Positions 1-36,253 of a DNA stretch of 36,253 bases are shown piece by piece (the stretch's first letter is position 1; each line of letters opens with the position of its first letter). The notes under the pieces are model-generated. The model ran no database searches. It was not told the DNA's origin and saw nothing but the letters and a program-made list of their open reading frames with translations. The stretch covers positions 1 to 36,253 of the forward strand of contig JAICEO010000004.1 of NCBI GenBank assembly GCA_025924135.1, given 5' to 3'. A program made the position numbers and the translations under genes. This DNA is from Nitrososphaeraceae archaeon (GTDB taxonomy: Archaea; Thermoproteota; Nitrososphaeria; Nitrososphaerales; Nitrososphaeraceae).

Positions 1-1340
1 CAATATGTACACCAGGACATTGGGACACCCACGTTCATATGATATCTCCACAACAATATGTAGATGCAATTAGTAATGGCATTACTACCATGATCGGCGG
101 AGGTACTGGGCCAGCTGACGGAACAGCTGCAACAACTTGTACGCCTGGGGTATTTAATATTAGCCGAATGATGGAAGCAGTTGAAGATATCCCAGTAAAT
201 TGGGGATTTCTTGGTAAAGGTAATGATTCTCATCCATCACTTGCTACGCAATTAGAGCAAATCGAAGCCGGAGCCTGTGGATTAAAAGATCACGAGGATT
301 GGGGTACTACTAATGCTGTTCTGGATGCCTCTCTTCGTGCAGTGGATGCAACTGATACACAGTTAGCAATTCATACTGACTCCATTAATGAGTGTGGATA
401 TGTTGAAGATACAATAAATGCAATAGATGGAAGAACAGTGCATACATATCATACAGAAGGAGCTGGTGGTGGACATGCACCTGATATTATGAAAATAGCA
501 GGAGAAGAATTTGCTCTTCCCTCATCAACTAATCCAACTAGACCTTACACTGTTAACACGGTCGATGAGCATTTGGATATGTTAATGTTCTGTCATCACT
601 TAAATCCTGCAGTAGCTGAAGATGTTGCCTTTGCGGAATCTAGAATTCGAGCAGAAACAATTGCAGCGGAAGATGTTTTACATGACGAAGGTGTGTTGAG
701 CATGTATTCTTCAGATAGTCAAGCTATGGGTAGAATAGGCGAAGTGGCTATTCGTGCATGGCAGACAGCCGATAAAATGAAGAAGATGAAGGGAAAACTC
801 GCTGAAGAAACCGGAGATAATGATAATATCAGAGCAAAAAGGTACATTGCCAAAACTACTATCAACTGTGCAATTACCCATGGAGCTGCAGATGCGCTAG
901 GTTCGCTAGAGGTCGGCAAATATGCTGATCTGGTAATGTATCCGACAGCATTCTTTGGCGCAAAGCCAAAAATGATATTTAAAGGAGGTTTTATCGCTTG
1001 GTCGATAATGGGAGACCCCAACGCATCCATACCAACTCCAGAACCTGTTTACTATCGACCCATGTTTGGAGCATTAGGCAAAGCAGTAAAACGAACATCA
1101 TTGACTTTTACATCTAAAGCAGCAGTCGATCTTGATGTAGGTGAAAAACTTGGATTAGAGAAGACACTCTTTCCTGTGCATAATTGCAGAAATATTGGAA
1201 AAAGTGACATGGTCTGGAATAACAAGACCCCTGAAATTAGCATAGATCCTGAAACATATGAAGTTAAACTTGATGGAAAAATTGCAACTGTGGATCCTGC
1301 AAAGGAACTAGCGTTAGCACAAAGATATTTTATGGCATAG
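1..1340 (+). CDS. ureC: Urease subunit alpha (UreC), 5' end outside window
   Basis: Catalytic subunit of nickel urease, which hydrolyses urea to ammonia and carbamate in the cytoplasm. The reading frame is open from base 3 and the DTHVH motif lies before the first ATG (39), so that ATG is internal and the gene starts upstream; about 446 of the usual ~570 residues are present. All active-site elements are visible: the two nickel-ligand histidines of THVH (codons 30-32 and 36-38), the carbamylated lysine in [11 protein letters not shown] (codon 285-287), [21 protein letters not shown], the flap CHHLNP with its Cys and acid His, and the aspartate of SSDSQAMGR. It ends in the typical AQRYF-type tail. 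In an ammonia oxidiser it supplies ammonia from urea. The small subunits (ureA/ureB) are presumably just upstream, outside the window. Very sure. Confidence 0.97.
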
Positions 1341-1367
1341 AGATAAAAAAATATCTCTTTTTTTTTT
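1339..1367 (+). terminator. Hairpin plus T-tract after ureC
   Basis: A perfect 7-bp inverted repeat (AGAGATA 1339-1345, TATCTCT 1352-1358) with a six-A loop is followed by ten T (1358-1367), starting within the ureC stop codon. Archaeal RNA polymerase terminates at T-tracts, so transcription from ureC probably ends or is strongly reduced here. Confidence 0.7.
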
Positions 1368-1373
1368 ATTTAG

Positions 1374-1380
1374 ATATATA
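1374..1380 (+). promoter_or_regulatory. TATA box of the chaperonin-ureEFGD operon
   Basis: ATATATA is centred about 26 bases before the chaperonin ATG (1403), the spacing expected for an archaeal TATA box and a leaderless transcript. With the preceding terminator it suggests that the accessory genes form their own transcription unit. Confidence 0.55.
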
Positions 1381-1402
1381 CTCCTTCTAAAGATTATATC
1401 TT

Positions 1403-2959
1403 ATGTCTAGTCTTAATCATGGAGTTTGGAGACCTATAGCTGAGAATGTAGAATTTAATGCACTAGAATCTAATTCTCAGGCAGTAATGGCAGTTGCAGA
1501 TACAGTAAGGACCACTTTGGGGCCAAAAGGTTTGGATAAACTCCTAATAGATCAAGCGATGAATAGGCACGTCTCAAATGATGGTGTAACCATTCTTCTC
1601 TCCTTAAAGGCAATTCATCCCGTAGCACGAATGATAGTAGAGATAGCAGAAAGACAGGAACAACTAGTAGGTGACGGGACCACAACCGCAGTAGTGATGG
1701 CGTCAGAAATGATAAAAGAAGGTAAGAGACTTATTAAAGAACTTGGAGTTCATCCTACGAAAGTAGTTGAAGGTATAGAAAACGGCGTAAAACATGCATG
1801 TAAAATTTTAGAAAAAGATGCCAAAAAAATATCTCTTGAAGATAAAGAATTGGAACAAATTGTAAAAACCTCTTTATCTTCAAAATTAGATGGAATTACC
1901 TTATCAGAGTTAGTAATTAAATCAATTAGAACAGTAGGAAATAATTCATTATATAATAATAATTTTGATTTTGATAAATCTATTAAAGTAATTAGAAAAA
2001 TTAACGTTTCTGACACTGTTTTCAATGGTATTGTTTTGGAAAGAAAACGTATGGATCAAGAAATGCCTATGCGAATCCTAAAGCCTAAAATTATGATCGT
2101 AAAACTTGATTTAAAACCTGTAAAAGAATCTTGGTTGAAAGAAAATAATCGTTATGAAGAAATTTTGAATATGGAAAATGATCGGTTACTAAAATCTAAA
2201 AAAATTGTAAATGAAATTATGATTACTGGTGCTAATACTCTTCTAATAGCTTCTCCAGAGGTGGATGAAGTTATAGAGAATCTCTTAGTTGCCAAAAATA
2301 TCTTTGCAACAAGAATATCTTCTGATGAAATAGAATTTTTATCTAGATATACTGGTGCAAAACCCGTGCGGATGATAGAAGATCTTAAAAATAATGGTAT
2401 AATTGGAAATGCTGACTCTATATACGAGGATGAAGATACAGGACTTATATATATCGAAAATGGCTCTGGCAAGAATATAGTTACAATCATTGTCTCTGGA
2501 ACAACAAAGGAAACTTCTCTTGAAAGATGGAGGTCTGTTATAGATGGTGTCAATGCTTCTGAAGCTGCGTTGAATAGAGGAATAGTTGCAGGTGGAGGAG
2601 CAGCAGAAATACATGTAATTGAAAAGTTAAAGAGTCTACGATTGAAGGGATTAGAACAAGTAGGGCTGGACGTTGTAGCATCTGCATTGGAAAGTATAAT
2701 GAGACAGATCCTCACTAATGCTGGATTCAATGGTTTGGAAAAAGTAATGGCAGCAAAAGCATCGAAACCAAACATTGGAATAGATATTGACTCAGGAGAC
2801 CTCGTAAACATGTTTGAAAAGGGAATCCTTGATCCTCTATTGGTTAAATTAATGGCTCTGGAGGCTGCTGGAGAAATTTCAAAATCAGTTTTAAGAATAG
2901 ATAGAAATCTTGCTGCAGAAGATCTTAGTCAGCAAAGCGTATCGGAAATAAAGAGATAA
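1403..2959 (+). CDS. Divergent group II chaperonin (thermosome/CCT-like) in the urease cluster
   Basis: 518-residue ATP-dependent group II chaperonin subunit, a little shorter than the usual ~545. Equatorial-domain nucleotide motifs are present: LGPKGLDKLL (39-48), NDGVTIL (59-65), GDGTTT (90-95), GGGAAE (397-402), and the hydrolytic Asp in VIDGVNA (D381). The apical domain (about 200-350) keeps a slightly shortened helical protrusion and the TGAN and TGAK signatures. The C-terminus has DPLLVK...SVLRIDRNL but lacks the Gly/Met-rich tail common in thermosomes. Several signature positions are conservative variants (NDGVTIL for NDGATIL), so this looks like a specialised paralogue rather than the housekeeping thermosome. 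The next gene starts 10 bases downstream and the run continues into ureEFGD. A role in folding urease or its accessory proteins is inferred from position only. Confidence 0.92.
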   Translation: MSSLNHGVWRPIAENVEFNALESNSQAVMAVADTVRTTLGPKGLDKLLIDQAMNRHVSNDGVTILLSLKAIHPVARMIVEIAERQEQLVGDGTTTAVVMASEMIKEGKRLIKELGVHPTKVVEGIENGVKHACKILEKDAKKISLEDKELEQIVKTSLSSKLDGITLSELVIKSIRTVGNNSLYNNNFDFDKSIKVIRKINVSDTVFNGIVLERKRMDQEMPMRILKPKIMIVKLDLKPVKESWLKENNRYEEILNMENDRLLKSKKIVNEIMITGANTLLIASPEVDEVIENLLVAKNIFATRISSDEIEFLSRYTGAKPVRMIEDLKNNGIIGNADSIYEDEDTGLIYIENGSGKNIVTIIVSGTTKETSLERWRSVIDGVNASEAALNRGIVAGGGAAEIHVIEKLKSLRLKGLEQVGLDVVASALESIMRQILTNAGFNGLEKVMAAKASKPNIGIDIDSGDLVNMFEKGILDPLLVKLMALEAAGEISKSVLRIDRNLAAEDLSQQSVSEIKR

Positions 2960-2969
2960 ACGATGTAAT

Positions 2970-3368
2970 ATGCAGATCCGTCATTGTGTTGAAGAAAATA
3001 ATGTAGATGAAAACTTGATTATCAAAAATCCTAAAGAAATTAGACATATAATAGTCCAAGGAGGTAAAATAAAACAAATGTCAGGTTTTATTGATCCTAA
3101 ATCTCATCTTAATCTTGACTATACTTTACATCGTGTAACCAAATGTGTAATAGCAACAAAATTTGAAATAGGATCTAAATTGCTTTTTACTGGTTCGGGA
3201 TTTATCTTTGCTATGGTAACTAAATCTCATTTTGAACATTATGGATATATAGATTATACAAAAAATCTTACGGAAATGATAGATAAAGTTAATGATTTAC
3301 GAGCCTCAAAATCCCTTTATACAAGCAATCTTAAAAAAAGTGATGGAGATAAACCAAAAGTAATATGA
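2970..3368 (+). CDS. Unknown 132-residue protein of the urease accessory operon
   Basis: Not recognised. The predicted cytoplasmic protein has no signal peptide or clear membrane helix. Its N-terminal half looks beta-rich (IRHIIVQGGKIKQMSGF), the centre has two basic/hydrophobic strands (TKCVIATKFEIGSKLLFTG), and the last third is helical and charged. A few histidines (H5, H27, H47, H54 and an HFEHYG stretch) are scattered without a clear metal motif. It lies 10 bases after the chaperonin and overlaps ureE by four bases (ATGA at 3365-3368), so it is almost certainly co-transcribed and translationally coupled. It could be a chaperonin cofactor, an extra metallochaperone or a regulator; none of these is shown by the sequence. 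Confidence 0.8.
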   Translation: MQIRHCVEENNVDENLIIKNPKEIRHIIVQGGKIKQMSGFIDPKSHLNLDYTLHRVTKCVIATKFEIGSKLLFTGSGFIFAMVTKSHFEHYGYIDYTKNLTEMIDKVNDLRASKSLYTSNLKKSDGDKPKVI

Positions 3369-3880
3369 TAATTGTTAATCAAATTCTAGGTAATATCAGT
3401 CAAAATTCTAATCTTAGAAAAAAATATGAGGAGATGTTAAAAAATAATCTTTGCGAAAAAGTAGGGATAACTAGAATGGAATCAGGAAAATTAAGAATGA
3501 GAAAAAGTACAGATAAAAAAACTGATGTTGCTTTTATATTTGAGCATAATCCTAATTTAAGAAATAATGATGTAATTTATATGGATGATAACAAAATGAT
3601 ATTGCTAAGCCTTGAACCAGAATCTGTAGCTATAATCACCTTAAAAAGTTATGAAAATAAAGAAAATATTTTTCCACTCTCAATTAAAATTGGACATAGT
3701 CTTGGAAATTTGCATAGACCTATAAAGGTAACAAAAAATCAAGTAATTTTTCCATTGCAAGCTGAAACAGAACTAGAAATGCTACATAAGATGTTTTCAC
3801 CATTTAGTCAATTCCTAGATATTAGAAGTGAGAATATGATCTTTGAACCAGATGAGGGATCAAATATTCATGAGCACTAG
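3365..3880 (+). CDS. ureE: Urease accessory protein UreE (nickel metallochaperone)
   Basis: 171-residue UreE, which delivers nickel to the UreG-containing maturation complex. Seen are the N-terminal beta domain with RMRKSTDKKTDVAFIF (about 44-59), the typical 'small, basic, switchable' strand pattern of UreE, and the C-terminal ferredoxin-like domain with the conserved GHSLGNLHRPI (110-120). H111 in that motif matches the dimer-interface nickel ligand of the family. A long His-rich tail, as in Klebsiella UreE, is absent; only a short HEH end remains, so nickel storage capacity is probably small. The start ATG overlaps the stop of the preceding gene by four bases. The 3' end overlaps ureF. Confidence 0.9.
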   Translation: MIIVNQILGNISQNSNLRKKYEEMLKNNLCEKVGITRMESGKLRMRKSTDKKTDVAFIFEHNPNLRNNDVIYMDDNKMILLSLEPESVAIITLKSYENKENIFPLSIKIGHSLGNLHRPIKVTKNQVIFPLQAETELEMLHKMFSPFSQFLDIRSENMIFEPDEGSNIHEH

Positions 3881-4646
3881 ATTTAGTAATAAATTAGGAA
3901 GAATTGATAACATTAATACGAATCAACAGGCTGATGATACTTCAACTTCTGTAGATTCACTGCTAAATGAAGTTAGTATGCTTCAGCTTGGAGATTCATT
4001 CTTCCCTACTGGAATGTATACTACGTCAAGTGGTTTAGAAACATTATTTTATGATGGAAGAATCAAAAGTAAGCAAGACATAATTGAATTTATAACAGTT
4101 TGTTTACTATATCAAATAGGACCTGCTGATTGTGCGGCCCTTTCTAATGCATATAATTTTGCGAAAGAAGAAAATATTTCTAAAATAGTAGAAGTAGATA
4201 ATATTCTGTTTTCAATGAAATTAATAAAAGAGATTCGTGAGGCTTCAACAAGGTCAGGAAGACAACTTTTGCATTGTTTATTAAGCTTTGTTCCAGAGAA
4301 TACTTTAATTTCTTCTTATTATAATTTAATAAAGAATAAGACTGCAAATGGTATATATCCGGTTGCACTAGCACTCGCATCAAATGGTTTACATATTAAA
4401 AAAGAACGTGCATGTCTCATTTTATTATATGGGTTTACAGTTAGTATCACTGGTGCTGCACTTAGACTTGGAATTTTACAACATATAGAAGGACAACAAG
4501 TTATTCATGAAGTAAAACCAATTATGACAACTGTTATACACAACAATATAAATAGACATTTCTCCCATTTATGGCAGTTTAGTCCTAGTATCGATCTTGT
4601 TCAAATGAAACATGAAAGAATGGATTCAAAAATGTTTATTACATAA
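3870..4646 (+). CDS. ureF: Urease accessory protein UreF
   Basis: All-helical UreF, which bridges UreD and UreG in the urease activation complex. Family signatures are visible: LLNEVSMLQLGDSFFPTG then a short YTTSSGLET segment, the STRSGRQLL segment, and a C-terminal half with GIYPVALALAS and SITGAALRLG. I place the start at ATG 3870 (11-base overlap with ureE). In-frame ATGs at 3843 and 3852 would add nine or six residues and overlap ureE further, and cannot be excluded. The ~25 residues before the conserved core are polar and probably disordered. ureG starts 21 bases downstream. Confidence 0.9.
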   Translation: MSTRFSNKLGRIDNINTNQQADDTSTSVDSLLNEVSMLQLGDSFFPTGMYTTSSGLETLFYDGRIKSKQDIIEFITVCLLYQIGPADCAALSNAYNFAKEENISKIVEVDNILFSMKLIKEIREASTRSGRQLLHCLLSFVPENTLISSYYNLIKNKTANGIYPVALALASNGLHIKKERACLILLYGFTVSITGAALRLGILQHIEGQQVIHEVKPIMTTVIHNNINRHFSHLWQFSPSIDLVQMKHERMDSKMFIT

Positions 4647-4667
4647 AATAGCATTCATTATTTTAAG

Positions 4668-5333
4668 ATGACTTTTAAAAGAATTCCTAGAGTTGGTATT
4701 GGTGGTCCAGTAGGTTCAGGTAAGACAATGTTGATAGAACAATTTGTTCCATTATTAAGTCAAATAGGATATAGATCTGCTATTATTTCCAATGACGTAG
4801 TATCAAAAGAAGATGCGGATAGAATGAGAAGGAATTTAGCATCAGAAAGAGGACTTATGCCTGAAAGTCTTGTAATTGGCTTAGCCACAGGTGGATGTCC
4901 ACATACTGCGGTAAGAGAAGATCCTTCTATGAATCTCTCTGTAGTTGAAGATATTGAATCAGCTCACAATCAAGAGTTAGATTTAATAATAATTGAAAGT
5001 GGTGGAGACAATATTACTACCACATTTAGCCCTGCACTAGCAGATTATTTTATCTATATTATTGATGTGGCTGGAGGAGATAAATATCCACGAAAACGTG
5101 GTCTTGGGATAGAAACCTGCGATCTATTGATAATTAATAAAATTGATCTAGCACCACATGTAGGAGCAGACCTCAAGATAATGGAACGAGATGCAAAATT
5201 AATTAGAAAGGATAAACCTTTTGTTTTTGTAAACTGTAAAACTGGGGAGGGAATTAAAGAAGTAGCAGATAATATCGTAAAAGATGTGTTATTTGATTTA
5301 CCACCAAAAATCAACAAAAAACTGAATAACTAA
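4668..5333 (+). CDS. ureG: Urease accessory GTPase UreG
   Basis: 221-residue SIMIBI-class GTPase that couples GTP hydrolysis to nickel insertion into apo-urease. Walker A GGPVGSGKT is at 12-20, the nickel-binding CPH motif at 77-79 in TGGCPHTAVREDPS, the switch region ESGGDN is near 111-116, and the NKIDL guanine-specificity motif lies near 157-161. Length and motif order match bacterial and archaeal UreG closely. It sits between ureF and ureD with gaps of 21 and 1 bases, consistent with one transcript and stoichiometric production of the maturation complex. Confidence 0.97.
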   Translation: MTFKRIPRVGIGGPVGSGKTMLIEQFVPLLSQIGYRSAIISNDVVSKEDADRMRRNLASERGLMPESLVIGLATGGCPHTAVREDPSMNLSVVEDIESAHNQELDLIIIESGGDNITTTFSPALADYFIYIIDVAGGDKYPRKRGLGIETCDLLIINKIDLAPHVGADLKIMERDAKLIRKDKPFVFVNCKTGEGIKEVADNIVKDVLFDLPPKINKKLNN

Positions 5334-5334
5334 C

Positions 5335-6264
5335 TTGAAAGAACTAGAATATTTTATTCCAGATGATATCCCCCAAGAAGTATTATCTTACGAATCAGAT
5401 CTTAGTCAACTAAGTGTAGGAAAAGCAGGAAAATTAGGGGCTCTATTTTTACTACTAGAGAAAAATGATAAAGTAAATAAAACAGTTATCAAGGAACAAT
5501 ATTCTAAGGTACCTTTATTTACTCAAAGAGCTCTGTATCTTGAAGAAAGCCTTCCTTCTATGGCCTATATCTATATCATTTCTCCATCAGGGGGAGTACT
5601 ACAAGGAGATCGATATAGGATTGATATAAAATTAACTAAAAATGCAATAGCTCATATAACTACGCAAGGAGCTACCCGACTCTACAAAATGGATAAAAAT
5701 TTTGCCACACAAATCTTGAATATCTCATTAGACAGTAATTGCTATTTTGAATATGTTCCTGATCAAATAATACCTTATAGAAATTCAAGATTTTATCAAG
5801 CTGTGAATCTTAATGTAAATGATGATGCAACATTGATATATTCTGAAACCATAGTTCCTGGTCGAATGGCTATGGGCGAATATTTTGACTATGATGTATG
5901 TTATTTAAAGACTATAGCCAAAAACCATAATGGTTTATTAAAGCTTGTTGATACAGCGTTATTAGAACCAAAAAAAAATCAATTAAAAAGATTTGGGCTT
6001 CTAGAAGCATTTAATATGTTCTCAAACATGTATTTATTACTTCCATCTAAGTATGTAAATATTTTAAATGAAAAAATCAGTGAAGAAATTATTAAATATA
6101 ATAAAGTAGTAGCAAGGTGTTCAATATTACCTAATGATTCTGGAATAATAGTAAGAATGCTAGGCAACATGATTGATAATATCAAAGAAGTAACTCACCA
6201 TATACTTAAAATCTGTAGGCAGGAAATTCTTGGTGCTGACTTTAGCGGTATTAGGAAGAATTAA
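5335..6264 (+). CDS. ureD: Urease accessory protein UreD (UreH)
   Basis: 309-residue UreD, the scaffold that binds apo-urease and recruits UreF/UreG. Evidence is the central UreD signature SPSGGVLQGDRYRIDI followed by ITTQGATRLYKM, then YVPDQIIPYRNSRFYQ and SETIVPGRMAMGE. The start is TTG at 5335, one base after the ureG stop; no in-frame ATG lies near enough to keep the conserved N-terminus, so the TTG is well supported. It is the last gene of the cluster: a 450-base AT-rich gap follows and no clear hairpin terminator was seen. Confidence 0.92.
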   Translation: MKELEYFIPDDIPQEVLSYESDLSQLSVGKAGKLGALFLLLEKNDKVNKTVIKEQYSKVPLFTQRALYLEESLPSMAYIYIISPSGGVLQGDRYRIDIKLTKNAIAHITTQGATRLYKMDKNFATQILNISLDSNCYFEYVPDQIIPYRNSRFYQAVNLNVNDDATLIYSETIVPGRMAMGEYFDYDVCYLKTIAKNHNGLLKLVDTALLEPKKNQLKRFGLLEAFNMFSNMYLLLPSKYVNILNEKISEEIIKYNKVVARCSILPNDSGIIVRMLGNMIDNIKEVTHHILKICRQEILGADFSGIRKN

Positions 6265-6328
6265 TTTATAATTTATTGAAATTTATATTTATAAAATAAT
6301 ACGGATAAGTTAATTTTTATTTTGTTAG

Positions 6329-6478
6329 CTATCGTGATATAGTCCAGAATTCTGTAATTTTGAGTCTATGGTTTAAATTATCTTTGTGAATCTGAGCATC
6401 TACTTTGCTATCAAAAACTTTATCACAATCTAAACACCATGATGTTTGTTTTTTTGTACTTTTATCGAATGCATTCAA
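6329..6478 (-). CDS. Small C2H2 zinc-finger protein (49 aa)
   Basis: A short antisense gene in the gap after ureD. It encodes 49 residues with one classical zinc finger, WCLDCDKVFDSKVDAQIH followed by KDNLNH: Cys15 and Cys18 (C-x2-C), 12 residues, His31, five residues, His37. The finger hydrophobics (F22, I30) are in place and a basic C-terminus follows. I choose TTG 6478 because a TATA-like element lies about 26 bases upstream; GTG 6490 would add four residues directly after a stop codon. Stand-alone C2H2 proteins of this size are common in Thaumarchaeota and are usually thought to bind nucleic acid; no target is known here. Confidence 0.7.
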   Translation of the reverse strand: MNAFDKSTKKQTSWCLDCDKVFDSKVDAQIHKDNLNHRLKITEFWTISR

Positions 6479-6500
6479 TTGATATAACACTTATCGAATG

Positions 6501-6508
6501 TTAAATAA
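6501..6508 (-). promoter_or_regulatory. TATA-like box for the C2H2 gene
   Basis: On the minus strand this reads TTATTTAA, centred about 26 bases before TTG 6478. The spacing supports that start as the 5' end of a leaderless transcript. Confidence 0.4.
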
Positions 6509-6687
6509 TCATACGTTATTTAAAAGTTGAATGAAAGAAATTATATAATTTGCAAGATTTCTTTCGACTCATCTTTAAATTTTAATTATTATGACTTTCC
6601 ATAGGGCTTCACTGTTATTAGTATTGATGGATCATATGATAATTTGATTAATAATCAACCAATTATGTATTAGATTAACTTAATATA

Positions 6688-6697
6688 TTTATAATAT
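6688..6697 (+). promoter_or_regulatory. TATA box for the thioesterase gene
   Basis: TTTATAATAT is centred about 26 bases before TTG 6718, consistent with leaderless transcription from that TTG. Confidence 0.5.
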
Positions 6698-6717
6698 GAG
6701 CACATGAAGGTATCTAT

Positions 6718-7209
6718 TTGCAGAATCCAACTAAAAACCTAAAAAAAACCGCAAATGAATCAAAAGCAGAAACAACACTCATGATGTTACCATCAGATGC
6801 TAATCCTAAAGGAAACGTATTTGGAGGCGTTATATTAAAAAATGTAGATCTTATAGCAGGTATAGTTGCTAAAAGGCATGCTAATCAATCAAATGTTGTT
6901 ACTGCTAGTATTGATAGGATGACTTTTATAAAACCAATCTTTATTGGCAATTCTTTAATTCTTGAAGCAAGATTAAATTATGTTAAACGTTCTTCTATGG
7001 AGATTGAAGTCAATATTTTTGCTGAAGACCTTGATTATAATATACGAGTACATGCAGGACGTGCATATGTGACCACAGTTTCGATAGATAAATATGGAAA
7101 ATCTATGGAAGTTCCGCAGCTCTTATTAGAAACAGAAGATGACAAAAGACGATTTAAAGAAGGGGAAGCCAGAATGATGTCTCGTCTAAAAGAAGCGGGG
7201 AAACTATAA
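6718..7209 (+). CDS. Hotdog-fold acyl-CoA thioesterase
   Basis: 163-residue acyl-CoA hydrolase of the YciA/BACH-like hotdog superfamily, cleaving acyl-CoA to free acid and CoA in the cytoplasm. The signature LMMLPSDANPKGNVFGGVIL followed by KNVDLIAGIVAKRHA contains the FGG turn and the catalytic Asp of the central helix (about residues 36-50). It continues with VVTASIDRMTFIKPI and the ARLNYV strand typical of the family. The C-terminal ~35 residues are charged and helical. The start is TTG at 6718, supported by the TATA spacing; no ATG would retain the N-terminal strand. Acyl specificity cannot be read from sequence. It stands alone between a minus-strand small gene and an exported protein gene. 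Confidence 0.88.
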   Translation: MQNPTKNLKKTANESKAETTLMMLPSDANPKGNVFGGVILKNVDLIAGIVAKRHANQSNVVTASIDRMTFIKPIFIGNSLILEARLNYVKRSSMEIEVNIFAEDLDYNIRVHAGRAYVTTVSIDKYGKSMEVPQLLLETEDDKRRFKEGEARMMSRLKEAGKL

Positions 7210-7340
7210 GAAAACAATATCAAATAATTTTCAAATTTACCAAATGCCTAATTAACTTCTTATCATCTTTTTTTTCATAATACTTAGTATATTTATGATT
7301 AAGAGTCATTAATTTAATCTCTAACAATCCTCTAAAATTT

Positions 7341-7349
7341 TTTATAATA
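7341..7349 (+). promoter_or_regulatory. TATA box for the CHRD gene
   Basis: TTTATAATA is centred about 24 bases before ATG 7369, supporting that ATG rather than the in-frame ATG at 7390. Confidence 0.5.
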
Positions 7350-7368
7350 CTTCTATAAAACTAAATAA

Positions 7369-7944
7369 ATGGTAAAAAAAAATGATGATATGAATAAGTT
7401 TTTTATGATTGGGAGCGTTTTTATTTTGTCTTCGGTTCTTCTCTTATATGGTATAGGTACCTCTGAGTCAGTGTATGCTCAAGAAAATACTGATTTTACA
7501 GCAACACTTTCGGGGAAAGAAGTAATACCTCCTGTTAAAACTGATGGAACAGGAATAGCGAATTTTGAAGTAGGTAAAAATTCACTTTATTATCAAATAA
7601 ATGTATTAAATGCAGGTAAAATAATCTCTGTCCAGATTAATAAGGGTGCAGTTGGAACAAATGGGGATGCTATAGTTACCTTAATTGAATCAGAAGATAA
7701 TGATGTGAATTTAATTGGTAATATACCAACTCTTTCTGGGGTTACTTCTACAACACAGAGTTCTAGCTCCTTTTCTGCTAGTGGAAACGTGAATGTTGCA
7801 GATTTTACAGGCCCATTTAAGGATACAACAATTGCTGATCTGGTAAAAGCAATGCAAAGTGGTGAAACTTATGTAAATGTCCAAACTGAAGATTATCCAG
7901 AAGGGGAATTACGAGGACAAATATCTGAAGCAAATGAAAGGTAA
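7369..7944 (+). CDS. Exported CHRD-domain protein
   Basis: 191 residues with an N-terminal signal peptide (hydrophobic 11-30, likely cleavage after VYA near residue 37) and one CHRD domain. The domain shows FTATLSGKEVIPPVKTDGTG, the central YQINVLNAGKI strand, and the ending YVNVQTEDYPEGELRGQI, which is the CHRD consensus (AL.G.qEvPPv...G.G ... yvnvHT...p.GeirGqi). The His of the usual 'NVHT' is Gln here. CHRD domains occur in secreted proteins of many prokaryotes, with no established enzymatic activity. A Ser-rich low-complexity stretch (TTQSSSSFSASG) interrupts the domain. It acts outside the membrane and is transcribed alone. Confidence 0.85.
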   Translation: MVKKNDDMNKFFMIGSVFILSSVLLLYGIGTSESVYAQENTDFTATLSGKEVIPPVKTDGTGIANFEVGKNSLYYQINVLNAGKIISVQINKGAVGTNGDAIVTLIESEDNDVNLIGNIPTLSGVTSTTQSSSSFSASGNVNVADFTGPFKDTTIADLVKAMQSGETYVNVQTEDYPEGELRGQISEANER

Positions 7945-8326
7945 GAATCAACTAGGATGCCGAATTAATTTTATTGTAATACTATGTTTCAAGACTTGTT
8001 TGAAGATAAAATAAATAATATCTCATAACAAGCACAAGTCGATTATATCAAAAAATAGATTCTTTGATTGATTTATAGGATATAACTCTATTTTTGGATT
8101 TTATTTTATTTTATATAAATATCTAAATCATATTATAAAAATATAAATTTTGTAAATATAAAATGAAATAAAATATACATAAGATAAAAAGAAAAAATTG
8201 AGTATATGAAATCTTTTTGATAAAGAAAAATCAAAATGAAGAAAATTAACATAAGGAAGAACAAGTAATTATCTTGTAACTAAAATATTAAACAAAAGTT
8301 AAGTATTATGAGTTCGAATATATAAC
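7945..8326 (+). other. Intergenic, 382 bases, nothing clear
   Basis: Very AT-rich spacer between the CHRD gene and the small ORF at 8327. No recognisable RNA gene, repeat or coding frame was seen. AAGTATTA at 8301-8308 may be the TATA element of the next ORF. Confidence 0.4.
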
Positions 8327-8506
8327 ATGGTAGGTGATCAGAGTAAAAATAAAAATCCAAAAATAAAAATTTATGATGATGCTACATTAGAAAACATGAA
8401 AAAGTATTATGGTATAGAAGATCCTACAGACCTACTAAAATTTATAAAATTAAATGGAATAAATCACCCTGATTATTATGATATATATGATGATGACATT
8501 CCATAA
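8327..8506 (+). CDS. Small acidic protein (59 aa), unknown
   Basis: ATG 8327 opens a 59-residue frame ending at TAA 8504-8506. The N-terminus is lysine/asparagine-rich, followed by IYDDATLENMKKYYGI, EDPTDLLKFIKLNG, and an acidic tyrosine-rich end (YYDIYDDDIP). The balanced helical middle and acidic tail look like a real small cytoplasmic protein rather than random AT-rich sequence. The frame was checked codon by codon. A TATA-like AAGTATTA lies about 23 bases upstream. No family recognised; moderate to low certainty. Confidence 0.45.
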   Translation: MVGDQSKNKNPKIKIYDDATLENMKKYYGIEDPTDLLKFIKLNGINHPDYYDIYDDDIP

Positions 8507-8701
8507 ATATTCCTCTGAATTCTTTTAAACTTAATCCAATTATATTCATTAAATATAGCCTTTAATTCTAGTGTAAAAAACACCAATCATTACATGAGGA
8601 TATCCGATTAATTCGTTTTCTATTACATCTTTGTTATATTCTAATATTAAGATCAACAAAAATTCAAGCCCAATACAAAAATATTATTATATCAAGAAAG
8701 G

Positions 8702-8719
8702 ATTATTATTATTATTATT
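8702..8719 (+). repeat. ATT microsatellite, six copies
   Basis: Six perfect ATT trinucleotides in the AT-rich spacer downstream of the MFS gene. It may be length-variable between strains; no function is implied. Confidence 0.7.
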
Positions 8720-8796
8720 ATATGTCATTTGTATGATATAATGAGAATTTGGAATTACAAAATTCTTATTGTTGTTTGTCATTTCTTCTATTGCCA

Positions 8797-9981
8797 CTAC
8801 TTGTTTACCTCTACTTTTTCAGAATCTAGCTTTAAAATTGGGAGAGATAATATTATTATAGTAATTCCTGCACATAACCATGCTGTCATATAATTAAACT
8901 CGCTCACAGTAAAGGAAAATATAATCGGGATCCAAAATGAACCAAATAAAGATATACCGTTAACATAGCCTACTGAAAGAGTATGATATTCGGAAATAAT
9001 ATTTTTCGATTCTCTTGCTCTAGCATATATGACGACAAACCCAATCGATAAGAATATTCCAGAAGTAATTAGTGATATTGTTATGATAAATATAGAATTA
9101 GTTGAAATTAACATAATACTTAAAGCAGATAGCATCGCTGAAATAAACAAAAATTTCTTTGCATTCTTGAACCTATCATATATTTTGCCTGAAATTGGTG
9201 AAATGACTATTCCAATTATTAGGCTTAAACTTCCAAGAAGGCCAGCAATAATTGGGTTAATATGTATCTCTTCAATTAGAAATAAAACAATAAAAGTTAA
9301 TGTTAAACTGGCTCCAGTTTGATATCCCAATAAAGTAATACCAAGAATTATTAGAGATTTATTTAATAGTACATCCTTTAACTCGCTAGATTTAATTTTG
9401 AAATCTTTTTTATTATTTTCTTTTAACAATCCTATTCTCATTATTAATACGATTGCTAAGCCCAATATTCCTCCAAAGATAATTGATAGTCGCCATCCTA
9501 TGATTTCAGTAAGTGCCACCCAACCAAAAATCCCCAAAAGTGCTCCTATGGCATGACCTGAATTTAATAATCCTATACCTAAACCCTCGTTTCCCTTGCC
9601 TAACTGGTTTGAAATAAGTGTAACACTTGCTCCGAAAAAAAAAGCCATTCCAGCACCTACGACAAATCTTGAAATAGTAATTTGTATTGCATCTTGAGAA
9701 AAACCCGAAATCAGTGCCATACTTGAAGATAATAATATTCCAATTATGCTGAGCAGTTTAGGACCGTACTTTGCTACTAAAATTCCAGCAGGAACTTGGA
9801 ATAATCCTACGCCAATGAGAAAACTCGTCGTAATTAATCCAAGTGTATTTATATTCAAATTAAAATCTAATGCAATAAAGTAAAAAATCGACGAGATATT
9901 GAACCAATTAATAGTGTATTGAATCCTAGCTAATAACAGGGTAAAAATTACTTTGGAGAAAAGAACAGAAGAAATTTTCAT
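8797..9981 (-). CDS. Major facilitator superfamily transporter
   Basis: 394-residue integral membrane protein with about 12 hydrophobic helices in two halves, separated by a charged loop near residues 185-210 (LLKENNKKDFKIKSSELKD). The first half has the MFS pattern after TM2 (GILVAKYGPKLLSIIGILLSS, a degenerate motif A) and a Gly-rich TM4-5 segment (GLLNSGHAIGALLGIFGW). The second half repeats the motif-A-like loop as GKIYDRFKNAKK. The substrate cannot be told. Transcribed alone on the minus strand; an AATAAATATAA element some 50-60 bases upstream of the ATG may be its TATA box, giving a short leader. Confidence 0.85.
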   Translation of the reverse strand: MKISSVLFSKVIFTLLLARIQYTINWFNISSIFYFIALDFNLNINTLGLITTSFLIGVGLFQVPAGILVAKYGPKLLSIIGILLSSSMALISGFSQDAIQITISRFVVGAGMAFFFGASVTLISNQLGKGNEGLGIGLLNSGHAIGALLGIFGWVALTEIIGWRLSIIFGGILGLAIVLIMRIGLLKENNKKDFKIKSSELKDVLLNKSLIILGITLLGYQTGASLTLTFIVLFLIEEIHINPIIAGLLGSLSLIIGIVISPISGKIYDRFKNAKKFLFISAMLSALSIMLISTNSIFIITISLITSGIFLSIGFVVIYARARESKNIISEYHTLSVGYVNGISLFGSFWIPIIFSFTVSEFNYMTAWLCAGITIIILSLPILKLDSEKVEVNK

Positions 9982-10204
9982 TCGCTAATCGAATTCCTAC
10001 AAGAAGAATTTGTGAACATCGACGTCGAAAATGGTTATATTTATTCTACATACAAAGATACTCTCTAATTTTGAAATTTGAACTGGATGAAATGTAAATA
10101 CCACTATAATTTTCATGATACTTATATCAATATAATCTTAAAGTTAAAGAATAAAATCAGGATTTTACAGAAAGAATAAAAGAACAAAACGAAAGTATAT
10201 AGTT

Positions 10205-10567
10205 ATGGATGATTCCTCTAAAATAAACAAAAAAGACAATTTTAATAAAAGCGATCCTTTTGGACTTGGAATACTTTTCTGGGAAAAGTATGTTTCAAAT
10301 TTCCTTTCAATATACAACCAATTTATTCAAGATACACAAAGAATGAATCAAGTTTATCGTGAATCAGCAGAGATAACTAAAGAAATGGGAAGTCTATATA
10401 AAGAATTGGCCATACGCATAGAAAAGATGAATAATCTTTATCGCGAATCAACAGAGATAACCGAGCGAATGAGTAAATATTGGATCGACAATATATGGAA
10501 AGCCCTCTTACCATTTAGAGAAAAGGAACAAAAAGAAATAGATGAAAAAGAAAAAAAGAGAAAATAG
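10205..10567 (+). CDS. Coiled-coil repeat protein, possibly phasin/PhaE-like
   Basis: 120 residues, soluble and almost entirely helical after residue 20. Two near-identical 15-residue segments, MNQVYRESAEITKEM (47-61) and MNNLYRESTEITERM (75-89), lie exactly 28 residues apart (four heptads), showing an internally duplicated coiled coil. The N-terminal part has an aromatic amphipathic helix (FWEKYVSNFLSIYNQF) and the C-terminus is a lysine/glutamate tail. Short amphipathic helical proteins like this include phasins and PhaE-type subunits of polyhydroxyalkanoate granules, which group I.1b archaea are reported to make. No phaC lies nearby, so that reading is only a suggestion. Convergent with the next gene across a shared terminator. 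Confidence 0.65.
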   Translation: MDDSSKINKKDNFNKSDPFGLGILFWEKYVSNFLSIYNQFIQDTQRMNQVYRESAEITKEMGSLYKELAIRIEKMNNLYRESTEITERMSKYWIDNIWKALLPFREKEQKEIDEKEKKRK

Positions 10568-10598
10568 AAAACTAAAGGAAAAATTATAAATTGAAACC

Positions 10599-10632
10599 AA
10601 AAAAAAAGAGAAACAAGGTTCTTCTTGTTTTT
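10599..10632. terminator. Bidirectional terminator between convergent genes
   Basis: The inverted repeat AACAAG (10612-10617) / CTTGTT (10624-10629) is followed by T5 on the plus strand. On the minus strand it is followed within a few bases by T9 (complement of A 10599-10607). It sits between the convergent genes ending at 10567 and 10639. Confidence 0.55.
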
Positions 10633-10638
10633 AAAATA

Positions 10639-11241
10639 TTAATCCAAAATTTTAAAGGAGTTTATCATTTTATGAATTATACTCAAATACTCATAGTATT
10701 TATCAGGAGGAGTGCCAAATGAAAGAACATAAACATTGTTGCCATCTGAAATTATATTATGCTCCATTATTAATTTTATAATTGCTGGGTCTACTCCTGC
10801 TAAGTATGAGTAAGATAGTTTTCGCCCATTATGGTTATCGATCATTGTTGAATTATTTGAAATTAATTGAAAATCCCTATATTCATTTTTGAATTTTTTT
10901 AGAGCATTATCAACATAGTCATCGAATGTTATATTCTCTTGTAATTTGTTTTTGCTAATAAGAAATTCTTCTTGCAGTAGATCTTGAGAACCTTCAAAAG
11001 GTGTTTTAATCTCTATAGTACTGGAAATATTCTCCAATTCTGGATGTAATTTATTCTCAGTGAGGACCCATGTCGAGGGGTATTGTATAGAAAATTTAAG
11101 TTTTGAGTTGTTATATGTTAAAAATGAAGTAGAGTCAGCATCTATTGCAAAGATCCTAATATTTGGATCTGCCTTATTTATTAATAAAAACATTATTGTT
11201 GTCATGATTATAATGGAAAACAAAATTCCTGTTATTTTCAT
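10639..11241 (-). CDS. Exported or membrane-anchored PsbP-like protein (copy 1)
   Basis: 200 residues. An N-terminal hydrophobic segment (about 3-22) acts as signal peptide or anchor, followed by one alpha/beta domain starting FLTYNNSKLKFSIQYPSTW. That 'F.Y......fsi.YP..W' opening, the middle FDDYVDNALKKF and the ending YVLSFGTPPDKYYEYLSIIHKMINSF are the layout of the PsbP/DUF1795-type fold. Such proteins are abundant in Nitrososphaerales and lie outside the membrane; their role is unknown. Several N-glycosylation sequons (for example NIS, NNST) are present. A related gene lies at 16493-17077. Family assignment is from pattern only. Confidence 0.7.
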   Translation of the reverse strand: MKITGILFSIIIMTTIMFLLINKADPNIRIFAIDADSTSFLTYNNSKLKFSIQYPSTWVLTENKLHPELENISSTIEIKTPFEGSQDLLQEEFLISKNKLQENITFDDYVDNALKKFKNEYRDFQLISNNSTMIDNHNGRKLSYSYLAGVDPAIIKLIMEHNIISDGNNVYVLSFGTPPDKYYEYLSIIHKMINSFKILD

Positions 11242-11742
11242 TACTGAAAATAGACCAGGCCTTTATTTATAATAACTTATTATTTTTAAATAATAAAATA
11301 ATTTTTTTTCTATTATTCCGTATAAATAAATATTAACCTATAGAAATTCCGATAGTTACTTTTTTGTGAAAGTTTTATTCTAAATGCTTATAACTTATAA
11401 AATGCTAATATCAATAATGTTACGAAAATATTCGTTTTACTCCTTTTATCTTGCTCTTAAACTGAGACTCTTTCGTTTAACTCGAAGAAAACAAAATCAC
11501 CCATATACCGTATCATCATCATAGAATTGCTTGAAAGTAATAGATCTATTATTTGAACTTTTAAACATGGCTTATTAAAATTGTGAATAACCATATTGAA
11601 TAATTTTTTTTCTAGTTTATGATAAATTAAATGATAGAATGATGTGATACCAAAGTGAGTAATATGAGTTATTATGATATCATTTTCTCAAGCAAAATAA
11701 TAATTATAATCTTTAAATGATATTTTTTCTACGTATCTCTAT
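11242..11742. other. Intergenic, 501 bases
   Basis: AT-rich spacer between divergent genes, expected to hold promoters for both. TTAAATGATATTTT around 11714-11727 could be the TATA element of the protease gene (ATG 11743). Only very short open frames were found (for example 23 codons on the minus strand from 11568); no RNA gene recognised. Confidence 0.4.
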
Positions 11743-12915
11743 ATGTCCTTACAAATTTGTACAATAAAAAAAATACCGATTAAATTACATTTTACACTTA
11801 TCATCGTTTTTTTTCTTATTTCCTGGACTCTGGCAACAGGATTCATGCCTCATTATTATCCCAATTTGACGAATTTACAATATTGGACCATGGGAATAAT
11901 TGGTTCAATAATGTTATTTGTTTCTATATTGCTTCATGAGTTATCTCATTCGCTTTTATCAATTCGATATGGTATTCAGGTCAATCAGATAATTCTTTTT
12001 ATATTTGGAGGAATTTCTGATATAAAAGATGAGACAAAAGATTTCAAAAAGGAATTTAAAATAGCTATAGTTGGCCCGTTAACAAGTTATGCTTTATCTG
12101 GATTATTTTGGCTTTTTTTTATTCTAGTATCTTATATTAGTGATACTCAACAAAATATTGAAAATTATCTTAGTTTTATAGAAGGAATTTTATTGTATAG
12201 TAGTATGGTTAATCTGATAATTGGGAGCTTCAATCTGATACCTGCATTTCCTTTAGATGGTGGACGAATTTTAAGAGCAGGATTAACAAAATGGAAAAAA
12301 GATTTTGATCTAGCTACTAGTATAGCTTCGAAAATAGGCATAGCGGTATCCTTTGGAATTATAGGCTTAGGATTTGTTGCTATGGTGAGAGGATCATTTT
12401 TAAGTGGTTTTTGGTTAATAATAATTGGCTGGTTTCTTAATAGCGGTGCTCAAAGATATTTAGATCAGAATGAATTATCAATAAGAATTAAAGGTATAAA
12501 GTTAAAGGAGATAATGAATAGAAATTTTGTGGCGGTCAAACCCGATTTAAAATTGTCTGAATTAATTAAAGATTATTTTAATGTGTATTGGAAAAGTGCA
12601 TTTCCTGTGATAAAAAATGATAATCAAATTATTGGTATGATCACAACAAATGATGTATCCAAAATAGGTGAAAGAGAAATCAAAGATAAAAAAGTTGTTG
12701 ACGTGATGATACCCGTATCAGAATTAATTGTAATGAGTCAGGATAAAGAAGTTAACGATGCCTTAAAAGAGTTATTTCGAAAAGGAATGAGTAGGATATT
12801 TATAATAGATAAACAGTCACAATTAATTGGATTAGTAAGTAAATCCGATATACTCAATTTAGCTCAAGAAAGACAAGAATTCTTGCAGAGTTCAAAAAAA
12901 AATTGGAGGATGTAA
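11743..12915 (+). CDS. Site-2-type M50 metalloprotease with C-terminal CBS pair
   Basis: 390-residue intramembrane zinc protease. The catalytic HELSH motif is at 65-69 in a membrane helix, and the third zinc ligand is in NLIPAFPLDGGRIL (164-177; Asp172). Flanking hydrophobic helices lie at about 14-32, 50-75, 108-131, 146-168, 198-212 and 218-236. Two CBS domains follow (about 255-310 and 318-375), a known S2P subclass in which CBS modules are thought to sense adenine nucleotides. It probably cleaves membrane-anchored substrates, perhaps regulators, but none is encoded beside it. The short distance from a TATA-like element suggests a leaderless or short-leader mRNA. Confidence 0.93.
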   Translation: MSLQICTIKKIPIKLHFTLIIVFFLISWTLATGFMPHYYPNLTNLQYWTMGIIGSIMLFVSILLHELSHSLLSIRYGIQVNQIILFIFGGISDIKDETKDFKKEFKIAIVGPLTSYALSGLFWLFFILVSYISDTQQNIENYLSFIEGILLYSSMVNLIIGSFNLIPAFPLDGGRILRAGLTKWKKDFDLATSIASKIGIAVSFGIIGLGFVAMVRGSFLSGFWLIIIGWFLNSGAQRYLDQNELSIRIKGIKLKEIMNRNFVAVKPDLKLSELIKDYFNVYWKSAFPVIKNDNQIIGMITTNDVSKIGEREIKDKKVVDVMIPVSELIVMSQDKEVNDALKELFRKGMSRIFIIDKQSQLIGLVSKSDILNLAQERQEFLQSSKKNWRM

Positions 12916-13331
12916 TAATATAGTATAGGCACCTATTAATATTAATTTAATATAACATAAATAATATATAATTCCTTCATCGATTTAAAACTACAGTAAA
13001 CGAATAATTTCGATCTGTACAAATGATATATTTGAGATTATGTTCTTAATTAAATAATCCTATATTAAGAATCTATTGAGAAAAAAGTGGAAACATATTT
13101 AATGCATCCGAAAGTGGTCAAGGTTATTTGCCGATTCAACTATTTGAAGTTTATAATTTATATTTATATTTTTCCTAAATTATTTTCTGTGGCGAAAATA
13201 TTAAGTAAAGAAAAAATTTGAGAAAAAGAATTGAACGATAGAATCTCAGATTTAAATAGAACTTAAATTTTATCTACTAAATTGATAGGAGAAGAATTCT
13301 CTTTTAACCTAATTGGAGGTTCTGAATTGTA
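12916..13331. other. Intergenic, 416 bases, convergent 3' ends
   Basis: Spacer between the convergent protease and response-regulator genes. A weak hairpin (GAGAA, three-base loop, TTCTC, then TTTT) lies near 13290-13306 and could end transcription. Nothing else identified. Confidence 0.35.
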
Positions 13332-13721
13332 TCACTTATCCTTCATCATTAATACATTGATTTTTTGAACCAGATCATCAGTTTTGATCGGTTTTTGAAT
13401 AAAGTATTCTTCCCCTATTTTCTCTGATAATAAAAATCGTGCTTTTCTGAATTCTTCGTAGAACAATTCACTAGCTGTTAAAAAGCAGATTTTTACTTGT
13501 GGATCTTTCTCCCTGATCTTATTATATAATTCAAATCCATCCATTTTTGGCATTTTTATGTCTAGAATTACTAAATCGTAAATATTGCTATTGTAAGAAT
13601 TCAATGCTAAGATGGGATCATTAAAGGCTTCAATGTTGAATCCATAATTTTCTAATGCATTAGTTAATGCATAAGTTATATCAACTTCATTGTCTACTAA
13701 AAGAATTTTTTTAATATTCAT
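13332..13721 (-). CDS. Single-domain response regulator (CheY-like receiver)
   Basis: 129-residue stand-alone receiver domain without an output domain. The phosphorylation site Asp54 is in LVILDIKMPKMDGFEL, the acidic Asp10 in LLVDNEVD, the switch Thr82 in FLTAS and the conserved Lys110-Pro111 in QKPIKTDDL. It begins 12 bases after the histidine-kinase stop codon, so the two are a kinase-regulator operon. As it has no DNA-binding domain, it probably works by protein interaction or in a phosphorelay. Confidence 0.93.
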   Translation of the reverse strand: MNIKKILLVDNEVDITYALTNALENYGFNIEAFNDPILALNSYNSNIYDLVILDIKMPKMDGFELYNKIREKDPQVKICFLTASELFYEEFRKARFLLSEKIGEEYFIQKPIKTDDLVQKINVLMMKDK

Positions 13722-13733
13722 TATTTTATATTC

Positions 13734-15641
13734 TCACTCTCCATCCTTACCGATTTTATTCGAGTTCCATGTAGGCAAAGTAAAATAAAAAGTAGATCCA
13801 TTGCTTTCAAAATTGTTCTCTCCCCACATTGTACCACCATGAGCCTCTATTATATTCTTGGATATAAAGAGACCCAGTCCAGTACCTTGTTCAGACTTAG
13901 TTGCAAATTTTTTAAATAAGTCTGGCAATATTTCAGGATCTATGCCTGTTCCACTATCTTTTATACTTACCATAACTTCTTGGTTATCTTTTAATTTTTT
14001 TGTAGTAATAACTATATCTCCTTCTTTGGTAAATTTAAGAGCGTTATCAAAAAGATTAGAAAGTACTTGAATGAGTCTTCCTTTATCCGCATTTATAAGA
14101 ATATTGTCTTTGCTAGGCTCATCATATACTATTCTAGTTTGATCACTTCCATATCTTTTTTTGCTTATTATCTCTTTATACTCATTTACTACGTTTCCTA
14201 TTATCTCATTTAACTGAACTACTTCTTTATTTAATTTCAGGGTTTGACTTTCTATCTTGGTTACATCAAGTATATCTTCCGTCAGTCGATATAATCGGTA
14301 ACAATTTCTAAGAATGACTTGAAGAAATTCCTGTTTTTTCTCATTTTCTTTTGATAAATTCTTTTGTGTCTTATTTTCATTACTGATTTTATTATAAAGT
14401 AATTCAGTAAGAGTAATAATAGGAACAATTGGAGTTCGAAGTTCATGAGCTGTGATATTTATAAAGTCTCTTTGGATTTTACTTTGTAGACTCAATTTTT
14501 GATTAGCTAAAATTAGGTTTTTGTTAGACTCTTCTAATGCTTCTTCCTTTTCTTTTAACGTTAAGATGACCTTTTCAATTTTTTCCGTCCTTTCCTTTAC
14601 AAGCTCATTCAAATGAGTGTTTGTATTTGCTATCGTAAATCTCATTATATCTAGCTGTTTGGCTAAGTCTTCAATCTCTGTAGGACCTTTTACATCAATC
14701 TTAGTATCAAATTTTCCCTTAGCTACCTCATTCATTATATCTCTTAATTTTTGAATTGGTCTGGAGATAGAATTACCAAGAAATGTTGATGTGATTATTA
14801 TAGCGACTCCGACCAAAATCCCACTTATAATGGTGACGTATTTTACATTCTCTAGCGGTGCAAAAGCCTCAACTTTATCCATTTTTACAACCAAACCCCA
14901 GCCGAGTTTTTCTAAATATCTTGTTACTGCCAAGACATCCACACCCCGATAATCCTTTGTTTCTGGAAAAACATTCTCATTTTTTAATAGTGATTGAATT
15001 ATCGGAGTATCTACTCTATCTTTACTTACTGTCAAATTCAAGGATGCATGTGGATTAAATCTTAAAGGATTAATAATAAGCGCATCACCATTATCGTTCT
15101 TCTTAACCAAATTAATTTCACCGGTGGCTACTTGTTCTTCAAACGCTTTAAACATAGATAATAAATCTCCCAAGTCATAAAATATAGTTACTACCCCCAA
15201 TAATTTATTATTAAGTATAAGTGGACCAGTTAAGTATGATTTAAGTTTCTGATTTTTATCTTTATATAATATCGTCACAATATTGTGTTTTTTTCCTTCA
15301 ATAAAGTATGTATCATTTGTATGGATTGTACCCAGGTATGTATTATTGGTAGAAGCCACTACTTTGCCAGCTAAATTCAGTATAATAATATCTTCAAACT
15401 TGGTAACTACAGGTTTGATACCATTAAGTATCTCATTCATAATTTTCTGTGATGCAATTTTGTTATCCTTAGTACTATTATTATTGTTATAGTTATTTAA
15501 TTCCACTTTAAGTTGATATCTGCTAGAAACTAGGTTTAGTTTTTCATTATTCTGTTCAAAAACATCCTGAAAATTTTTTTCTTTTAAATTAGCTACTATT
15601 TCAAGTTTCTTCAAGACTTCAGATTTGATTGTTTGTTCCAT
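13734..15641 (-). CDS. Cache-HAMP sensor histidine kinase, N-terminus lost by frameshift
   Basis: The 635-residue open frame encodes an extracellular Cache-type sensor (about 20-262, with DIIILNLAGKVVAST and the GWGLVVKMDKVEAF end), a membrane helix (267-290), HAMP (290-342), coiled coil (343-395), HisKA with phospho-accepting His399 in AHELRTP, and HATPase_c with N-box FDNALKF, G1 DSGTG (562-566) and G2 GTGLGL (586-591). A Cache sensor needs a first membrane helix before the domain. That helix is encoded directly upstream but one base out of frame, so ATG 15641 is only the first usable start in the sequence as given. It is followed 12 bases later by its likely partner regulator. The signal sensed is unknown. 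Confidence 0.93.
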   Translation of the reverse strand: MEQTIKSEVLKKLEIVANLKEKNFQDVFEQNNEKLNLVSSRYQLKVELNNYNNNNSTKDNKIASQKIMNEILNGIKPVVTKFEDIIILNLAGKVVASTNNTYLGTIHTNDTYFIEGKKHNIVTILYKDKNQKLKSYLTGPLILNNKLLGVVTIFYDLGDLLSMFKAFEEQVATGEINLVKKNDNGDALIINPLRFNPHASLNLTVSKDRVDTPIIQSLLKNENVFPETKDYRGVDVLAVTRYLEKLGWGLVVKMDKVEAFAPLENVKYVTIISGILVGVAIIITSTFLGNSISRPIQKLRDIMNEVAKGKFDTKIDVKGPTEIEDLAKQLDIMRFTIANTNTHLNELVKERTEKIEKVILTLKEKEEALEESNKNLILANQKLSLQSKIQRDFINITAHELRTPIVPIITLTELLYNKISNENKTQKNLSKENEKKQEFLQVILRNCYRLYRLTEDILDVTKIESQTLKLNKEVVQLNEIIGNVVNEYKEIISKKRYGSDQTRIVYDEPSKDNILINADKGRLIQVLSNLFDNALKFTKEGDIVITTKKLKDNQEVMVSIKDSGTGIDPEILPDLFKKFATKSEQGTGLGLFISKNIIEAHGGTMWGENNFESNGSTFYFTLPTWNSNKIGKDGE

Positions 15642-15727
15642 TTCTGTATAAGTAAAAATTCCAAATATTAATAATGGAATTATAGATATTATTAAAAAAA
15701 AATGATCAACTTAGATCCTATATTCAT
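15642..15727 (-). pseudogene. Frameshifted 5' end of the histidine kinase (first membrane helix)
   Basis: ATG 15727 opens MNIGSKLIIFF and stops at TAA 15694-15692, because the A-run at 15694-15702 has nine bases. With ten, the frame would continue LIISIIPLLIFGIFTYTE into Met 15641, giving a perfect N-terminal signal-anchor helix of 29 added residues. This is either a homopolymer sequencing error, a real inactivating change, or a phase-variable or slippage-prone run. Confidence 0.8.
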
Positions 15728-16492
15728 GGTATTCCTCAGCGATTTTTGTATATTAAATTTAATATAAAAATATATTGTTTTTAATAATTGATAAATATAA
15801 TTGTAAAATATGGGGAAGATGGAATTCTAATGGTAGATTATTAATTAGAGATAGAATAATAAAGATATTTAAAGGATATAAAATACATTCATAAATAATT
15901 TTAAGGATCTGTCATTATTGAGTAAACTATTTTAAAAATTTTTTGGTAGTAAGTTTATAAAAAAAATTTAGTTTTCCAATAATACTTATTTCCTATAATA
16001 ATAAATTACAATTAGTTTGAATGAGTACTGTTAATGCTTTATATGGAAAGGATAAGAATCTCTCGAAGAGAAAAAAATAATAATCTGATGATATTGACGT
16101 CAGAATTTATGGTAATGAGATTAGATAATAACATCAATTTTTTCCGAAAGAAGTTTTACCCGTTATGAATTAAATATCGGGGTAGTAAATACCTTTTTTA
16201 CTTTTAATATCGGTAACATATAAAAGGAATAGATTTATGTATTGTGTCTATATAATCTATAATTAGATTTAATCCATAACAATAGCAAACTATCCAAAAT
16301 TTTAATTATTAATGATAGGTAATTGGTGTATGACTTAATTTTGAAAAATTATTTTAATAATATTTTATATCTATTAACTAAAAATAATTTGTCATTGTGT
16401 AAAAAACTAAAATTCATCAAAAAACTTTACAACCTCCACAATTCAAATCTTCTGAGTGTTGTTAAAAATTGATCAAAGTATATTTTATCATT
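15728..16492. other. Intergenic, 765 bases, no gene found
   Basis: The longest gene-free stretch of the window. It holds promoter sequence for the kinase at its left end. A perfect 8-bp palindrome TGACGTCA lies at about 16094-16101, and TACCC/GGGTA complementary segments lie near 16157-16185. A 19-codon frame ending in basic residues (16021-16080) is too short to call. No tRNA, sRNA or mobile-element ends recognised. Confidence 0.4.
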
Positions 16493-17077
16493 CTATCTAA
16501 CTATTTCAAAAGTATCTTTAATCTTTTTGAATGAGTTAAGATTTTTGTCAAATTGGTCATCAAGAAGGGCGGCAAAAGATATTTTATATAGGTTGATACC
16601 CTCCGTCATATATATTTCATAATTTATGATATCACTGGACGCTTCTTCCATCAAAAATGGTGATTTAGTAGTATAAATATATTGAGTTGCATTTTTCTCT
16701 CCAATCTTTGTATGATTCAATGCAATCGGTTTATATCCTTCCGCTAAATTGTGGTAGTCACTTTGCTCTTTAGTATAATTTTCAAGAGAAAAATCTTCCG
16801 AAACGATTGGATAAGTACTAATTGATATTACAGGAAATCTCATACAAGGTAATGAGGAACATTCAGTTTTTGCTCCATAAAGAGAGAGTCCCTCCTTTAT
16901 CCATTCATCGGTATATTGAAACTTTACTCCTATCAATGGATCATCAAAAGTTAATGAATTAGTAAGAGACTGAGAGAAAATTATATTGGTGGTAGATGCT
17001 ATTAACATAAGGATCATCATAATCATTATCGAATACATAATTCCTTTTGGGAGATAGTGAAGTTCCATAATATTCAT
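16493..17077 (-). CDS. Exported PsbP-like protein (copy 2)
   Basis: 194 residues: signal peptide or anchor at about 14-35 (IMYSIMIMMILMLIASTTNI), then a PsbP/DUF1795-like domain opening LTFDDPLIGVKFQYTDEW and closing YKISFAALLDDQFDKNLNSF before a short helix. Between them lies a two-cysteine loop (CSSLPC), a possible disulfide absent from the other copy at 10639-11241. The NYTKEQ helix, NHTKIG strand and domain order match copy 1, so they are divergent paralogues. No function can be assigned beyond an extracytoplasmic location. A short in-frame ATG choice within the first five residues does not affect the domain. Confidence 0.65.
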   Translation of the reverse strand: MNIMELHYLPKGIMYSIMIMMILMLIASTTNIIFSQSLTNSLTFDDPLIGVKFQYTDEWIKEGLSLYGAKTECSSLPCMRFPVISISTYPIVSEDFSLENYTKEQSDYHNLAEGYKPIALNHTKIGEKNATQYIYTTKSPFLMEEASSDIINYEIYMTEGINLYKISFAALLDDQFDKNLNSFKKIKDTFEIVR

Positions 17078-17536
17078 ATGGTCATAATTTTATCAATATA
17101 TATTTTTAAGATTTCAGAAGTTATAACCCCCTTTATAATAATGAGCTTTCAGTTTTGTAGTATTTTAGATTCAATATTTCACCTTAAATTTAACTTTCTT
17201 TAATATTATTATTTTCGAATTGTATCATTCTGAAAAGTGTTTAATGTAATATTTTATTCTTAAAATTATAAAATAACGCTTATTCTCAGTGGCTGATTTT
17301 AGTTTATTCCGTACTTAGTTTTACTAATACCTAATAATTAGAATGGTTTTTTATTAATACATGAAGGATAGTTTGTAATCTATCAAAAAATTAAGATAAA
17401 CAATTTAAAGAGAGTATAATATACCCCCATTAAGATGACTAAAACACTAGTTACGATGCGAAGGCAAATTGAAAATTATTTATAGTGCTTAATGTTGGCT
17501 ATATCTATTTATTTATCTACTATTGGATAAAAGAAC
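17078..17536. other. Intergenic, 459 bases
   Basis: Divergent promoter region between the PsbP-like gene and the gene at 17537. TTTATTTATC near 17506-17515 is a plausible TATA element for the latter. A 16-codon frame at 17434-17484 is too short to call. Nothing else seen. Confidence 0.4.
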
Positions 17537-17818
17537 ATGACTAACGGAACCACATTTTTAGTCTTTTATAGATTTAGGCCTTTGGATTCTGAGGAAAAGA
17601 ATATAGCTAAACAAGAATGGGAAGATATTAAGGGTAGTTTACCTGACAAGATAGAACTTATTGGCGAATACAATCATGCGTGGGGAACAGAATATAATGG
17701 TTTTCTAATGTTTCAATCTGAAACAAGTGATATATTTTTTGAATGGTGGGCTGGATTCAAAGATAAAATTAGGTGGTATGTAGAAAAAACACATACAATT
17801 GTAGCAAGGAGAAGATAA
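17537..17818 (+). CDS. Small alpha/beta-barrel-like protein, possibly DUF3303-type
   Basis: 93 residues, cytoplasmic. It opens with a beta strand (TTFLVFYRFRPL), then a helix (SEEKNIAKQEWEDIKGSL), a strand (KIELIGEYNHAWGTEYNG), a strand (FLMFQSE), a Trp-rich helix (IFFEWWAGFKDKIRWY) and a final strand with EKTHTIVARRR. This order is that of small dimeric ferredoxin-like barrel proteins, and the spacing resembles DUF3303. No catalytic residues can be named. The stop codon is embedded in a strong hairpin terminator; the next gene, a P-loop kinase, starts 63 bases later. Confidence 0.7.
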   Translation: MTNGTTFLVFYRFRPLDSEEKNIAKQEWEDIKGSLPDKIELIGEYNHAWGTEYNGFLMFQSETSDIFFEWWAGFKDKIRWYVEKTHTIVARRR

Positions 17819-17838
17819 TTAAATTTTATCTTCTCCTT
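17806..17838 (+). terminator. Perfect 13-bp hairpin terminator overlapping the stop codon
   Basis: AAGGAGAAGATAA (17806-17818) is perfectly complementary to TTATCTTCTCCTT (17826-17838) with a seven-base loop, and T-rich sequence follows. The left arm contains the last codons and TAA of the preceding gene. Confidence 0.7.
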
Positions 17839-17881
17839 TATTTAATACCGTTTTTACCAAATATTTAGATATTCTCTAGAT

Positions 17882-18415
17882 TTGATAATTGTAATTTGTG
17901 GACTTCCAGGAACTGGAAAGACATTTTTATCTAATAAACTATCCCCATTTGTAAATGCTACAGTATTATCTACAGATAAACTCAGAAAAGAACTATTTAA
18001 AACACCTACTTATACTCCCTGGGAAAGAGCGTTAATCTATGATATATTATTTTTATTAGCAAAATATTTGCATTCATCGGGAGTTAATTGTATATTGGAT
18101 GGAACATTTAATATGGAAAAATCACGAACTGAAGTAAAGGAATTATTAAATTTAACAAATGACCAAATCCATATTATTGAATGTATTTGCCCAGAGGATA
18201 TGATTATTACTAGATTATTATTGAGAAAAGATGATTATTCTGATGCGGATGTTTCTATATATTTAAAAATGAAGAAGATTTACGAACCAGTAAGACAAAA
18301 ACACATTTCAATCAATACCATAAAACCTATCGATAAAAACCTAGAGAAAATACTCAAGTATATTTATAGATCAACAGCTGGTAAACAAATTAAATCTTTA
18401 AATGAAAATAATTAA
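17882..18415 (+). CDS. P-loop kinase of the AAA_33/zeta-toxin-like group
   Basis: 177-residue ATP-binding protein. Walker A GLPGTGKT is at 7-14 and a base-recognition/active-site strand STDKLRKELF follows (about 30-39). A Walker-B-like segment NCILDGTFN is near 74-82, and a basic lid region contains RLLLRKDD. Proteins of this type phosphorylate small molecules, sugars, nucleosides or RNA ends; the substrate is unknown. No antitoxin-like partner is adjacent, so a toxin role is not suggested. The start is TTG 17882, with AT-rich CAAATATTT about 25 bases upstream as a likely TATA box. Confidence 0.8.
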   Translation: MIIVICGLPGTGKTFLSNKLSPFVNATVLSTDKLRKELFKTPTYTPWERALIYDILFLLAKYLHSSGVNCILDGTFNMEKSRTEVKELLNLTNDQIHIIECICPEDMIITRLLLRKDDYSDADVSIYLKMKKIYEPVRQKHISINTIKPIDKNLEKILKYIYRSTAGKQIKSLNENN

Positions 18416-18538
18416 TATTAAACACCATTTTTAATTTCTAAAAAAGATTCAGTTTAAAACTAGTTGCTATTTAAAATTTTAATTTCTGAATAAAGGTTTA
18501 ATTCTAGAAATATATGGAAAAATAATGTAATCTCTTTG

Positions 18539-18700
18539 TTAAGGTGAGATTCCTATCATTCGAGGGGGATAATTATTTATAATATTAACCAAAACATATC
18601 CAATGAAAACTAGTGAAAAACCGGAAAAAGCATATGAAAAAACTTTTTTTAGGAAAAAAACATTACCTTTATGTTTCCCAAATAATTCAATTGATGCCAT
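18539..18700 (-). CDS. Small single-span membrane protein (53 aa), unknown
   Basis: From ATG 18700 the frame encodes MASIELFGKHKGNVFF, a basic linker, one hydrophobic helix (about 22-42, SYAFSGFSLVFIGYVLVNII) and a short NNYPPRMIGISP tail. The upstream in-frame ATG 18742 adds 14 residues but lies closer to no better promoter; ATTAAATA at 18716-18723 (plus-strand reading) is TATA-like for the shorter form, although its spacing is slightly short. The positive-inside charge pattern supports a real small membrane protein. No family recognised. Confidence 0.4.
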   Translation of the reverse strand: MASIELFGKHKGNVFFLKKVFSYAFSGFSLVFIGYVLVNIINNYPPRMIGISP

Positions 18701-18881
18701 AATAAAATAAATGTTATTAAATATTTCTGTTTTTAGAAACATTTAGTAAGAATATTTTATTGGATTACTTTTAGCTAGAAAAAAACTGTATATTTTTACT
18801 ATATTTTTTTTCTTTTTCTATAGTAAAATATATCCTATAATTTAATTTTAGATTCTAATTTATCAAAAATAAATTTAATAA

Positions 18882-19757
18882 CTATTCATGATATGTTTCT
18901 AATTGAATTGTGTTGTGAGTAATATTGAATTTTTTTTCCAATATGGAATTAATTTCGTTTAAAATAATTTGTGATTTTGTAACATCAGAAATAACTACGT
19001 GAGCGGTCATGGCATCAAAGCCAGATGTAATAGTCCATAAATGTAAATCAAAAATCCCTGTTACTCCTTTGATTTCTAAAATTGATTTCTTAACTTCTTC
19101 ATACGAAATATTTGAGGGAACTCCTTCCATCAATATATTTATAACTCTTTTTATGAGTGACCATGTTCGTGGTAATATAAAGAGAGATAAGCCAATACTA
19201 ATTATTGGATCAACAATATATAAATTTGTAGATATTATTATCAATGCTGCAACGATCACTGCACATGATCCATACATATCTTTTAAAACTTCGAGGTAGG
19301 CTCCTTCTACATTAATATTTTCTTTTGCATGCCTATGAAGTATTTTAATTCCTATGAGATTAACAATCAATCCTATAGTTGCAATAAGAAAAACATATAA
19401 TCCGTTAATCTGATTTTGCTCAAATAAACGCCAATAAGCTTCATAAATAATATAAAATGAGAAAATTAGTATTGCTGTACTATTTATTAATGCAGCGAGA
19501 ATCTCTAACCGATAAAATCCATACGTTTTATGAGCAGTAGCAGATCTTTTGGAAGAGAAATTTATTGCGACTAAAGCTAGTCCAATACCAGCAACATCTG
19601 TGAACATATGAATCGCATTTGCAATCAAGGCAAGACTATTAGCAAAAATACCAACAATTACCTCTACAATTAGAAATGAAATAGTAATGATGAGGACGAG
19701 TTTTAATTTCTTCGCATGATCATGGCGATATTTTTTATCATTAACATTTGAATGCAA
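18882..19757 (-). CDS. Cation diffusion facilitator (CzcD/ZitB-type) with altered metal site
   Basis: 291-residue CDF exporter, normally a proton-coupled Zn2+/Co2+/Cd2+ antiporter of the cytoplasmic membrane. Six membrane helices lie between about 18 and 205, and a cytoplasmic ferredoxin-like domain ends the protein (LEIKGVTGIFDLHLWTITSGFDAMTAHVVI, about 225-265). The TM2 half of the transport site, HMFTD (H50, D54), is standard. The TM5 half, normally HVLGD, reads EVLKD (E156, D160), so one conserved histidine is glutamate. A short His-containing N-terminus (HSN, RHDH) and the HRHA loop between TM4 and TM5 may bind metal. Specificity may differ from zinc. It stands alone. Confidence 0.9.
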   Translation of the reverse strand: MHSNVNDKKYRHDHAKKLKLVLIITISFLIVEVIVGIFANSLALIANAIHMFTDVAGIGLALVAINFSSKRSATAHKTYGFYRLEILAALINSTAILIFSFYIIYEAYWRLFEQNQINGLYVFLIATIGLIVNLIGIKILHRHAKENINVEGAYLEVLKDMYGSCAVIVAALIIISTNLYIVDPIISIGLSLFILPRTWSLIKRVINILMEGVPSNISYEEVKKSILEIKGVTGIFDLHLWTITSGFDAMTAHVVISDVTKSQIILNEINSILEKKFNITHNTIQLETYHE

Positions 19758-19995
19758 AAGTTTTTGTGTAGATTAAGATATATAGCATATAAGTTTTTTC
19801 CGTCCTTTATTAATCGGTGGTTAAAGATTCGTAAGATTTTTATCAGCGTGATTTATATAAGATTATTGAGTAGATCAAACCCGAATATTATAACGAATAA
19901 TGTTATTCTCCAACATTTTATCATGTTAATTTGTTTTAAAAATTCTATTCTAAAAATGATTACAATAGAAAATATTATCCTAGAAAATAATACTA

Positions 19996-20832
19996 TTAGT
20001 TAATTCTTTTTTTAATATTGTATTTTTCATAGATTTCAACTAGAAATAGTACATCGTCAGCGGATTTTGCCATCTGTGCAATCTTTAAACAATCACGAAT
20101 ATTTTTAGATTTGATATTATACCAAACTGCATATACTACTTCATCGATTATTTTTTGATTAATGCTCTTTTTGGATAGTAATTTAGTTACAATTTGATGA
20201 AATTCATCATAGGAATACCCTTTAAGAATTAGTGATAGAAATCTGGAACGAAGAGGATGTATTATTTTACTTAAATCATTACCTGTAGCAAATATACTTA
20301 TTTTGGTTTCCATTTTACGAGTTTTATTATACTTAGTTTCAGAAACAATCCCCGTTTCCATTAAATTTAAGAAAACTGTTTGGTCTTTTGGTGGAATTTT
20401 ATCAATCTCATCTATTAAAAGGTATTTAATTTTATTGTTAAAGATATAGTCAATTAAACCAGGTTTTGACATGTTACTACCATCTACAAAATATGAATGA
20501 GGTAGGGACAGCAAACATTTCATAAAAATCGTTTTAGCAGATGCAGGAGGACCTGCTAAAGCAATATGAATCGGTTCAAAAGAATTGATAGCCATGAGAA
20601 AGAGTCTTTTAATATCGTCATACCCTACTATGTCATTGAAAATTTCTATTTTGTTAGAATCACTTTTATTAATATCATTTTTTTTTGTAATATCGTAGTG
20701 ATTTATGTATGGATTATTAAAAGAACCTGTTTGTTTTAATCTAGTTTTATTAAAGACAATCGGTAAATTTGTTTTTTTTATTGTTTTGGTAAAAACTTGA
20801 TAAATTAAATTATTAAGTATATTCTGTTTCAT
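19996..20832 (-). CDS. AAA+ ATPase (MoxR/RuvB-like)
   Basis: 278-residue AAA+ protein. After a ~65-residue basic N-terminus come IFNDIVGYDDIKRLF, Walker A GPPASAKT (94-101), Walker B YLLIDEIDKIPP (137-148), sensor 1 FATGN (181-185) and an arginine-finger candidate PLRSRF (193-198), then a small helical lid domain. It resembles stand-alone AAA_5/MoxR- or RuvB-like ATPases that remodel protein complexes. There is no VWA-domain partner beside it, as MoxR usually has. The KTRKMETKISIFA segment matches the pre-sensor-1 hairpin. Target unknown. It is followed on the same strand, about 109 bases upstream in sequence, by a separate zinc-ribbon gene. Confidence 0.85.
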   Translation of the reverse strand: MKQNILNNLIYQVFTKTIKKTNLPIVFNKTRLKQTGSFNNPYINHYDITKKNDINKSDSNKIEIFNDIVGYDDIKRLFLMAINSFEPIHIALAGPPASAKTIFMKCLLSLPHSYFVDGSNMSKPGLIDYIFNNKIKYLLIDEIDKIPPKDQTVFLNLMETGIVSETKYNKTRKMETKISIFATGNDLSKIIHPLRSRFLSLILKGYSYDEFHQIVTKLLSKKSINQKIIDEVVYAVWYNIKSKNIRDCLKIAQMAKSADDVLFLVEIYEKYNIKKRIN

Positions 20833-20941
20833 TTCCTAACATTATTGTAATTAAATTATTGTTGATAGTTTCTCCTTGTTATTATTAACTTAAATCAGTA
20901 TTATAAAATAAAAAAATACCTTATTCGCTCTAAATATTAAC

Positions 20942-21313
20942 TTACTCCCTTTTTACTAATACATAATGAGGAATATTCGACAATGTTGCTGGATAAGAAG
21001 TCTTGTATTCCCACCCTTCTCTTAGTAATCTTCTTGCTTCATCTATGTCACTAACTGTAAATATGTCTATAACCCTTTTCCGTCTTAACTTTTGTTCTGA
21101 AACTTCATTTTTAACCATTGGTGAGGTTTTATATTTATGTATGTGTTCTAAGCCATTATCATCCATTAGCTTCCAAAATATTTTATCATCGTATCCATTT
21201 TCTACCTTTTTGAACCATATCATTTGTTCTGGAAAACCAGCAGATTTACATCTTGTACATTCATGCATCTTTTTTTGCGGGTGAGATGCTTCCGCTTTAT
21301 TATATGCAGACAT
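20942..21313 (-). CDS. Zinc-ribbon-type protein of unknown function (123 aa)
   Basis: The N-terminus carries a CTRCKSAGFP knuckle (C-x2-C) preceded by HE and followed by WFKK. A second half-site could be the HIHK segment, making a possible C2H2-type ribbon. The C-terminal half (VIDIFTVSDIDEARRLLREGWEY followed by PHYVLVKRE) looks like a small alpha/beta module ending in a strand, as in proteins that describe 'weighted' Lys/Glu repeats. I prefer ATG 21313 over ATG 21334 because TTATAA on the minus strand is centred about 27 bases before the former and only a few bases before the latter. Predicted cytoplasmic. Function not recognised. Confidence 0.65.
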   Translation of the reverse strand: MSAYNKAEASHPQKKMHECTRCKSAGFPEQMIWFKKVENGYDDKIFWKLMDDNGLEHIHKYKTSPMVKNEVSEQKLRRKRVIDIFTVSDIDEARRLLREGWEYKTSYPATLSNIPHYVLVKRE

Positions 21314-21337
21314 CAGTAAAAGCTTTAGAATCATGCT

Positions 21338-21343
21338 TATAAT
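21338..21343 (-). promoter_or_regulatory. TATA box deciding the start at 21313
   Basis: TTATAA on the minus strand is centred about 27 bases upstream of ATG 21313. If this is the TATA box, ATG 21334 would be outside the transcript. Confidence 0.5.
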
Positions 21344-21496
21344 GATTGAGAACTTGGAGGAGAGGGAGAGAGCGAAACTTTTTCAATTTATAATTTTTGT
21401 AATTTTTAATTTCTTAAAATTTTTAAATATCACTATCAGTCTTAGTTGAACGAAGACGGATAATATTTCATCTTTATAATAATTAAAAATATTACA

Positions 21497-22276
21497 TTAT
21501 ATCATTATTGTTCCACCATCAATAATAATAGTATTACCTGTAGAATAAGAAAAATCATTGCTTGCTAAATGTGAAGCAATTTTGGCGACTTCCTCAGGTT
21601 TTCCCCATCTTTTAAGAGAAGTTTCCTCTTCTGCTATAGATTTATGTTTATTGTCCATTGAGAAATAAGTAGCATCTGTCGATATATTCCCTAACGCCAA
21701 AGTATAAGCACGAATATTATAAATTCCATATTCTCTGGCTATGTGTTTAGTTAGACCTATCACCCCCGATTTTGCTATAGTATAAGGAGATCCTTCAATG
21801 TGTCCACTAAGAGCAGGAGTAGATGAAATATTAATAATTACTCCACCTTTTTTAGTATTATCCTTTTCATTTTCATTTTTTATCATTTGTTTAATGACAG
21901 CTTTTGAAAGCCTAACCGATCCCATTAGATCTACATTAATTATTTCCATAAAACGGTCATTTTCAATCTCATGCAATTTTTTATACCATATTTTTTTGTC
22001 AAATCTATATCCTGCATTGTTAATTAAAATATCTATTTTGCCAAATTTTCCTAAGATATCAGCTATGGAATAATTTATGTTATTTATATTGGTAACATCT
22101 AATTCTATCGGATAAGTTTTACCATTAATAATTTCAGAGACTTTTTTAGCATTTTCAAGATGTCTGGAACAAACAATTACCATAGATCCACAAATTTCTG
22201 CAAAGTATTTAGCCATTTCATAGCCTATTCCTCTAGAGGATCCACTAATTAAAATATTTTTATCTTCTAAAGACAT
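21497..22276 (-). CDS. Short-chain dehydrogenase/reductase (SDR)
   Basis: 259-residue classical SDR. NAD(P)-binding SGSSRGIG is at 11-18, acidic/basic selector region CSRHLENAKK follows strand 2 (the Arg/His suggests NADPH), and LDVTN lies near 59-63. NNAG is at 86-89, and the catalytic triad is Ser in INISSTPALSG (151-152), Tyr165 and Lys169 in SPYTIAKSG. The C-terminus has WGKPEEVAKIASHLASNDFSYSTG and IIIDGG, the usual FabG-like ending. The reaction is reduction of a carbonyl or oxidation of an alcohol; substrate unknown. It could be a 3-oxoacyl-ACP-type reductase homologue. Single gene on the minus strand. Confidence 0.92.
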   Translation of the reverse strand: MSLEDKNILISGSSRGIGYEMAKYFAEICGSMVIVCSRHLENAKKVSEIINGKTYPIELDVTNINNINYSIADILGKFGKIDILINNAGYRFDKKIWYKKLHEIENDRFMEIINVDLMGSVRLSKAVIKQMIKNENEKDNTKKGGVIINISSTPALSGHIEGSPYTIAKSGVIGLTKHIAREYGIYNIRAYTLALGNISTDATYFSMDNKHKSIAEEETSLKRWGKPEEVAKIASHLASNDFSYSTGNTIIIDGGTIMI

Positions 22277-22574
22277 GTTACTGATAATATTTTCCTAGTA
22301 TGTAAATATGTAGAATATTAAAGTAGAATATTAAAGTAATTTTGTTCATTTCAATACGTGATCATAAATAATTATTTTTTATTTGATACAACATATAATT
22401 TTGCTAGACATACTATTTGTCTCCTCTGGACTAAGAAAACAAACGAACTTTTATGTAAAAAAAATTGAAATACTTCTTTCTCACGTCATTTCCTTATCAT
22501 TAAATTATTGTTTTAAGGAAAACCCTTTTTGGAAGGTTAGTTGAATTTTACGAGGTAATTGAAATAGTTTGAAC

Positions 22575-23450
22575 TTATTTTTCTATATCCAGTTTTAAAT
22601 CATATAACCCTTGTAATGATGGTTGTATTAATCCATGAATGGCTTTCACTGCTTCAGTATAGGGTTTTTTCATTTCAATAATAGAGCCAAGTTTAGCAAT
22701 CCCTTCGTTTAATTGATTAACTTTCTCTGTCTCATTAATTTTGTGTTTTGACTGGATTTCTTTGAATAAATCTGAAATTGTGTGTGATAATCCTAGTGCT
22801 GTAGAATAGGCTGTATCATTGTGAATTTCTTTACTAGTAGTCGTATGATTTTCTCCATGATTATCCAGACTAATAGCTGACGTGTTCGTAAATTGGGGTT
22901 GTTGATGGTTGGTAGTGTTGTCTATACTAATAGCTGACATGTTATATGGAGATACATTAAATGAATTAGCATAATTGATATCCACGTCATTTACTAAAGT
23001 AGCTAGTCTTAAAGCTTGGGTTGTTGAATTATTTAAAATATCGTCTGCAATTCTGACTGTTATTGCTTCGTCTAAAACTGCCTCAAAATCCGATACAGTT
23101 TTAGCTATTTGGGCTTTGGTAATGTTTTGAGGATCGATCATAGAAAATGACTTTATAGATTCAGTAATTTCATTTGCTACTCTTTTATTTTCTTCTTGAA
23201 CTTCTTTGTTTGTATCATTATTATATAACTGTTTTAATAATTGTGCATGATTAATTGCGGAATCATAATCATTTTCTAAAAGAGATTGTTCAATTAATTG
23301 AGCCTGAGTCTTCAAGTTATCAACTAAAGCTAAAAACACCACACTTTCATTTGTTGAAAAAGTGTGAGCGTATATTTGAACGATTGAAAATGACATAGTA
23401 ATAATGAATAATAATAGTATGGTAAGTCTTTTCAAGATATAGCATATCAT
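22575..23450 (-). CDS. Exported helical protein next to the copper-resistance fusion
   Basis: 291 residues, no known family. A signal peptide (about 6-30, cleavage likely after IYA) leaves His as the first mature residue (HTFSTNES), as in CopC. Two helical blocks (about 38-165 and 215-290) flank a low-complexity linker rich in N, T, S, H and Q that contains the repeat SAISIDN/SAISLDN. Many Asn-x-Ser/Thr sequons fit an exported archaeal glycoprotein. It is divergent from the CopC-CopD fusion gene and shares its 483-base promoter region, so a joint role in extracytoplasmic copper handling is plausible but inferred only from position and N-terminal His. Confidence 0.75.
   Translation of the reverse strand: MICYILKRLTILLLFIITMSFSIVQIYAHTFSTNESVVFLALVDNLKTQAQLIEQSLLENDYDSAINHAQLLKQLYNNDTNKEVQEENKRVANEITESIKSFSMIDPQNITKAQIAKTVSDFEAVLDEAITVRIADDILNNSTTQALRLATLVNDVDINYANSFNVSPYNMSAISIDNTTNHQQPQFTNTSAISLDNHGENHTTTSKEIHNDTAYSTALGLSHTISDLFKEIQSKHKINETEKVNQLNEGIAKLGSIIEMKKPYTEAVKAIHGLIQPSLQGLYDLKLDIEK
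22869..22938 (-). repeat. Direct repeat inside the exported protein gene
   Basis: A perfect 13-base repeat (ACTAATAGCTGAC on the plus strand) occurs at 22869-22881 and 22926-22938, exactly 57 bases (19 codons) apart. It encodes the repeated SAIS segment in the linker. Confidence 0.7.
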
Positions 23451-23933
23451 ATTATCCTACATAATAAATTTATGGTACAAACATAAAACTCAACTTTTAA
23501 TTTCTTATTGGATATTATAAAAAGAAAGTAAAGATAATATACCATGATCTCGCGATTATAAAATATCATTCAAATTATCATAAATTAATCCTTAGATAGG
23601 GTATAACTTCTAATTATTATCATATATCTCATACATTCAAAAAAATGAATCAATCAGGTATTTTATTTTAAAAAACTCTTTTTGATAAATACTATCCCCA
23701 GTTTTCTGTATTTGGGAACTAGAATAATTATAATAATAAAAAGAAAATTACAAATAATATGATGGTAATCAAATATATGTTATATTTAAATAAATTTTAA
23801 ACAATGACTTTGTAAATGCTCGACAGAATTTGAACCGTTATAATTATATTAATAACAAAATAGTTCCCAGAAACGAAAATTCTCGAGAAAACAAATTAAT
23901 TCTTGAAGATGGGAATAATATATTGGAGTATCC
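23451..23933. other. Intergenic, 483 bases, shared divergent promoter region
   Basis: Between two divergently transcribed exported/membrane genes. AT-rich, with several TATA-like stretches, of which none is clearly best. No operator palindrome, RNA gene or ORF identified. Confidence 0.4.
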
Positions 23934-26900
23934 GTGAGAGAATTAAAAAAAAAAATTTTCCTATCTTCTAGTTTAATTTTTTTTTCCTTAGTATGTATTA
24001 CAAGTTATTTTCCTACCCACGTTTATGCACATCCTATAATAACAGATTCAAATCCTACTCAATTTCAATCCCTAAAAAAACCACCCGATCGCGTTACAGT
24101 ATATTTCAGCGAACCTATAGTTTTACCGTATAGTCAAATTTCTGTAATTGATTCTGAAGGGAATAAAGTAGATGAGGGAAATCCACAAAATTATAATGGA
24201 GATACTTCTACTATTTCTATACCAGTAAAAACAGATATCGGTGAAGGAACTTTTACTATTAACACTAAAGTACTCTCTGCAGTTGATGGACACGTGGTTG
24301 ATGGATCTGTAGTCTATAGTATTGGAGAGGGAGAGGCGGATTTTAGTCAAGTAAAGTCTAAATCTAAAGACATTGGTCATTTATTATCAATAGATAATTC
24401 TCTCAGTAGGATACCAGGCTCTGTAGGTCAGAGTGTAATAGTTGGAGCCTCATTCATATTTTTGTGGATTCAAAAACCTTTATCAAAATATGAATGGGTC
24501 AAAAGTTTAATTCAACCAAGTTTGTATCTAATAAAAAGAGATTTAATAAAATTAGTTATTATTGGAGATGTTCTAATACTTTTTTCTATTGCTGCTATGG
24601 TAATTATTCAAGCTTCTGCTATAGGAGGATCAATATTGGATGTATTAACTACAGAATTTGGAAAGATTATCATTATTCGGTTAGGATTGGCTCTAGCATT
24701 ATTAGGATTTTTACTATTTTGTTATAAAAAATTTAACATCTCTAAAAAAAATAGAGGTAAAGTTGGGCAGTTTATTGCTATAATGTGTCTAGGTTTAGGT
24801 TTATTATTTACCAATAGCATGATATCTCATTCTGCAGCATTAAAGAATTTTGGTCCCATTCTAATAGATTATTTTCATGGAATAGCTGCTTCATTTTGGA
24901 TTGGAGGGTTGATTTTTTTGACGTTTATTTTTGTTTCAAAAATATTTTTAATCAAAGATGAAGAATTAAAAGCAAAAATTATTTCCATGGTAATTCCTCG
25001 ATTTTCAGTTATTATAATACCAGTGTTAGGTAGTATATCTATAACTGGACCAATCTTATTGTGGTCATTAGAATCTAATCTTTCTACTACAATTTCTTCA
25101 TTATATGGTAAAATATTGATTATAAAATTAACACTTGCTGCTATCATGATAATATTAGGGGGTTACCATCAATTCATAACCGAAAAACGAATTTCTAATT
25201 TATCAATAAAACAAGTAGGAGAAAAAGGGCATAGCAAACAAACATTTGCAAATCAACCCAACTTTCTAAAACGATTTATTTGGAGTTTAAGAATTGAAAC
25301 ATTTATAGGTATAGGCCTTTTGTTTGTAGTTTCTTTAATGACTAATATGGTATTACCGTCAGGTGAACTGCCCTCTTCAAACCCTATCAATAATACCGCA
25401 ACTGTAAACCTTGAAAACCAAGTACAAAATAAAGATATTTATTCTACTGTTGTTTATAGCGAAAATCAGAAAATACAAATCAATTTAGACCCTGGGAGAT
25501 TGGGAGAGAACAAAATATTTGTAGAATTTTCTGATTACAATAATAATCCAACAGCTAACATAATTAACGCTACCCTAAAATTATCACAAATAGAACGAGG
25601 GATTGGACCAATTCTAATAGATATGCAAAAAATCTCTAATGGACGATTCAATGCAGTAGTTCCTATTAGTGCATTGGGATTATGGAATATCGAAATACAG
25701 GGAAAGACATTACAGCCTAATACTCCAAATACTATTGCTACCTTTGAAATAAATATAAAACCGAGAATTTCTGATTTACAATTTAATATAACAGAATACA
25801 AATCTCCTCAAAACAGTCTATTGCTTTATCCTGTGTATCAGGCTAGTACTGATTCTATTTGGGTAGGCGATTCCCTACCAGGAAGTGGAAGGTTGTGGAA
25901 ATTTGATATTAAGAATAAGAACTACCAAGAGTATACAATCAATGGTATAAATCTAATTACCTTATCTGTTTTTGATCCAAAAAATCCCAACATCTTATGG
26001 TTTATAGATCCAACCTCCAATATATTAGGTAAATTCAATACGGATACTAATAATACTGAAACATACGAATTACCGAATAAAGGAGTCATATCGGGCTTGA
26101 CAATAGATAACAGTGATAACATATGGATGAGTATTATACAAGATAATTCACTTCTGAAATTTGATATAAATAAAAAAAACTTTGAAACGTTTAGAATTCC
26201 CACAGATAATTCAAGACCATCAAGTCCTATTTACGATGAAAATAATAATTATATCTGGTTTGCAGAATCGATAGGAAAAATAGGAAGATTAGATATACAA
26301 ACTAAAACAATTAGTGAGTATCCGAATGTCACAGAATCAAATACCTTGGAGAGGACTATCTTATCTGAACCAACAGCATTGTTGTTGGACGAAAAAAATT
26401 CAAATCTCTATATTAGTGACCATGAAAAAAATTCTCTTATTCAATTTAATACGTTTACCTCGTTATTTAAAGAGTATCCTTTAACCGATATTAACGGATT
26501 AGCATTTGGGATGGCTATAGATGCCTACGGTAATCTATGGATAGCTCAACACGTTTCAGACACACTTGCAATACTAGACCCAGATACAGGAGAAACTATT
26601 AATATAGATATTCCAACCTCAAGTTCTTTTGTACAATATCTTGTGACAGACTCTAAAAAAGATGTCTGGTTTGCAGAGCAGCGAGGCAATGCGCTTGGAA
26701 AAGTCACAATCAAATTTATTCCTAATAATTCTCCAAACATGGCATTTAACCCAAGCTCAATAACTGATAATAATAATAATCAAACAGATAGCAATATTGC
26801 CAATAAAAAAATATTTAATGAACTTAGATTTAACGATTTTTTTGGTCCTTTAATTATAATTGCAATTGCTGCTTCAACAATACTATTCGTAAATAGTAGT

Positions 26901-26978
26901 GAGCAATTGAGAAAAAAACAGTTAGAAATAGAAAATATTGAAGATAAAAGAAAACTAAAAGGTAACAAGACAAAATAA
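23934..26978 (+). CDS. CopC-CopD-Ig-like-beta-propeller fusion (copper handling)
   Basis: 1014-residue multidomain protein. Signal peptide 1-32 (cut after VYA) exposes mature His33, and a CopC domain follows (33-135), with YFSEPI and a DGH motif (D118, H120). The N-terminal His and D-x-H are the Cu(II) ligands known for CopC. A CopD membrane domain with about eight helices spans 160-470 and has candidate ligands in ISHSAA (H299) and DYFHGIAASFWIGGL (H315). An Ig-like/YtkA-type domain (about 500-600) comes next, then a Vgb/NHL-like beta-propeller (about 615-945) with repeats of the type NIWMSIIQDNSLLKFD and NLWIAQHVSDTLAILD. A C-terminal membrane helix (about 967-985) and basic tail end it. 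Start GTG 23934. Topology puts the sensor-like propeller outside. Copper import or scavenging for ammonia oxidation is inferred. Confidence 0.9.
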   Translation: MRELKKKIFLSSSLIFFSLVCITSYFPTHVYAHPIITDSNPTQFQSLKKPPDRVTVYFSEPIVLPYSQISVIDSEGNKVDEGNPQNYNGDTSTISIPVKTDIGEGTFTINTKVLSAVDGHVVDGSVVYSIGEGEADFSQVKSKSKDIGHLLSIDNSLSRIPGSVGQSVIVGASFIFLWIQKPLSKYEWVKSLIQPSLYLIKRDLIKLVIIGDVLILFSIAAMVIIQASAIGGSILDVLTTEFGKIIIIRLGLALALLGFLLFCYKKFNISKKNRGKVGQFIAIMCLGLGLLFTNSMISHSAALKNFGPILIDYFHGIAASFWIGGLIFLTFIFVSKIFLIKDEELKAKIISMVIPRFSVIIIPVLGSISITGPILLWSLESNLSTTISSLYGKILIIKLTLAAIMIILGGYHQFITEKRISNLSIKQVGEKGHSKQTFANQPNFLKRFIWSLRIETFIGIGLLFVVSLMTNMVLPSGELPSSNPINNTATVNLENQVQNKDIYSTVVYSENQKIQINLDPGRLGENKIFVEFSDYNNNPTANIINATLKLSQIERGIGPILIDMQKISNGRFNAVVPISALGLWNIEIQGKTLQPNTPNTIATFEINIKPRISDLQFNITEYKSPQNSLLLYPVYQASTDSIWVGDSLPGSGRLWKFDIKNKNYQEYTINGINLITLSVFDPKNPNILWFIDPTSNILGKFNTDTNNTETYELPNKGVISGLTIDNSDNIWMSIIQDNSLLKFDINKKNFETFRIPTDNSRPSSPIYDENNNYIWFAESIGKIGRLDIQTKTISEYPNVTESNTLERTILSEPTALLLDEKNSNLYISDHEKNSLIQFNTFTSLFKEYPLTDINGLAFGMAIDAYGNLWIAQHVSDTLAILDPDTGETINIDIPTSSSFVQYLVTDSKKDVWFAEQRGNALGKVTIKFIPNNSPNMAFNPSSITDNNNNQTDSNIANKKIFNELRFNDFFGPLIIIAIAASTILFVNSSEQLRKKQLEIENIEDKRKLKGNKTK

Positions 26979-26992
26979 ATCATTTATTTTTT
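26972..26992 (+). terminator. Hairpin at the end of the CopC-CopD fusion gene
   Basis: AAAATAA (26972-26978, including the stop codon) pairs with TTATTTT (26984-26990) around a five-base loop, followed by T-rich sequence. It is weak because it contains only A-T pairs. Confidence 0.4.
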
Positions 26993-27260
26993 ATTTTCAA
27001 AGATAAAGAGGAAATAGAATCTCTATAAAAAATTAGAAGACAACTGGTATGAATCCATTATAAAGGAATATTTCAAAATATTAAAAATTACTTATAGAAA
27101 ATAAGTGATAACAGTTATAAAAACTAATAATAAATGTCTTCATAATAAAGCTAAATATTTAAAAAAATTTAATTCAATGACATATTTACTATAATAAACA
27201 TATTAAAGAATTAATCTGATTATTATAAATATTAAAAAAAAGAAAAATAGTAAGTTAGTT

Positions 27261-28400
27261 ATGAAATTAATACAAACAAAATTATTATTTGATGGTAGTA
27301 ATGAGAAAAAGAATTGTTTTATCGGAATTGAAGGAAATGAAATTAAATTTGTAGGTCATAACCAGCCATCTGGGACACACGAAATTATAGAACATTGTGA
27401 AGCCGTAACCCCTTCATTTATTGATGCTCATAGTCACATAGGTATGGTTAGAGCTGGAGAACCTTCAAATGAAGAAGAAGCAAATGAACATATGGATTCA
27501 ATTTCTCCTTTATCTAACGCTTTACATAGTATATATATGGATGACCCTTCGTTTCAAGAATCTATTGAATCAGGTATTCTATATTCAGTAGTGTTACCGG
27601 GTAGTGGAAATATAATTGGTGGTAAAGCTGTTTTGATCAGAAATTTTTCGTCAAATATAACTAATGCTTTTATATCCAATATAGGAATTAAAACAGCTTT
27701 AGGATATAATCCAAGAAGTACTATTAAATGGAAAGGAACACGGCCCTCGACAAGAATGGGAGCAATAGCACTTCTTCGTGACAATCTCTTGAAAGCTAAC
27801 AAGGCAATGAGACTTTTAGAAAAAAAGAAAAAATTGATTGAGGAAATTGATCCCCCACTAGAACTTTTCATAGATATTTTGAAAAAAAAATACAAACTAA
27901 TGGTACATGTTCACAAAGAAGATGATGTTATGATTCTGATAGATTTGATCAAAGAATTTAAAATAGAGGCAATTGCAAATCATTTATGCGATGTTCATAA
28001 TGACAACATATTTCAGCAATTACGGATCAATAAAATTCCTATTATATATGGGCCTTTGGATTCCTTTCCATACAAAGTGGAATTAAAACACGAAAGTTGG
28101 AGGAATATTGAAAAATTGTTGAGATCAAATTCTAAATTTGCATTAATGACAGATCATCCTGTACTATTACAAAGAAATCTCTTTTATTGTTTAAGACATT
28201 TATTAAGATTTGGGACTTCAAAAGCAGAAGCAATTTCAAAGATAACAAAAGAGCCCGCCGAAATAATTGGAGCACCAAATTTAGGTCAAGTAAAACCAGG
28301 CTTTAAAGCATCCCTTACTCTTTGGAACAATGATCCGTTTTTGCTGTCTAGCTATGCAAGAACAGTATTTGCAGAAGGAGAAATTGTTTACAGCGAATAG
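27261..28400 (+). CDS. Amidohydrolase, imidazolonepropionase/ArcZ-like family
   Basis: 379-residue metal-dependent hydrolase of the amidohydrolase superfamily. It shows the N-terminal beta strand cap, metal-binding HSH (H57, H59) in SFIDAHSHIGMV, HVH (H216, H218) in LMVHVHKEDD, NHL (H241) and the catalytic Asp298 in LMTDHPV. It ends with the KPGFKASLTLWNNDPF segment typical of imidazolonepropionase-like members. No carbamylated lysine is evident, so a mononuclear site is likely. No histidine-degradation genes lie nearby, so the true substrate is open. The GSGNIIGG loop is typical of this subgroup. Transcribed alone. Confidence 0.88.
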   Translation: MKLIQTKLLFDGSNEKKNCFIGIEGNEIKFVGHNQPSGTHEIIEHCEAVTPSFIDAHSHIGMVRAGEPSNEEEANEHMDSISPLSNALHSIYMDDPSFQESIESGILYSVVLPGSGNIIGGKAVLIRNFSSNITNAFISNIGIKTALGYNPRSTIKWKGTRPSTRMGAIALLRDNLLKANKAMRLLEKKKKLIEEIDPPLELFIDILKKKYKLMVHVHKEDDVMILIDLIKEFKIEAIANHLCDVHNDNIFQQLRINKIPIIYGPLDSFPYKVELKHESWRNIEKLLRSNSKFALMTDHPVLLQRNLFYCLRHLLRFGTSKAEAISKITKEPAEIIGAPNLGQVKPGFKASLTLWNNDPFLLSSYARTVFAEGEIVYSE

Positions 28401-28762
28401 CTATTATTTTTCTAATAATTTAATGGTAAAGTAACAAATAGTTTATTTTCTCTAATTATCATTTATTTAGGAATTACAAAAAATTGTCGTTGAAATTAAG
28501 AAAAAATATGATCTACAATTATATAAGAAATATACTCTAGCGGATAAGAATATTAAAGAAAATATGTTTAACCAACTCAGACTAAACTATATTTATCGTA
28601 TCTGTCAAAAAAGTTGATAACAACTATTTTGTATTTATTTAATTTTTGAAGTATTACTTAGTTATATCTTATTATTTTTAATTAAACTCAAGTGATTTAA
28701 CAACTTATGATAAAAAGAGTATATTCATAAGAATTTTAAGTTATTATTATAGATTATGAAGT
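28401..28762. other. Intergenic, 362 bases, with a start-less open frame
   Basis: Contains a plus-strand frame at 28471-28617 that is open from a TAG to TGA and encodes 48 lysine- and tyrosine-rich helical residues, but has no ATG, GTG or TTG at its start. The remaining sequence is AT-rich spacer with the promoter of the gene at 28763. Confidence 0.35.
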
Positions 28763-29299
28763 ATGGGAATCCTTACAAGTAAAGAAATTTTAAATAGGTT
28801 AAATAAAGATCTTATCATTGATCCGTTTAATATAAAAAATTTAAATCCAAATAGTTATAATTTAACTTTACATGACGAATTAAAATTTTATGATTGTGAT
28901 GTTTTAGATATGAAAAAAGAGAATTCAACTAAAATTCTAAGAATCCCTAAGGACGGACTATGGCTTGAACCTGGAGAAACATACTTGGGAAGAACAATGG
29001 AGTATACAGTAACTAAAAATTTAGTCCCAATTATTAAATCGCGGTCTTCGATAGCAAGACTTCATATAAATATAATTAATAGTGCAGGATTTGGAGATAT
29101 AGGTTACTCTGGTTATTGGACAATCCCTATTTCAGTAATAAAAAAGACAAAAGTTTATCCTTTTGTTAATATTTGTCAGATTTATTATAATGAGATTACT
29201 GGAGAAATCGATAAGGAATATAATATTAATAATAAGTACCAAAATAGCAGAGATATAATGGCCTCAAAAATATATAAAGAATTTGACTCAAAAATATAA
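28763..29299 (+). CDS. dCTP deaminase/dUTPase-family protein lacking the catalytic Glu
   Basis: 178 residues of the trimeric dUTPase/Dcd fold, which supplies dUMP precursors and keeps uracil out of DNA. Present are the N-terminal MGILTSKEILNRL, LNPNSYNLTLHD, the LEPGETYLGRTMEYT segment, the nucleotide-binding IKSRSSIARLHINI (S93-L100 core) and GFGDIGYSGYWTI. Where Dcd enzymes have Glu after 'WTL' (WTLE), this protein has Pro122 (codon 29126-29128), so the general base of deamination is absent. The Ser and Arg of RSSIARL remain. It may be a dUTPase-like hydrolase, a nucleotide-binding regulator, or inactive. Usual length is 170-190 residues, so it is not truncated. Confidence 0.85.
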   Translation: MGILTSKEILNRLNKDLIIDPFNIKNLNPNSYNLTLHDELKFYDCDVLDMKKENSTKILRIPKDGLWLEPGETYLGRTMEYTVTKNLVPIIKSRSSIARLHINIINSAGFGDIGYSGYWTIPISVIKKTKVYPFVNICQIYYNEITGEIDKEYNINNKYQNSRDIMASKIYKEFDSKI

Positions 29300-29607
29300 T
29301 ATATAATATATTTAAATAAATAAGAGAACCAAATAGCTAGAAGTAAAAAATCTTTCTACGCTGCCGCAAGGTAAATAAAGAAATCTGCAATAGAAATTAT
29401 TATTTTTAGACACTAAATAAGAATAAGTTTTTTTAAATATCTATTTAGCTTAAAAATAATCAATTGCTAATTATAGATTTTGAATTGTACTAATTAAATA
29501 ATATGTATTTATCAACTTATATAAATTTAAAATTTATCCTACTATCTATGCTTGAGTTAATCTACATTGACCTTAAATTTCATATGGAAGTAGTTCTCTT
29601 AGTTATT

Positions 29608-30894
29608 ATGGAACATGATGCCATGCTTATAGAGAAGCAGGCAGAAGAATTAAAGGTTAGAGCACGAAAAGATAGCGCAAGGTATGATCCACTATTCAAA
29701 GTGGGTACAGAGGTTGAGGCATGTTTGTTAGATGATAAAGGAAATTCAGTCAATGCTTCTCCGTTAATCAAAGAATTACAAAATTCAAAATTTTTCCAAA
29801 ATTCTGGTTGTATGATTGATTATGAGTATGGATCGGGTCAGTTTGAATTTAAAACCTCTCCAATACCTATTACAAATTTGCTAGATTTAGAAACAATATA
29901 TGAAGAATTTATAATAGAACATCTAGAAAAAGCCATTAAAAAAGTTTATAAAGAAAAAATAGTTATACCTGTCTTCCTTGGTGCAAATCCTTCTCCAAAT
30001 ATTCTTCAAGATAATATAGTTACAGATAATGATAGATATAAAAAATTATTTGAATGGCAGAGTAAATTCTCTGATATAGAATTTGAGGGCAAAAAATTTA
30101 AAGCTGCACATATAGCAGCAGCTATCCAGGGGTTTCACTTCCATTTACAGGGACGAAATCCTACATATGCAGTATTAATGTTTAATCATATTTTAAATCT
30201 TATTTCATCTTCAATAATCCTTGGTGCTAATAGCAAACTTTTTGCTGGCAAAGTATTTTCCTTTCATGAACCAAGGATATACCTTTATGATCAATCTGAA
30301 CAACAAAATTCAGGATTTCCTGCAATTCCAAATTATCCTAATAATATAGAAAATTATATAGATTATATTAAATCAAGAAAACCGATCATTGCGAGAGATT
30401 ACTTTGACCTTGAAAAAGAAAGACACGATGATGTAAGAATACGTTTGAATTCTGAATTTTATCGTGTTGAAACAAGGATAGTATCAGTACAGCCAACACC
30501 AAAAGCATTAATGGCTATGATTGAATTTTTTGTTGGGTATATATACAAAGCTATTCTTGAAGAATCTTACGGTGAAAAACTACTAAGAAGTCTTTCAATA
30601 TTGAGAGAAGAAAGACAAGCATCAGTACAATCAGGTTTTAATGCTACATCTCATTTTCCTATGGTAGATACGATAAAGGTTCAACTTGATTATGCAAGAA
30701 AAGGATTGTCTGATCTAAATGTTAAACCCGAGTTTTTAAATATATTGGATAGCAGAGTAAAAAATAGAATATCACCAAGCGAATATGTTGCATCATTATG
30801 GGACAAAAAATTTAATGGTTCAGTTGATCAAACTATATTCGAGGTAATATCTCATATATGGGAAAGAACTAAAAAAAATGAACCCATAATGTAG
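29608..30894 (+). CDS. Glutamate-cysteine ligase-like (GCS2-type) enzyme
   Basis: About 428 residues of the glutamate-cysteine ligase/carboxylate-amine ligase superfamily, which makes gamma-glutamyl peptides with ATP. Supporting segments are the N-terminal FKVGTEVEACLLDD (the Glu pair that binds Mg-ATP), CMIDYEYGSGQFEF, the histidine pair in IQGFHFHLQG, and YRVETRIVSVQPTPKALMAM, the ATP-binding strand. The acceptor could be cysteine or another amine. ATG 29608 is chosen because upstream ATGs (29503, 29584) add a hydrophobic, AT-driven stretch unlike the family. However, TTATAGAT about 28 bases before 29503 is TATA-like, so the longer 463-residue form remains possible. The next gene begins 105 bases downstream. 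Confidence 0.8.
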   Translation: MEHDAMLIEKQAEELKVRARKDSARYDPLFKVGTEVEACLLDDKGNSVNASPLIKELQNSKFFQNSGCMIDYEYGSGQFEFKTSPIPITNLLDLETIYEEFIIEHLEKAIKKVYKEKIVIPVFLGANPSPNILQDNIVTDNDRYKKLFEWQSKFSDIEFEGKKFKAAHIAAAIQGFHFHLQGRNPTYAVLMFNHILNLISSSIILGANSKLFAGKVFSFHEPRIYLYDQSEQQNSGFPAIPNYPNNIENYIDYIKSRKPIIARDYFDLEKERHDDVRIRLNSEFYRVETRIVSVQPTPKALMAMIEFFVGYIYKAILEESYGEKLLRSLSILREERQASVQSGFNATSHFPMVDTIKVQLDYARKGLSDLNVKPEFLNILDSRVKNRISPSEYVASLWDKKFNGSVDQTIFEVISHIWERTKKNEPIM

Positions 30895-30966
30895 TATGGT
30901 ATTTGCATATAATAAATTACTATTCTTTCTTTCTTTTTTATTTTTACTGATATTTCAAAATTTAAC

Positions 30967-30975
30967 TATATATTA
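30967..30975 (+). promoter_or_regulatory. TATA box for the M20 peptidase
   Basis: TATATATTA is centred about 29 bases before TTG 31000, in line with a leaderless transcript and supporting the TTG start. Confidence 0.5.
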
Positions 30976-30999
30976 TTAACATTCATAACAATAGTCAGT

Positions 31000-32448
31000 T
31001 TGAATAAGATTGACTCTATAATAGATTCACATATGGATGATCTCATCTCAGATCTTCAACTATTAATAAGACAACCAAGTGTTTCTGCTAAGAACAATGG
31101 GATTCTTGAATGTTCTCATTTAGTAAAGAAAATTATGGAAAAGGCTGGCATAAAAGCAGAATTAGTTTTTCCACAACAAACAAAAGCTAGTGATAAATAT
31201 AACACTTTCAATATAAATTCTGAACTTGATAGACATAATTTTTTACCTCCATTAATATATGGAGAAGTTCGATCAAAAGGAAATCCTCAAGGTAAAACCC
31301 TTTTGTTTTATAACCATTATGATGTTCAACCAGAAGATCCTATAGAATTATGGGAAAATAAAGATGCTTTTAGTGGTAAAATTAGTGGAAATTATATTTA
31401 TGGTAGAGGTTCATCAGATGATAAAGGTGAATTAATAACAAGAATAAAAGCAGTGGAATATCTTTTGAAAAGTTCTGGTGATGTTCCTTGTAATATAAAA
31501 TTTATTGTAGAAGGTGAAGAGGAAATTGGAAGTCCAAACTTGGAAAAATTCCTAGTACAAAATAAAGAAAAACTAAACTGTGATGGAGTAATATGGGAGT
31601 TTGGTTACATAGATGAAAAAGAAAGACCCATTATTATGTTGGGGCTCAAAGGTATCTTATATGTAGAGCTTGTAGCTAAAGGAGGACCATCACGTGATGT
31701 TCACTCTAGCCTAGCAACACTCATAGAAAATCCTGCTTGGATTCTTGTAAATGCATTAAAGACCATTCGCGATATAGATGGAAAAATTTTAATAAAAAAC
31801 TGGTATAAAGAAGTAAAAGATTTTTCAGAGGAAGAACTCGAAATATTAGATAAAGAACCTTTTGATGAGGAAGTATGCAAAAGAGAATATGGTATTAGTA
31901 AATTTTTAAATAATGTAAAGGATATTGACGCTAAAAAGTTCTATGAAGGAATGCCTACATGTAATATAAGTAGTCTAATAGCTGGATATCTTGGGAAGGG
32001 GTCTAAAACTATTATTCCAAATCAAGCTATAGCAAAATTAGATTTCCGTTTAGTTCCTAATATGGATCCGCTTATGCAATTTAAACGGCTTTGTGACCAT
32101 ATGCGAGAGCAGGGCTTTCACAAAAATTTACTTGAAATTAAATTATTACAGAAGGAGTGGCCAGCACGAACAACTCCTGTTGATCATCCTTTTATAAAAG
32201 TTGTTGAGGACTCCGCTACTGGTATATTCGCTTCTACAATAAAAAGTATATCATCAGCAGCTACAGGTCCAATGTATTACTTTATCAATATCTTAAATGC
32301 ACCTTGTGTTTGTATTGGGTCCTCGTATAAATATGGCAAGTCTCATTCACCAAATGAATTTGCTAGATTAGATTTATTAAATAAAACAACCAAATGGATT
32401 AGTACAATAATTAAAAATTTTGGAAATACAAAATATAATAATTATTGA
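31000..32448 (+). CDS. M20 family dipeptidase/metallopeptidase
   Basis: 482-residue zinc peptidase of the M20/carnosinase-like group. Metal-binding and catalytic motifs: HYDVQP (H106, D108), GRGSSDDKG (D140/D141), EGEEEIGSP (E173-E175) and the late His in GKSHSPNEF. A lid/dimerisation domain (about 210-370) contains the ARGPSRDVHSS-like segment GGPSRDVHSS. Length and motif order match dipeptidases and broader aminoacyl hydrolases; the cytoplasmic enzyme probably degrades small peptides. Start TTG 31000 is supported by TATA spacing. It follows the glutamate-cysteine-ligase-like gene by 105 bases and may or may not be co-transcribed. Confidence 0.93.
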   Translation: MNKIDSIIDSHMDDLISDLQLLIRQPSVSAKNNGILECSHLVKKIMEKAGIKAELVFPQQTKASDKYNTFNINSELDRHNFLPPLIYGEVRSKGNPQGKTLLFYNHYDVQPEDPIELWENKDAFSGKISGNYIYGRGSSDDKGELITRIKAVEYLLKSSGDVPCNIKFIVEGEEEIGSPNLEKFLVQNKEKLNCDGVIWEFGYIDEKERPIIMLGLKGILYVELVAKGGPSRDVHSSLATLIENPAWILVNALKTIRDIDGKILIKNWYKEVKDFSEEELEILDKEPFDEEVCKREYGISKFLNNVKDIDAKKFYEGMPTCNISSLIAGYLGKGSKTIIPNQAIAKLDFRLVPNMDPLMQFKRLCDHMREQGFHKNLLEIKLLQKEWPARTTPVDHPFIKVVEDSATGIFASTIKSISSAATGPMYYFINILNAPCVCIGSSYKYGKSHSPNEFARLDLLNKTTKWISTIIKNFGNTKYNNY

Positions 32449-33020
32449 AGATATTGTTAAGTCAAATCGAAAAAACCTAAATTTTAAAGTTAAGCAGTCA
32501 ATTGTTGTAGCTATATGTAGAATGATTCCATTCATTAATTTTACTAATGGTGCTATTCAAAAAAACATTTTGAAGATCTTCCCCATCTATCGATGTAAAA
32601 CTTATAATTAAGCTAAGATATAAAAATCCTACCATTACAAGGAAATATATTGGTTTTTGCATATTTTTATAATGTTGCTTAAATTTTACTTGTAACTATA
32701 GAAAAATAAATAAATATATTATTAATATTAGTAACCACAATATATCGTAATATATCAATAATTTAAGTTGAGTTTCAACATTTAATTAATTCATTTCTTT
32801 TAATTTTAATTTTTTGAAAATTCAATAATAATACTCATAATAATAAACTACCATACATTGGTGAGAAAATATCGGCTATTTTATTTAGAACAATTCGTCT
32901 AAATACTAGCACTATTTTAACCTGGTCTAAAATATTTTACAAAATAAATTTTAACTAATAAAGAGATAATATAGTCGAATTTATTCTTCGTGTTCTTTCA
33001 ATTTACCATTTAAAAAGTAC
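32449..33020. other. Intergenic, 572 bases, convergent 3' ends
   Basis: AT-rich gap between the peptidase and the arginine decarboxylase, whose genes converge. A 63-codon frame at 32420-32611 starts within the peptidase gene and shows no coding character. No clear terminator, RNA or repeat was found. Confidence 0.4.
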
Positions 33021-33617
33021 TTATAAGATAAAAACTGCAGCACTTAAAACTGTAGTCCACATTCCATCTTTATGTCCTTCTGCGGATTGAGTGAAATTCT
33101 GAGTTTTATAAATTTTACCGGATAATTTCCATTGCTCTTCTTTTTCATTCCATGTTAAAGAAGAATCGTTTGGTAAACCCATTATTGTAGCAAGCATTTC
33201 CATAGCCATATCTTCTGCATAATCACCTGCCTTTAGTGCAGTCTCTCCTGTCGAATGATGCTCAGAAAGGTATCCATATTGATCATTGTCAGCTGGATAC
33301 GCTAAACCTATCGAGGATGCAATAAGTCTATTTGGCTCATTGGTTGATGACCTAGCCATTACCGCAAATGTAATTTGACCCGGTAGAAGATATTTTCTTC
33401 CCTCCAGAATACTAATTATTTTACATTGGGGTGGCTTGATACTAGATACGGTTACTAAATTAAGATCAGAAATCTTTGCATCTCTCAATGCAAGCTCAAA
33501 ACTAGTTAAATAATCTTTGTGTACTCCTTTACCTTTTGTAAAAAAAATCGCCTTTGGAACATAATTAATAGGATTGGAAAATATGCTTGAATCTAGAGAT
33601 TTTTTATACATTAGCAA
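33021..33617 (-). CDS. pdaD: Pyruvoyl-dependent arginine decarboxylase
   Basis: 198 residues (archaeal family usually ~165, here with a C-terminal extension). Converts arginine to agmatine, the entry to polyamine synthesis and the donor for agmatidine in archaeal tRNA-Ile. The proenzyme cleaves itself between two serines to form the pyruvoyl group. The site is visible as [10 protein letters not shown] (S58-S59). Upstream, [20 protein letters not shown] matches the substrate-binding N-terminus; downstream, [29 protein letters not shown] and the acidic [20 protein letters not shown] match the beta-subunit. ATG 33617 or 33611 is possible. Alone on the minus strand. Confidence 0.92.
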
Positions 33618-33872
33618 GATAGTAGAAAAGAGGATTATTAAGATTTTCCTGTTTAGAATAATTTTATGTTAATTTACAAAAATACTCTTTGGCTATTATA
33701 AATATACAGATTTTTATATAACTAATTATGTAATTACTGAAATGTATTCTATTTGTAATTTTCTCCATTAATTACTATCTTATAATAAAGAATATATTCA
33801 TAGCGAATTTCATCTTCTCAGATTTCATCAGTTCATTATTGTGTTTATAACTTTTAAAAACCTAAACTACAA

Positions 33873-34370
33873 TTATAACATTTTATTAATTTTTTCTATC
33901 AATAAAATAATATTTTTAATATGACTTCCATGCCAGTATAATTTATTACATCTTTTACATTTGTAAAATTCATTATTATTTTTAATCACTGTCTGATAAA
34001 TTTCATTTTTTATCAAGTTCATATCTTCTATATTTTCAAGTTTATTGTTACAAATAGAACAACGATTGTAACTTAATAAAGTGTCTATAACTTTTATTTC
34101 CAAGTTCCTAAAAATGGTAACTAAATTTTCAATTTCTGTATTTTTATTAATAATTATTGAATTACAATGATAGTGTTTTGATCTATAAAATAATTCCTTA
34201 TCACTTGTTAATAAAATTCTTTTTGTTTTCATAAGAAGATCTAATATTTCTCTATCATTGGTATTTGAAGAAATATAAATAGTATCAAATCCAAGTATTC
34301 TTAATTTTTTTGCGATTTTTCCTAACATGGCATCAGCTATAAATGCATAGTTATCTTTAATTTTGATCAC
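33873..34370 (-). CDS. Mut7-C (PIN-like) protein with zinc ribbon
   Basis: 165 residues. The N-terminal Mut7-C domain (about 8-95) shows FIADAMLGKIAKKLRILGFDT with Asp13 and LLTSDKELF with Asp57, acidic residues expected for a PIN-fold ribonuclease. The C-terminus is a zinc ribbon with C-x2-C pairs RCSICN (C104, C107) and KCKRCNKLYWHGSH (C138, C141). This domain pair is a standard archaeal family (DUF82/Mut7-C) whose activity on RNA is suggested but not defined here. Complete length, no odd features. The aconitase gene starts further right and ends 115 bases before this gene's start. Confidence 0.9.
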   Translation of the reverse strand: MIKIKDNYAFIADAMLGKIAKKLRILGFDTIYISSNTNDREILDLLMKTKRILLTSDKELFYRSKHYHCNSIIINKNTEIENLVTIFRNLEIKVIDTLLSYNRCSICNNKLENIEDMNLIKNEIYQTVIKNNNEFYKCKRCNKLYWHGSHIKNIILLIEKINKML

Positions 34371-34485
34371 CTTATGAAATAAGAATAATACATGTAGTTT
34401 TACAAAGAGAGGATTTCATAGTATTACAAAATTGAAATGATAGTAGGCATTGTATTTGTTACAATCCAATATAATATTTTTATTA

Positions 34486-36253
34486 TTAATGTTGGGTCTT
34501 TGATTTAAGAACATTTAGTGCAGACCCATAACGAAACCATTCTATTTGATTATCATTGTAAGAATGAATCAAATTTATTTCTTCTTCATTTATTTTGGCT
34601 TCGTTCTCCTTATGAATGATCTTACACTTTACAGGTGTCGAGGGTGCTAATTTATCTAATCCTATTATGCTTATTCTATCATCTTCATGTATCTTATCAT
34701 AATCTGAACTATTTTCAAAGGTGAGTGCTAAAATCCCTTGCTTTTTTAAATTTGTTTCATGTATTCTGGCAAAACTCTTTGATATTACTGCCGTACAGCC
34801 CAAGTAGCGAGGAGTCATTGCTGCGTGCTCTCTGCTACTACCCTCACCATAGTTGAAATCTCCTATTATGAGCCATTTAAGACCTTTTTCTTTATATTCT
34901 CTTGCAACATGTGGGTATGATTCAATCTTTCCATTAAATAGATTCTTTCCATTTCCTATTTGGTTATCATAAAATGCATTTTTTGCACCTAATAACAAAT
35001 TATCACTTATTCTATCAAGATGTCCTCGATACATTAGCCATGGACCGGCCGGGGATATATGATCAGTAGTACATTTTCCCTTAACTTTTGCAAGAACGGG
35101 GATTTCTATAATGTCCCTGCCATCCCATTGTGAGAAAGGTTCTAGCTTTTGTAATCTTTCACTATCTTTATCTATTATTACCTCAATACTATCTGGCTTA
35201 ATAGATGGTTCTACATAAACATCCTTTACATTTGCAAACCCTTTCGATGGAACTTCAGGGGCTAATTGTGGCGGTGTGAGTTTGAAATTTGTTCCATCTG
35301 TTGCTTCAATTATATCGGTTAACGGATTGAATGAAAGTTTTCCACCAAGAGCTAAAGCAATCACAATTTCAGGACTAGCTATGAAATTCATTGTATCTCT
35401 TTTTCCATCATTTCTTCCAGGAAAATTTCTATTGTAGGATGTAACAATAGTATTAGGTTCACCACTTTTGATTTCAGGCCTACTCCACTGGCCGATACAT
35501 GGACCACAAGCATTCGCTAAAACAGTCGCACCAATATCCTTGAGGGCCTTCATTTGTCCATCTCTTTCAATTGTTGCCCTAATCAGTTCCGATCCAGGTG
35601 TTACCAAAAGCGAGGTTTTAGTTTTAGCACCATTCTGCTCAGCCTGTTCGGCAATACCTGATGCTCTTGACATATCCTCATAGGAGGAATTTGTACAACT
35701 ACCAATGAGAGCCACTGAAATTTTATCGATATATTTATTTCTTAAAACATCTTGTTTCATTTGAGAAATTGGTCTGCCTAAATCTGGAGTATGAGGACCC
35801 ACAATGTAGGGCTCTAAAGTGGATAAATCAATTCTAATTACTTTATCAAAATACTTTTCTGGTTCAGCATTAACTTCTGGGTCCTGTGTTAAAATATCAA
35901 TATTTTGATTAGCAACCTTAGCAATTTCAGCTCGATGTGTAACTTTAAGATATGTCTCCATTCGTACATCATATTCAAAAATCGAACATGTTGCTCCTAT
36001 CTCTGCACCCATATTGGTTATAGTAGCTTTTCCAGTACAACTAATTGATTTGGAACCCGGACCAAAATATTCAATTATTGCATTTGTACCCCCAGAAACA
36101 GTTAATTTTGAAGCTACATACAAAATGATATCTTTCGGAGCCGTCCATCCATTTAACTTTCCTGTGAGATAAACTCCTATCCGTTTAGGATATAAAATCT
36201 CCCATGGCATACCTGCCATAGTTTCTGCAGCATCCAACCCCCCAACTCCTACG
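34486..36253 (-). CDS. Aconitate hydratase (AcnA type), 5' end outside window
   Basis: Converts citrate to isocitrate through a [4Fe-4S] cluster in the TCA cycle. The frame runs to the window edge. The first apparent start, TTG 36237, is internal: the preceding codons read VGVGG, completing the family motif GVGGLDAAETMAGMP. About 589 residues are present, so some 170 are missing. Cluster cysteines are C181 in GSCTNSSYEDM and C244/C247 in NACGPCIGQW. Also present are STNRNF-like SYNRNFPGRN with active-site arginines, IASPEIVIALALGG, the swivel-domain linker and GEGSSREHAAM near the C-terminus with the catalytic SSRE. The N-terminal part should carry the remaining active-site residues. Cytoplasmic. 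Confidence 0.96.
   Translation of the reverse strand, partial: VGVGGLDAAETMAGMPWEILYPKRIGVYLTGKLNGWTAPKDIILYVASKLTVSGGTNAIIEYFGPGSKSISCTGKATITNMGAEIGATCSIFEYDVRMETYLKVTHRAEIAKVANQNIDILTQDPEVNAEPEKYFDKVIRIDLSTLEPYIVGPHTPDLGRPISQMKQDVLRNKYIDKISVALIGSCTNSSYEDMSRASGIAEQAEQNGAKTKTSLLVTPGSELIRATIERDGQMKALKDIGATVLANACGPCIGQWSRPEIKSGEPNTIVTSYNRNFPGRNDGKRDTMNFIASPEIVIALALGGKLSFNPLTDIIEATDGTNFKLTPPQLAPEVPSKGFANVKDVYVEPSIKPDSIEVIIDKDSERLQKLEPFSQWDGRDIIEIPVLAKVKGKCTTDHISPAGPWLMYRGHLDRISDNLLLGAKNAFYDNQIGNGKNLFNGKIESYPHVAREYKEKGLKWLIIGDFNYGEGSSREHAAMTPRYLGCTAVISKSFARIHETNLKKQGILALTFENSSDYDKIHEDDRISIIGLDKLAPSTPVKCKIIHKENEAKINEEEINLIHSYNDNQIEWFRYGSALNVLKSKTQH

Follow-up and report, generated by a model that had tools for sequence, protein, structure and literature searches.

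The open reading frame at 23934–26978 (+ strand; 1014 aa, GTG start) of the DNA analysed here, a 36,253-nucleotide stretch from a Nitrososphaeraceae archaeon (hereafter the window), specifies CopC, CopD, a YtkA/Ig-like domain, a seven-bladed β-propeller and a C-terminal membrane helix in a single chain. We consider this product to be, with reasonable probability, a YcnJ-type copper-acquisition protein of ammonia-oxidizing archaea (AOA) and their close relatives that uses its added ectodomain to dock or relay copper. Far from being an oddity of the window, this architecture is common among AOA, and it is not strictly tied to amoA. The fusion is thus genuine, but widespread and not unique; what is new is a set of six conserved histidines and a group of neighbouring exported proteins with a predicted mature N-terminal histidine (His1).

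Domain architecture and fold

Sequence and hydropathy place a signal peptide at residues 1–32 (23934–24029, +), ending ...VYA immediately before His33. It is followed by the CopC domain (residues 33–130; 24030–24323, +) [Pfam, 8.4e-15] and by a CopD membrane domain of eight helices (approximately residues 161–474; 24414–25355, +), delimited by alignment and hydropathy, within which Pfam CopD matches residues 353–468 [4.6e-13]. The YtkA/Ig-like domain (approximately residues 496–610; 25419–25763, +) gave no Pfam match in the window protein alone and was located through the alignment: of the 16 members aligned over this domain, 14 match PF13115 [YtkA, best 2e-08], and a profile made from the aligned domain also matches the solved "copper resistance protein" 9ll2 [6.5e-4]. 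The propeller (residues 611–932; 25764–26729, +) is matched by the Pfam models Vgb_lyase [9.6e-22; score 77.6 bits, cut-off 50] and SGL [5.4e-09], and hydropathy indicates a C-terminal membrane helix (residues 969–987; 26838–26894, +) followed by a Lys-rich tail. Among solved structures, sequence matches of the window protein were to Vgb and to the CopC domain of YcnJ (9c14).

Conservation was assessed in an alignment of 52 rows, representing 50 distinct genes (G020 is entered twice, as L051/L139, and G084 as L049/L144) from five families, one amoA-negative. The rows were picked as good full-length matches, and 52/52 is to be read as conservation among such matches. Hydropathy of the window protein gives a signal peptide, the eight CopD helices and one C-terminal helix; the last is present in 50 of the 52 rows, and CopD has eight helices in 47 rows and seven in the other five. 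Since CopC lies outside and the number of helices is even, the YtkA-like domain and the propeller would by this topological rule face outside as well. Proteins from genus g8 (L065 and L071 of G206; G345) are longer, at 1269–1319 aa, with extra sequence within the propeller-type CopC/D frame.

Residues 611–932 modelled alone, with an alignment of three close rows in which identity to the window sequence is 91% and 86%, gave a confident seven-bladed fold with 28 strands, that is, seven times four (pLDDT 83.6, pTM 0.85). A full-length AlphaFold model from a 3-row alignment reached a pLDDT of 33 and was discarded. Foldseek ranked Vgb first for the propeller model [2.1e-16], and VIA-align superimposed the two with Z 36.2 and an rmsd of 1.9 over 294 residues; Vgb stands approximately 3 Z units above unrelated propellers, many of which score close behind. 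A sequence-only reading of this DNA had described the same order of domains in one chain, which is borne out by Pfam, by PF13115 in the relatives, by the fold and by hydropathy; its outward-facing propeller with a C-terminal anchor agrees with helix count and hydropathy, and the structure prediction that it named as a check on the propeller returned the confident fold given above. It had counted the Ytk-type domain together with the propeller and anchor as additions to CopC-CopD. That holds for the propeller and the anchor and not for the YtkA domain, which is already present in Bacillus subtilis YcnJ, as far as the accessible parts of PMC12154828 and PMC13344008 go.

Distribution and relationship to amoA

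In the family to which the window belongs (f1), 37 of 70 genomes carry CopC through propeller in one open frame, as counted over the rows listed: 36 of the 55 outside genus g2, and one of the 15 within it. Many of the others are fragments on short contigs, and a match at E ≤ 1e-20 was found in 48 of the 70. In the family of G008, a match at E ≤ 1e-50 was obtained in 169 of the 185 genomes that are 80% complete or better (124/131 if only the better genomes are taken), and in the family of G072 five of seven genomes have a full-length copy and one a partial copy. A draw across the phylum gave matches at E ≤ 1e-20 in 57 of 299 genomes, a single one of which lies outside the class (G482, a partial propeller match). 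Thirteen records in a plasmid collection matched, none of them with 80% query coverage, and no bacterial copy was present there; a search of genome contigs returned three loci, all near relatives.

The amoA gene was found in 19 of the 40 genomes tested, and in 12 it is accompanied by the full architecture. Of the other seven, five are g2 genomes that lack it, G085 lacks it too, and in G088 the copy runs off the contig; all five g2 genomes tested possess amoA and are missing the propeller type. Among the 21 amoA-negative genomes, for some of which part of the candidates was scored, only G170 bears the architecture (27% identity, 992 aa). COX1 was present in 16 of 17 genomes tested, G170 included. 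Because AOA families keep the propeller with the exception of g2, and because the amoA-negative G170 has it, the distribution argues for a general copper role and not one bound to ammonia monooxygenase. The G170 locus (L141; G170:C1:925300–944900) carries the full CopC-CopD-YtkA-propeller gene, immediately upstream of which is a gene of flank protein family 2 (see below); genes of ArsR type and for small membrane proteins lie in the vicinity.

A second gene of this kind helps to place the g2 exception. Beside its propeller gene, G136 has a propeller-less paralogue of 679 aa (L054:5933–7969). The g2 genome G075 has three adjacent genes, whose products are a CopD of 494 aa, a His1 protein of 211 aa and a CopC-YtkA of 271 aa. 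The CopD and CopC-YtkA products are 43% and 28% identical to the G136 paralogue and are closer to it than to the propeller type; g2 thus keeps a split form of the paralogue. Genus g2 we take to be Nitrosocosmicus, in which case NFRAN_1082–1084 would be three genes of the G075 type. A copC-copD region with these locus tags is reported in the accessible portion of PMC12448741.

Response to copper limitation

According to the part of PMC7785015 that is available, both copC/D_a and copC/D_b of Nitrososphaera viennensis are up-regulated under copper limitation. A sequence motif occurs twice before copC/D_b, also at NVIE_014290, which is adjoined by the ArsR gene NVIE_014280, and on the opposite strand before the exported protein NVIE_014340 (PMC7785015, same portion). 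In this strain a pair of genes for CopC/D fusions was also induced on air-exposed filters, as described in the accessible sections of PMC11561398.

In G136 the propeller protein is 988 aa in length (L054:8721–11684) and has the same full architecture. The gene order there, CopC/D_b, X, CopC/D_a, small membrane protein, ArsR, corresponds to the published NVIE_014310/014300/014290/014280 of N. viennensis. Two near-copies of the motif, with one and two mismatches, start at approximately −43 and −69 before the 988-aa gene; another precedes a 135-aa membrane protein, after which comes an ArsR-type gene, and the family-2 His1 gene of this locus has a near-copy on the opposite strand. Based upon motif and gene order we identify the 988-aa propeller protein as the presumptive N. 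viennensis copC/D_b product, NVIE_014310, so that the measured copper response would attach to the propeller architecture; the family-2 protein is suggested to be NVIE_014340. The published account describes copC/D_b only as a CopC/D fusion, with no mention of a propeller: the words propeller, streptogramin and NHL have no match in the main text of PMC7785015.

The published 18-letter copper-limitation motif gave two matches with up to three mismatches in the window against 1.62 expected, neither of them near the gene. Its 13-letter core, TTTGTACCATAAA, does occur at 23469–23481 (−), in the 483-base intergenic stretch shared with the divergent gene, which it adjoins; the start of the CopC/D gene is some 450 bases away. 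A first-order Markov estimate gives 0.006 expected occurrences of this core in the window, an optimistic figure since the core was chosen after the homologues had been seen.

The sequence-only reading had linked the protein to the heavy copper need of ammonia oxidation. Induction of the orthologue under copper limitation supports the part on copper need; the tie to ammonia oxidation in particular is loose, given the g2 genomes and G170. Docking of other copper proteins or sensing of ligands by the propeller, which that reading also put forward, would be a possible role. The combination of domains which it had presented as unusual turns out to be widespread in the AOA families, and no characterised example was found.

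Comparison with YcnJ and with copper propellers

In those parts of PMC12154828 and PMC13344008 that are accessible, B. subtilis YcnJ has the architecture CopC-CopD-YtkA and serves as a copper importer on which the cell depends when the metal is limiting. The CopC residue His24 and the CopD residue His295 are both required under these circumstances, and the role of the YtkA domain in the assembly of copper into the oxidase overlaps with that of CtaK (PMC13344008, accessible part). The first three domains of the window protein occur in the same order. Its CopC domain has the His1/Asp/His set of the single Cu(II)-site class of YcnJ (His33, Asp118 and His120), and its CopD domain has the invariant His299 and His315, which are set beside YcnJ His295 by description. 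The YtkA feature is shared through PF13115 in 14 of the 16 members, the window member alone falling below detection. YcnJ ends after YtkA, whereas the window protein continues with the propeller and C-terminal helix; it is a variant, not a plain member, and since CopC-CopD-YtkA equals YcnJ only the propeller and anchor have been added, lineage-wide.

N2O reductase and thiocyanate dehydrogenase are known copper propellers. The thiocyanate dehydrogenase of Thioalkalivibrio is a seven-bladed propeller flanked by copC and copD (PMC6504805); by description, then, a propeller is associated with CopC and CopD as it is here, but as separate genes. In the literature searched, which consisted mostly of the main texts of non-subscription papers, we found neither a description of a CopC/CopD-propeller fusion in AOA nor any experiment on metal binding or transport by a member with the propeller.

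Conserved histidines

Of the ten histidines in the window protein, six are kept in 52/52 rows, and they fall into pairs: 33 and 120 in CopC, 299 and 315 in CopD, and 830 and 873 in the propeller. Exactly these six columns have His in at least 45 of the 52 rows. Asp118 accompanies the CopC pair and Asp312 the CopD pair in every row, as does Trp584 in the YtkA-like domain. By analogy with YcnJ, His33 (the predicted mature N-terminus), Asp118 and His120 would be the ligands of a Cu(II) site.

In the propeller His830 (codon 26421–26423, +) and His873 (codon 26550–26552, +) are situated, from alignment and model, at the ends of the second strands of blades 5 and 6. Gln901 is invariant and Asp646 and Asp692 are present in 51/52 rows; residue 829, adjoining His830, is Glu or Asp in 50/52, and residue 872, adjoining His873, is Gln or Glu in 48/52. 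No conserved Cys was found in the propeller among the 52 rows. Given the usual layout of propellers, the two histidines, the acids and Gln901 probably lie on one face. We infer that the invariant His830/His873 pair is the best candidate for a metal or docking site of the propeller, and a third copper site there is plausible from the sequence. Eleven free-standing propellers gave an uninterrupted alignment of no fewer than 180 residues; both histidines occur in five (L090, L097, L100, L102 and L105) and not in the other six, so the pair is not specific to the fusion. One of these, L090:1486–2853, is an exported protein; it adjoins L090:2961–3416, which by eye resembles a fragment of cytochrome oxidase subunit II or a cupredoxin.

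Neighbouring His1 proteins

The divergent gene at 22575–23450 (−) specifies an exported protein of 291 aa in which ...IYA is followed by HTF, a predicted mature N-terminal His, and which has a His-rich stretch; no Pfam match was obtained. It belongs to flank protein family 5, whose members all (10/10) have [AGS] then His and which was encountered in 9 of the 28 flanks analysed, each from a different genome. Family 2 is present in 23 of the 28 flanks, and 19 members lie within 400 bases of the CopC/D gene. These proteins, of approximately 225 aa with a C-terminal membrane helix, show no convincing Pfam family; in 27 of 27 members the signal peptide ends in [AGS] and His comes next. Family 2 (L054:13397–14086 and relatives) also has a "GW..EPP"-like N-terminal stretch and a coiled-coil besides the membrane helix, the coiled-coil end weakly matching the solved "conserved membrane protein" 8qox_B [2.9e-5]. 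Homology of family 2 to the YtkA-like domain was considered and is not supported (hhalign probability 4.4).

The His1 feature was found in 82 of 199 exported-type ORFs in the 28 flanks (CopC/D genes left out) versus one of 68 in a 400-kb control taken from one genome, G136, exported-type ORFs being called with a crude script and no signal-peptide program. Within the G136 flank alone the count is 5/8, or 4/7 if the apparent shadow ORF L054:4278–4811 is removed (Fisher 1.4e-4); a looser His1 rule gives 4/107 in the same control. YcnJ CopC and YcnI of Bacillus both bind Cu(II) through the mature N-terminal His, and YcnI, the partner of YcnJ, is in addition anchored in the membrane (PMC12154828, accessible part). 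By this analogy the His1 neighbours are candidate copper binders, and they resemble YcnI in being predicted to be His1 and membrane-anchored; DUF1775 [YcnI] gave no Pfam match among the neighbours scanned.

A metal transporter (ZnuA/ABC-3/ATPase) and a regulator of NikR type are encoded in some flanks. ABC-3 permease and ATPase genes lie beside the CopC/D-propeller gene in L059, L127, L128, L131, L134, L137 and L138, some of which also have the ZnuA-type protein and the NikR-type regulator. Elsewhere in the window, 4668–6264 carries the urease accessory genes UreD and UreG-like (CobW/HypB/UreG domain).

Proposed role and alternatives

CopC, outside the membrane, would capture Cu(II) with Asp118, His120 and His33, the last of which becomes a free N-terminus once the signal peptide is cleaved. 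It would hand the copper to CopD (His299, Asp312, His315), which would move it toward the membrane or across it. A second ectodomain, made up of the YtkA-like domain and the propeller and held at the outer face by the C-terminal helix, would most likely take copper from, or give it to, exported copper proteins, among them presumably the small His1 products of the adjoining genes. The analysis itself documents the architecture, the rule-based topology, the fold, the conservation, the distribution, the gene context and which orthologue is copper-induced. From YcnJ it is known that CopC binds Cu(II) and that a histidine of CopD is required, and both may be carried over by analogy; the direction of transport, the role of the propeller and a metal at 830/873 are proposed here.

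A possible though less probable alternative is that the propeller is a metal-free structural or adhesive spacer which docks to the S-layer or a partner, CopC-CopD doing all of the copper work. Propellers are common docking folds, as the many unrelated ones scoring close behind Vgb illustrate, the conserved acids and histidines could serve protein contacts, and a propeller-less paralogue sits alongside in G136. Yet the propeller has only two histidines, both in 52/52 rows and accompanied by Gln901, and conservation of this degree seems to point to a site more than to a spacer. That the protein exports or detoxifies copper is unlikely: CopC and CopD were first named for copper resistance, but the orthologue rises when copper is limiting (PMC7785015, available part) and YcnJ mutants suffer when copper is scarce (PMC12154828, PMC13344008, accessible parts).

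We regard as quite improbable a small copper redox site in the propeller, such as one that would reduce Cu(II) and supply CopD with Cu(I). The bacterial seven-bladed propeller enzyme flanked by copC and copD (PMC6504805) offers a precedent, and CopC delivers Cu(II) while the cytosolic pool is described as Cu(I) (PMC12154828, PMC13344008, accessible parts), but there are two invariant histidines only, no conserved Cys, and no electron partner was found.

Vgb shares the seven-bladed fold; the window propeller differs in having no catalytic His, in being exported and in being fused to a membrane copper protein. We take catalysis in Vgb to involve His228 besides His270, and both to occupy strand-A entry positions, that is, the start of the inner strand of a blade. 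An active virginiamycin B-type or other cell-surface lyase, suggested by the closest fold and by the Pfam Vgb_lyase model, is very improbable and was rejected because equivalents of the catalytic histidines are missing: His occurs at none of the seven strand-A entry positions in any of the 52 rows, Ser stands opposite both Vgb histidines in local alignments, and Vgb H270A is titled catalytically inactive (PDB 2z2p). The annotation "virginiamycin B lyase" which the propeller half draws may therefore mislead. Antibiotic resistance has been inferred from this annotation, in the accessible part of PMC10064710, for a thaumarchaeal gene that may or may not be the one described here.

Returning to the copper-acquisition protein, a more specific and tentative proposal is an extracellular relay of AOA, in which unrelated anchored His1 proteins, encoded together, might pass Cu(II) to a three-station importer with one invariant His pair each in CopC, CopD and propeller; the propeller copper site would then be new among CopC/CopD proteins. 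The question of how ammonia monooxygenase and the oxidases are loaded with copper in AOA is now tied to named residues and neighbours: a copper-induced probable importer that is conserved across the group, the invariant His pair of its propeller and the His1 proteins.
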